Assembly: GCF_027595985.1 (NCBI RefSeq)
Contig: NC_073304.1
Span: 217,498,000 to 217,561,999, forward strand
Direction: 5' to 3'
Origin: Sorex araneus
Taxonomy: Eukaryota > Chordata > Mammalia > Eulipotyphla > Soricidae
Length of the DNA stretch: 64,000 nucleotides
This document shows positions 1 through 64,000 of the stretch, piece after piece (the stretch's first letter is position 1; each line of letters opens with the position of its first letter). The translations under genes and the position numbers were made by a program. The notes beneath the pieces are model-generated. The model saw nothing but the letters and a program-made list of their open reading frames with translations. It ran no database searches and had not been told where the DNA came from.

Positions 1-300
1 CCATAGGGTGCCCCAGGAGTAATTCCTGAGTTCAGAGCCACAAATAAGCTGGAGTAGTGCTGGGTGTAGCCCCAGAACAAAACAAAAGCATAACACAAAC
101 CAGTAGCACTTTAGAAGTCCCCACCAGGGGCTGGAGAGATAGAATAGTGGGTAAGGCATTTGCCTTGCATGTGGCTGGCCCCGGGGGCCCGGGCATCCCA
201 TGTGGTCTCCTAAGTAGCGCCAGAAGTGATTCCTGAGTGCAGAGCCAGGAGTCAGCCCTGGGTACCGAGGGGTGTGGCCCCCTAACAAACAAACAGAAAA
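1..300 (+). mobile_element. Two shrew tRNA-derived SINEs (1-95 cut by window edge; 126-300)
   Basis: Plus copies run from GGGGCTGGAG through a tRNA-like A box (TAGCACAGCGGGTA in good copies) and B box (GGTTCGAATCC) to GTGACCC and poly(A). The second copy here is complete but old. Confidence 0.85.
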
Positions 301-1660
301 CGAAGGCCCCACCAGCCTGAACCAAGGCTGCAACATGTTCTGGGAACCTGAAGGACACTCACCCAGGTGCTAGACCCACGTCCTAGGAAGTGGCCGGGGC
401 TGTCATTGTGGTGGTGATGGCCCTTTTTCCAGCACAGGGCTCCTTCTGCTGGGGCCGCGATGGGGCAGCGGCATGCAGCGCCCGTGTCTGCTGGCGCCAC
501 CTTCCTCCATCTTGGCCCTGCTGCCGCCAGAGCACATTGCTGGGCTGGACGCATCCAGGATCCACACCTGCTCCCCGGAGGTCCACGAAGTCTCTGAGGC
601 ACCCAGATGCCAGGGAATACAGGCAGTGGCGAGGTGCCGTGTGCCTGCTTCCCGGCCTATCCCCCACCCCTTCCCCTAAGCTCTGTCTCAAATCTGGGTC
701 TTGTCCAGTGTCACCCCATTCTGGGAGCTTCTGCTGGGTCCAGGCAGCTGGCAGGGTGGGATGGAGGGATGGAGTGGGATGGAGCTCAGGGGTGCCTAGG
801 CCTGGGCAGAGGCTTACATAAACACAGAGATGGGAAGGGGAAGGGGGTGCTATGGGCAGGGATGAAAAAACAACCCCCATCTTGCCAGCTCAGCCTGCCT
901 GGAAAGAAGCAGCAAAACTCACTTCCCTCCTCCCCTCCTCCCCCCCTGCTTTGCAGCTGTTGGGCTGGAAAGACTGCAGTATCTTGGGGGGGGGGGAGGG
1001 CTGGGCTGGAGGGGAGGCAGGGAAGGAGAGAGAGGATGCTTGCTGTCTGCAACTTTACAAATTTGGGAGCTCTCCTTTTCTTCTAAATTGCGGGGAAGAG
1101 GGGGGTGGGGGGAGAGGAGAGAGCAATTTGCCAGAAATTTTCAATGCCGCAGGAAGGAGCTTTGGCTCATTAGAATGCGCAGTTTGCACCCTGGAAAAAA
1201 AAAATCTGTGCTGGTTGCAAAAATGCAGACGTGTGTAGCGGGCCCAGCCGAGATTGAACAAAAAAAGAAAAAGAAAGAAAGCACCAGCTCTGCAATGCGG
1301 GTTCCGTGTGGTTTGGTGGCTACAGAAAATGTGGGTCGTGCAGCTTTCATCGGCTTGTTCCTGCTAACCTACTGTCCGCCTGACGCCAGCAGTCTCGTGG
1401 CCCAGCTAGAGGCACCCGAGTTTCGAAAGGGGGCCCCCACGGGCAGGGGGGCAGACGCTAAAGTGGGGTCTGAGGCTAGAGGGCGGTGGGAAGCATCTCT
1501 GGGGCCTTAGGGGGTTGCCAGATGGGACTGGACACTTTCCTGAGGGATGGGCTGAGGTGGCTGGTCTTTGGCACCTGCTTTTGTCCCCTATGGGGGCTAC
1601 TGGGAGGTCGTGCCAGCCTCCTCCCGCCCCATTCCCAATTGGAGAGTTGTCCCTTCCTGC
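301..1660. other. SINE-free non-coding stretch, possibly conserved regulatory DNA
   Basis: No coding exon is recognised. The part 1040-1400 has AT-rich motif-like text (GCTCATTAGAATGCGCAGTT) between G-rich runs and no repeat, which is unusual for this window. Function unknown. Confidence 0.4.
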
Positions 1661-1699
1661 CCCTAGCCCCTAGAGGTCACTGCTGTAGGAGTATAGCAC

Positions 1700-2340
1700 C
1701 GAGTCCAGCGCCCACAGATCCTACTGGCTCCTGCTCTGCGCTGGAACGGGCACTGGCTGCACCTGTGTGGGGACCGGGCCGCCGCCGGAGGCGGGCAGCC
1801 CAGCTGCGGGTGGCATGAGCGCAGAAACCCTTGGGCCTTCTGCCCTCCCGGCTCTGGGAGGTGGAGATGCCACGGGGTTCCCTGGGAGCACAGGCCCCGG
1901 AGGAACAGTGCCTCTGGCAGGGAGTTGGTACCCCAGGGTGGGCGGCTCAGAGCCACCAGCAGCAGGAGCCCGGATGGGGTGGGGGTGGGGGCGCAGGGGG
2001 CCAAGCGCCTGCCTCCGGGCTGGTGCGGGAGCCGGCTCACGCGGGCTGCTGGGGTCACATGGCCCGGGCATGTGCAGCCTGCTCCATTTCCACCACAACA
2101 ACTCGCACATAAACAGCCGGGCTGCGGCGGCGGCGGCGACATGTGCAGGCGAGGGGGTGGGGCACGTGGCCGGGGCCGAGCCAGGGAAGGCGCCGCCCCG
2201 CGCCCCGCGCCCCGCGCCCCGCCCCGCCCCGCGCTGGCGCCGCCTCGCCAGGAAATTCCAAGCGCGCGGCGGCGGCGGCGACTGCAAAACATGTTTGGGG
2301 AAGTGGCTTTCAATGAAGCTGGAGTCCACGGGCTTTTTGA
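1700..2340. promoter_or_regulatory. CpG-rich block of unknown function
   Basis: GC-rich with short GGC and CGCCC repeats. It holds a CACGTG E-box at about 2164 and a p53-half-site-like AAACATGTTT near 2287. I looked for the first NR1D1 exon on the minus strand and did not find it. It may be an unannotated promoter or an enhancer. Confidence 0.45.
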
Positions 2341-2373
2341 AAAGAGATAAAACATGAATCAGGCTGAGACCCT

Positions 2374-2406
2374 TTCTTCTTCTTCTTCTTTTCTTTCTTT
2401 CTTTCT
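2374..2406 (+). repeat. TTC/TTTC microsatellite
   Basis: Short pyrimidine simple repeat just after the CpG-rich block. Confidence 0.85.
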
Positions 2407-2539
2407 TACACCTTTGGCCGTGCCCAGCGTTGTCACCTGTGTTTTCCTCCTAGGTGAGGTCAAGTTGGAACCCACCGAGTCCCCCGGGGCGGGAAGGGGT
2501 GATGGAGGCTAGAGTTCTTTACACACACTGAAGGTTCTT

Positions 2540-2732
2540 TTTTTTTTTTTTTTTGAGGGGGGAGTGGGGTTTGGCTAACACCCGGCGATGCACAGGGGTT
2601 ACTCCTGGCTCATGCACTCAGGAATTACTCCTGGCGGTGCTTGGGGGAACATATGGGATGCTGGGAATCAAACCCAGGTTGGCCGCGTGCAAGGCAAACG
2701 CCCTACCCACTGTGCTATTGCTCCAGCCCCAG
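2540..2732 (-). mobile_element. SINE with 14-bp target duplication
   Basis: Poly(T) at 2538 to CCAGCCCC at 2730. CACTGAAGGTTCTT occurs at 2526-2539 and 2733-2746, so the insertion is well bounded. Confidence 0.95.
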
Positions 2733-2819
2733 CACTGAAGGTTCTTGACCAGGTCTGCACCCCTGGAAACTTGATGGAAATGCACGTTTCCAGGCCCTGT
2801 TCCTGGCATTGTGAAGGAA

Positions 2820-3300
2820 ACACCCCGGGGCCAGGACATAGCTCAAAGCGTTGGAGCAATTTATGGCATGCGGAGGACCCTAGGTTCCATCTCTGCTGCC
2901 TGGGGACACCTTAGCAGGGAGGGTATGTCCTCGATGGCCTCTCAGTGCTGGAGACCCCATCATCCCCACCAAAAAAAAAAATAAACCTAGTTGGGGTCGA
3001 GGAACCCAAGTATGGTCGCTGAAGAGCTTCCTGAAGAGAAACTAGCCCTGGGACTGGGGAATGTCCATCTGCCCAGCTCTGGGCTTCTCCATCTGTAAGG
3101 TTAGCCAGGGACCGAGGCCAGATTCAGTCTGACTCAGGGTAAAACGCATTTATCGAGGGCCACAGAAATAGTAAAGCACTTGGTTCCAGTCCAGAACCAC
3201 ATAGGCTCCCTGGGGCAATGCCAGAGGTCACTGCTGAGCCCAGAGCCAGGAATAGTCCCTGAGTTTAGGGCCTGTGATCCCCACACCCAAACACAATTAA
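2820..3300 (+). mobile_element. Old SINE remnants (2829-2990 weak; 3155-3300)
   Basis: The second keeps AGAGCCAGGAATAGTCCCTG and a CCAAACACAA tail. The first is recognisable only by general layout. Confidence 0.6.
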
Positions 3301-4037
3301 ACTACCAAGTATTTGTTGCTTGCCCACCATGAGCAAGGTCTGGAAACCGCTGGCAAGTAAATGAGTGGCAGGATGGAAGCTGAGCTCTGAAAGGGGGAGG
3401 GGAAGAGGAAGCTGGTGGTCGCTTCTCTGTTCACCTTCTCACCTAGTTTTCCTCTGATCCCCATGCTCCTATTAGTGTGATTTCAATTGTCCTGTGACAG
3501 AAATTGGTCCCGTTTCTGTGAATGTTGGCCATGGGGACCCCGGGCTAGCGGGCTAACAACAGCCACAAGCCCTCCCTTCCCCAGCAGAGCTAAAGGAATC
3601 AGCACCCCACCCGCCCTGAACACAAGCACTGGCTCCTTGGGGTAGGGAGAGCCTCAGGGGAAAAGGCCTTGGGGGAGCTGGAAGTACCTTATGCAAAATG
3701 AATTTAACAGATAACAAGCCGGAAAAGACTTTCAATGGGGGAGGGCGGGGACTATCCTGGCCTACTCCAGTTTCCTGAGACCCAGAAACTCTGGCCAGAG
3801 GAAGCCCAGGGTGTCTAAGCCAAATCACAAAGGCTCCAGAGAATGAAAACAGCGTGAGAAGCAAAGGGTCTGGAAAGTGAGGGATAGGTACATTGGGGGG
3901 AGGGGGGACTGGGGAAGGGGTATGGGGGAAAGTTAAATATGGGCTCCTTTCTCTGGTCTTGCCCCTTCTATCACACAGAGCCTCTCAGGACAGCTTCTGT
4001 TTTCCTGTCTCAAGGGTGACCCCCCTTGACTCCTAGT
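3301..4037. other. Non-coding, no recognised feature
   Basis: No SINE, no exon and no RNA gene is visible. There are purine-rich runs only. Confidence 0.5.
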
Positions 4038-4309
<272 letters not shown>

Positions 4310-4459
4310 TACCAGCGATGCACAGGGGTTACTCCTGGTTCTGCACTCAGGAAGCACCCCTGGCGGTGCTAAGGGGACCATATGGGATGCTGGGAATCGA
4401 ACCCGGATCGGCCACGTGCAAGGCAAAGGCCCTCCCCGCTGTGCTATCGCTCCAGCCCC
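4310..4459 (-). mobile_element. SINE joined to the pyrimidine tract
   Basis: Near-consensus copy ending CGCTCCAGCCCC. Its expected poly(T) is replaced by the tract to its left. Confidence 0.92.
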
Positions 4460-4483
4460 AGTAGCTTTCCCCTTTCTTTCTCT

Positions 4484-4872
4484 TATTTGGGAGGTGTCAC
4501 ACTCAGTTGTTCCCAGGGACTACTCCTGGGACAATGCTCTGGGGGACCATTTGTAGTGCTGTGGATTTTAACCAGAGTCACATGGAAGCTTCCTGTATAA
4601 ACACTCTGGCCCTTCTTCTTTTTCACATTTTAATTTTTATTCTTTTGGGGAAGTTTTGGGCCGCAGCACTAGTGCAGGGAATTACTCCTAGCTCTGAGAT
4701 TGGTTAGTTGCTCCTGGAGCTCAGGTTCTAAACAGGGTCAGCCTCAGTTTCAGGCGAAGTAAGCACCTCAACCTCAATACTATCTCCCCACCTCTTATGG
4801 TACTCAGCATTTTACCCAGGGTCTCATAGAGGCAAGACGTGGCCTTTAAGCACTGAGCCACATCTCTGGGGC
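4484..4872 (-). mobile_element. Old SINE fragments including one of a second, ID-like family
   Basis: Degenerate SOR-type pieces lie at 4484-4600 and 4646-4795. The piece 4798-4872 ends AAGCACTGAGCCACATCTCT, a tRNA-Ala/ID-like pattern that differs from the main family. Confidence 0.6.
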
Positions 4873-4907
4873 CTGGCACTTTTTTTCCCCCCTTAAAAGT
4901 TGGGGGA

Positions 4908-5206
4908 AGTGGACCCAGAGTGATAGTACAGCAAGTAGGGCATTTGCCTTACACACGGCCAACCCAGGTTTGATCCCTGGCACCCCATATGGACCCTCAA
5001 GCCCACTAGGTGTGATTTCTGAGCACAGAGCCAAGAGTAAACCCTGAGCTCCATCAGGTGTGTCCCCCCCACAAAAAAAAATTAGGGGAAGGGCCCAGAG
5101 ATATAGGTACTTTCCTTGCCTGTGGGTTGACGCAGGTCCCAACCCTGGCATCCTACCTGGTCCCCTGCTGGGAGTGATCCCTGAGCACAGAGACGAATAA
5201 TCCCAG
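4908..5206 (+). mobile_element. Two plus-strand SINEs in tandem
   Basis: 4908-5082 is complete with an A-rich tail. 5090-5206 is shorter and more diverged. Confidence 0.8.
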
Positions 5207-5220
5207 AGTCCCACCATGTT

Positions 5221-5396
5221 CTTGGTTTTTTTTTTTTTTTTGGGGTCACACCTGGCAATGCACAGGGGTTACTCCTGGCTTTGCACTCAGAAATTACTCC
5301 TGGCAGTGCTCAGGGACCATATGGGATGCTGGGAATTGAACCCAGGTTGGCCACTTGCAAGGCAAACGCCCTACCCACTGTACTGACTTCAGCCCC
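5221..5396 (-). mobile_element. SINE with 14-bp target duplication
   Basis: AGTCCCACCATGTT lies at 5207-5220 and 5397-5410 on either side of a good copy. Confidence 0.95.
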
Positions 5397-5474
5397 AGTC
5401 CCACCATGTTTGTCCCCAAATAAACAAAAGGAAGCAAAAACCTTGGGGGAGGCAAGAGAAAATGCACAGGAGTG

Positions 5475-5648
5475 GGGCTGGAGCGATAGTACAGCAGGTA
5501 GTGCGTTTGCCTTGCATACAGCTGACCCGGGTTCGATTCCCAGCATCCCATATGGTCCCCTGAGCACCGCCAGGAGTAATTCCTGAGTGCAAAGCCAGGA
5601 GTAAACCCCTGTCCATCACTGGGTATGACCCAATAAGGAAAAAAATAA
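5475..5648 (+). mobile_element. SINE, near-consensus
   Basis: Clear A box TAGTACAGCAGGTA and B box GGTTCGATTCC. It lies 78 bp from the minus copy at 5221, so the two can pair. Confidence 0.92.
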
Positions 5649-5861
5649 AGCACAGGAGTTATGGAACATACCTTGCATATACCTGATCACAGTTGTTCCT
5701 CATACTACAGAGAGCACTGCCGGGGGCCTGGGGAATTCCTGGTCACATTCTTGAGTCCTCACATTGAGTGATCTGGCCTTCTTGGCCAAGAACTGCTGGG
5801 AGTGACCTCAGAGTGGGTTCTCTGAGCACATGTTTGGAGATGCTCCTCCAGTTTTTTAGTT

Positions 5862-6210
5862 GTTTGGGAGCCACACCCAGTGATACTCAGGGGTTCCTTC
5901 TGGCTCTCCGCTCAGGAATCCCTCTTGGCGGTGCTCAGGGGACCATATAAGATTCTGGTTATTGAACCCAGGTCAGCCACATGCGAGAAAAGAGCCCTAC
6001 CTGCTGTATGATCCCTCTAGCCCCAGCTCCCCCATTTTTTTTTCTTTTTTGGGTCACACTCGGCGATGCACAGGGGTTACTCCTGGCTCTGCACTCAGGA
6101 ATTACCCCTGGCGGTGCTCAGAGGAACCATATGGGGTGCTGGGAATTGAACCCAGATCAGCCCCATGCAAGGCAAATGCCCTACCTGCTGTGTTATTGCT
6201 CCAGCCCCAT
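5862..6210 (-). mobile_element. Two minus-strand SINEs
   Basis: 5862-6026 is older and 6037-6210 is near consensus. Both end in a CAGCCCC-type head. Confidence 0.88.
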
Positions 6211-6954
6211 CCCACACCCCCCTCAATTTTTATTTTCCCTGTTCATCTCATTTGTTGCTGTTGCTATGGCACAGCCCTGCTGGAGATGCTTGCACACTTG
6301 CTTGCAGTGGGACACAGACTGCTTGCTCAGTCGTGGCACCAGGGACTCCAAACAACAAAGCTAAGGGCGATGGAATTGAGGCATGTGGGACTGTGCTGGG
6401 GGCTGAGCTGGCAGCCTCAGGCTTGCCAGCAGGTGCTCCGCCTTTGAGCTAGCCCCCCACTCCCAGCCTCCTCACCCAGCTTCCTGTTTGGGAAGTATAC
6501 TTTATTCTGGCAGTCATGGGGCCTTTCTCCTTGTTTCTCTCTGTGGGGAAGGCCCTGGGCTCAAAGAGCAGACAGCCCTGCAAGGCTCAGCTGCTGTGAC
6601 CTACATCAACTCTCCGAGGGCCTGGATGTTGACAGCTGAGGTTTCTTTTTCCACGGTCCTTTCGCAGAGCTAGGGATCCAGCCCAAGATCTTGCAGCTGC
6701 AAGGTGAGTGCTCTACCACTGAACAACATCCCCTGTCCCAGGGCCATACATTTCAAGTAGGACCTTGGGGATCTGCCAGAGGTCTACAGAAGTGACACCC
6801 AGGCATCCCACAGGACTGAGTGCTCCTTTAGTCACTGGGAAGATCAGAAGATTCTCCAAACCCTCAATGTAAACACATTTCTGAGTACTGGTCACTTTGG
6901 ATCGGTGCCCGAGGAGTCTGACATACCTGCTCTCTCCGTGAGCTTTGGGACTAG
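6211..6954. other. Non-coding stretch, little recognised
   Basis: A short ID-like SINE remnant at about 6670-6735 (GCTCTACCACTGAACAACAT). No exon is seen. Confidence 0.5.
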
Positions 6955-7615
6955 CATTGTTTGGGGACCACACCTGGCAGTGCTCAGGATTTACTCCTGA
7001 CTTTGTGCTCAGGGGGTCACTCTTAGGCTCAGGGGACCGATCATACAGGATGCTGGGGTTGGATGCATCCAAAGCAACTACAACCCTATTTACTTCCCCC
7101 CTCCTTTTCCCCCCTTCTGGGCAGCAGCCGGTGGTACTCTGGACTTATTTCTGGCTTTGTTTGTAGGACCGACCGTGTGTGATGCTGCAGATGGAACCTG
7201 TTTGACTGCGTGCAAGGCAAGTGCCTTACCCGCTCTCGCCGTGGGACTGGGTTTTGTCCCACTCTCACTGAACCCACTCCAGCCAGGTGCAACTTCTAGA
7301 AAAATTTCCTTGATCTTGATATATGTCAGTGAGTTCAGAGTTCAACGGATTTCTTCTAGGAACTCCAAGGCTAAGCAGAGGTGGTCAGATAAGCAGAAAG
7401 CTACCCTCACGTTTGGCCATTTAGACACTCACGTCATCTGTTGTGTTTTGCTTTGTGGCCACACTTGGCAGTGCGCAGAGCTTACTGCTGGCTCTGAACT
7501 CAAGGATCGCTCTTGGCGGAATGCTCTGGGGACCATATAGGGTGCTGGGGATTGAATTCAGGTTGACTGTGGGAAAGGCAAGCACCCTGTCCTCTGTACT
7601 GCCTCTCTGGCCCTC
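6955..7615 (-). mobile_element. Three old minus-strand SINEs
   Basis: 6955-7080, 7116-7255 and 7445-7615 show the GGCCACAC...GGGGACCATAT...CTGGCC order with many changes. Confidence 0.7.
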
Positions 7616-8385
7616 TATCATTTCTTGATCTAAGGGCTCCCTGGAGCAGAGTAGAATTGCAGACCATATATGAACCCCTTATGCTAGCGCCCTCTCCTTC
7701 CAGCGCCAGGCCCAATGGAACAGGGAAGGCAGCACTGAAATATGCACTTTCTCTCCGGCTGCAAAACCGCGGTGCCTAGGATGCTTACTACCTCACTGTG
7801 GATGTTTTGCCCTGGTAAGGAAATCCTATTAAGGGAGGAGGAAATTAGCCGGTGGTGACAGAGAATGACAGACGAGCGCCCTGCTTAGCCGAGCGAGCAA
7901 GCAGGCTAGCTAGCAGGCCTTGGAGTCAGGGTGACTCGGGTCCAAAGGGCTTCCCTTCAGCCAAGCCCCACCCCAAAGCCCAGGAAGCGCAGAGCCTGGC
8001 CCCCAGCCAGGGTGAGAGCATTCCTCCAGACTCCCCACCAGCGCGGGAGGGGAGGGCGGCGTTCCCACCACCACCGTGGGGGAGGGGAAGGAAGCGAACC
8101 GGGGAGGAAATGACCGCAGAGAGGGGAGAGGGAGAGGCTGAGAGGTGAGGGGCCAGTTCCCAGTGCCACAAGTCCTTTTGAAAAGAGCAAGGGTGAGCTG
8201 GGTGCCTTCCCCACGGCCGTGCAAAGGATCTGTAGCTTCAGAGCAGATGGCAGATGACCCTAGGTCACTTCTCTCTTCTGGGTCATCACAGACTGCCCCT
8301 AAGAGGTTCTCCCCTTTCTCTCCCCCCTACGTTCCCTTCACCCCCCCAACTTTTTTTTTCCCTGGGGCTGTGGTTGGGCTCGGGA

Positions 8386-8397
8386 GCCCCCTAGTGG
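8386..8397 (-). promoter_or_regulatory. CTCF-type motif
   Basis: GCCCCCTAGTGG on the plus strand is CCACTAGGGGGC on the minus strand, an exact match to the core CTCF consensus. Confidence 0.55.
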
Positions 8398-9508
8398 CTG
8401 AAATATAGAACTGCAGTTGGGCTGGGGGGAGGAACCTATCGGGTCTCCCTCTCCCAGGGCCCCTCCCGTTCATCCCCAGGGCCAGGACTCTGGAAATAGC
8501 ACCTGGTAATAGGAGCGCTGACAGATGCTGAGTTATAGGAGAGCAAGTGTTCCTAGTCCTTGACGCTGTAGCTCCAGGGCTTTGGGGCCGTTTCCTTTGA
8601 AAAATAGGTGCCAAGGACGCCGTCCCTTCACTTAACACGCCCAGGTGACACTTCACGCTACACCCAGGTCCCTCCCTGGGGGTCCAAGACCGGTAACTAC
8701 CGTTGGGCTATTTACTGCTTGTGACCTCTGTGATTTTGGAGGGACGAATGGCCCCGTGATATTCTGATGTTAAATTTACCCGTCCTTCTTCCAGCACTGC
8801 CTGATGTCCTCTTGCACTCAGCCAGCGCCCAGCCGCGTGTACCTCCCATCACCACAGTTCCTACCCATTCCCTCAATCCCCCGCAGCTCAGGAGGGGTCA
8901 GAAGCCCAGGAGAGAATTTTCTCCTGGGAAACCGTTTTCCTCTGGCTTCACTGCAGTCCGTTTCCTAGCTTTTCCTGGTTCGTCCCTTTGTTCAGTGCAT
9001 TGAGCCTTACCATCAGGCTCATTTTTGCTCCATTCCACTGCCCCCTTCTTCCAACGTCACCTGCTGGGGCCCTTCCCACCCAGGACAAATGTTCCCGAGG
9101 GTGAGAGGAGGAGACTCCATTTTGGAAATTAATTAATTGGGATCTGAGCCCTTCCACGGGGGGAAACTGTTTCCATGTTGTTTGGGGGAAGGGGAGGTGG
9201 CTGAGGACTCGGCCCGCAGAACCCTGGTTCTACGGGAGGTTGCGTTCCCATTACCCAGTCCGTAATTAGCGGAATTCTTGGCTCTTGTCCGCTCTTCCAT
9301 TGGGTCTCAGATCTTTGCCAACACCATAAAGAATCGTAAAGGAAATAGAGTTGGAGAGAGGAAACCAATCTGTAGCCGGGGATTACAACTTGACCCAGTG
9401 CCACCCCTACAGTGGTTTTTCCTTGATGATACGCCTTGTCTTGAATAGGATCCTTAAGAGCGTCCAGGGAGCTCTTGCAGATGAAGTCATTTTTAGCAGA
9501 GGCGGCCA

Positions 9509-9670
9509 CACACACACACACACACACACACGCCCCTCTGGTGCTCACACACACACACACACACACACACTCTGGTGCTCTTTCATCAACTTACACACAC
9601 ACACACACACACACACACACTGGTGCTCTTCCATCAACTTACACACACACTCTGATGCTCTTCCATCAAC

Positions 9671-9708
<38 letters not shown>

Positions 9709-9745
9709 ACTCACACACACTCTGGTGCTCTTCCATCAACTTTCC
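9509..9745 (+). repeat. Compound CA minisatellite
   Basis: Runs of (CA)n are separated by copies of CTGGTGCTCTTCCATCAACT, at least four full copies with small variants. The whole unit of spacer plus CA run has been duplicated. Confidence 0.95.
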
Positions 9746-10716
9746 GGTCTGTTCCGCGCTGCTGCCCCACATCCACCCTGAAGGGGGAGCTTTTGATCAG
9801 TCACTAGCGGCTGCCAGCAGAGAGGGAGCCCCAGGAAGGAAGCACAACAATTGGTCACGTGGTGGGGCGGGGGGGGGGGGTGGGGATTTCGCAGGGGCTG
9901 CTGGGACGGGGAAGGGAGGTCCACGTGGAGTGGGCGGGCCTCGCTGAAAGTTTTGGCGGGGCTGGCCTGGGAGAGGGGGACCCGAGTTTGAGTTGTGCTT
10001 TCATTTATTTATTTTTAAAAGGGCTGCAGCGGGGAGGGTGTGAGCAGCCCTCGGAGAGGCCCCCGCTGCTGGGCGTGAGGTTCTTGGCGGGGGGGGGGGG
10101 TGGGGGGGCCCTGCCAGGAGGAGCCCCGGGGGCCGGGTGAGGCTTCGCCGGAAGCCTCCGTGGCTCCGTACTGGTTCCCCAGCTCCTAGGGGAAGGTGCC
10201 GCCCTCACCCCTTGGTACCACGTAAGTGCCGGGTGGGGCTGGGCCATCGCCAGCCACGCAACCCCGGTCTTTTATTTACTTTTCCAAGAGCCTCGGGAAG
10301 CGGCCCAGAGGATTCCTCTCTCCCTGGGGAGAGGCCCAAACAAGTCTCTTTTTACTAGCTAGTTCTGCCCCAAGGTTTGCAGGAAAACCGAGCAGCACGG
10401 AGCCTTTGAAGCCAGAAGGGGGTCGTGAAGATGATTATGTCCCATTTTCCTTTCGGCTTCGGGCCAGTTGAAAGGCCTGCTGCATGCCCTTGGCACAGCA
10501 TGGCATCCACTCCAGAGAACCAAGGACCTAGGAACGGAGCCCCGCAGAAAGTGGGGGGACCATGCTCGTAGCAAGTGGAATGGCCTGTAACCTGGAGTAG
10601 TAAAATCCAGAGACTTCACTAAGTTTAGGGACTTACCAAGGTCCTGCTTTTCTAGGATTCCTCAGAGCTCTTTATCTGTTTTTAGGGGTGGGGCTATTCC
10701 CTATTATCTTTTTTAT

Positions 10717-10892
10717 TTTCTTTTTGGGGTCACACCCAGCATGGCTCAGGGGTTACTCCTGGTTCATGCACTCAAGAATTACTCCTGGTGGTGCTCGGGG
10801 GACCATATGGGATGCTGGGAATCCAACCTGGGTTGGCCGCGTGCAAGGCAAACGCCTTATCCGTATCCACTGTGCTATCGCTCCAGCTCCCC
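10717..10892 (-). mobile_element. SINE, near-consensus
   Basis: GGGTCACACCCAGCATGGCTC to CGCTCCAGCTCC, with a small duplication (TATCCGTATCC) before the A-box region. Confidence 0.9.
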
Positions 10893-10964
10893 CCACCCCC
10901 CAAGATCTTTTGAGCCACTTCTCAACCTTGGGTTTCCTTTTTTATGGTGGGTGGGTGGGGAGGG

Positions 10965-12219
10965 TGTCTCTTTTTGGAGGACACATCCAGTGGCAGTGCT
11001 CAGGGCTTACTCTTGGCCCTGCCTCTCAGGGATCCAACCCAGGTCAGCCTCCTGCAAAGCAAGTGCCATTATACGACAGCTTACTGTCGCCTGGGCTTCC
11101 TTTTTTTAGGGGATGGGGGAGTAAGCTAGAGACCCCAACTGCAGTGCTGATAGGGTCCCCTCAGGCCAGCAAGGCAGGTAGCACTCATCACCAAGCCACT
11201 TCCCCAGGTCATAAATTATCATATAGGGAGGCAGGGCAGCACATTTTGGTTTGGAGACTGCATAGGTGGTGCTGGGACTAACCCAGTGTGTGATGCTGGG
11301 AGTTTCTCCATGTAAAGCACATGCAGTCAAGCCCTTTAAACTATCTCTCCAGCTCTTGTACACATTTTGTTTGCAGTGCCCACTAGAGTCCCACACTGTA
11401 CTGTGGTATTCATGCACTTAGTGTTGGAGGTGGAACATGGGAGGAAGAGGTTCAGGTTATACCTGAGCAGTGTTCAGGGCTTGGAATCTGGGGTGGCCAC
11501 ATGCAAGTCTTTTTTGTTTTGTTTTGCGTGAAAGGCAAGTCCCCAGCAATGCTCAGGACTTATTCCTGGCTCTGCACTCCTGACTTATTGCTGGCATTGC
11601 TTGGGGGAACATAAGGGATGCCAGGGATTGAACCCCACTTAGCCATGTGCAAGGCAAGCACCTTACCTGATGCACTATCTCTCTGGCCTAAGACGAGTCT
11701 TAACTCTTCCAATACCTCTCTTGTGCCATCTTAGTTTTTTTTCCTACAGGGATGCAGTGCTGGTATTGAACCCGAGCCTCACCCATGCAAGGCATGTACT
11801 CTGCCCAGGCCACAGCCCAGCCCATATTGCTGGAACATTAACTTAGATTTGTTTGGCTATTTTTTCCCCCATGCTCAAGGATTACTCCTGGCTCAGTGCT
11901 CAGGGATCACTCCTGACAGGGCTTGGGGGACCATATGGAGTGCCAGGTTCAAACTTGGGTTGGCTGTGTGAAAGGCAACTGCCTCAGCTGCTGCAGATCT
12001 TCAGCCCTGATTTTGGACTTTATAGTGGTAGGGTTACAGGGACTGACCAAAAGAAGATTGCTAGGTGTTTTTGTTTTTGCTTTTTTCGACCACACCTGGT
12101 GGTGTTCAGGGGTTACTCCTGGCAGTGCTCAAGGGACCATTTTGGGGATGCTGGGGAATTAAACCTGGGTCAGCCATGTGCAAGGCAAGCACCCTACCTG
12201 CTATACTATCTCAGCTCCA
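10965..12219 (-). mobile_element. Cluster of old minus-strand SINEs
   Basis: Recognisable at 10965-11100, 11230-11355, 11505-11690, 11850-12006 and 12068-12219. An ID-like piece lies at 11748-11820. Confidence 0.7.
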
Positions 12220-12315
12220 GATTGCTAGTTTTTTGTTTTGGAAAGTAAGGACAGGACATCTAAAAAATTAGCACGGGGCCCAGGGATGGACTGATGATTA
12301 GAATAGAAGTTCCAG

Positions 12316-12490
12316 GGGTCTAGAGCAATAATACAGTGGGTAGGGAGTTTGCCTTGCATGTGACTGACTTGAATGCTATCCCTAGCATCTCATATGGTCC
12401 CCCGGGCACCGCCAGGAGTGTATTACTGAGTATAGAGCCAGGAATAAGCCCTGAGCATTGCCAGGTATGACCCAGAGGGCCAAAAAATAA
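12316..12490 (+). mobile_element. SINE
   Basis: TAGAGCAATAATACAGTGGGTA head to a CCAAAAAATAAGTAAAA tail; moderately diverged. Confidence 0.85.
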
Positions 12491-12663
12491 GTAAAACACC
12501 AGCTTTGCAAACATGAGATTATGAGTTTGTTCTCTAGAGCTCCACGTGCACCAAGCAGGGTCTCAGAGGTTCTGCTGTCTGGGATCCCCAACGATGCAAA
12601 AGTGTGTGGTCTTTGGCACACAGCTAGGTGTGTGCAAGCGCTACAACTGAAGTATGTGAGTGG

Positions 12664-13015
12664 GAGCTGGAGCCATAGCACAGTGGGGAGGCGGTTATGC
12701 TGCAGGAGCCTGACCTGTGTCTGATGTCCAACATCCCATATGGTCCCCCAAAGCACCACCAGGAGTAATTTCTAAGTGCAGAGCCAGGAGTAACCCCTGA
12801 GTATCGCTGGGTGCTTCCCCTTTCCACTCCCCCCCAAACAAAACACGCATAAACTGCAAATAGGCAAGTAGGGAGAGAGCTCAAATGCATACTAGTGTGT
12901 GTGCTTTGCATGTAGCAGTCCCAGGTTTGCTCCCATCAATGCAGGTCCCCCAAGTTCCACCAGGAGCAACCCCTGAGCATCAAGCTGGGAGTAGCCCCGA
13001 AAACTGAAGATGTTG
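12664..13015 (+). mobile_element. Two plus-strand SINEs (part copied to 16496)
   Basis: 12664-12840 and 12855-13015. The stretch 12751-12936, which spans their junction, recurs inverted at 16496-16680. Confidence 0.85.
12751..12936 (+). repeat. Inverted duplication, copy A
   Basis: 186 bp whose reverse complement is nearly identical to 16496-16680, with only about six to eight differences. Both ends fall inside SINEs rather than at SINE ends. Confidence 0.88.
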
Positions 13016-13059
13016 GTCCCCCCCGGCTCTTGAAAGAAAGGTTCACTCTCCTGAGACCT

Positions 13060-13260
13060 ACAACTGAAAAGGATGCACACGCATTGTGACCTCAAGTGCA
13101 CCCTCAGTCTGACAAATGTGTGAGCGCCACAGCGACCCCTGGCGAGCAGTACAACCAGAATGTGTGTGAGCCTCCAGAAGGCGACCCGCTAGCAAGCACC
13201 ACAACCAAACGTGTGTGACAACCAGTTACCACAACAGCAACAAAGGGAAACTTTGATTTA
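13060..13260 (+). repeat. Imperfect tandem of about 46 bp, unidentified
   Basis: AATGTGTGAGCGCCACAGCG... and AATGTGTGTGAGCCTCCAGA... are two related units, each with a GCGACCC core and a CAACCA end; a third start (CGTGTGTGACAACCAG) follows. I do not recognise the family. Confidence 0.5.
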
Positions 13261-13334
13261 ACTTTTGATTTAAACTTTATACCTATTTAAGGCATAGAAG
13301 TTATTTTTTATTAAAAAAAATTCATCGCCCTGGT

Positions 13335-14113
13335 TTATAAATTTTTTTTTGCCACACCTGACAATGCCTGTACTCAGGGATCACTCCTGGGGACCATATG
13401 GTGTGCCAGGGACCCAGCCTGGATTGGACACATGCAAAATAAGTGCCCTACCTGCTGTACTATTGCTCCAATTCCTATAATAATAGTATTTCAGGAAAAT
13501 AGTGTTGGTGCATTATATCCACCATTGAAATACTAGTGTCCCCTTCACCGTGGTCTCTGAAAATACAAGAGCTGGAGAAATAGTACAGTGGGTAGGGCAC
13601 TTGCCTTGTACGTGGGAGACCCCAATTCCTTCCCTGACATCCCATATGAGCACCTGAGCACTGCCAGGAGTGATTCCTGAAAATTGCCTGGCATAGCCCA
13701 AAAACAAAGGGAAAGAAGGAAGGACTGGAGAGATAGTTCAGGGGTTTAGACACGTGCCTGGTGTGTGCTTGACCCTGGTTCTTCCCTTGCACAACACAGT
13801 CCTTTGAGCACCACCAAGAGTAATCCCCAAGCACAGAACCAGGAGTAGCCCCTGAGCATTGTGGGGTGTGGCTGTACTCGCCCCTTCCCCCAAAATAAAA
13901 ATACAAGAAGAAACTACCACTAACTTATTACCACAAAAATTTCACAAAAGCATTTTTTGGGGTCTTGAAGCCACACTCAGCAGTGCTTAGAGATAACTTC
14001 TGGTTCTATTCTCAGGATTCACTCCTGGTGGGGCTCAGGGAACCCTACGGGGTGCTGGAGATCGAACCCAGGTCAATTGTTTCAGGCAAGTCTAGTCTAG
14101 CTCTCCAGCCTAC
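13335..14113. mobile_element. SINE cluster in both orientations
   Basis: Minus 13335-13476; plus 13567-13715 and 13722-13900; minus 13952-14113. All are moderately old. Confidence 0.75.
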
Positions 14114-14564
14114 AAAACCAAATTTTAACACACAAAATAGGAAGTATGTAATCTCAAAATGAATCTGCATTGCTTTAAAGGGGTGCAATGTGGTGTCCCC
14201 TTTTTTAAATTTAAATCTTCTTTTTGTAGGTTGACTCTGGTTTGGTTGATTGGTCTTTAAAATTTACAGCCAAGTGCCAAGTCCAGCCCAATGCCTTTTC
14301 ATATGTGCCATGAGCTAAGTATAAGCTGAGTCTTTAAATAGTTGGAAAACCTAAAATAGTTTTTCATGACACGTGAAATTATATGAAATTCAAATTTCAG
14401 TGTCCCTGAATAGTTTTCTAAGATGGCAGAACTGTGATTGTTGCTTGCAAACTTCACACCAGCCTTTGCTCTTAGCCATTGAGTCTCTCAGCCATCAGAT
14501 TCCCCCTTTATCCACATTTAATGGTTCATCCACAGCCCCACCTTCATTTGCATAGTGTTTTCTG
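14114..14564. other. Non-coding, no recognised feature
   Basis: AT-rich intergenic DNA without a SINE or exon. Confidence 0.5.
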
Positions 14565-15597
14565 TTTGTTTTTTTTTTTGGTGGGGGGGGACATACCTAC
14601 CAGTGATGCTTAGAGGGTTTACTCCTGGTTGTGCACAGGAGCTTGATTTTTTTTTTGTACTATGTACTATCACGCCATCGTAGTTTGGGGTTTTTGTTAA
14701 GGGGGGGGCGGTCCCAGCAGCCGGTAGTCAGTGGTTACTCCCAGCTTTGGATCATGTGATGCTGGGGATGAACCCTGAGCCTCCAGTAATGCAAAGCATG
14801 TGCCTTTGAGCTCTCTCTACCCCTACGCATTGTCTTTTTTTATTAGGCCACACTCTGTGGTGCTCAGGGGTTATTTCTGGCTCTGTGCTTAGGTGTGACC
14901 CATAGCAGTGGTGCTGGGGATAAAATATATGGTGCTGAGAATAAAGAGGAGTAGGCTGAGACAAGGTATGTGCCTTGCCGGCTGGCTGTACCATCTCTTT
15001 GGCGTCTTAACATTTTCTTTCGCACCAGAACAGCACTGTGTAACAGCAAAGAGACTGATGGCTATGAAAGCCTAAAATATCTGCTACTTGTCTCTTTAAG
15101 GGTAGATCAGCTACTGTCTAGTATAGAACTCAAAGTAGTTATTTCAAACTTGAGGTAGTTTAAAAATCACCTTAAACCACAGACTACTGACTTGGGTTCT
15201 AGAATTTCTAATTCCTTAGCTCTAGTGAGGGAACCAGTGATGTTCAGGGATTACTCCTGGCTCTGCACTCAGGAATTACTCTTGGCCGTGGTCTGTGGGC
15301 CATATGGGACTCTGGGGATGGAACCTGGTTTGCCCGTGTGCAAAGCAAATGCCCTAACTGCTGTACTGTGTTCTGGTCCTGTATTTTTTTGTATATTTTG
15401 CTTTGTGTATTTTGGGCCATACTCAGAGGTGTTCAGGGGGTATTGCTGGCTTGGGGAACAAGCTGTGCCAATAATCAAACTGGATTTGTTTTTGGGACAC
15501 ACCTGGTTGTGTGCTCAGGGATCACTCCTAGCAGCACGAAGGGGACCATGTGGACTGCTGTGGATCATATGTTCTCTGTGCTACTTCTCTGGCCCTC
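14565..15597 (-). mobile_element. Cluster of old minus-strand SINEs
   Basis: Pieces at 14565-14640, 14688-14822, 14840-15004, 15225-15385, 15405-15480 and 15486-15597. The gap 15005-15224 has no feature that I recognise. Confidence 0.7.
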
Positions 15598-15611
15598 AGA
15601 CCAAGTTTCTT

Positions 15612-15786
15612 TTTTTTTTTTCTTTTTTGGGTCACACCCAGCAATGCTCAGGGGTTACTCCTGGCTTTGCACTCAGGAATCACCCCTGGCGGTGCTTGGG
15701 GGACCATATGGGATGCCGGGGATCGAACCCGGGTTGGCCGCGTGCAAGGCAAACGCCCTACCCGCTGTGCTATCGCTCCGGCCCCG
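15612..15786 (-). mobile_element. Young SINE with 16-bp target duplication
   Basis: TCAGACCAAGTTTCTT at 15596-15611 and 15787-15802. CpG sites are still intact (GGCCGCGTGC, TATCGCTCCGGCCCC), a sign of recent insertion. Confidence 0.96.
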
Positions 15787-15921
15787 TCAGACCAAGTTTC
15801 TTACATGTATAGTATGCACCCTAGCTTATTGAGCTATCTCTCTGGCCCAAACTAAGGTCATTTTGCAGATGTCGAAACAGAGAAAGAATTGAGAATAGCG
15901 GTAGAACTACAATTACAAAAA

Positions 15922-16400
15922 GGGGCAGGAACAATAGTACAGCAGGTAGGGGATTTGCCTTGCATGCAGCCAACCCAAGTTTGATCCTAGACATCCCATA
16001 TGGTCCCTTGAGCACTGCCAGGATGGTTCCTGAGTGCAGAGCCAGGAGTAACCCCTGAGCATAGCTGGGTGTGACCCAAAAAAAAAACCATGTACAATTG
16101 CTTTTTGTAGTCTTACTCCAAAGAAGCCTTTCTTTTTTGGTTTTATCTGTTTGTTTTGGGCCATTCCCAGGTGTGCTCAATACTCACTCCTGGTTTTGCA
16201 CTCAGAGGTCACACTCCTGGTTGGGGTTTAGGTGACCCTGTGGGGTGCTAATCCAGGTGGGCTGTGTGCAAGCAAATGCCTTTCCTGCTGTACTATCATT
16301 CTAGTCCTCTTTCTGCTTATTTATGGTGCCACTGAACCCAGGACTTCACATGCTCAAGGCACATATGACCTCCCACTGAACCACACCCCTAAGCCAGAGC
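15922..16400. mobile_element. SINEs: plus 15922-16088, minus 16148-16312, ID-like 16325-16400
   Basis: The plus copy keeps CAACCCAAGTTTGATCC and an A-rich tail. The last piece has the CCACTGAACCACACCCCTAA pattern of the ID-like family. Confidence 0.75.
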
Positions 16401-16495
16401 CTTTGCCCTTAACCACGAATTTCCCCGCTGTGTGTCCTCTATATTCCCATACCACTAGGTTCTGAAATTGTTCATAGGAGACACCCACTACTGCT

Positions 16496-16680
16496 ATGGG
16501 AGCAAACTTGGGACTGCTACATGCAAAGCATGCACACTAGTATGCATTTGAGCTCTCTCCCTACTTGCCTATTTGCAGTTTATGTGTGTTTTGTTTGGGG
16601 GGGGTGGAAAGGGGAAGCACCCAGCAATACTCAGGGGTTACTCCTGGCTCTGCACTTAGAAATTATTCCTGGTGGTGCTT
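16496..16680 (-). repeat. Inverted duplication, copy B
   Basis: Starts ATGGGAGCAAACTTGGGACT and ends GGTGGTGCTT. It contains the same SINE-spacer-SINE junction as copy A, in reverse. Confidence 0.88.
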
Positions 16681-16696
16681 GTAGTTCTACAAGGTT

Positions 16697-17095
16697 AATG
16701 GGCCGGAGTGATAGTACCGTGGGTAGGGCATTTGCCTTGCTTGCGGCTCACCTAGGTTCAATCCCTCCCATTCCTTATGGTCCCCTGACCACTGCCAGCA
16801 GTAATTCCTGACTGCAGTCAGAAGTAACTTCCAGGCATCGCCAGATATGACTCCAATCCCCAAAAAAGCCCAACAAAATAAAATGGGAAAATTAAAGAAA
16901 ATTAAAAATAAAGGTCAATGGGGGCTGGAGTGATAGCACAGTGGGTAGGGCGTTTGCCTTGCACGTGGCCGACTCAGGTCCAATTCCCAGCATCCCATAT
17001 GGTCCCCTGAGCACCGCCAGGAGTAACCCCTGTGCATCGCCGGGTGTCACCCAAAAAAAGCAAAATTAATTAATTAATTAATTAATTAAGGTCAA
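16697..17095 (+). mobile_element. Two plus-strand SINEs, the second ending in (AATT)n
   Basis: 16697-16868 and 16921-17062. The second is near consensus. Its tail passes into TTAATTAATTAATTAA to about 17088, and AAGGTCAA occurs on both sides. Confidence 0.88.
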
Positions 17096-17540
17096 GTGTG
17101 AATACTTTTGCTTAATATGATAAACAAATAATTTACTCAGTAAAGTCCTTTGTACTAGGTGTGGTCCCCTGTTGAGAATTTAGCAATGAACAAAACCTGA
17201 TGCTTATATTCTACCGGAAGGGATAATAAGGTCAAAATGCAGATGGGTCATGTTAGGTGCTCATAAGTACAGTGAAGAAAAATGAGGCAGTGAAGGGGAA
17301 GAGTTCGGAGGGGATTGTTCTACTTGGAGTAGACCAAGGAAGTCTTATAAAAAGACTTTTAGTGAAGAGCTGAAGGAAGTGAAAGAAGCAGCCATATGAT
17401 GCCTGAAGGAAGAGGTCCAGGTGCAGGAACAGCAAATGAGAGGATGTGAGTAGGTGTTTGAAGGACAGCAAAAAGGGTCAGATGGTGTTGCGGAGAGAGG
17501 GACTGATTGATGGAGGCAGGTCCCGTTAAGCCAAAACAGT
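17096..17540. other. Non-coding, no recognised feature
   Basis: No SINE or exon is seen. Confidence 0.5.
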
Positions 17541-17542
17541 GA

Positions 17543-17593
<51 letters not shown>
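17543..17593 (+). repeat. (GT)n microsatellite
   Basis: About 25 GT units, uninterrupted. A minus-strand SINE (17598-17775) follows directly. Confidence 0.95.
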
Positions 17594-17595
<2 letters not shown>

Positions 17596-17597
17596 AT

Positions 17598-18845
17598 GTG
17601 TTTGGGGACCACACAGGGCAGAGCCAGGCTATTCCTGACTCTGTGCTATGGAGTAACGGCTGGTGGAGCCGGAGTCAGAGAAGCAGGTAATCTATGTAGT
17701 GCCGGAGACTGGAACCTGGGTCAGTGGCAAGCAAGGCAAGCCAAGCACCTTACACCCTGTTCTCTCTGACCCAGTGATTTTATTTTGATTTCAAGTACAC
17801 GGGAAAGCATGCTAGCTTTTTTAATGAAAAACATGATCTCACTTTTAGTCTTATCAGGATCGCTAAGGCGACTGTATGGAGAACACTTAAATGAAGGCAA
17901 AGGTCTAAAGCGAGAGACTAATTAACAAGGTTACTGCAATAAAAAAAAAAACTGAGAGGCCGCCACTCAGATAGCTCAGGAGGCTGGAGCACATGTTTTA
18001 CATGTGGGACCCTGGGACTGGATCCCCAGCACCGTATGGCTCCCCTGAGCAGAGCTGGGAGGGACTCTTTTGCCCACTGGGTATGGCCCCCAACCCCTCC
18101 CCCTCAACCAACCCCTACACACGTCCAGAGAACCCAGAGAGATTATCACTTAGGGTGGTGTTTCTCCACCTTTTCCTTTCTAATCTTGATTCCTTTTTTT
18201 TTTTTTTTTTTTGCCTTTTTGGTTACATCCGGTGATGCTCAGGGGTTACTCTTGTAGGTGCTCAGGGGACCATATGGGATGCTGGGGATCAAATCCGAGT
18301 CAGCCGCTTGCAAACACCTCACCCACTATATTATTGCTCTGGCCCCCCTTGTTTTTTTGGGGGGGCACACCTGGCACTGCACTCAGGGATCACTCCTGGC
18401 AGTGCTCAGGGACCATATGGAGTGCGTGGGATGCAACCTGGGTTGGCTCCGGGAAAGGCAAGAAACTACTCACTGAAGGACTGACCCAGCCCCTGGCCTT
18501 TTTTTTCTTTCTGTGCACTGCCCCCTCCACTCTAGGATGGCCCCTTAGATTTTTACTGTGGCACCCAAGGAGAATCTTGGGGGCCCACAGAAGCCATACA
18601 GCCCCCAGTTGGCTTAGACTAAGGTAGGAGTAGTGGCAATGGAGGTGCTGTAAAAGTGTTATTCTGGGGGCCAGAGAGACAGCACAGCAGGCAGGGCGTT
18701 TGCTTTGCACCTGGCATAGTAGGGCTGAATCCCTGGCACCCCATACGGTCGGTCCCCTGAGCCTGTCAGGAGTGATCCCTGAGTGCAGAGCCAGAAGCAA
18801 GCCCTGAGCAGAGCCGGGTGTGGCCCAAAAACAAACAAAAAAAGG
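17598..18845. mobile_element. SINE cluster
   Basis: Minus 17598-17775, plus 17955-18110, minus 18198-18345, minus 18350-18495 and plus 18665-18845. The last keeps a clear GTGTGGCCCAAAAACAAAC end. Confidence 0.75.
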
Positions 18846-19449
18846 TGTGTTATTCTGGTTAGGTATTTTAAAAAGCATGGCATTGAAAACAGATCAGCTA
18901 TGGGGTGAGAAAGATAGCATTTGGGTGGAGAAAATTCAGTCTTTTTTTTTTTTTTTTTTGAGTTAGAAGTACCTACTAAACATGCAAGAGCAGTGTGTCT
19001 CCTCGGGAGTTGGCAACATGAACTCAGAACTAGGGACTGAGTCCAGGAAGAAGATAGAAAACTTGGGAGTTCTGGGCCTAGAGATGATACTGAAAGTCCT
19101 GACACTGGAAGAGATCACCACATTCTCTCTGCCTCCCACCCACACCTCCTTTCTCTGGTAACCCCAATACTTTCCTTGCAGATGGGAGGGGCTGGGGCTC
19201 GCTTGGCTTCCCAACATACTCACACCCATTTGTTTAAAATTTCCAGTGCTTCATGCTTTGACTCTACAGGCAGAGACACAATTTTAATGAGAGGTTTTCA
19301 CACTAGGCCAAAGAATCTTAGTCATCTCTATCTCCAGATGGGTGGAAAAGCAAAAGGAAAAAGAAAAGCAAAACAAAACCACCTCGAAAGAAAAGAAAAA
19401 CAATCAAAACGATTCCAAAGTTATTCCACGAGGAATTCCGTGGATTGGC
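18846..19449. other. Non-coding upstream flank of the MSL1 island
   Basis: Poly(T) at 18942-18959, no SINE, and an A-rich stretch at 19340-19410. No exon is recognised. Confidence 0.5.
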
Positions 19450-19488
19450 TGACTCTAGCTGCCCGCAGATGAAAACCCACACCCACGC

Positions 19489-19530
19489 GCACACACACAC
19501 ACACACACGCGCGCACACACACGCGTGCGC
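19489..19530 (+). repeat. CA/CG alternating repeat at the island edge
   Basis: (AC)n passing into ACGCGTGCGCGCGC, alternating purine-pyrimidine that could form Z-DNA. Confidence 0.85.
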
Positions 19531-20253
19531 GCGCAGACACCCGGAACCCGCCGCCGGGGGATCCTCTCCAGCCGTCCCGCTCCCGGGAAAGGCAGGGATC
19601 CCTCCGGCGCCGCGGGAAGCGCCCTCGCGGGGACGCGGCTCCGGCGGGCGGCGGCAGCAGGGCCCGCCCTCCCTCGAGGCCCCCGCGGGCCCGCCGCGTC
19701 CGCTCCGGATCCCTGAGGGACAAAGAACCTCATTCTCTGCCATGCCAGTGTCGGGGTGCTGGAGGGGGACGGGCGCGCGGGGGGGCGGGGGGGCAGGACA
19801 CGCGCCCGACAATCCGACCCCCCTGGAATGCCCCCTCGCCCCCCGCCGGGCCCCGGGGACGGGGGGCTGCCGGGGACTCCGGGCCTAGCGACCAGGACCG
19901 GGCTTCGTTGCCAAGGCCCCCGGGCCCAGGGCCTCCCGGCCCCGCGGCGCGCTCGCACCCTGCCGGGGGCCCTACGGCCTGCGGCCCCCGGCTCCCGCCG
20001 AGCCTCCGCATTCTCCCGCTCCCGGCCGCCGCCCTCGCCCTTTCTTCCCTCCCGGGCTCGCCCCTCCCCCGGCAAGCCCACCTTCACCCCGCTCGTCCGA
20101 GGGCTCCTCCGTGCGGGCCCCCCGCCGCCGCCTCCCCGCCCCCTCGAGGGGGCGGCGGCCCCTTTCACAATAGCGCGGCCCGCCTCCCCGCGCGCGGCTC
20201 CCGGTGCGCGCTCGCCCGCCCGCCCGCCGTCCGTCCCGCGCATGCGCTCTGCG

Positions 20254-20256
<3 letters not shown>

Positions 20257-20286
<30 letters not shown>
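20257..20286 (+). repeat. (GGC)10 trinucleotide repeat near the MSL1 start
   Basis: Ten uninterrupted GGC units about 635 bp upstream of the start codon, in the promoter or 5' UTR. A shorter interrupted GGC/CAG mixture follows at 20664-20695. Confidence 0.9.
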
Positions 20287-20920
20287 TCCGTGCGGCTCCG
20301 TTTTTTTTAAAGGGAAACGCTGAGGCGCCGGGGGTGACTGTGGGGGAGGGGGTCCCCCGAGCCGCGGAGACCCTCGGGAAGGGGTGGGGGGAGGCGGCCG
20401 ACCCCCGCCGCCCGCTTCCCGGAGGAGGAGGGCTTGGGGGCGGATCCAGCCCTCCCACCCCCTCCGGAGCCGGAGGGGTGGGGGGAAATGGAGGCTCGGG
20501 GCGGCTGAGGCGAGCTCCGGGGCGGGGGGCCGGGGCGGGGAAGGGGGGGTTGTGGGGTGGGGAGACGAGGCGGGCCCGGCCGGGCCGGTGGTGGGGGGGC
20601 CGAAGCGAGCTCCGGGGATGAGCTCGGGGGCGGCTGGGTGCGAGCTCCTGCCTGTGAGGCGAAGGCGGCGGCGGCTGCAGCAGAGGCGGCGGCGAGGCCC
20701 CCATGGGCCGGCGACGGGCCTCCGCCGCGGCCTCCCCTTCAGCGCACGCCGGCGGGATGGCGCCCGGGCCCCGGCGGAGCCGCTCTAGCCGAGGCCGCCG
20801 GCCGCGCTGCTGAGCCGAGCCCGCCAAACTCCCCTCCCCCCCGCCGTCCTCGACCCCCCGCTCCGCGCCCCCTCCCCGCCCCCTCCTCCGTCGCGGTGCC
20901 CGGCGCCGCTCCGGACCACT

Positions 20921-21688
20921 ATGACCATGAGATCCGCAGTGTTCAAGGCGGCCGCGGCCCCTGCCGGCGGCAACCCTGAGCAGCGACTGGACTACGAGCG
21001 GGCGGCGGCGCTGGGCGGGCCCGAGGACGAGCCCGGGGCGGCCGAAGCCCACTTCCTCCCCCGGCACCGTAAGCTCAAGGAGCCGGGGCCCCCGCTGGCC
21101 TCGTCCCAGGGCGGGAGCCCCGCGCCCGCCCCGGCCGGCTGCGGCGCCAAAGGCCGGGGCTTGCTCCTGCCGGCCGGGGCGGCCCCCGGGCAGCAGGAAG
21201 AAAGCTGGGGGGGCTCGGTGCCCTTGCCCTGCCCGCCCCCCGCCACCAAGCAGGCCGGCGTGGGGGGAGAGCCCGCGGCCGCCGGCGCCGGCTGCAGCCC
21301 CCGGCCCAAGTATCAGGCGGTGCTGCCCATTCAGACGGGTTCGCTCGTGGCGGCGGCCAAAGAGCCGACGCCCTGGGTGGGGGACAAGGGTGGGGCGGCT
21401 CCCCCAGCGGCCACCGCCTCGGACCCGACGGGACCCCCCCCACTACCTCTGCCCGGGCCGCCCCCCCTCGCGCCCACCGCCACCGCCGGCAGCCTGGCTG
21501 GCAGCGAGGGCCGATGGAAGAGTATGAGGAAGAGCCCGCTCGGGGGCGGCGGCGGCTCGGGGGCCTCCAGCCAGGCCGCCTGCCTCAAACAGATCCTCCT
21601 GCTGCAACTGGACCTCATCGAGCAGCAGCAGCAGCAACTGCAGGCCAAGGAGAAGGAGATCGAGGAGCTGAAGTCGGAGCGGGACACG
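20921..21688 (+). CDS. MSL1: MSL1 coding exon 1 (residues 1-256)
   Basis: Begins at ATG 20921 inside the CpG island and ends at donor GTACGC (21689), phase 0. It encodes the Pro/Gly/Ala-rich N-terminal region, then the start of the coiled coil (CLKQILLLQLDLIEQQQQQL). The frame stays open past the donor to 21790, so intron retention would add a short tail and stop. Confidence 0.95.
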
Positions 21689-24600
21689 GTACGCCAGGGG
21701 TTAATGGGCGTTCGGGGCCCCGGAGCGCGGTGTGCGCATGCTCGGGAGGAAAAGGGGGGGCTCGGGGAGGTTAAGGGCTCCCGGGGTTAGGGGTAAGGTG
21801 GTGGCCCACCCGCCCTGCGTGTCACCTGGGGCAGTCAGGTCCCCGGACACGTTGGGACGAAGAAAAGGGTTAAAGGGCAACCGAGCACGGGCGTGGGGTG
21901 GGGTGGTGGTGGGGAGTTGTTTCAGGCGCGAAAGAGTTAATTTAAAATGACAGCCCCGGAATGGTGGGAAAGACGTTTGGCCTGGGGAAAAGACTGCCCG
22001 CGTGCGGGGTGGGCCGGGAAAGGCGGCCCCACGAGGGTGGCGGCCGGGCGGGAGAGGTCCGGGGTGCCGGTGGGAAGGCGTCCTGCACGGAGCAGCTGTT
22101 GCTGCGGCCGGGAGGGAGCATCTTGACCGGCGAGGGCAGTCAGATCCTCCCATTGGCGGCCAGGTAGCGGTGATTTCACCGCGCAGCCCTAGTTCAGGTG
22201 TCTGAAAACACCCCAGGAGCACGACCGCCTTTGATGTCAGGCAGTTCTTGATTGGTATCTGAGTTGTAAAACATGACCCACTGACCCTCGTGTAAGCGCA
22301 GTGGCGTGGGGGCCGGAAGATAATTTGAGGCGGCAGGGAAAGTTAAGTTTGTTAAGTGGACTGAGTCGACCCTCCTAACCCCCAAGGCCCAATTTCAGTG
22401 TCTTAAGGTAGTGGAGAAGGCATCTCTGTTCCTTCACTCCTGAGGAGCGTGGCTCTTCCAGGCATTTTCCTGCAGCAGGAATGAAGAGCTCCTAAAGAGT
22501 TAAAACATATTCCTTCAGATGTCAGGAAAGCTGTGGCGGGGTAGTACTGTGCTAGCATACCTTACAGCTGCCTAAAAATAAACATGGTTTCTACAATTGT
22601 GTTCAGGCTGCAGCAGTCTCTCTCACACTCTCCACCGCCTCCCCCCCTCCTCTGGCGCTCTGTGCACCACAGCCTGAACAGGGGAACCGCGGGCTATTCA
22701 TCTATTCATTTTGTCTGCTTTCCCCATGAATGGCATCAGGCAGCACTCTTTCATGAGCCTGCATTCCGTAAGGTGCAATGGGAGCCAGGACAGGTCTCAA
22801 TAAAATAGCTCCTGGTGTCGATTTGTGGAAGTTACTCAACATGGCACTGCTCAGCCGCTGGACTGCAGTCCAGGGGTGTGATGGTACTGTAATTACAACA
22901 CTTCACATCCTTACCGGGCTGGGGGGGGGGCGGGCAGTGAAGAAGAAGCCAAAATACCCCACAAGCCTGGGTTAAGTACTGTTAAGGCTGTGAATCAAAA
23001 CAGAAGGATATGAGATGACAAGTGTGACTGACAGGGGGGCTCTTTGCTGATATTGGAGGTTTCTCCTCAGCTCCTGAGGGGAACGGTCTCTTTGCAGACT
23101 TTTCCTAGGCAGTAAGAGTGGGGTGAGTTAAGGATAGAGTGTCAATCTGAACTTGTCGTTCACTGGCTCTGTAGTGTATTGTAGTCTTGATGTTGCTTAA
23201 GCTTTTTTTTCTATTATCCCAGTTGTGTGGCTTCTCCTGAAACCTAAGCATCTGAGTGGATGCAAAAAAGACGACCTTAATATTACTTTCTGTCTAATCC
23301 AAATAAAATTCTTGTTATAGGACATAAATAACACAGTTGTCACCTTTTCTCAGAATATGTAATGTGATGTTTTAGATGATAATCTCCATTTTCTGTGTGA
23401 TTATGTAGACCTCCCTTTAGTTAGAATTAAGACTTATAATAATCAGTACTTGGGTATAAGGCATAAACTTTCTGTTATCACAAATGCAAAACAGTGTGCA
23501 TAGCTCATGATCTTTGCAATTTAAAGTTACCTGGTTTCTTACAAATTGAGTATTCATTGTTTTGGTGGCAGCCCACACCCACGTCCCCAGCACATACACA
23601 TCCTCTTTAAATAACACTGAATTCCCTAGTGACAGTGTGAAAGTGAACTTTTTATTCCCTTATGCCTTGTGTTTGCCTGTGTACAGTTTTGGAGTAGAAG
23701 TGGAGAGGATAGAATTTGAAGAACCTTAGAGCCTCCTGAAAAAAAAAAAATAAAAGCAAGGTTAATTCTGGAAACTCCCAGACTGACTTGGAACCACAAG
23801 ATTTAGCAGCAGGAGCAGAGTCTATGCCATTTAAAAGGCAGGATGTGGCCCCTCTCAGTACAGAGGATCTTCTTTCAGAGGGATGAACTACTACAAATTT
23901 ACTCATGCTTTTCCCCATTAAGGATAGTCCCTAAAGTGAAGCAGTGTACTTTGTCTTCTACATTTTAAGGAAAACTTTTGAGATTAGTACCTGCCTATTA
24001 GAAGTATGTGAACTTGATTAGTTAAAGAGTGAGACAGAAAACCAAACTGATTTCTGAATGAGGCTGAGTACTTGTGTTTAACATTTTGTTTTAAGTCTGC
24101 ATTTTGCCACTCTGTCTTTTAGCTTGTTGCTCGGATTGAACGTATGGAAAGGCGGATGCAGCTGGTAAAGAAGGATAACGAGAAGGAAAGGCACAAGCTG
24201 TTTCAGGGCTATGAAACTGAAGAGAGAGAGGATACGGAGCTATCTGAGAAAATTAAACTGGAGTGCCAGCAGGAGCTTGAGACCTCCCAGACTCTGCCTC
24301 CCAAGCCTTTCTCATGTGGGCGGAGTGGAAAGGGACACAAAAGGTGTGCTGATGTCTTTGTCATGCTGTCTGGATATGAGGAGAACACTTGTGTCCAGTG
24401 ACCAAGAGTGAAGGATTTGGACGTAGAGATTAGTTTTAATTCAGTCATATCCTGAATTATGATATCTTCTGTTTCTGAGAAGCTCTTATAGAAATTCTGT
24501 GTGGTCTATAGAAATCTGTTACAAGCGCCAGAGACAGCAAGTAAGATTCTTCCTTTGCAAACGGCTTACCCAAGTTTGATCCCTGGTACCGAATATGCAC

Positions 24601-27600
24601 CCCACCTCCACCCCACCCCACCCCAGCACAGCTAGGAATGATCCTGAGCACAGTTGTGTATGGCCAGAGAAAAATCTATTACAAATGTTTTGGTCATAGT
24701 AGTAATTAGAGAATGCAGAAACCATCCTAAAGAAAACGTCTGCTGGGGCCAGAATGATAGTATCATGGTTAAGGGTATTTGCCTTTCACGCAACTGCTTC
24801 TGGGTTCCGCAGACCCTCTTTTGGTCCCCTGAGCACTGCCAGGAGTGATCCTTGAGCTCAGAGCTAGGAATAAGTCTTGCAATTTGCCATATGTGGCCCA
24901 AAAGCCCCCAAAGAAGGGGACCGGAAAGGCGCTTGTCTTGTAGGCAGCCAACCCAGAATTGATTCCCAGCAACCCATGTGGTTCCCTGAGCCTTGCCAGG
25001 AGTCAGCCCTGAGCACTCTTGGGTGTGGCCTCAAAACAAAAAAGGGCAACTAATGTCACAGTTGTGTTGCTTTTTTTTTTTCTTGCTTTTTGGGTCACAC
25101 CCAGTGATGCTCAGGGGTTACTCCTGGCTCTGCACTGAGGAATTACTCCTACTTTAAGTTAACTAAGTATAAGCCTCTGGTAGATATAAAAATGTTAAGA
25201 TCTAGGGCCAGAGATGTGGTTCAATAGAATACTTGCCTTTCATATATGAGGCCCTGGGTAACAAAACAAAAATAACAAAATCTAATCATCCTGTTAAAGA
25301 TATGATTGTCTAGCTCTAAAGGTGGTATACATTTGAAAATTCAGGATTTGATTGCAATAAAGTAGATTACAATGACATAGGAGTTTTTATTTTATGGTTT
25401 TGAAGCCACACCACTGTGCTTAAGGTTTACTCCTAACTCTGCTCAGAGGCCTCAGAGGCATTGCTTAGGGGATGATGTGTGGTGCTACAGTTAAACCTGG
25501 GTAGGTCACACACAAGGCAAGTACCTTACGCACCCACTGGACTATCTCTCTGGCCTAAGATATGGGAACTTTGAAAAGTATTCTGAGAGAGAGTAATGAA
25601 ACTTTAAGGAGACGATTCTTTATAAAGAAGTACAGAATTTAGGATGGTAGAAATAAAAGATAACATTCTAGGAATGTGGGGGAGGGGTGGGAGAGAGCAG
25701 ATAGATTGCAAGAAAGGATTTTAAGTAATATGGTATAGGATTTGGAGTGGTAGATGGAGATAAGAGACTGGTCTCTGCTTGACAGGAATGAGCTAGAAAA
25801 GCCACAGTCATGGCCCCTAATATTAGCTAAAAGGAGTTTGTGTTGTGTTTTGTTTTAGGTTTTGGGTTTTGGGCTACACCTGGTGATGATGCTAAGGTGT
25901 TAACTTCTAGCTCTGCACTCAGGAATTGCTCCTGGTGGTACACAGGGAACCATATGGGATGCCCACTGGACTATTGCTCCAGCCCCAAGGAACTTGAGGT
26001 TCTATTTATTCATTTATTTATTTATTTATTTATTTATGGCCTTTGGGCCACACCCAGCAGTGCTCAGGGGTTATTCCTGACTCTGTGCTTGGGGATCACT
26101 TCTGGCAGTGCTTGGGGAACCATATGGGATGCTGGGGATTGAACCTGGGTTGACCACGTGCAAGGCAAATGCCCTGCCTCCTGTATTATCTCTCCAGCCC
26201 CTCCCCCTCTCCCTTTTTTTGCAGGGGGACAGGAGGTCATACTCAGCTGCACTCAGGGCTTACTGCTGGCTGTGCACTTCAGACATCAGTTCTGGCCATG
26301 CTCAGTGACCATATGGGTTGCCTGGTATCAAACCTGGGTTAACCACATACAAGGCAAATGCTTTACCTGTTAACTATCTCTGGCCCCAAGCAGCTTGAAT
26401 AAAACAGGAATCTTTTTTAGATTTACTAGGCAATAGAATGCTATCCAGGATCCTTAAGCATGGAAATTCATTCAGCAGATGTTTACTAAGGATCAAATTC
26501 AGATCAGCTATGTGCAAAGCAAGTGCCTTACTCACTGTACTATCTCTTCGGCCCCCAATCATATATATATATATATATTTTTCTTTTTTGGGTCACACCT
26601 GGTGATGCACAGGGGTTACTCCTGGCTCTGCACTCAGGAATTACCCCTGGCGGTGCTCAGGGGACCATATGGGATGCTGGGAATTGAACCCAGGTTGGCC
26701 ACGTGCAAGGCAAACGCCCTACTCGCTGTGCTATTGCTCCAATCCCAATCATATATACTGTTTTTTTTTTTTTTTGGTTTTTGGGTCACACCCAGCAATG
26801 CACAGGGGTTACTCCTGGCTTATGCACTCAGGAATTACACCTGGCGGTGCTCGGGGGACCATATGGGATGCTGGGGATTGAACCCAGGTTGGCCACGTGC
26901 AAGGCAAACACCCTACCCGCTGTGCTATTGCTCCAGCCCCACCAATCACATATACTCTTTTTTTTTAAAATTTATTTATTTTTGCTTTTTTTGGGTCACA
27001 CCCAGCAATGCACAGGGGTTACTCCTGGTTCTGTACCCAGGAATTACCCCTGGCGGTGCTCAGGGGACCATATGGGATGCTGGGAATTGAACCTGGGTTG
27101 GCCGAGTGCAAGTCAAACGCCCTACCCGCTGTGCTATTGCTCCAGCCCCCAATCATATATACTCTTAAGCATGAGACTATTCCTGCTCATGACTGCTTAC
27201 GAAAACATTTAGGTATGTAGGTATTGGAAATTTGGGGGCAAGAGAACTACTTTGTTTTCTTGTCCCCAAATGTAATAGTTTAGTTTAAGAGTCAATAAAC
27301 CTTATATTTTTTTTCCCTATCTAATAGGAAATCGTCATTTGGAAGTACAGAAAGAAAGATTCCTGTAAAAAAGCTGGCTCCTGAATTTTCAAAAGTCAAA
27401 ACAAAAACTCCTAAGCACTCTCCTGTTAAAGAGGAACCCTGTGGTTCCTTATCTGAAACTGTTTGTAAACGTGAATTGAGGAGCCAAGAAACTCCAGAAA
27501 AGCCCCGCTCTTCAGTGGATACCCCACCAAGACTCTCCACTCCCCAGAAGGGACCCAGCACCCATCCGAAGGAGAAAGCCTCAAGTGAGATAGAAGATTT

Positions 27601-30600
27601 GCCGTACCTTTCCACCACAGAAATGTATTTGTGTCGTTGGCACCAGCCTCCCCCATCACCGTTACCATTACGGGAATCCTCTCCAAAGAAGGAGGAGACT
27701 GTAGCAAGTAAGGCATAGAGAACACTTGCTCTTATACCCTAGTGGTGGCGGTCAAGCTAACAAGTGTGAAAATGCCCTTGGCATTTTTTAAAAAGTGCAA
27801 TCAATAAAGCAGAGTTCTGTCAAGAATGAGTAAGTTAACAGCCAGAGACAGACACTGTGCAGGCATTGCAAATAGATGGAATCACAGCAAAATGTGCTCA
27901 ATGTATTTGCCTGCTTACAACACTGGGAGATGTGTTTGCCAGTAAGTTGCTCATCACAAGAGCACCAGACTTGGGGGTGTAATCTCCAGCAACTTGCATG
28001 CCCTCTGAAAGAAAGGTTTTCTGTGCTGTGAAATGCATAGAACTTATACTTTGCCATACACGACTGTTCTGCAATTGATACTGTGTGAAATCTTGGAGGG
28101 TGGTCTTTGGGTAATCTCAGGGGCCAATGGTAATTTTTGGGTTGGGGAGCCAGCTTGGGGTGGGAAATTTCACCTGGGCCTCCGCTCTTTAACTATATAA
28201 ACATTTATCTGTATCTCTATGTCCCGGTTGGGGGGGGCGGGCAGGAGGAATCTGCCAAAGACCAACAGTCTTACTTATCTTACTATACTTCACAAAGGTT
28301 CTAAATGTGAAGAGTTTACTTGGATTGCAGTAGCCCATTGGTTGTTCATATATTTAAATAAAATGGTCTACAAACTATTTTTCAAACAATAAGGACTATC
28401 TTGGGATATCTGAGCTGCTTGGGGACGGTGTGGGGGTTATGGGACTTGTTCTTCATTCCCTTTTTTTCTTCATGGCTCCCATACAGAAGCTTCCCTATCT
28501 CCTACATCAACCAGTAACTGGAATGTGCCTTCAATCGTGTAATGTTAGTCTATGACAGTCACCTCTGGGTGCTTCGGGTGACTGTGGGAGAAGCTTTCTT
28601 GGATAGAACTGAGCTTCCAGTTTCTACCACTATGTCTTGCCCTAGCAAGGATGGGGATGGGCATTCCAATAAGATGAGTATTCTCCAGGCTTTGTTTGGC
28701 TGTTCTGGTGACAAAATTATGTGGGGGAAAGATAGATGACTCTTCTAATGATCTAAAATCCATTTGGTCTCACACTTGAGTACACGAGATAGGCCAGGAT
28801 CCTGGTCTAGGTTTGGGTTCTTTGTCGGTTCAGTCAGTTGAACAGGTTTATCCTTAATGGTTACCCTTCTTGCTGCCATGGCAATGCTGTGTATCAACTT
28901 AAGGGAAATGGTGAAGCAACTTCCCATCCGGGATTGGGAAATGGCTTGGTCCAGAGCTCTTCTTGTGACTAGCTGTTTTTGAAAACCTTTTCTGCTTAAG
29001 TACAGAAAATAACAAAATACCTCTGAGATTGTTGGCATTTATTGTGGTTCAGAAAAGAGTGATTCGGGGGGAGTCCCAGGCCCTTTGAGGAGCCTAGTTG
29101 TAAATAAATGTGTGAATCCTTATTCTTGATGCCCCTATCTCAAGAGGACTTCTCAATGGCTTGTTCTAAGGAAGCCAAAGGCTTTTGTGCATGTTGTTCA
29201 GGCTGGACCAGCAAGTTAGTTTGTTTGCAGGGAGGAGGGAGCTGTTGAAGAAGACTACATATGTAAGTTTTGAGAACACTGATCTGTTATTTGAAAAATA
29301 GGGTCAACTTTTACTCACCTGCCATGTTCTGAGTTTAAGGTTTGATATCCTTGGCCATCAACTGTTGCAGGGAAACCACCCTAAATAATGAAGAAAAGAA
29401 GTCGTCTCAGTGTAAAAAAAAAAGTGGTGGGCTTATTTTCTTTTCTTTTTGTCTGTTGTTCCCTCTTCCCCTCCCCCCAGAAAGAGATTCTCAACAACTC
29501 AAAAAAACCAAAATGGCTTCTTAGAGAGAACTTCAGTGATGATCCTTTCCTCCATTTTGGGTACGGGCTTTTTTTCTTTTTACACTGAGATGATTCTTCT
29601 TTCCTGCATTATTTAGGGTGTCTGATGCCATCAAGTGTTGCAGGAGAAACTTCAGTCTTGGCTGGTGAGTAGAATAGGAATTGTGTTGGCTGGGCCTGGG
29701 GGTGGTGGGAGTGGGTGGGGTGGTGGATGGTTGGGAGCTGCGTTTACCATCAGTTGGATATGGGAGAGAGAGCGAGAGAGAGATTCCTTGGCATTTGATT
29801 ACACTTTAGACTTCAAAATGACTATAAATTTCAGTTGTTTTTCAGGAACTGCAGTAGCATCCATTATATGAATTGTCAGGTATTGGCTTAGGTTTTCTTG
29901 TGATTCTGTGTTTGGCAGATTGCAATGGCATGAGGTTGCTTTCATAGTCTACCATAGTGAGGACACTGAAAATGGCTTCAAGTGAGGCCATAGAACAGAT
30001 TCCTAACCATTGGTAACTTGATCTTCTCTGGGGAAAACTTCTTGTCCTAGTGAATGGTAGGAGGGTTGTGTGACCTTGGATTTAAGGGTGGTTCCACCCC
30101 TCCTCCCTTTCTTTTTCTTTCTTTTTCTTTTCAGTTCCTTCTTGGAGGGACCACTCAGTAGAGCCTCTAAGGGACCCAAATCCTTCAGATCTTTTGGAGG
30201 TAGGTACCAGAGAGCCATCAGTTGGAGGGGGTAAGAGACAGAGAAGTGGTTGTATAGTTTGACAATATATCATAATCATTCTGTAAATGAGTTAAATAGA
30301 ACTTTAAAGCCAGAAGGGAATTTGAGAGAATGTTATAGTCTTTTTTGTTTGTTTTGGACCACATCCTGCAGTGTTCAGGAGTTACTCCTGACTCTGCACT
30401 CAGGAATCACTCTTGGCAGACTAGGGGTACCAAATGGGATGTGGAGGGTTAAATCCGGGTTGGTCATGTGCAAGGTAAACATCCTACCTGATGTACTATC
30501 TCTCTGGCATGAGAATATTACCTAGTTTAATTCTTTTTATTTTAGATGGAAAAACAGGTCCACAGGTCCAATGTAGTTAGGTGATTTATTAAAAACTATG

Positions 30601-33600
30601 AATAAGTAAAAAAGTTAGCATATTCTACTCGGCAACAAAACGATATATTCTAAGGTCTTTTGGTTCTTTAGAATTTGATAGTTTAAACTCTTAAAGAGAT
30701 ATGGAGGGACCAGAGAGATAGTACTGTGGTAGAGTATAACCCAAAAAAGAAAGAAAAAAAAGGTATGGAGGTAGGAAAATTTTAAGCATTTCTCAAGATT
30801 TGTTTCAGGGCCGAAGAGATGGTTCTGTGTATAGGGCACTTGCCTTACACGCTGCTGTTCCAGCTTCAGTCCCCAACACCCTATATGGTTTGTTTCCCCA
30901 AACCTGCCAGGAGTGATTCCTCAATGCAGAGCCAGGAGTAAACCCTGAGTACTGCCACATATGGCCCGAAAAAAAAAAAAGTGTGTGGGAAGGGTTGTTT
31001 CAGTTTGATATGATTTTCAACTTGCAAAGTTATGGAATGATTTAGAAATTTGGAAATTCCATGAGGGCAATAGTGGGGAAGAGTGCGTTATTTTAATTTT
31101 GAGGTCACACTCGGGGGCGCTCATGGGTTACTCCTGTCTCTGCACTCAGAAATTATTCCTGGCGGTACTCGGGCGGCCATATGGGATGTTGGGGATTCGA
31201 ACCTGGGTCGGCCACATGCAAGGCAAACATCCCACTTTCTGTATAATCACTCTGGCCCTGACTATGCATTACATTAATTTGGTTATCAGAGATTCCTGTG
31301 GATGTTTATAGAACTTACAATTGGGACTGAGGTGAAACTTTTTTGTATTCCTACAAGTTGGGAATGAGTTAATACATATATAACACACGATAGTGTGATA
31401 AATAGCTTTCATAGCTGCTGTTCTTTACACAGAACCTGGATGATAGTGTGTTTTCGAAGCGGCATGCAAAACTGGAGCTGGACGAGAAGAGAAGGAAAAG
31501 GTAAGGCTAGAAAAGCTCAATCTGAGAACAACAGGCCCTTAGGTTTCTAACCTTTCATTCATGTTTTGGAGAGTTCTTGGATTTTTAAATACTTAAGAAA
31601 TACAGGCTGCCTAATTGATTTAGTGTTTTTGTTCAAAGTAATAGTTGTTGTAGGTCAGGATGTTTGGCCCCCTTTTTCTTCATGTGTGGTCTTTCTCAGT
31701 TGTACTCAGTGGAACATCAGTACATGATCTAAATTTCTATATGTAAACAAACCAAACAGGCATTCTCTTTACCACCTTTTCTGCTCTACCCTGTCAGGAG
31801 TTGGCCAAGATCTCTGTAGTGTCTGCATTGTATATGTTGCTTTTATAGAGCAGGTTTTCAGTAATGTTGGGTTTGTTTTGTCTGGTTTGTTTTTTTCCCA
31901 GATGGGATATTCAGAGGATCAGGGAACAAAGAATTTTACAGCGACTGCAGCTCAGAATGTATAAAAAGAAAGGAATTCAGGAATCTGAGCCTGAGGTTAC
32001 CTCATTTTTCCCTGAGCCGGATGATGGTAAGTTTTGTTTGAGAATGCACAGTTTTAAAAGTTAAAGGGGTACAAGGCTACAGGATACAAATTGCTCTGAA
32101 TGAGTGAACAGCATTTTGGAACAGGTATAGTTGCTAGTCATTTCCTGTCTGTGTCACTAACACAATACTATTTGACTTTCTTCTATAGTTGAAAGTTTGA
32201 TGATTACCCCCTTCTTGCCTGTTGTAGCATTTGGACGACCATTACCAAAATTAACTCCACAGTAAGTAAAGGCTTTCCCCCTCCTTCCCTTTTAGCTAGC
32301 CTGCACTTCACCTCCCTTTCATACTTCATGAGAACCTAGATAAAAGTGGAACAGATGACTAAGCGATAGCCATGGTTCCTTGACAGAAATAAGGCTACCT
32401 GGGCAATCAGCCTTTGTAATGATTTTCCTGGCCAGAAACTAGAAGGACTGTATATTTTTGTTTCATTGTTTTTTGGGGATTTTGTTTTTGTTTTTGTTTG
32501 GGGGCCACACCCAGTGGTGCTCAGGCTCACTCCTGGCTCTGCACTCAGGAATTATTCTTGGGAATGTTCAGAAGACAACATGGGATGCCAAGGATTGAAC
32601 CTGGATCAGTTGCATGCAAGACAAATGTCCTATCTGCTATACTATCACTCCAGCCCCAGAAAAAAAATCACTTTACTAGCATACTGTTATTCTGGGTTTT
32701 TGTTTTGTGTTTTGGGCTGTGCTCAGGACTTACTACCAGCTCTGCACTCAGGGATCTTTTCTGACAGGCTCAGGGGCCATGTGGGTTGTGGGAATTGAAC
32801 CCAGGTTGAATGCGTGCAAGGCAGAGGCCTACCTGCTATAGTATCACTCCAGCTCTGTTACTCTGTTTTTTGTTTTTGTTTTTGGGCCACACCTGGTGAT
32901 TCTCAAGGGTTACTCCTGACTCTGCACTCAGTAATTAACTCCTGTTAGTGCACAGGGAACCATATGGGATGCCAGGGATTGAACCCCTGTCAGGTGCATA
33001 AAAGGCAAATGCCCTACCCACTGTAGTATCGCTCCTGCCCCTTGTTGTTCTGGGTTTAAAGCAGAAAGTCACTCCAAACTTGGGACTTGAAAGTAGGAAC
33101 TGAGGAGCAGTATCTTATTTGGAGTTAATATTATACTTGCACTAAATCCCTTTCAATCTTAAAAGTGTTCTTTTAACTTTTTGTTTTTGTTTTTGTGGGG
33201 TGGAGGGAACTACACAAGTTTTTGCTCATGGACTTATTCTTAGCTCTGCACTCATGGATCATTCCTTGAGGGCTCGGGGGACCTTATAAGGTACCAAGAT
33301 CGAACCCAGGTTGGCTATATGCAGGACGCAGGATAAATGTTCTATCTGCTCTACTATCTCTCTAGCTCCTCCATATTTTTAAAGTCAGAGTGTTTTTAGC
33401 CAATATGAGAGATTAGGGAACCTCATGACTCGAAGAAAGGAATTACGCATTCCAGCTTGAGATGCAGGCAATTCCAAGTGGAATGCTGCAAGTTGATTTT
33501 CTTGTCCTTTTTTTGACAGGAATTTTGAATTGCCCTGGTTGGATGAACGTAGCCGATGCAGGTTGGAGATCCAGAAAAAGCAGACACCTCACCGGACGTG

Positions 33601-33610
33601 TAGGAAATAG
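20921..33610 (+). CDS. MSL1: MSL1, scaffold subunit of the MSL histone acetyltransferase complex (9 coding exons)
   Basis: MSL1 holds together MSL2, MSL3 and the acetyltransferase KAT8/MOF in the nuclear complex that acetylates H4 lysine 16. Coding exons: 20921-21688, 24123-24343, 27328-27707, 29617-29664, 30135-30199, 31433-31500, 31902-32026, 32189-32261 and 33520-33610 (stop TAG 33608-33610). They join in phase into 1,839 nt, or 612 residues, against 614 in human. The start MTMRSAVF matches the family and has A at -3. Residues 1-215 are Ala/Gly/Pro-rich and low in complexity. A coiled coil with a glutamine run begins near residue 220 and crosses into exon 2; in the family it binds MSL2. 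The C-terminal PEHE region, about residues 470-590, binds MOF and MSL3 and includes a basic stretch (KRHAK...EKRRKR). All introns are GT-AG and no exon is broken. CASC3 follows on the same strand. Domain roles are family knowledge; the exon structure is read directly. Confidence 0.97.
22151..24122. other. MSL1 intron 1, SINE-free
   Basis: Nearly 2 kb with no SINE or other recognised repeat, rising in AT content away from the island. Short G runs only. Confidence 0.6.
24123..24343 (+). CDS. MSL1: MSL1 coding exon 2 (residues 257-330)
   Basis: Acceptor TTTTAG precedes 24123. The 221 nt encode the second half of the coiled coil (LVARIERMERRMQLVKKDNE) and a Lys/Ser-rich linker. The donor GTGTGC is weak at positions +4 to +6. 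Phase 2, and it joins exon 3 to make an Arg codon. Confidence 0.95.
24515..25560. mobile_element. Old SINE cluster in MSL1 intron 2
   Basis: Plus 24515-24680, 24747-24912 and 24915-25045; minus 25072-25152 (cut short); plus ID-like 25200-25265; minus 25385-25560. Confidence 0.72.
25850..26556 (-). mobile_element. Minus-strand SINEs in MSL1 intron 2
   Basis: 25850-25985, 26000-26202 (tail is (TTTA)n), 26205-26390 and a fragment at 26480-26556. Confidence 0.78.
26561..26746 (-). mobile_element. SINE 1 of a serial insertion
   Basis: Near-consensus. Preceded by AATCATATATAT and followed by AATCATATATACT (26747). Confidence 0.93.
26761..26943 (-). mobile_element. SINE 2 of a serial insertion
   Basis: Lies between AATCATATATACT (26747) and AATCACATATACT (26944). 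Confidence 0.93.
26958..27150 (-). mobile_element. SINE 3 of a serial insertion
   Basis: Lies between AATCACATATACT (26944) and AATCATATATACT (27151). Confidence 0.93.
27328..27707 (+). CDS. MSL1: MSL1 coding exon 3 (residues 330-457)
   Basis: The acceptor CTAATAG is followed by 380 nt of Lys/Pro/Ser-rich linker, with TPPRLSTPQK and YLSTTEMYLCRW segments that match human MSL1. Donor GTAAGG. One residue appears to be missing relative to human in the KEKASSEIED segment. Confidence 0.95.
27710..29616. other. MSL1 intron 3, SINE-free
   Basis: 1.9 kb without a SINE in a window where such gaps are rare. No exon-like frame matches MSL1. Nothing further is recognised. Confidence 0.55.
29617..29664 (+). 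CDS. MSL1: MSL1 coding exon 4 (residues 457-473)
   Basis: A 48-nt micro-exon between acceptor ATTTAG and donor GTGAGT. It encodes CLMPSSVAGETSVLA and keeps phase with exons 3 and 5. It was found by matching the known protein between those two exons. Confidence 0.93.
30135..30199 (+). CDS. MSL1: MSL1 coding exon 5 (residues 473-494)
   Basis: 65 nt between TTTTCAG and GTAGGT. Encodes VPSWRDHSVEPLRDP and the following residues, the start of the PEHE region that binds MOF in the family. Confidence 0.94.
30340..31258. mobile_element. SINEs in MSL1 intron 5
   Basis: Minus 30340-30512; plus 30705-30775 (internally deleted, head joined to tail); plus 30808-30985; minus 31095-31258. Confidence 0.78.
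31433..31500 (+). CDS. MSL1: MSL1 coding exon 6 (residues 495-517)
   Basis: 68 nt between TACACAG and GTAAGG. Encodes NLDDSVFSKRHAKLELDEKR, a basic segment likely to act in nuclear import as well as in the PEHE region. Confidence 0.94.
31902..32026 (+). CDS. MSL1: MSL1 coding exon 7 (residues 517-559)
   Basis: 125 nt between TTCCCAG and GTAAGT. Encodes WDIQRIREQRILQRLQLRMY and the following acidic segment of the PEHE region. Confidence 0.95.
32189..32261 (+). CDS. MSL1: MSL1 coding exon 8 (residues 559-583)
   Basis: 73 nt between CTATAG and GTAAGT. Encodes VESLMITPFLPVVAFGRPLP and the residues after it, a conserved part of the C-terminal region. Confidence 0.94.
32465..33368 (-). mobile_element. 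Four minus-strand SINEs in MSL1 intron 8
   Basis: 32465-32660, 32695-32860, 32862-33040 and 33180-33368, all moderately diverged. Confidence 0.8.
33520..33610 (+). CDS. MSL1: MSL1 last coding exon (residues 583-612, stop TAG)
   Basis: Acceptor TTGACAG, then 91 coding nt. Encodes NFELPWLDERSRCRLEIQKK and ends in HRTCRK, as in human MSL1. The exon continues as the 3' UTR. Confidence 0.95.
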
Positions 33611-35058
33611 CTGTGCTGGCAAGAACCGTCTGTCTTCAGATAGTTGTAGCTTGCCATTCCCAGAGGGTGGCAGAGACCTGTATATGTGACCTATGTCCTC
33701 ATGTATGTTACTGTTCGCTGATAATGCCCTTCCATATGCTCTGATCTTGGTTTTGTTTGCATCACTCTGATTTCACAAAAAACTCTTTTAATGGGCTATT
33801 TGTGAATGATAGAGGGTGATTGGGATTTCTTTTTCTTTTTTGGGGAAATGTGCTCCCAAACGATGGCAGATTTGGAAGCATCAGGGTTCTGCTTCTGTAC
33901 ATTTGCCTTTGTTAAAGGGGTCAAAGGGCTCTCTTCATTCAGCCTTGTGGAAGATGAAGCAGCCCCCACCATTAGAGCCGTGCCTGCTTGGCACTCTTCT
34001 CACCCTGGTATATCCTTCCTTATGGTTTTCAGTATAATGGTTTTTACCCTAAAACAAAACAAAAAAACCTCACCAAAAACTTAAGGACCAGCTGAGGAAT
34101 AACGAGTGAAATGATGAAACAAGTCATCTTCACAGGGTAGAAAAGAGATTGGAGAGTTATGTATGAAAAAAGTTTTCCCTTAAAGATTATTCTGTGACAT
34201 AGCCATGTGGAAAGGGTTGCTTGGCTATCCTTATTTTCTTAGTTAATGGATAACTGAATTTCTTTCCCACTCCTCAAAAAATAAAATTGTTATAAAAGAG
34301 AATGGAGATAGTTTGGCTCTAAATGAAAGCAGTTGGCCTTTGGGGATGGCATGCCAGACCTGTATAGATGTCATTGTGTCACATCACTTTTCAAGTATTC
34401 CTTAGTCAGGCTTTATCCTTTGAGCTGAGCTCTTGGTGGAGGGATAGAGATTTAGGAGGGTGGGGGGAGGGGTGTATGTGGAAATAAATCCTTCCTTTGG
34501 CTGGCAAATGTCTACATCTTCAAACAAACAGATGTACTTAATGAGCTTCTCCATTCACTTTGTAAACATAGATTTGTATGTATAACATCTTGGTCTCCCT
34601 TTTCTCCCCCATTTTCTTTAAAAATTTTCAGGACAGCACTCCAGGCCACTTTGGTCTCAGTGTAAGATCCCTTAACTATCTGGAAGGAAAACAGAGCCAA
34701 GACCTCTGGTCTTAAATATATAGGAATTGCCTTTCTTTAGTCTTCAGGACTATTGTGTGAAAACAAGTAGGGGCTTAATCTCCTAGAAGGTAGGGGCTTT
34801 TATCCTTGAAGAGAGTATGTCCCCAGTTATTAGCACTTTTAGAGGAGAAGCCAAGGTATGTAGGGTGTGTGGCCGGCCCATCCATGGAGCCTGAGAGAAC
34901 GGGATACCATTGTGGGAAGAAAAGGAATGTTCTTCAGGGGCCTTCCACTGCTGAAGTTTTTTGTGGATGTTGATCTATGCTCCCTGGGTTTGACTTTGAA
35001 AGGAATTATTCTGGCAGCACATGTAGTATACTTGGATAATCTTGCTGCTCTTATTTCT

Positions 35059-35094
35059 GTGTGCGTGCGTGCGTGCGTGCGTGCGTGTGCGTGC

Positions 35095-35141
<47 letters not shown>
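35059..35141 (+). repeat. (GTGC)n-(GT)n microsatellite in the MSL1 3' UTR
   Basis: GTGCGTGC units pass into a GT run of about 20 units, retained in the mature transcript. Confidence 0.95.
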
Positions 35142-35142
<1 letters not shown>

Positions 35143-36033
35143 CCATGGGTTTTCATTTGTAACTCCATCTGCTTAGGAGAGTGGGCTCTTGGCAAGGGAA
35201 CCTGCAGTGACTTCACTGCAGTAAGGATGTAGAAAGAATAGGATTTACTCCACTAGGGGCTCTCATCTCACACCTTAAGGAAAGGAAGGAGATTTTTAGA
35301 AAATCTGGGCCAAATTTTCTTTGTTCTTTATCTTAATTTGGCAAGCTATTTGGCTTTTCTACCCTGACCTGTGTAATATTCCTTTACCACTTGCCCAAGA
35401 AGAAAAAGATCAATCAATATCTTTTTACTTTGTTCCTTGATTCCTCTCAGTTCCTTGATTTTTTTTTTTTTCAGCATTTGTTGGATTCCTAATCTGGATA
35501 TGGGCTAGAAAATTTAACTTTTGTGCTTGTGCCCTACCCAGGGAACTCCTCAGATTCTGAACTTGAGCTCCACTAAGAGGAATACATGAGGTGCTATCTG
35601 GCCAGACATAAATGGATCCTATTTTCTTGGTCCTCCCTCTACATAGGACCTCTTATTTTTTGCCCTTCTTCTAGATCAGTTCTCCTTTGATTTGGGTATG
35701 TTGAGGTTTGTTGAAAAGGAGCATGGAGAGCAGATGAGCTGAGCTTCAAGAGGGAGATCACAGTTTGTTAAAGTGTTGGGGAGAAGTCAGTCTAAGTTTT
35801 TCCCCACATAGGATACACACTGTGAAAGTCTGTCATCAATGGAAGGCCCTGCAATTCTCCGAAAACATAGTTCTTTGTTTCTTTCTTTAACAAAGTTTAA
35901 GCTAGTGTTAATAAATTAAAAAGAGAAGTTGCTTGTCTGTCACTTCAGCTTTGTTTCATGCCCATTTCATATTGTTGTCTGTGTCGTAATTCATACTTTT
36001 GATACCATTTCTGATGTGTAAAATTGGTTGTCT

Positions 36034-36067
36034 TGTAAATATCTTATAAAGAGTTCAATTGTAAATA
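36034..36067 (+). promoter_or_regulatory. Pair of Pumilio response elements in the MSL1 3' UTR
   Basis: UGUAAAUA occurs at 36034-36041 and again at 36060-36067. Both match the PUM1/PUM2 consensus UGUANAUA. The second shares four bases with the AATAAA signal. Function is inferred from the motif alone. Confidence 0.5.
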
Positions 36068-36069
36068 AA
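36064..36069 (+). terminator. MSL1: MSL1 poly(A) signal AATAAA
   Basis: Canonical hexamer followed within 20 nt by a GT-rich stretch (TATTGTGGCTGTT). SINE sequence resumes about 100 bp downstream. It overlaps a Pumilio-type UGUAAAUA site. Confidence 0.8.
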
Positions 36070-36187
36070 CTATTGTGGCTGTTAATTTTTGAACTTCTGC
36101 TTCAATTTATTAGTTTATTGGGAAACAGTAAATGATTCTGCTTGAATTTTTTTTTTTTTGGCTTGAGTAATTTGAAAGAATAGAATG

Positions 36188-36838
36188 GAGCTGGAGATAT
36201 TGCTCGATGGTCTGGAGCACATTCTTTGTATACAGGTGGCCCAGCTTTGATTTCTGGTACCGCAGATGGTCCTTGTGCCCTCAAACAGTGACCTGTGAGC
36301 ACTGAGGTGGGAATAGGCCCTCAGCACCTGATTGCCACTGAGTGTGGCCCCAAAGCCAAAGAAGAAAAAGTAAGAAATCTGCTTTCACAAGATAACAAAA
36401 TACTATTTCCCCCCTTACATAAGATACTTCCATTAATATAAGGGTAAAAGTTGTATTCATCCTCTTTGTCCTGTGTTCTTTCATACACTTAAGTGGCAAA
36501 TTTAAAAATAGGATTATAGGATATTTGGTGCCTGGGATTTAAATTGATGAAACATAGTTTAAGGGTGCTGGAGAGAGTACAGCAGGTAAGGTGCTTGCCT
36601 GGTTTGATCTCTGGCACCAGGTATGGTCCCCTGCACACACCAGAAATGGTGTGCCAGGAGTAAGCCCAGCCAGAAGTAAGAACTGAGTGCCTCTGGGCAT
36701 AGCCTAAAAACAAAATAAAAACTAACAAAAAACCTGTCATAGCTGGAAGATCATCATCACTGATTTATATTTCACCTTCATTAACTTCATTAACTGGCAA
36801 AGAGCCAGGAATAATCATTGAGCACTGCCGGGTGTGGC
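36188..36838 (+). mobile_element. Plus-strand SINEs after MSL1
   Basis: 36188-36365 and 36560-36730 are old copies. 36795-36838 is a 3' fragment that abuts the RTE leader. Confidence 0.72.
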
Positions 36839-36839
36839 A

Positions 36840-38410
36840 AATAAATAACAAAAATTATATCTGTCACATCCTCCACTACCTCCACTACCCAGCCACTGCC
36901 ACGCTCCAGGCTGCTTTCTGGACACTCGAGCTGAACCTCATGCATGAGTGAAGCCCCACAGAACCAGGTAAAACAGAACTTTGTAACCTTGGACTCTAGG
37001 CTCAACGAGACCCTGAAACAGAGATCCTCTGTCTGCCTCCCCCAATCTCTGGTGCCCTACGAATCACACCCAGACAACCTATCCTACTGGCGCCAAATAA
37101 ATACCTCATCAGCCAACCTCCACTACCTCCACTACCCAGCCACCCCCACGCTCCAGGCCGCTTTCCAGACCGCGCAGCTGCAACATCATAAGACATTTAA
37201 TACCCATTTTTCTTAATTGCCACACTATATTTGATGGGGTTCAAATATGGTGTGAACCAATGGGAACACTTGTAAAGGCGATTAGACGCCGCCCTAAAAG
37301 CCTCCATCCCTCTCAGAGAGCCCGGCAAGCTACTGAGAGTACCCCACCCACACAGCAGAACCTGGCAAGCTACCCATGGTATATTCGATAATGCCAAAAA
37401 CAGTAACAACAACGGGCCTCGTTTGCATGACACCAGAAAAGCCCCCCAATATGGCAGCATTAAGAAGGATGAGCAAGGGGAGACTGATAAAATCTCAGGG
37501 ACAAACTAGACTGCCAAAACAGAGAAAGACTAAAATGACTGTACTTTCAATGCACGTATGCTGGCATCGGAAGAATCCATTGAGGACCTGATGGTGCAAG
37601 CACAGAAGATCAAGTACATCATTGGTCTGACTGAAATAAGAAGGTATCGATCACATCACGCCATTTTCGACACTGGAGAAGAACTGTTCCTCGGAATGAC
37701 AATAAAGGCGTTGATGGCGTTGGTGTCCTTGTCAACATGAACTTGGCCATGAGCATTGATTCATTCGGATGCCTAAAAGCCCGATTACGCTTGAATAGAA
37801 GTGGTTCACTGCCAGCAGTTTCTATCTTCGTCGTCTATGAACCAACATTCAACTATGATGAAGAAGAAATTGAGAAGTTCTACATGGAGGTGGAAAAGTT
37901 CTACAAAGAAGACCACACCTTCTACAAGATCATTGTCGGTGATTTTAATGCCAAGATAGAACCGAGAAGGTGGCTCAAAGAACACATCGGGACCCATGAC
38001 CTAGAATGGAACGAACAGGGTGAGAGACCGAGTTCATCATCTTGACCAAGAGCATCCATGGTAACTCACAGTTCCAGAAGGCCAAATCTAAACGTTGGAC
38101 CTGGGAGTCTCCCGGTGGACAGTTCCACAATGAAATTGACCACATCATATTCAACCGATGGTTTTGCCTGACTGATGTCGCTATTGTCCCAAAATTCCAA
38201 ACAGGATCAGGCCACTGTCTCCTTCGTGCAAAATTCTACTTCACAGAGCAGGGAGAAAGGAGTGCAAAGTTTAAGTTTAAGAAGATAACTCCCAGAATGA
38301 CCACCAACTGGGAGCTCTTTTAACACTATTGCCGCAATGTGGGAAGATGCCGTTGTTGACAACGTCGATGAGGAATACAATAGACAAAGAATATCTTTGT
38401 CAAATAAGAC
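36840..38410 (+). mobile_element. Degenerate RTE-clade retrotransposon: leader and APE-type endonuclease, no reverse transcriptase
   Basis: Three frames, 37558-37740, 37737-38045 and 38042-38323, together give an RTE endonuclease domain. Recognisable pieces are IKYIIGLTEIRR, GEELFLG, IIVGDFNAKI, IHGNSQFQK, NEIDHI and VAIVPKFQTGSGH. The frame changes mean it cannot be translated as one protein. The catalytic GSDH motif reads GSGH. The element stops before the reverse transcriptase domain, where a SINE starts at about 38,415. The wording is strikingly like nematode RTE elements. A 247-bp-spaced direct repeat lies in the leader. It is a dead copy; the element's true 5' limit is uncertain. Confidence 0.85.
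36871..37182 (+). repeat. Direct repeat with 247-bp spacing in the RTE leader
   Basis: The stretch starting CTCCACTACCTCCACTACCC at 36871 recurs at 37118. About 60 bp are nearly identical, and a weaker match (CAAATAAATA) lies just upstream of both. This suggests monomer-like units at the 5' end of the element. Confidence 0.7.
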
Positions 38411-38414
38411 AAAA

Positions 38415-38560
38415 AGTTAGCCTTGCATGCAGCTGACTGGGGTTCGATTCCCAGCATCCCATATGGTCCCTTGAGCACTGCCACGAGTAAGTCCTGAGTG
38501 CAGAGCCAGGAGTAACCCCTGAGCACTGCCAGGTGTGCTCCACCTCCCTTCTACCGCTCA
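38415..38560 (+). mobile_element. SINE lacking its first part, at the RTE break
   Basis: Starts TTAGCCTTGCATGCAGCTGA, that is, after the A box, directly against the RTE remnant. Confidence 0.82.
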
Positions 38561-38630
38561 AGGCCCTCCCCCGCCATCAAAAATTTAAAAAACAGAAACA
38601 ACTACTGAGTTTTAATTGGAGGATATGTAT

Positions 38631-38765
38631 CACTTGTCATCCCGTTGATCTTCAATTTGCTCGAGTGGGCGCCAGTAATATCTCCATTCGTCCCTGGTGC
38701 ATGCTACTGTAGCACAGTGATATCTGCTCGCTCCAGGAACATGAAAAGTCTCAAACCATTCAGGT
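38631..38765 (-). mobile_element. RTE-related 3' end, minus strand
   Basis: The reverse complement of 38631-38719 aligns with 57333-57415 (ATGGAGATATTACTGG, then CTCGAGCAAATTGA). The sequence further 5' in the element does not match the 57228 copy. Confidence 0.65.
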
Positions 38766-39060
38766 TTTTTTTTTGGGGGGGGGGTCACACCTGGCGATGT
38801 ACAATAAATCCTGGCAGTGTTTTGGGGATCATATGGAATGCCCAGGATTATCTTTTTTTTTTCTTTTTCTTTTTTTTTTTTTTTTGCTTATGCGCTCAGG
38901 AATTACTCCTGGCAGTGCTCGGGGGAACATATGGGATGCTGGGAATCCAACCTGGGTTGGCCTTGTGCAGGGCAAACTCCCTATCCGCTGTGCTATCAAT
39001 CCAGCCCCTGTAATGCCCAGGAGTTAACCTGGGTCATACAAGGCAAGCGCCCCATCTGGA
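38763..39060 (-). mobile_element. SINE inserted into a SINE
   Basis: The inner copy, 38850-39007, sits between AATGCCCAGGATTA (38836) and TAATGCCCAGGAGTTA (39011). The outer copy is split into 38763-38849 and 39008-39060. Confidence 0.85.
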
Positions 39061-39158
39061 CTTGCGAGTGGTCACATTTGGCCACTGGTTTAACCAGCTG
39101 AGAAATCTGTTTAAATACTGATTCTATCTCCCAAAGCATCTAGAATAACTTGTTTCTT

Positions 39159-39342
39159 TTTTTTTTTTTTTTTTTTTTTTGCTTTTTGGGTCACAACCAT
39201 CGATGGTCAGGGGTCACTCCTGGCTCTGCACTCAGGAATCACCCCTGGCTATGCTCAGGGGACCATATGGGATGCTGGGAATTGAACCCGGGTCAGCCGC
39301 GTGCAAGCAAACGCCCTACCCGCTGTGCTATCACTCCAGCCC
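39159..39342 (-). mobile_element. SINE with target duplication
   Basis: CTAGAATAACTTGTTTCTT before and CTAGAATAATTTGTTTCTT after (one mismatch). Confidence 0.93.
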
Positions 39343-39424
39343 TAGAATAATTTGTTTCTTATTGTTTAGACATTTGATAGTCTTTGGAATCCCTAACCTT
39401 TGTGATAAAAATATTCACAAAGGC

Positions 39425-39832
39425 TAGGGAGAGGAATCAAAGGTCTGGAGCCCTGTTTGGATCCCTGGCATCACTTGATCTTCCAAGCCCCCCTGCAATG
39501 ATCCTTGAGCACAAGACGAGGGAGTCCCTGTCCCCCAGCATTGCAGTGTGTGCCCCCCCCAAACAAGAATTTCACTGTTGTTTCATCTAGTCATAGTAGG
39601 TGTTTTTTTAGTCTTGAATATGTTTACCATGATCCAAAGAAAATATACTATTTAATTTTTTTTTCTTTTTGGGTCACACCTGATGATGCACAGGGGTCAC
39701 TCCTGGCTCTGCACTCAGGAATCACCCCTGGCCATGCTCAGGGGACCATATGGGATGTTGGGAATCGAACCTGGGTCAGCCACGTGCAAGGCAAATGCCC
39801 TACCCACTATCGTTCCAGCCCCTCCAGCCCCT
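39425..39832. mobile_element. SINEs: old plus 39425-39560, good minus 39655-39832
   Basis: The minus copy has GGGTCACACCTGATGATGCA and a GTTCCAGCCCC head with a small repeat (CTCCAGCCCC). Confidence 0.8.
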
Positions 39833-39839
39833 ATTTTTT

Positions 39840-40329
39840 AAATTTCTGACCAATGTATTACCAAAATCAAAGTATTCCCTTCTCTACTAGTCCTCTGGTA
39901 ACCTTTAGCAAGAATTAAATCATGTCAGGATATTGAACCCAAAGACCGTTCCTAAGGTCGTCTCTTTGAATGGAAAACAAAAAGGGCTCTAAAATCTTGC
40001 TTGATAAGGCTAATTACACCTGCCAGCACTTGGTGAGAGGTGATGGCTGGCGCTGGAAGTCATGAGAGGAAAGAGAAAATTAAAGCTTAGAAAAGATTTT
40101 GCATTCCCTACAGATAATGTTTGCTGCAATCGGGATTAGCTTAAATTGGGCTGGTGCGATAAATGTGATGCAGCACAACGTCTTTGGAGCTTTGCATGCT
40201 TTTTACCAAGCACACCCATGCAGTAAAATGACAGGCTTCAAAACGTAGGTCGGAAGGAGAAACGGAAACTGAGAACTACGAAACAGCGCCAAAGCCGCAG
40301 CGATACAGTGACCCTGTGGCAGGTTGACG
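39840..40329. other. Non-coding flank upstream of CASC3
   Basis: No SINE and no exon is seen; AT-rich up to the island. Confidence 0.5.
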
Positions 40330-40641
40330 CCTTCCCTTCGGGAAAGCTCAAGATGGCCGGGCGGGGAACCGGAGGAGGCTGCCCCAAGCGCAGCGCCCCA
40401 CGCCCGGGGACCACACCAGGCGAGCGCACCCCTCGGCGCCCCTGCCCGGCACAGGCTTACGTAATGCCGCTCGCCCGCAAACGTGCCGCAGGGCGCAGGC
40501 CCCGCCCCGGACCCGCCCCTAGGGGCGGGGCGTTCGGCGCCGGCCGCGAAGCCTGCCGGGATTCGCTCGCGGGCCTCCCGGCAGCCTCTGCGGCGGGCGC
40601 GGTACGTCAGGAGCTGGGCGGCGACGGCCGTTCTCCGTAAG

Positions 40642-40872
40642 ATGGCGGACCGGCGGCGGCAGCGGGCTTCGCAGGACACGGAGGACGAAGAATCTGGTGC
40701 TTCGGGCTCGGACAGCGGCGGCTCGCCGGCGCGGGGCGGCGGCAGCTGTAGCGGGAGCGCGGGGGGCGGCGGCAGCGGCTCTCTGCCTTCGCAGCGCGGA
40801 GGCCGGGCCGGGGCCCTTCACCTGCGGCGGGTGGAGAGCGGGGGTGCCAAGAGCGCCGAGGAGTCGGAGTGT
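40642..40872 (+). CDS. CASC3: CASC3 coding exon 1 (residues 1-77)
   Basis: ATG 40642 sits in AAGATGGCGG, a strong start context that also matches a YY1 site. The exon encodes the Ser/Gly-rich N-terminus up to EESEC, then donor GTGAGT. Confidence 0.95.
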
Positions 40873-43800
40873 GTGAGTCCGCGCGGGGCGCCCCCGCCGT
40901 GAGGGCCGGGAGGGGAGCGGCGCGGGCGGCCCCCGGGGGCGGGGGCGGCGTCGGGAGGTGGCGACGGGGCGAGCGGGCGTTTGTGGAGCGGTTGGGGCCG
41001 GGCTGTGGGTGTGTGTGTGTGTGTGTGTTGGGGGTGGGGAGAACCCGGACGCCCCTCGGGGGCTGTTCGACAGGGGGGGACCCCTCCCGCGTGTCTCTGT
41101 TCAGCCGTTTGGCGCGGAGTCTGGAGGCCTTCTCCCCGCGCAACCCCGGCGCCGCTAACGCCCGGCGTGTCTGTCTTCTTTCCCTCAGGAGAGTGAGGAT
41201 GGCATCGAGGGCGACGGTGAGTGAGGAGCTCGCGCGCGGGCTCGGGGCACCCAGTCCCGGGACTTGACATCGGACTGTGAAGGGTCTGGTGGCGGGGAGG
41301 AAGCCCCGAGTGGTTCTTGGTTGCCTGGGCTGCGGCGGGCCGGGGAGGGCGGGGGGACACGGCAGCCTCCGCTCCCAGTGGTTGCGGCCCGTTTTCCCAT
41401 CTGCAAGGGGCGGGGCGGGGGTCTGCGGTAGCAGCTTGTGTGGGTCGAGGAATCAAATGAATGATCCACCGTCGGGAAACGGGGTGATGATTTCTGTTAC
41501 CTTTTAAAATGTACGTAGAGGCGTAGATGTTTACACCCGCGTGTATATTTCTGTTTTCTTTTCAGCTGTCCTCTCGGATTATGAAAGTGCGGAAGACTCG
41601 GAAGTGAGTGCAATTGATTTCTGTTGCGTGTAGGCTGGGGATTGTGTTTCAGAAACGCATGCACGCCTGTGATTCAGGAGTACCCTCACCTGGCGCGGTA
41701 GATGGCTCAGCAACGCTTTTTTTTTTTTTTTTTTTCCTTTTTTTGGGTCACACCTGGCGATGCTCAGGGGTTACTCCTGGCTCTGCACTCAGGAATTACT
41801 CCTGGCGGTGCTCGGGGGACCATATGGGATGCTGGGAATCGAACGCCCTACCCGCTGTGCTATTGCTCCAGCCCCTCAGCAAGGTTTTTGATTCCTGATG
41901 CGTTATGCCCCTCATCACTGCATGTCACCCCTCTGAGCCCGCCCCCCAGCTGGGAATATCCCCAGGCACCACTGGGTGTGCCCCGCCCCTCCCCCCTAGT
42001 TCTTGTGAATCATGTGTTTCTGAGAAATCTTTTAGAAAAAAAATTTTTATGCGGTTAGAATGAGAGAAACTTGAGCAAGCCTCAGGTAGCAGTTCAAAAT
42101 CACCCTTTGTGAACAGTAGGTTCTGAGGGAGATGTGAACTACTTGAAACCCTCCTTCGGGTGTGTTTGATAGTTTATTTCTGTTTGGGGGCCACCTCAGG
42201 GATAGTTCATTATATGCTGCCTAAATAGTGAAGCCAGCCAGTTGGATTTTGCCAGACTGGGGTGGCAGTGCTCGGGGGCTGTTTCTTGTGCGTGGGGGTG
42301 ATTAGGGAATCATGTGGGGGTTGAACCCAGGGCTCCTACATACAAAGCATGGGTGCCTTCTCTTTGAGCCATCTCCCCAGCTCTGGTTTTTTTTTTTTTA
42401 TTTTTTTATTTATTTTTTTGCTTTTTGGGTCACACCCAGCGATGCTCAGGGGTTACTCCTGGCTTTGCACTCAGGAATTGCTCCTGGCAGTGCTTGGGGG
42501 ACCATATGGGATGCCGGGGATCGAACCCGGGTCGGCCGCGTGCAAGGCAAACGCCCTACCCGCTGTGCTATCGCTCCGGCCCTCCCCAGCTCTGTTTTTG
42601 TCATTTTGGTCTTTGGGCCTCACCTGGCAATGGTCAGGAGTTACTCCTAACTCCTGGGGTTGCTCAAGGAACCTTATGTGGTGCTGGGGATTGAACCCAG
42701 GTTGGCCATGTGCCTTGTTGGCTGTACTCTCTCTCTGGCCCCTCCCCAGCTCTGATTGGGATATTTCTCCTCTACCTAGTCTTACTCCCCTTCTACCCCC
42801 CCACCTGCCAGTGTATCTAAAGACCTAGAAAGGCATGATTTAAAGTGATGTGTATAAGGTGCTTCCCTTAGCTTTTAGAACGGTTTTCTCTGTTTAGGAG
42901 AGTTTCTTTATACCAGCCTTTGGGTTTACTTGTTTATATTGGATAAGCTGCTAAAGATTTTCAGTAGATTTCTGAGTTCAGAATTTTGACTGCTGGGTTA
43001 TATATGGGAACAGTTGGATTATAAATCAAGAGCCATTTTATAAAGTTTGTATAGTTGTTACATTATATTCTTTCTGTTGAGCCCTGGATATGCATCAGTG
43101 AACACTAGGGCTGGAGAGATAAAGACCGCTAAAGCACTTGCCTTATTGAACCTGAAAGGTACCTTACCTGTTGTATTCTCCAGCCTCTAGCCTCTGGGTT
43201 TTTTTTTTTTTTTCTTTTTGGGTCATACCTGGTGATGCAAAGGGGTACTCCTGGCTTTGCACTCAGGAATTACTCCTGGCGGTGGTCAGGGGACCATATG
43301 GGATGCTGGGAATCGAACCCAGGTCGGCCACATGAAAGGCAAACGTCCAACCTGCTGTGCTGTCGCTCAAGCCCCCTCAGGATTTTTAGCCCCTTCTTTT
43401 CCTTAAAATTAATGTGTTGAAGATTATTGTGTGTGTGTGTGTGGTACTGGAGGTTGAACCTATTTCTCCTAAATGCATTTGCCACTGAGCCACATCTTAG
43501 GCCTGAAAGATTCTGAATATTTGTTCATTCATGGAACAACTTTACATATTCGCCTCTCCTTTTTTATTTCCAGTCCTAGGGAAGATGTGAACCTGGTATT
43601 TTATCTTGAACCAAACCAATGCTTGCCCTTCTTTTTTTTTGCTTTTTGGGTCACACCCGGCGATGCACAGGGGTCACTCCTGGCTCATGCACTCAGGAAT
43701 CACCTCTGGCGGTGCTCAGGGGACCATATGGGATGCTGGGATTCGAACCCGGGTTGGCCGCATGCAAGGCAAACGCCCTACCTGCTGTGCTATCGCTCCA

Positions 43801-46800
43801 GCCCCATTGCACTTCTTTTTAAAAGTTATTTGCTGATACTGTTTTTGTGGGTGTGATGTGCTGGGGATGAAAATCAGAATCTCAGGTGGTATGGTTTATC
43901 ATAGAGCTTCATCCCTCAGAAGTCAACTTGGATGGTTTTTTAAATTTATTTTTTGGATTTGAAGTCACCTCGCAGTGCTCATGGGACCAAGCAGTGGTAG
44001 AGATTGAGCCAAGTGGAGGTACTATCGCTCCAACCCCTCTCTGTTTTGAATCTGCATTTTCCCACATATTTTCTTTAAGGTCCAATCATTTCGTTAAACT
44101 TTATTTTGGTCATTGGTTAGTGTTCGTTTATATAGAAGTGCTCTATAGTATGGCATAGAACTTGTATATCTTAATATTCTTTACCTATATTCACTATTTA
44201 ATGCTTTATCTCCCTACTCCATCCCACTCAGTGCTTAGGAAACTTAAGGCCTGTGATACTAGTCGAGCCAGATGGTCTTCTCAGGGCTAAAGCCATTGGT
44301 GCGGGGGTGTGGGTAGGGAGGGGGGTGGGTGGAGGGAGTGGTTCATGAAATGTCCAGGTTTGAACTGGGTAACTGCAACCCTAACTCCTGTACTATCCAA
44401 CCCCTCTTCATTTCCTAATTTTGCACTAGTATATGTGCGCATGTATGTGTGTGGGGGGTGGGGTGGAGGGTGTTGCTAGGCCAAAGCTGGTATTACTGGT
44501 GCTATTCCATTTTACTTTTTTTTTTTTTTTTGCCTTTTGGGTCACACCCAGCGGGGTGCTCAGAGGTTACTCCTGGCTTTGCACTTAGGAATTACTCCTG
44601 CCAGTGCTTGGGGGACCATATGGGATGCTGGGGATTAAACCCGGGTTGGCCACTTGTAAAGGCAAACGCTCTACACGCTGAACTATTGCTTCGGTCCCCC
44701 GTCACACGCAGTGGTGTGCTCATGGCTTATTCCTGACTCTGTGTTCAGGGATCTCTCCTGGTGGGACTCTGGGACTGTGTGTATGCTGAGGCTCAAACCC
44801 TGGTCGGCTGTGTGCAAGGCAGGTTCTTTACCTGTTGAACTGTCTGGTCTCAGACTGGCCATACCTCTGTTTAGGGTTGACCCCTGGGGAACACTCAGGC
44901 ACTATAGATAGTAAAAGAAAATCATCTGAGGTTGGTCTGCCAGGCAGACATCTTACCTCCTGTGTTATCACTCCAGCCCCTAATTCTTAATTTTTGTTTC
45001 TTTGAGTTATAAATGGCGGCACTTAGGAAAGCGTGTACTTCAGCCCTTTGCACTATCTTCTGTCCTTTAATTTTTCATAATGCATTGTAAAATAGAAGTT
45101 TCAAATTTGACTTGATATATTGATGTTTTTCTGGTTGTTTACTTTGTGAAAAAAAGTTTTGTTTTTTTTTTTTTTTTGGTGTAAGGGATCAAACCCAGGT
45201 CTCATGCCTACCAGGTATACCTGTTACCACTGAGTATCCTAATTATATTTTGAAAAATAACTTTTTTTTCTTTTTGCTCTTTGGGTCACACCGGCATTCA
45301 GGGGTTACTTCTGGCTCATGCACTCAGGAATTATTCCTGGCGGTGCTCGGGAGACCATATGTGATGCTGGAAATTTAACCCAGGTCAGCCGCATGCAAAG
45401 TAAATGCCCTACCCGCTGTGCTATTGCTCCAGCCCCAAAATAACTTTTCTCTTTTGGAGGAGGTCTTTTTGTGAACCATCACACATGATGATGGTTCAGG
45501 GGTTACTCCTTGCTCTGCACTCAGAAATTACTCCTGGTGGTGCGCAAGGAACCGTATTGGATGTTGGGGATTCAACCCAGGTTGGTTGCGTGTGGCCAAC
45601 CAGGTTTAGTCCTAAGCATCCCATATGGTCCCCTGAGCAGAGCCAGGAGTATGCCCTGAGCATAGCTGGGTGTGGCCCCAGGTGGTAAAATCTCAATCCT
45701 CACAGTGTATATAAGATCAAGCAATCTTTTTCAAATATGTGAATTTCATAACAGCAGTACATTTCTGGGAACCCAATCCCACAAGCAGAGATCAGAATCC
45801 TCAGATGCTGATTAGGAAAGTATGGAAAAGAAGAATTTATTGGTTCATCAGGGAGGAAGACTCAGCTTCTATTTGAAAAAGGGTAGCAATTTTAAAGCAG
45901 TAGAGCTTTTTGTTACATCAATGTGTCTCAGTAAGTCTGATCAGATTTCTGTGGATAGCCTAGGGCTGGAGTGCTGAATTCAGAACATGTGACTGACTGA
46001 GGAGGAGAGTAAAAGATCAGTCGGTGTACATTATCTGCCGGCCAGCTCTCACTTGGAAATTGGGACTGTACCTTTAAGTCTATTTCTTTGTGTCTTCACA
46101 GGTCACTATATTCACTTGCCTATTCTTTTCTCTTTCTCTTTAGGTACAGTTCATAGGAGGACAAGAACATAATTAGGGCTGGAGAAATAGTACAGTGGTT
46201 AGTGTTTGCCTTACACACAGCCAACCCTGGTTCAATCTTCTGTATCCCATATGTCTACAGAGCACTTCCGGTTCCTGAATGCAGAGCCAGGAATAAGCCC
46301 TGAGCACCACCGGTTGTGACTCCAAAGCCTCCAAAACTATCTTTTTTTTTTTTTTTTTTAAAGGCATTACTCTTCTAAAACCTTTGCAGGAGTCTTAATG
46401 AAATAACTCCTTTTCCCTCCGTAGAACTAGCCAACCTTTGTTACTGTTCTGTGGCTAAATCCAATTCTTTTGTTGTTTGGGCCAAACCTGGCAGTGTTTA
46501 GGGGCTGCTCCAAGGTTGGTGTGTTCTGGGGTCAATTCTAGCTGTGCTCAGAAAATTATACTGTGCCAGGGATATCAACCTGCTCATAAGGCATGTGAGG
46601 CACCTGCTTCAGTTTGTTGTTGGAGCCCACTCAATCTCTCTGGCCCCTTCTTCCAATACTTTCTGTCATAAGCAGCAGTATCAACTTTGCTTCTTTCTGT
46701 TTTGGTCTTGGTTTTGGTTTTGGTCCTCGTCCTCTCCTTGCAGTGCGTGGAACCTATTCCTGACTGCTCAGGAGTGATTCTTGGCCATGCTTAGGGTGGT

Positions 46801-49800
46801 GCTAGGGAATCAAGAGTTGCAGCCACATACAAAGCAAGTGTCTTATCTCCTGTACTATCTCTCTGGTCTCGAGGAAAGGGGGGGTGGGGTGTGTGTGTGT
46901 TGGGGGTAGGGCGGGGTGGGGAGGCAAATGACTGTGCTCAGGGCAAGAAGTGGAAAAAGATGGTGAGGGGAGACAGAGAGAGCACTTGGACTTTAAGGTG
47001 TGATAATGGTTGTACAAGTTGTTTCCTAATGTGTTCTGGATCAGGACATACTGGCAGCATTTAAATTCCTGTCTTTGCTTCAGGGGTGTCTCTCTCTCTC
47101 TATCTCTCTCTCTCTCTCCCTCTCTCTCCCCTGCCCCTCTCTCCCCTTCCCTCCCTCTCTACTATTTCTTCTCTCTCCCCTCCCCCCTCACTTCTCCCCT
47201 CCCCCTCCACCCTCTTTCTCCCTCTCCCTCCCTCTCCCCCTTCTGCCCTCCCTCTCCCTCTCTCTTCCCCTTCTCTTCCCTTCTCTCCACTTGGAGGACA
47301 AGTGCCCTCTTCTATACTGTCTATCTGACCCCTTAAACCCATTATATTCTTTATACTCTCTGGCCCTCCAAGTAGAATTTTTATAGTTATGTAACTCTAA
47401 AATTAGTGGCTGGGGCTGGAGAGATAGCACAGCGGGTAGGGCGTTTGCCTTGCACGCGGCCGACCCGGGTTCAAATCCCAGCATCCCATATGGTCCCCTG
47501 AGCACGGCCAGGGGTGATTCCTGAGTGCATAGCCAGGAGTAACCCCTGTGCATCGCCAGGTGTGACCCAAAAAGCAAAAAAAAAAAAAAAAAAAAAAATT
47601 AGTGGCTAACAATCTCATACTCCAATTTAGTTGTGGGTTTTTTTTTTTTTTGGGTCACACCTGGTGATGCTCAGGGGTTACTCCTGGATCTGCACTTAGG
47701 AATTACTCCTGGCGGTGCTCAGGGAACCATATGGGATGCTGAGAATCGAACCCGGGTCTGGCCGTGTGCAAGGCAAACGCCCTACCCACTGTGCTATTGC
47801 TCCAGCCCCTGCAATTTAGTTTTCATATTAGAGATTCAAAACACATAGCCCCTCTTCTAGAGGGTAATAGTGCTTTGGGATTATAGAATTTATTAAAAGG
47901 AGTTTAAAATACCAGCTAAACTCTTATTTAAAGACTGAATACAGACTACTTAAAATACTGTTTAAATTAGTGAAGTGTCAAGTAGCAATTGTAGTTCATT
48001 TTGTTTCTCAGTGCATACTAAACTACTGTCTCATGGAGATCCATGAAAGCAAATTTCCTTTGAGGAAGGTGTCAACACCCAGTGGTGCTCAAGGATTACC
48101 CCTGGCTCTATGATTGGTTCTGGGGATCGAACTAGCATTAGTTGCATGCAAGTGCCTTAACCCCTGTGCTGTCTATCCAGCTCTCCATCAAAATTCTACA
48201 TATTAAGTGTTCACAGGGTCGGTAAGAGAGTTTGTAGTGCTAGTGCATATGCGTTGTGTGCCATTGGCCTGGATTCAATCCCTGGCAGTACATTGTCCCC
48301 AAAGTGAGCCTTGGGAGATACACCTGGAATAGCCCTTGAGTACCATAGGGTAACCCAAAAACCACAAATCTGGGCTGAAATGATAGTATAGTGAATAGGG
48401 CATTTGCCTTTCTTGTGACCCATCTGAGTTCGATCCCTGGCATCCCATATGGTTCCCTAAGCACTCTCAGGAGTAATTCTTGAGTGCTGAGCCAGAAGTA
48501 ACTCCTGAACAATGCTGGGTGTGACCCAAATTCTTAAAAAGGGGACTGCAGCTGGAGATGAGAGTACTGAGATAAGGCACTTATTTTGTATGCAGCTGCA
48601 GCAGCCTTGACCAGGACTCTCTGCCAACACTGCCAGAGGTCACTCCTCATAATAGAGCCAGGAATAGCCCTTGAGCAAAGTGACCAGTAGCATCCCCCCG
48701 GCCCCCAGAAAAAAAGGGGTCCTGACTGGAGTACAGTCAGTAGGGTACTTGCCTTGTAGGCAGTTGACCTGAGCAATCCTTGGTACTACATATGGTATTC
48801 AGAGTCCTACTAGGAGTGTCCCTGAATGCAGAGCCTGGAGTAATTCCTGAGCCTTTTGGAGTGTGTCTCAAACAAAAGCAGTTGGGGAGGAGGTGGGGAG
48901 AAATCCACACAATTTTAAAAGGATGGGGATCACTACATTGAGCTGTTTTGAGTTTTTTTATTTTTGGGCCACACCTAGCAGTGCTCAAGTCTTACTCCTG
49001 GCTCTGTGCTCAGGGATCACTCCTGGCAGGGTCAGGGGACCATACGGGATACTGGGGATAGAACCTGGATTGGCTACGTGCAAGGCAAACACCCTATCCG
49101 CTTTACTATTGCTCTAGCCCCTATCGTGAGCCATTTTGAGATTGGAGAATTCATAACTTGAATGTAGTTAATTAGGTACTGTATGTTTAAGAGAATTCAT
49201 TAAAAGGGGAGTGATTAATCAACAGTGTGATTAAGCTTCTTTGGTAGACGTTTGTCTCCCTGTCTCGTCATGTAATGCCAATAGGCTCTCACTGCTAACA
49301 GTGCTGCATATCTTTTTTTGAAAACACGTGGATCTGTGTAAATGTATATGTGTGACTTTTTTTTTTTTCTTTTTGGGTCACATCCCTACGATGCACAGGG
49401 GTTACTCCTGGCTCTGCACTCAGGAATTACTCCTAGCAGTGCTCAGGAGACCATATGGGATGCTGAAATTCGAACCCAGGTTGGCCGTGTGCAAGGCAAA
49501 CGTCCTGCCTGCTGTGCTATCGCTCACACTATTTCATTTAATTTGTTTTGTTTTTGCCACACCCAGCAATGCTCAGGTTACATCTACTGTGCACTCAGGG
49601 ATCACTTCTGGTACTCAGGTACCTTACGAGATGCCAGGATAGAACCAGGGTCAGCTGCATGCAAGACAGATGCCTTACCCACTATGTTATCTCTCCTGCC
49701 CCTGTGTTGTTTTTGGGGTCATCAAGGCTCTGCTCAGGGAACACCTGGTGGTGCTTGAGGGACTATATGAAGTGCAGGGGATCAAACCTGGGTTGGCTGT

Positions 49801-52800
49801 GTGCAAGGCAAACACCTTGTCCACTACTATTTCCCTGGCCCCACTTTTTAAAATCCTTACTTAGGGTCCAGAGAGATGGGGGTGGAGGAGAAAGTGTGCA
49901 GATCCCTAAGCACCATCAGTGTGGCTAAAAGTAAACTTTCTACACTGTGGGGCTAGAGATAGTACAGGAATTAAGGTACTTGCCTATGTGCTGCTGGCTC
50001 CAGATTGATTAACGACACTGCATATGGCTCCCTGAAGCTCTGTCAGGAGTGATCCCTGAGTACAGAGTCAGTAGTAGCCAGGTGTGGCCAAAAATAAATT
50101 AATTTTGATGTATTAAAATTTTGTTAGGGGGCTGGAAAGATAGCACAGCGGGTAGGGCGTTTGCTTTGCACGCGGCCGACCCGGGTTCAAATCCCAGCGT
50201 CCCATATGGTCCCCTGAGCATGACCAGGGGTAATTCCTGAGTGCAAAGCCAGGAGTAACCCCTGTGCATTGCCAGGTGTGACCCAAAAAGCAAAAAAAAA
50301 AAAAAAAAAAAAAATGTTAGAAAATGTTTTCTTGGAGCCAGAGGAATAGCACAGCGGGTAGGGCGTTTGCCTTGCACGCGGCCGACCCAGGTTCAATCCC
50401 CGGCATCCCATATGGTCCCCCAAGCACCGCCAGGAGTAATTCCTGAGTGCAAAGCCAGGAGTAACCCCTGAGCATTGCTGGGTGTGACCCAAAAAAGTTT
50501 TTAAAAAAAAAAAGTTTTCTTAACCAATTGGAAAATAAAAATGTACCATTAAAATCTTGTCCTCATAGCTGACACGGAAAAGCCTTTCTATTTTTTCTTT
50601 TCTCTTTTTTTTTAAGGGTGAAGAGGTGGGGGAGTACAGTGAAGAGGAAAACTCCAAAGTGGAACTGAAGTCAGAAGCCAATGATGCTGCTAATTCTTCA
50701 GCAAAGGAAGAGAAAGGCGAAGAAAAGCCTGACACCAAAGGCACTGTGACTGGAGAGAGACAGAGTGGAGATGGACAGGTCAGTGTCCATGGAAGGCCAC
50801 TGGGGAAGAAAACTGGGATAGGTGATTTCCAGTGACCTTGGAAGAGTAAGGAGCCCCTCCTGTCCTCTAGGAGAGCACAGAGCCTGTGGAGAACAAAGTG
50901 GGGAAAAAGGGCCCCAAACATCTGGATGATGATGAAGATCGGAAGAACCCAGCCTACATCCCCCGGAAAGGGCTCTTCTTTGAGCATGATCTTCGGGGGC
51001 AAACTCAAGAGGAGGAAGTCAGGTAAGAGCCTCTCATACTGTGTAGTGTGGATGTAGTGCTCAGTGTCGCATCTCCCCTCCATGCTCTCCGTGTATTGTC
51101 CCACACACTGCTTACAGCATTGGAAATTAATTGTCATTATCCCTCTGGTACAGATAAGGAAAGCAAAGTTTACAGATTTTGTAATTCTTGGTGAAGGAGC
51201 TGGGATCCAGACTACGCTTCCATGCCTGCCATCCCCTATGAAACATGTGCATGGGCAGTGTTACAGGAGAGAAACTCTTAGGTGCTGAGGAGTTTGAAGT
51301 CTTTCCTCCTTTCTGTTCCCTTTGCATTGGTGCTACGATACACTCTTGCTTTTGGTAGGTTTTGGAGTTGTGCTGGAAAGATGGGGAGATGACCTGATGT
51401 TTCTATTCTCCTGCCTGCCTACCATGAATATTATTTGTGTTGGGTTGGGGGGGAGATGCCAGAGGTAGGATCCAGGGCCTCACATATGCAAGGCATGTAC
51501 TCTACTACTGAGCTCCCTCTCTAGGCAGTGAACATCTTTACTTGGTAGATGCTGCCAACTGAAGATACTTTTCCTTCTAGACCTAAGGGGCGTCAGCGAA
51601 AACTGTGGAAGGATGAGGGTCGCTGGGAACATGACAAGTTTCGGGAAGATGAACAAGCTCCAAAGTCTCGACAGGAGCTCATTGCTCTTTACGGCTATGA
51701 CATTCGTTCAGCCCATAATCCTGATGACATCAAACCCCGAAGAATCCGGAAACCCAGGTTGAGAAAATTTGGGGCCTAGATTATTTATTTCTTTACTATT
51801 TTTGTTTATGCCAAGGATTGAACCCAGGACCTGCTTCATGTGAGGCATGTGCTTTACCACTGAGCCATGTATCTGGCCCCTAAATTTCTTATTTTGGGGC
51901 CACACCCAAATGGTGCTTATAGCTTACTCCTGCGCACGCAGAAATTGCTCCTGGTAGGACCACGGTCCACCTGCTGTGTTCTCTTTCTAGATTTTTTTTT
52001 TTCCTCCAGCCTCCCAGGCTGTGCCCAGGGCTTGCTTCTAGCTCTGCACTTAGGAGTCACTACTGGCAGTGTTCAGGGAGTCATGGGGATTTAACCTGGG
52101 TTAGCTGTGTACAAGGTAAGTGTCCTACCTGCTGTACTATCTCCAGCTACATAGTCCTGATTTTTTTTTTTTTAATGGGGTGGGGGTGTGGACCTGTCAC
52201 ACCAGGCAGTGCTCAGGGATTACTTCTGGCTCTTCTGCTCAGGGATCATTCCTGGTAGGTTCAGGGGACCATATGGGATTCTGGGCATCAAACCTGGGTC
52301 AGCTGTGTACAAGTGCCCTATCTTCTGTACTATCATTCAACCCCTTATGTGTGTGTATATATATATATATGTGTATATATATATATATTTTTTTTTAATT
52401 TAAAAATTGTGGGAGGAGGGGAGGGCACTTGCCTTGCCCACGACCAATCCCCAGCATCCCATATGGTCCCCCAAACATTGCCAAGAACAAGCCCTTACCA
52501 TCACTAGTGTGGCTCAAAAGCAAAATATGGGGTAGGGGGGTCACATCTGACAGTGTTGTTTAGGGACTACTCCTGACACTCAGTGCTTAGGGATCATCTC
52601 ACTAGTGCTCAAGAGACCACGCAATGAAAGGGATTAAACGTGGGCCTCGTGCATGAAAGAATGTATTCCAGCATCTTGAAGCATCTTTCTAGAGTCTTAC
52701 TGGGTTTTGTTGTTGTGTTTTTCTTTTTGGGTTGCACCCAGCAATACTCAGGGGTTACTCCTGGCTCTGCACTCAGGAATTGCTCCTGGTGGTGCTTGGG

Positions 52801-55800
52801 GGGATCATATAGGATGCCGGGGATCAAACCCGGTTAGCCGCATGCAAGGCAAATGCCCTACCCGCTGTATTATCACTCTGACCCCAGGTAAGATTCTTTC
52901 CCTCCATTTCATTTTTTCCAGGTTTGGAAGTCCTCCACAGAGAGATCCTAACTGGATTGGTGAGCGACCAAACAAGTCTCATCGCCACCAGGGCCCTGGA
53001 GGTCCCCTGCCACCAAGGACGTTTATTAACAGGAATGCTGCAGGTACTGGCCGGATGTCTACTCCCAGGAATTACTCTCGATCTGGGGGCTTCAAGGAAG
53101 GTCGTGCAGGTTACAGGCCTTTGGAGACTGGTGGGCAGCATGGTGGCCGATCTGGTGAGACTGTTAAGCATGACTCTGGTTACCGATCACGGCGCTTAGA
53201 GCAGACTCCTGTGAGGGATCCATCTCCAGAAGCAGATGCTCAAGTGCTTGGCAACACTGAGAAGGAAGAGTCAGCCTCAGAGGTACCCGCTCCTCCTGCT
53301 GAAATTGTGCCACCAGCCCCAGACAGACCTGTTGAGAAGAAATCCTATTCACGAGCAAGAAGAACCAGAATCAAAGCTGGAGAGGCGGTCAAGGTTGCTG
53401 AGGAGATGCCGCCTCCACCCGAGGGGTTAGCCCCAGTACCCTCTGTCCCTGAGGCCACCCCACCGCCACCTCCTAAGACCGGCAGCTGGGAGCCTCCAGT
53501 GGAGTCCACTGCAGGTGGACTTGAGCAGGACATGGCACAGCTAAACATAACGGAACAGAATTGGAGCCCAGGGCAGCCTTCATTTATGCAACCACGTGAG
53601 CTTCGAGGTATGTACTTGAAGCATTTTCTCCTTTGTTGGGTTTCTGAGCATGGGACTTGTCTCAGGGATCTACGGTTGCTGACAAATAACTGTTACATTA
53701 ACTACAGGAAACAGATGGGGTCATAAATATATTCAAAGACCTCCAAGCGGCTGTGACTGTTACCCAAGACTACCCTTTGCCTCCTAGTAATTGCTCAGTC
53801 TTGAATTTTGAACATAGATCCTCAAATCTTTTTTGAAAGGGAAGCTTTTCTAATATTCTCTTCTGGGTTTGGAGGCGACAACCTGGGGTTGTTCAGAGGC
53901 TATTCTTGGCTCTGTGCTCGATAGTGACCTTGATAGTGACTCCAGGGGCCATTCCATGCCGAGGATCTAACTGCTGTAGGCAACATTGCAAAACAAACAC
54001 TTTCACCCCTTATACAGTCTCTCTGGCCCCAGATAGGAGTTTTAAATACCCAAAACCTAGTATATCCAAACTACTGGATATTTAGTAGACCCTAAACTGG
54101 ACCTTGATTGATGTTTGGAGCATATACTCTTAGCAATATCTTATTGCCATTGGAAAGTCATCTTTACATACTCTTTTCCCTCCCCTGAGCTTTTTTTTGG
54201 GGGGGTCACACCTGGTAATGCACAGGGGTTATTCCTGGCTCATGTACTCAGGAATTACTCCTCGTGGTGCTTGGGGGACCATATAGGATATGGGAATCGA
54301 ACCCGGGTCGGCCACGTGCAAGGCAAACGCCCTACCTGCTGTGCTATTGCTCCAGGCCTGCGCTCCCTGCCCCCAGCTTTTTGTTTTACTTTTTTTGAGC
54401 TTTTTGTTTTAAACTCTTGTTTTTTGTTTTGTTTTGGAGCCACACTCAACTATAGTCAGGATTTGCTCCTAGCTTTGTGCTCAGAAATTAACTCCCGACA
54501 GTGATCAAAGGATCAAAGTGCCAGGTATCAAACTGGACTAGCAAATTTCAAACAAGCACCTTAACCCTTAAATTGTCTTTGTGAACCCTGTACTGAGTTG
54601 TTTATAGCCAGAAATGAATCAGTCTCTTTCCAGGAGCCAGAAATGTGGCTCCCTGGCAGGGCATTTGCCTTTTATATATGAGACCCTGGATTTGAGACCC
54701 AAGCATTACCAGGAGTAGCCCCTGAGCATGACCAGGTATGGGCCCCCCTTCTCCCTCCCCCCCCAAAAAGTCTCTATCAAATTTCCAACCCAGATTTTTA
54801 TGACCAGGGATAATCAGATAGATTTACAGACTATACCCTTGTCTATTGTTGCTCAAATTTTGGGGCGAAGATTTCTATTTATTTATTTATTTTTATTTCA
54901 TAGTGTGAGTCACAGTGAGGGTACAGTTACAGATTAACACGTTTTTGTTCTTGTTTTTCCCTCATGCAATGTTTAAGAGCCCATCCCTCCACCAGTGTCT
55001 GTTCTCCACCACCAATGAACCCAGTATCCCTCCCACCCCCCCAGTACCATCCCCCCACCCCACCCCGCCTCTGTGGCGGGGCATTCCAATTTGATATCTC
55101 TCTTTGCTTTTGGGTGTTGTGGTTTGAAAGTATATTTGATCATGTAATATGCTGGGTATAATATCCCAGGGACTTTATTCAAGAAAGTACTTCATGGGGG
55201 AAATTCTAACTTTAATATTCTCACTGAAAAAAATTAACGTTAAACAGGCTTTTAGGGCCATAGCGATAATACAGGGGTTAAGGCCTTACATAGACTGACC
55301 AGAGTTTGATCCCTGACAGATGATATCTCTGAGTACCACCAGGTGTGATCCAAAACTGAAAAAGACTTTGATAGATATATTATGATGGAGAGCAATGGGA
55401 ACAGGTTGTTTTGTTTTATTTTTAAATGCTGGTATTAACAGGAAGCCAAAATAATTTGTAAGAAATTTTATTTTGGGACAGGAGCAATAGTACAGTAGGT
55501 TGGGAATTTGCCTTGCACATGACCGACCTGTGTTCAATCCTGGCATCCTGTATGGTCCCTTGGCACCACCAGCAGAAATCCCTGAGTACAGAGCTGGGAG
55601 TAACCCCTGAACATCACGGGGTCTGACCCAACAAACAAACAAACAAATTTTTTTCAAAGCTAGAAAGCAGTGACTGTGTTGGGTCCTTAAATCTGTTGTC
55701 ATTCCCTTGGTGCTGTCCTTGAATGTCTCCTTCCCTTCAATCTGCTGTGCAGCAGTGACCCTCTCGGTTTATTGCAGGCATGCCCAACCACATACACATG

Positions 55801-58225
55801 GGAGCAGGACCTCCGCCGCAGTTCAACCGGATGGAAGAAATGGTACAGAGGGGAAGGGAGGTTAGGGAGGGAATTCAGAGTCATTTTTCCCATTTATTAC
55901 CCATGTTTCTTCTATTTTTTTTAACCACATGTATGGAGTAGAATATAACTTCAAATTGTTTTTCATTGATTACCAACCCCCCACCACCTTTTTTGTAAAA
56001 TGTAAATACCTGCCGTGCATATGTTGTTTTATAACACCTAAGAGGGAGATCAACTTGATTTGAGAGACAGATTACAGAATTCTCTTTATTTCAGGGTGTC
56101 CAGGCTGGGCGAGCTAAACGCTATTCATCCCAGCGCCAGAGACCTGTACCAGAGCCCCCTGCCCCGCCTGTGCATATCAGTATCATGGAAGGACATTACT
56201 ATGATCCATGTGAGTTTTCCTTCCTGCTGGGTTCCTTTCTTGGCAGACTGCAGTGAACTAAGAAACAAGCCTATTGCTTGCTGAGTTTCCCTTTGTGACC
56301 TCTTACAAGTGATTCTCAAACATTGTGTGTAGTTTTCTTCACATAGAAAATTGCAAACATCTTGTAAAGGGTTTGCAGGGACCAGAAGACTTACCTCTGT
56401 GGTATGAGGAGTGAAGGTTTATGAGCGTCTTAATGTGATATTTTACAGTGCAGTTCCAGGGACCAATCTATACCCATGGTGACAGCCCTGCCCCGCTGCC
56501 TCCTCAGGGCATGATTGTGCAGCCTGAAATGCACCTTCCCCACCCAGGTAAGCCTTGCACTTCTTCCTTTCATGCACCCAGTACTTGAGGCTATATGTTA
56601 GAGCCTTCACAAACCCCATTCTTTTTGAGCTTTGTGCTGCCTATGAGGCCGGTCACTCTGGTTGCTGGGGCAGCAAATTCCTTCTGGGACCATCCTGAGT
56701 ACTTCCATTTGTTTGTTCTGAGCAGTCCAGCCATCCTGTCCCATGGAAATGGTTATATCTTCTGCTTCAATTTTTGTTTTCCTCTCCTTGTCTAGGTTTA
56801 CATCCCCACCAGACACCGGCACCTCTGCCCAATCCGGGCCTCTATCCCCCACCAGTGTCCATGTCTCCAGGACAGCCACCACCTCAGCAATTGCTTGCTC
56901 CTACTTACTTTTCTGCTCCAGGTGTCATGAACTTTGGTAATCCCAGTTACCCTTATGCTCCAGGGGCACTGCCTCCCCCACCACCACCTCATCTATATCC
57001 TAATACACAGGTGAGTTGACTAATGAGCAGATGCTAAGTGCTCAAATCATACAGGAATGTGGTATGAGGGCACTGTTCAAGGAATTAAGAGTATTTCAAT
57101 ACAGCTTGTGGTGCTAGGATGCCCCATGGTGGTCAGAAACTGGAAATGCAGCTTATGTAATGCCCATCATTTGTTCTCTCCAGGTTTTTTAATGATTTTT
57201 TTTTCCCTGGGGATCATGTGTTGCTAGAGCCTGGCAAGCTATCCATGGCATACTCAATATGCCAAAAACAGTAACAATGACAGTCCTCATTCCCCTGACC
57301 CTGAAAGAGCCCCCAATGCGCCATCGGGCTACACTAGCACGTGACAGGGACAAATGGAGACATTACTGGCATCCGCTCGAGCAAATTGATGAACAATGGG
57401 ATGACAGTGATACAGTATAATGATGTGTTGCTACGGATGAACCCAGGACTCTCACATGCAAAGCACATACTCCCAGCAGCCCTTTGAGCAATCTCCCCTG
57501 CTTAATAATATTTCGCTCTAGTACTTTGATACATCTTAGATGACCATGTCACTATTTATTCAACTGCATAAGACTGTATTCTACTTACCAGCCCTACCCC
57601 TCCTGTACTGCTTAACTCCCAACAGGTTGACACCATCTGATATCTGGAGTGTCACCACTGTGTTCAGCCTCTTCCACTTATCAGCTGATGGTAGGAATTA
57701 GAGAAAGCTGGGGAGTATTTTGAAGAAATAGGAACCAGAATATAAATAGGGAAAATTAAGACAGAATTTGTTACTTTCTTTAAAGGGGGGGCATCTTAGA
57801 AATTTAAAAAATAAAACATTTGTTAGTACTCTATTTTTGTGACTGTTTTCATTTCATCGTGCTTTAGATGAATTAATTTCTTTTTCTCCTGACTTATTGG
57901 GGGTCATAGGCCCCATCACAGGTGTATGGAGGAGTGACCTACTATAACCCTGCCCAGCAACAGGTGCAGCCAAAGCCCTCCCCACCCCGCAGGACTCCCC
58001 AGCCAGTCACCATCAAGCCCCCACCCCCTGAGGTAGGAGCCGGCCTTCCCAAGCTGGGGACCCCTGTTAGCTGCTGTGGTCTTTTCTTTTCCCAGAGACG
58101 TTCCCGCCTTTCCTGCATGTGTGGAAAAGAACGTATTTTTTTGTTGTTGTTTTGTTTTGTTTTTTAAGGTCTGATAACTAATTCCAGCTTGATTATTTCA
58201 GGTTGTAAGCAGGGGTTCCAGTTAA
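40642..58225 (+). CDS. CASC3: CASC3 (MLN51/Barentsz), exon junction complex core subunit (13 coding exons)
   Basis: CASC3 clamps onto eIF4A3-MAGOH-RBM8A on spliced RNA and acts in mRNA localisation, translation and nonsense-mediated decay. Coding exons: 40642-40872, 41189-41216, 41566-41603, 50617-50778, 50871-51022, 51581-51757, 52922-53607, 55778-55842, 56095-56209, 56449-56547, 56796-57010, 57910-58032 and 58202-58225 (TAA). They join in phase into 2,115 nt, or 704 residues (human 703). The start MADRRRQRAS has a strong context (AAG ATG G). The SELOR region, about residues 138-284, carries Phe189 and Trp219, which correspond to human Phe188 and Trp218 at the eIF4A3 interface. An Arg/Ser-rich middle follows, then a Pro-rich C-terminus ending VVSRGSS. 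Intron 3 is about 9 kb and full of SINEs. No break is seen. Contact residues are family knowledge; the exon structure is read directly. Confidence 0.97.
41189..41216 (+). CDS. CASC3: CASC3 coding exon 2 (residues 78-87)
   Basis: A 28-nt micro-exon between TCCCTCAG and GTGAGT. Encodes ESEDGIEGD plus the first base of an Ala codon completed by exon 3. Confidence 0.92.
41566..41603 (+). CDS. CASC3: CASC3 coding exon 3 (residues 87-99)
   Basis: 38 nt between TTTTCAG and GTGAGT. Encodes AVLSDYESAEDSE. The following intron is about 9 kb. Confidence 0.92.
41713..41875 (-). mobile_element. SINE with internal deletion, CASC3 intron 3
   Basis: About 25 bp between the B box and A box is missing (GAATCGAACGCCCTACCC). 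CTCAGCAA occurs on both sides. Confidence 0.92.
42185..42373 (-). mobile_element. Old SINE that served as target for later copies
   Basis: Degenerate copy ending ATCTCCCCAGCTCTG, the site used by the two following insertions. Confidence 0.7.
42386..42582 (-). mobile_element. Young SINE, serial insertion 1
   Basis: TCCCCAGCTCTG at 42374 and 42583. CpG sites are intact (GGGTCGGCCGCGTGC). Confidence 0.95.
42595..42742 (-). mobile_element. Older SINE, serial insertion 2
   Basis: Lies between the TCCCCAGCTCTG copies at 42583 and 42743. Confidence 0.85.
43100..44980. mobile_element. SINE cluster, CASC3 intron 3
   Basis: Plus 43100-43190 (poor); minus 43199-43376, 43630-43805 (young), 43960-44040, 44514-44698, 44700-44850 and 44860-44980. 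ID-like piece at 43440-43505. Confidence 0.78.
45172..45437 (-). mobile_element. ID-like piece (45172-45245) and SINE (45261-45436)
   Basis: The SINE is flanked by AAAATAACTTTT on both sides. Confidence 0.82.
45455..45690. mobile_element. Head-to-head SINE pair
   Basis: Minus 45455-45590 meets plus 45591-45690 at GGTTGCGTGTGGCCAACC. Both lack their heads. Confidence 0.75.
45691..46170. other. CASC3 intron 3, no recognised feature
   Basis: No SINE and no exon is visible. Confidence 0.5.
46178..46870. mobile_element. SINEs: plus 46178-46360, minus 46470-46650, minus 46720-46870
   Basis: The first is clear. The other two are degenerate but keep the GGCCAAACCTGGCAGTG or TCTCTGGTC ends. Confidence 0.7.
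47086..47290 (+). repeat. Polypyrimidine tract in CASC3 intron 3
   Basis: About 205 bp almost only C and T, in CT, CCCT and CCTT arrangements. Not attached to a SINE tail, unlike the one at 4038. Confidence 0.92.
47412..47596 (+). mobile_element. Young SINE with target duplication
   Basis: AATTAGTGGCT occurs just before the head and again at 47597-47607. Long clean poly(A) and intact CpG sites. Confidence 0.96.
47638..47808 (-). mobile_element. Young SINE inverted to its neighbour
   Basis: Near-consensus; 41 bp from the plus copy at 47412, so the intron RNA can form a long hairpin. Confidence 0.93.
48070..50095. mobile_element. SINE cluster, CASC3 intron 3
   Basis: Minus 48070-48185; plus 48215-48365, 48374-48540, 48545-48715 and 48720-48880; minus 48955-49122, 49357-49535, 49540-49705 and 49707-49842; plus 49865-49935 and 49950-50095. 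Confidence 0.78.
50127..50314 (+). mobile_element. Young SINE
   Basis: Intact GCACGCGGCCGACCCGGGTT and a long poly(A). A short target duplication, TGTTAG, lies at 50122 and 50315. Confidence 0.93.
50334..50513 (+). mobile_element. Young SINE, about 100 bp before CASC3 exon 4
   Basis: GTTTTCTT at 50326-50333 and 50514-50521. The exon 4 acceptor lies at 50616. Confidence 0.94.
50617..50778 (+). CDS. CASC3: CASC3 coding exon 4 (residues 100-153)
   Basis: Acceptor TTTAAG, then GEEVGEYSEEENSKVELKSE and a Glu/Lys-rich stretch, then donor GTCAGT. It reads GEEVGEY where I recall GEEGEY in human; this Val accounts for the one-residue length difference. Confidence 0.95.
50871..51022 (+). CDS. CASC3: CASC3 coding exon 5 (residues 154-204, first half of the SELOR core)
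   Basis: 152 nt between CCTCTAG and GTAAGA. Encodes YIPRKGLFFEHDLRGQT, which contains Phe189, the eIF4A3-contact phenylalanine of the family. Confidence 0.95.
51450..52680. mobile_element. SINE cluster around CASC3 exon 6
   Basis: ID-like 51450-51530 (before exon 6) and 51805-51880; SOR-type minus 51893-51990, 52010-52150 and 52165-52345; plus fragment 52395-52525; minus 52525-52680. A GT/AT simple repeat lies at 52348-52388. Confidence 0.68.
51581..51757 (+). CDS. CASC3: CASC3 coding exon 6 (residues 204-263, second half of the SELOR core)
   Basis: Acceptor CTTCTAG. Encodes RQRKLWKDEGRWEHDKFRED, with the key Trp219. The donor is GTTGAG, the weakest in the gene; reading through it adds six codons and stops at 51777-51779. 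Confidence 0.94.
52725..52886 (-). mobile_element. SINE just upstream of CASC3 exon 7
   Basis: Near-consensus minus copy. It ends in CTGACCCCAG followed at once by GTAAGA, a cryptic donor, 35 bp before the exon 7 acceptor. Confidence 0.9.
52922..53607 (+). CDS. CASC3: CASC3 coding exon 7 (residues 263-492, largest coding exon)
   Basis: 686 nt from acceptor TTTTCCAG to donor GTATGT. Encodes the Arg/Gly/Ser-rich region and the start of the Pro-rich half (QLNITEQNWSPGQPSF near the end). A minus-strand SINE ends about 35 bp before its acceptor. Confidence 0.95.
53860..55640. mobile_element. SINEs in CASC3 intron 7
   Basis: Minus 53860-54030, 54190-54357 (good) and 54425-54580; plus 54630-54770, 55255-55360 and 55475-55640. 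An L1 3' end lies between them. Confidence 0.76.
54868..55160 (-). mobile_element. L1 3' end, older subfamily
   Basis: On the minus strand: a G-rich tract, ATTGGTGGTGGAGAACAGAC, GAGGGATGGGC, then AATAAA with an AAAT-type tail. It is related to the copy at 62821 but clearly diverged. The inner limit is approximate. It lies in CASC3 intron 7. Confidence 0.75.
55778..55842 (+). CDS. CASC3: CASC3 coding exon 8 (residues 492-513)
   Basis: 65 nt between TTGCAG and GTACAG. Encodes GMPNHIHMGAGPPPQFNRME plus EM. Confidence 0.93.
56095..56209 (+). CDS. CASC3: CASC3 coding exon 9 (residues 514-552)
   Basis: 115 nt between TTTCAG and GTGAGT. Encodes GVQAGRAKRYSSQRQRPVPE and a Pro-rich stretch ending HYYDP. 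Confidence 0.94.
56449..56547 (+). CDS. CASC3: CASC3 coding exon 10 (residues 552-585)
   Basis: 99 nt between TTTACAG and GTAAGC. Encodes LQFQGPIYTHGDSPAPLPPQ and GMIVQPEMHLPHP. Confidence 0.94.
56796..57010 (+). CDS. CASC3: CASC3 coding exon 11 (residues 585-656)
   Basis: 215 nt between GTCTAG and GTGAGT. Encodes the most proline-rich segment, with PPPVSMSPGQPPPQQLLAPT and a PPPPPPHLYPNTQ end. Confidence 0.94.
57228..57420 (+). mobile_element. Short RTE-related element (5' leader joined to 3' end)
   Basis: The first 110 bp match the RTE leader at 37360-37460 (CCTGGCAAGCTA...GCCAAAAACAGTAACAA). The rest ends in CTCGAGCAAATTGATGAACA and GATGACAGTGATACAG, which looks like an RTE 3' terminus. 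It lies in CASC3 intron 11. Confidence 0.7.
57910..58032 (+). CDS. CASC3: CASC3 coding exon 12 (residues 657-697)
   Basis: 123 nt between GTCATAG and GTAGGA. Encodes APSQVYGGVTYYNPAQQQVQ and a Pro/Lys tail. Confidence 0.94.
58202..58225 (+). CDS. CASC3: CASC3 last coding segment (residues 698-704, stop TAA)
   Basis: Acceptor ATTTCAG, then VVSRGSS and TAA, identical to the human C-terminus. The exon runs on untranslated to donor GTAAGT at 58266. Confidence 0.93.
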   Translation, partial: VVSRGSS

Positions 58226-58265
58226 TACAAGTTCTGAATATTTTTGATGTAACATCATATAAAAA
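58226..58265 (+). other. CASC3: CASC3 3' UTR, first part
   Basis: Untranslated end of the exon that holds the stop. It is followed by a strong donor GTAAGT. An intron after the stop is normal for this gene, but in principle it makes the mRNA visible to decay triggered by the exon junction complex that CASC3 belongs to. Confidence 0.7.
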
Positions 58266-58474
58266 GTAAGTGTTATAACTTACTGAGACCTATAACATTT
58301 TAAACTCACGCTTTCTTGCTTAACAAACAAAAATCACTTAATTAGTACTTTGCGATATAATTATGGGGTACCTTGTAGGGGAAGCTTTAAAGGTGTCTCA
58401 GAATTTGCGAGTTTATTTTGTGAATGCATTAGCAGGATTGGAGTAGAAACCATTGTCTTTTGTTGTTATTTTGA

Positions 58475-58600
58475 TTTGGGGGGGTCATACCCAGCAGTGC
58501 TTAGGGTTTACTCCTGGCTCTGCTTTCAGGAATCACCCCTAGAGGGTTATGAAAATTGTGTCAGGAGCTTTACCTGCTGTACTATCTCTTTGGCCCCCAG
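58475..58600 (-). mobile_element. Old SINE in the CASC3 3' UTR intron
   Basis: GGGTCATACCCAGCAGTGCT to CTCTTTGGCCC with an internal gap. Confidence 0.75.
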
Positions 58601-58893
58601 AAAAACTATGGTTAACTTGGCAGAATTTTATTTGGGGAGCTGTAAGAGAAAAATATATGGAAGGATAGTATTCTTTATTGAGGAAAGTGGAAGTTTTTAA
58701 TTTGAGGTATTAAGCAGAACCAATTTTAAATGTCACTGAGGAGAAAGACCATGGGTGTTTTATTGCTTTGCTTTGTTAGGGGTATTAAAACACATAATTT
58801 AGAAATGTGACTTTTTGAAAATAGCTTGTACGTGGCCAAATGGTCCACTAACTCTGGTGGTTTTTCCTTTTCCCCCCACCCCTGTCAACACAG

Positions 58894-60582
58894 CAAAGGG
58901 GAGAGCCTGGGAGAGAAGAGAAATACAAATGGCTGCCCAGTACCCGGAGGGCCTCAGAGATCCAGGGTGGCTCCTGCCAGCAGGCAGCTGACTGAGGCGC
59001 CCTTCTTCCTCTGAGGACAGGCTCTGTTGGAGAAAAGCAGCCCCAGTGGACCTGCTCCCTCTCCCTTTTTGACTTGAGTTGACTGTGCTCTGGGGAGCAG
59101 AGACCCGGACAGCCTAAGCTTCGGAGCCCGCAGCTGGAAGCCCGGGTCTTTGTGTGCTCTGCTTTCACCTGGGAACTTCTAGCCAGCTCCCAGGGATGCT
59201 CCTTTCTGTTTGTTTTGTTTTCTAAGTTGTTCATTTTTAAAGCCTGGCTTACTATCCTTAACATTTTTTTTCTTGTTTCTTTCTATTCCTCTCTGCTTTT
59301 AAATGAACAAGTTTGTCTTGGTTTCCTAGCTTCTCGGGGCTCCCTTTTGACTCTCCCTACATCCCAGTTATTGACAGTGTACCAGTGTCCCCCTGCCGAG
59401 TCTACCAAGAGCTGACCTTTTCTTTGTGGTTGACCTTAGCTGTTGTATTCTTGGATTCTCTTACTGCCTCTTCTCCTCTGGAAACACAGCTAATCTGCAC
59501 AGAGTGTCACAGACCCATCCTCTACACTGCATGCACATTGTGGAGAAATGCTCCAAGAGGGTAGTGGTTTTTCTTGACGACTTCATGTTTCAGGAGCCTG
59601 AGCTGCCTTTCATCTCTACTCTGCCAGACTTCGATCTTTACTGAGGGAAGTCTTTACAGTGGAGTGAGATGGCAAGCCATGTGCTTTTGTGACAGAGTAG
59701 GATTGGGTTCCATCTATGGCATCCCAAAAAGGGAGACAGAGTAAGGGTCTTTATGATTTAGGGGTATATATACACACAGTCTTTGAGGTTCTGTTTCCAG
59801 CCCTCCTGCTACACACCTTCTTTCCAGTTGCTGTGGACCAATAATGCATTGATAGAGGCAGATATTACCTAGCAAGCGATTTAACCTGTCCTTTGCACTT
59901 GCTCTTGGTGTCTTTTGTACTGCTAGTGTTGTAGATACCTTTTTCCCTAAATTCTACTCTCGTCTTTGCAAATGGAAGAAAATACCACACTTGAGCTTAA
60001 GGCCTAAGGAAGCCCCTCAGATTGGGGGCAGGGCCTTCATCCTTTTCATCCTCACTTCTGGCGCTAAACCACTTCCCTCCTGCCCCTGGGTAAGCAATTC
60101 CTACTGCTGCAGCACTGAGGTCTGCCAGGGGCAACTTGGCCACTCTCCCTGTCCTCTTGCAGAAACAGAGGGAGAAGGTGGGGGCTGTATCTCACCCCCA
60201 GTAATGTTGTCTATTTCTATTCCTTCACTTCGGCAGCTCGCTTAACCACTCTGAGTCACAGGTGTGGGGTGGGGAGAGGGGAGAGGCACTCAAGCTGTAA
60301 CCCCCAAGGAGGAAATACTGAAGATTCTTCCATGGGCGGTTGGTGGTTGTGCCTTTTGTAGGCTGTTCCCTTTGCCTTAAACCTGAAGCCGTCTCCTCGG
60401 GTCTGCAGGCAGCATGCCCAGGTTCCCAGACCCAAAGACACTGTGACAGTTGTCTCTGTTGGTTTGCTGTGTTTTGTTGCAAGAATTTCTCCATGTGTGT
60501 TGATTTTTGTTACTGTTTTTAAAGGTGCACATTTGTGATCTGCGTTGTGACTTGGAGATAATAAAATTGAGACTGTAAACTT
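58894..60582 (+). other. CASC3: CASC3 final non-coding exon (3' UTR)
   Basis: Acceptor CAACACAG at 58886-58893 opens a 1.7-kb exon without SINEs that resembles the human CASC3 3' UTR. A Pumilio-type UGUAGAUA lies at 59930-59937. The 3' end is placed just after the poly(A) signal. Confidence 0.82.
60560..60565 (+). terminator. CASC3: CASC3 poly(A) signal AATAAA
   Basis: Hexamer in GAGATAATAAAATTGAGACT, the same setting as the human gene. SINE-rich DNA resumes about 240 bp further on. Confidence 0.85.
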
Positions 60583-60807
60583 GGCCTCCTTGCGAGTTCT
60601 TTGTACAAGAATTGATTTGAGAGGGAGGAAATGGGGGGTTTCCTGATTGTCATTCACCACTACAACCAGCTCAGACTTGTGAAACGAGCCCAGAGAGATG
60701 AAGTGCCTTATGAAGCCCTTATTATGTCTGCTCTCCCCATCACTGTCCCACCTCACTACATTGCCCCATGGATGCCAAGATGTCATGCAGCCTTGTATTG
60801 ATGATCT

Positions 60808-61745
60808 TTATTTGGGGTCAAGCCAGGCAATGAATGGAGGTTACTCCTGACTTTGTGCTTGAGGTTTGTTCCTTGCAGCATGAGGCATCTTACAGTGAAG
60901 GATCACAGATCACTCATATGCAGAATGTCAGTCTTTATGTGGGGGAGGGAGGTTGTGGCATGATTTTGGGCCACACCTGGCAATGCTCGGAGGCTACTCC
61001 TGGCAGTGCTGGGAATTTGCTAGGGTTAGGTAAACACCTTCCCTCCTAAATTAGCTTTTCATGCAGTTTTTAATATTAAGTGGGAGTGGGGGACACACAC
61101 CCTACAGTGCTCAGGGGCTATTACTGGCTCTGTTCAAGTGTGACACCTGGCAATTGTTGGTTGGGGATTTGAACCAGAGTCAGCCACATACAAGGCCAGC
61201 TCCTCACACAGTCTTAGACTTGAAGTCTCAGGACAGGAAAACCAGTGAGCTGCTGCTCACTCATGAACATCTATTATTCCTCATACAAGTTTCCCAGGAT
61301 AATGAACCAAAAGTCAGTAACCCTGTAATGTCCAGTGGGGGGGGGGGGGCAGCCCGGCAGCTAGCTTCTTACAAAGTGGGTTTACACAGGCATTGAAGAA
61401 CCTCCAGTCACCACTATTCTGTGCTGCTCCCCTCCAGCAAGATGGCCTCCGGTGAGTATAGGACAGTCCTGAATTCTGAGCTGTTTTCCTGCTCGACTGA
61501 GTGGGATGAGATTTTCTTCAGAGGCTGTTCCCAATGTGGGAGAGGAATTTGGAGCTTGCAGCATCTGTTCCTGGTTTCCACAGATCCCTGTACGTGAGAG
61601 CATGGGCATTAAGGTGCATCTTAAAGTGACATCTGTTGGGATTCCGTATACTTTAGGCAGGGGCAGGGGGCAGTGCTGGGGATCAAATCCAGGGCCTCAC
61701 ATATGCAAGGCACATGCTCTGTCATTGAGCCACATCCCTGGCTGC
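60808..61745 (-). mobile_element. Old SINE fragments after CASC3
   Basis: 60808-60925, 60965-61050 and 61085-61220 are SOR-type. 61665-61745 is ID-like (GGGATCAAATCCAGGGCCTC). Confidence 0.62.
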
Positions 61746-61824
61746 ATATACCTCACATTGGAACTGCTAGAGCTGGAGACTGACTTCACACCCATCCCTT
61801 AAATCCCTTAAAATCTTGTCCCTT

Positions 61825-61998
61825 GGGGCTGGAGCAATAGCACAGCGGCGGGTAGGCTGTTTGCCTTGCACTCGGCCGACCCGGGTTCAATTCCCAACAT
61901 CCCATATGGTCCCCCAAGCACTGCCATGAGTAATTCCTGAGTGCGTGAGCCAGGAGTAACCCCTGTGCGTCGCCGGGTGTGACCCAAAAAGAAAAAAA
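61825..61998 (+). mobile_element. Young SINE with 15-bp target duplication
   Basis: AAAATCTTGTCCCTT at 61810-61824 recurs, one A shorter against the tail, at about 61999-62013. Confidence 0.95.
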
Positions 61999-62013
61999 AA
62001 AATCTTGTCCCTT

Positions 62014-62455
62014 GTTGCCCTTCTCCCCAACAGGGTGATGGGTAACTATGGACCCTGCTTGGGGTCATGTAAAGAATGTCAGTTGGCTTTGGGGGGTGGG
62101 TTGCTGGCAGGAAGAATGAGCATATTAAAATGTTCCCTCACCCCTGCCTCTTCCCGGTCCTGCAGTTAGATACCATTGCTCTCTCTGTTGCCCTGGTAAC
62201 CAGCTCAGCAAGAAGAACTCAAGCTCAGCAAAGCCCCCAGGTTCTGTCTTCCCAGCCTGCTTCTCGATGGGCAGGAAGGAGGAGGGGGGAGTGTAACGGG
62301 CACTCAGGGTAGACAGCACAGATCAGCTTGCCGCCCATTCTCCTAGAAGTTCCCAGGGTACCCTTGAAGTTGTTTGCCTGCCTCTTCAGAGTCAGTCTCC
62401 CTCTTCCTCTTTTTTCCATGATGGTGAGGTACCAGCCATCCTCCCCAAAGTCAGT
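62014..62455. other. Intergenic, no recognised feature
   Basis: No SINE and no exon is recognised downstream of CASC3. Confidence 0.5.
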
Positions 62456-62462
62456 TCATCCC

Positions 62463-62633
62463 AGGGCTGAAGCGATAGTACAGCGGGTAGGGTGTTTGCC
62501 TTGCACATAGCCGAACCGGGTTCAATTCCCAGCATCCCATACGGTCCCCTGAGCACTGCCAGGAGTAATTCCTGAGTGCTGAGCCAGGAGTAACCCCTGA
62601 GCATCGCCGGGTGTGACCCAAAAGGAAAAAAAA
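62463..62633 (+). mobile_element. SINE, near-consensus
   Basis: GGGCTGAAGCGATAGTACAG to GTGTGACCCAAAAGG and poly(A). Confidence 0.93.
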
Positions 62634-62766
62634 AGCCCATCCCTACCATGTGGGTGACAATATGAAGGACTTAGAATCCCTGAATCATCTTCCAATCTCT
62701 ACGGCCCATTTGGGTAGAGTTTCCCGACCATCCCCCCCCCCGCCCGCCACACACACACCAAGAGTT

Positions 62767-63268
62767 TTTTTTTTTTTTTTAATTTTTGGGCCACACCTGG
62801 CAATGCTCAGGGGTTACTCTTTTTTTTTTTATATTGATTTTTTTTTAATTTTTTATTGAGTCACCATGTGGAAAGTTACAAAGTTTTCAGGTTTAAATCT
62901 CAGTTATACAATGCTCGAATACCCATCCCTTCACCAGTGCTCATATTCCACCACCAAGAATCCCAGTATAGCTCCACCCCGCCCCCTCACACCCCAAACC
63001 CCCCCACGCCCCTAGCTCCCCCACCCTAAGCCCCCCCCCCGCCTGTGTAACTAATAAATTTCACTTTACTTTCACTTTGATTGCATACAATATTTCAACA
63101 AAACTCACTATTATTGTTTGGAGAGTCTCTCCTCAGGGGTTACTCTTGACTCTGCACTCAGTAATCACTCCTTGCAGTGCTTGGGGACCATACAGGATGC
63201 TGGGACAGAATCCAGGTCAGCTATATGCAAGGCGAACACATTACATGCTGTGCTGTCTCTCTGGCCCC
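62767..63268 (-). mobile_element. SINE split by an L1 insertion
   Basis: 3' part at 62767-62820, 5' part at 63132-63268, with the L1 piece between. Confidence 0.88.
62821..63131 (-). mobile_element. 5'-truncated L1 3' end inserted in a SINE
   Basis: Read on the minus strand it ends with a G-rich tract, TTGGTGGTGGAATATGAGCA, GATGGGTATT and AATAAA followed by poly(A), the layout of an L1 3' UTR. It splits a minus-strand SINE (62767-62820 and 63132-63268). The 15-bp target duplication CTCAGGGGTTACTCT flanks it at 62806-62820 and 63132-63146. Confidence 0.85.
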
Positions 63269-63304
63269 AGTTATTTTCAACTGTGACTTAAAGATTTATG
63301 TTGG

Positions 63305-63474
63305 GGCTGGAGTGATAGCACAGTGGGTAGGGCGTTTGCCTTGCTCGTGGCCGGCCTGGGTTTGAGTTCCCAGCATCCCATATGGTCCCCTGAGCACCGC
63401 CAGGGGTAATTCTTGAGTGCAGAGCCAGGAATAACCCTTGTGCATCACCGGGTGTGACTCAAAAAAGAAAAAAA
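63305..63474 (+). mobile_element. Young SINE with 15-bp target duplication
   Basis: AAAGATTTATGTTGG at 63290-63304 and 63475-63489. Confidence 0.96.
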
Positions 63475-63489
63475 AAAGATTTATGTTGG

Positions 63490-64000
63490 TTTTTGGGCCA
63501 TGCCCAGTGGTGCTCAGGGGTTACTCCTGGCTTTGCACTCGGGGATCAGTCCTGGCGGGGCTTGGGGATCATATGGGATGCGAAAGGTCAAATCCAGGTT
63601 GGCCACGTGCAAAGCAAGTGCCCTACTCGCTGTACTATCTGGCCCTTCAACTGAATCCCTTTAAGATCTCTTTATTCATCTTGGTATTTTTGGGCTATAC
63701 CTAGTGGTGCTCAGGGCTTACTCCTGGCTCTACTTAGGGATCACTCCTGGTGGGGCTCAGAGTACCACATAGGGTGCCAGGAATTGAGCCCAGATGGGAT
63801 CCAAGCACCCTATCCCCTGTACTATCACTCCAACCTTTTTTTTTTTTTTTTTTTTGCTTTTTTTGGGTCAGACCTGGCGATGCACAGGAGTTACTCCTGG
63901 CTTTGCAGTCAGGAATTAACTCCTGGCGGTTCTCAGGGGACCATATGGGATCCTGGGAATCGAACCCGGGTCGGCCGCATGCAAAGCAAATGCCCTACCT
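63490..64000 (-). mobile_element. Three minus-strand SINEs; the last is cut by the window end
   Basis: 63490-63648 and 63690-63835 are old. 63837-64000 is near consensus and continues beyond the window. Confidence 0.86.

Follow-up and report, generated by a model that had tools for sequence, protein, structure and literature searches.

The DNA studied here, called the window below, is a stretch of 64,000 nucleotides from the genome of the common shrew, Sorex araneus (contig NC_073304.1, positions 217,498,000 to 217,561,999, forward strand). The gene MSL1 lies at 20789-21787 (+), where the Pfam family MSL1_dimer is matched (E 2.8e-18), and the frame at 27299-27715 (+), which has no Pfam hit, presumably belongs to MSL1 too. 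A first-pass annotation had placed a broken retrotransposon between two housekeeping genes. The upstream one stands as MSL1; nine other open frames gave no Pfam match. A primer listed as Soricidae-specific (PMC8608897) finds 31 sites in the window with up to two mismatches, and 0 in 100 shuffles, so that the SINEs mark the host as a shrew. The retroelement features are given in Table 1.

Table 1. Retroelement features of the window and, in the last three lines, loci of a shorter form found in fetched copies.
Feature	Position	Strand	Details
Broken RTE copy, most likely of RTE1_Sar type	36869..38385	+	5' end present; reverse transcriptase and 3' end missing
Tandem 5'-leader units (n=2)	36867..37189	+	36867-36941 / 37114-37189; 85.7 % identity, 247 bp apart; window self-match
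Endonuclease region	37534..38323	+	three overlapping frames, 37534-37740, 37635-38045 and 38024-38323; ORF table and Pfam read-through
Sequence without assignment at the 3' break of the relic	38386..38415		30 bp
Shrew SINE copy adjoining the broken RTE	38416..38537	+	dozens of window matches; Soricidae primer site inside
RTE fragment, 3'-terminal 135 bp	38626..38760	-	85 % match with the 3' end of L016, a long copy
RTE-derived SINE	57226..57414	+	leader part (as 37357-37446) joined to the RTE 3' end; coding region absent
Form of ~175 bp	L018:4927-5103	-	
Form of ~175 bp	L020:961-1138	-	
Form of ~175 bp	L025:5861-6039	+	

The extent first proposed for the relic, 36840..38410, was nearly right, the measured element covering about 36869-38385 and the SINE beginning at 38416. 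A start at 36867-36880, with the same CTCCACTACC-like sequence, is seen by alignment in 7 of the 20 RTE copies fetched from the genome (L009-L028), so the 5' end of the window relic resembles that of other long copies. Two of these seven (L016 and L024) additionally match part of another unit farther upstream, and the amount of leader units kept varies among the fetched copies. At the other side, RTE sequence goes on past the position of 38385 in 9/9 copies inspected. The window relic stops there and is short of the 3' two kilobases, including the reverse transcriptase. In the search with 37300-38410 and in the alignments of the fetched copies, no RTE alignment extended past 38385 except the match of the query to itself. 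A direct repeat was looked for around the relic and none was found. Twin priming was considered for the pieces at 36869-38385 (+) and 38626-38760 (-) and rejected; their order is opposite to the expected one, and they are therefore taken as separate insertions.

The broken endonuclease read in the first-pass annotation is indeed present, with GEELFLG in the frame 37534-37740 and IHGNSQFQK and VAIVPKFQTGSGH in the frame 38024-38323. Taken singly, its pieces gave no significant match in Pfam. Joined into one reading, with an X wherever the frame changes, they give Exo_endo_phos_2 at E 0.002 (profile positions 2-114 of 117) and Exo_endo_phos at E 0.0028. Both hits stay below the Pfam curated cut-offs, and in the PDB only irrelevant matches were obtained. 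Repetition in the genome is a stronger proof of an RTE than the Pfam match. With 37300-38410 as query against the shrew's own genome (2.406 Gb, 65 contigs), identities of 83-100 % over all or most of 37300-38385 were found at the 40 places scored, query included, of 11,780 first-look candidates.

Elements of the RTE clade carry an apurinic-type endonuclease upstream of a reverse transcriptase, measure ~3.3-3.6 kb, end in a 3' tail of short repeats and show 5' truncation. The long copies of the shrew family are 3.43-3.54 kb (six measured), with tails of ACAAGTGAT units at their 3' ends and varied 5' starts. The reverse transcriptase family RVT_1 was detected in stop-free downstream pieces of four other copies, in two above the cut-off (E 3.4e-21 and 1.8e-12) and in two below it (E 3.2e-5 and 5e-4). 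Thus the family has the endonuclease upstream of the reverse transcriptase, the latter being absent from the window copy, and an RTE relic in the shrew genome is borne out by repetition, by the Pfam read-through and by the reverse transcriptase of the long copies. An endonuclease tag was found at 5,169 places genome-wide and an RTE-type 3'-end tag (30 bases, up to two mismatches) at 6,029 (0 for each reversed-pattern control); since the tag patterns used in this work (endonuclease, two 3' ends, VAV3 junction) differ in length and place, all tag counts are minimum values and can be compared only roughly. A degenerate endonuclease motif gave zero matches, even in the window itself, being so strict that its zeros mean little. 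No relatives of the RTE were found in viral contigs, bacterial and species genomes, phages or plasmids.

The only other leader match found in the window is the short element at 57226-57414, flanked by an exact direct repeat of 11 bp (57216-57226 / 57423-57433). Both of its halves match all 14 RTE copies with a visible 3' end (79-89 % for the 3' part); the other six of the 20 fetched copies had no alignment to the 3' end and were left out. An element that has its 3' end in common with a LINE and is devoid of coding region corresponds to an RTE-dependent SINE. The 3' ends of the two forms differ, being GATGAACAACGGGATGACAGTGAT in the SINE type and GAAGATCAATGGGATGACAAGTGAT in the RTE type. The SINE-type tag (30 bases, up to two mismatches), which pools all short forms, was found at no fewer than 46,113 places (reversed control 0), so that the short forms outnumber the parent RTE (46,113 vs 6,029 3'-end tags, a rough comparison). 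There is also a still shorter form, of ~175 bp, in which a shrew-SINE-like head is fused to the 5' side of the RTE parts (Table 1). Among the RTE copies, a direct repeat of at least 8 bp is absent in 7 of 12 (L011 and L020 were dropped from the 14), and the control of mismatched pairs reaches 8 in 6/132.

In some short copies the upstream side continues into sequence whose translation resembles FDLAQTL.D.VLLCQLLNNLRAHSINLKEINLRPQMSQ. In the copy L032, 38 residues of it match the Vav-3 chain 2d86 of the PDB (E 1.3e-16). In Pfam the best match of the same residues is CAMSAP_CH (E 5.6e-8), the general CH family staying below the cut-off, and the name VAV3 is hence founded on the PDB match and on the gene itself. 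The true VAV3 gene has its exon 1 at G000:C8:57892325-57892528 and its exon 2 at C8:57974146-57974280; the human VAV3 exon gave as its top match C8:57892325 (96 %), upstream of exon 2. Searches with the VAV3 head gave highly significant matches at all places scored, namely 40 of 3,993 candidates with DNA and 150 of 2,225 with protein. Of the 150 places scored with the human exon, one is VAV3, another (C2:237341017) is probably VAV2, and 148 are presumed element copies.

The captured piece ends where exon 1 ends. In 11/11 aligned elements the VAV3 match stops within two bases of the splice donor (CAG/GT), although these endings amount to one observation because the copies share one founding event. 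Thirteen distinct elements were compared (from 14 loci, as L049 and L032 are the same place); in 12, the last 30 bases of the exon show 27-30 identities to the VAV3 gene, and the head of L047 is too altered to display the exon end. The 30 bases after the junction have only 8-10 identities to the VAV3 intron in 13/13 elements, which is about chance. The heads thus end at a splice donor as a captured exon does, to within two bases, the breakpoint being certain only to that extent since the VAV3 intron and the linker both start with GT.

The exon is followed by a linker of 91 bp and then by the RTE leader from GGGAACACC. The RTE body follows the head in 10/10 fetched copies and its 3' end is reached in 9/10. 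In five copies (L031 and L053-L056) the RTE leader is also present upstream, which means that the captured block lies inside the leader. Junctions of exon and linker were counted at 1,777 or more places (up to two mismatches; control 0), and no VAV3 head was seen among the 20 fetched RTE copies. VAV3 intron 1 is ~82 kb long, and a scan of its first 22 kb revealed neither the linker nor a ~250-bp piece that precedes the VAV3 leader; the RTE copies, the window and 23 kb of the VAV3 locus likewise gave no source for the linker. Inside the ~250-bp piece upstream of the head of L031 there are 29 bases, CTCGGCCTTTTGCCTAAGATCAAGTGTAG, which we take to be U2 snRNA-like. VAV3 intron 1 itself contains an ordinary short copy of the RTE-derived SINE (L060:6083-6264); it is devoid of the linker and is consequently not the source element.

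Direct repeats of 12-13 bp surround 3/7 VAV3-headed copies (maximum for mismatched pairs 9, n=42), and none of 8 bp or longer was present in the remaining 4/7; three of the ten copies (L052, L053 and L055) were dropped because an end was undefined. These repeats, together with the varying 5' starts of the copies, indicate that the VAV3-headed elements retrotransposed. L050 and L058 begin at nearly one point, oriented at about 1220-1250 (GGCAAGATGG / GGTAAGATGG), which is perhaps a transcription start.

The position of the VAV3 start ATG reads ATA in 5/7 aligned copies. L055 has a different change in this codon, and in L054 ATG can be read solely because one base is deleted, with a resulting frameshift. 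Departures from the majority in the captured exon (11 copies) are 20, 20 and 20 of 418 per codon position. Selection on the captured exon was therefore rejected, the three positions varying equally, and with the start codon lost the exon travels as DNA and not as protein. No protein function is proposed for the captured VAV3 codons.

In our reading, which we hold to be very probable, the locus preserves a dead relic of RTE1_Sar, this RTE gave rise to a SINE, and a lineage of that SINE carried a spliced VAV3 exon 1 and then multiplied. Non-LTR elements nick DNA with their endonuclease and reverse transcribe their own RNA from its 3' end. RTE RNAs without the coding region, keeping leader and 3' end, would have become the SINE whose structure and number are described above, and the RTE enzyme may well have mobilised these short RNAs. 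A transcript carrying VAV3 exon 1 would have been spliced to a short linker that connects it with the RTE leader; splicing is suggested because the VAV3 similarity breaks off at the splice donor and does not continue into the intron. This spliced RNA would have been reverse transcribed, and the resulting chimera would have multiplied through the genome, leaving at least 1,777 detectable junctions. Alternatively, the VAV3 piece could have been joined to the RTE leader without splicing, by DNA recombination or by RNA template switching. Template switching is a known ability of non-LTR enzymes, no acceptor site has been reconstructed, and the linker and the ~250-bp piece have no traced source, all of which fit such a joining. 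However, a random break would seldom fall within two bases of the exon-1 donor, and this origin appears unlikely, even though the 11/11 endings count once.

The window relic may be a chimeric retrocopy, the RTE 5' part having been fused during reverse transcription to a shrew SINE 3' part, instead of having been shortened by a later deletion. The cut 3' side of the RTE meets the SINE copy across just 30 bp, as a fusion would have it, but no direct repeat was found, at the thresholds used, between the RTE 5' flank and 38380-38830, and we regard the fusion as rather doubtful. As for its family, the relic most likely belongs to RTE1_Sar, named by published description, host and abundance; the RTE in the shrew stands from the first-pass annotation. 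The transfer between nematodes and the common shrew that this annotation mentioned is in print (2019, strongylids; PMC6542046). According to that report, the common shrew is the only mammal with RTE1_Sar, copies being absent from hedgehog, solenodon and star-nosed mole, and nine parasitic nematodes have it as well; the RTE1_Sar consensus and the one from Heligmosomoides polygyrus share 80.1 % identity, contamination was excluded by read tests, and the direction of transfer is likely but unconfirmed (PMC6542046). These data speak against the nearest relatives being other mammalian RTEs of BovB type, with no transfer, which we consider very improbable. Like RTE1_Sar as described there (PMC6542046), the window copy belongs to an RTE family that is abundant in the shrew and whose copies diverge without sign of constraint; unlike it, the window copy has neither reverse transcriptase nor 3' end. 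The relic alone is ordinary, an additional member of a family already reported.

The first-pass annotation also took the locus as datable, and this does not hold, since a single locus does not date the transfer. The median pairwise K2P divergence is 0.143 among RTE copies (21 copies, 210 pairs), 0.116 among short bodies (20 copies, 190 pairs) and 0.115 among VAV3 heads (11 copies, 55 pairs), values biased low because the samples are the best-scoring copies, ranked nearest to each query. At an assumed rate of 2-5 substitutions per 1e9 sites per year, the divergence of 0.143 would place the end of RTE activity, very roughly, at ~14-36 million years ago.

Horizontal transfer of the family had already been reported, and what is added is its aftermath, in which short forms far outnumber the incoming element and one SINE branch came to copy a host exon around the genome together with part of the VAV3 leader. 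We think it fairly probable that an RTE of probable nematode origin gave rise to a mammal's own SINE, which carries a captured spliced VAV3 exon 1 at well over a thousand places. As far as searches show, the VAV3-headed derivative is undescribed in the openly licensed PubMed Central literature, and a word search of the main text of PMC6542046 returned neither SINE nor non-autonomous nor monomer. For annotation, caution is needed, as this shrew has well over a thousand look-alikes of VAV3 exon 1. The finding also raises the question of whether GC-rich first exons aid such elements by bringing a promoter.

In ruminants, BovB is an RTE-clade parent and Bov-A and Bov-tA are short derivatives with its ends. 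The shrew elements likewise comprise an RTE-clade parent and short derivatives with parental ends, although they belong to a different RTE family. No captured gene exon is known to us among the BovB derivatives, and we know of no other exon-capture family outside great apes and of no other one driven by a horizontally acquired RTE. The body of an SVA consists of Alu-like, VNTR and SINE-R parts, whereas that of the VAV3-headed element is RTE-derived, so that the latter works like SVA_F1 and is not an SVA member. As described for human SVA_F1 (MAST2 exon 1, 84 copies) and chimpanzee pt_SVA_D6 (STK40 exon 1, 94 copies), a non-autonomous retroelement that multiplies has at its head the first exon of a gene, reaching to the exon's 3' end (PMC6139936). 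Unlike them, the shrew element has an RTE chassis, its gene is VAV3 and its host is a shrew. With 1,777 junctions against the 84 and 94 SVA copies given in that report (PMC6139936), it is about twenty times as numerous, and it parallels SVA exon capture independently, on a far larger scale and with another enzyme.
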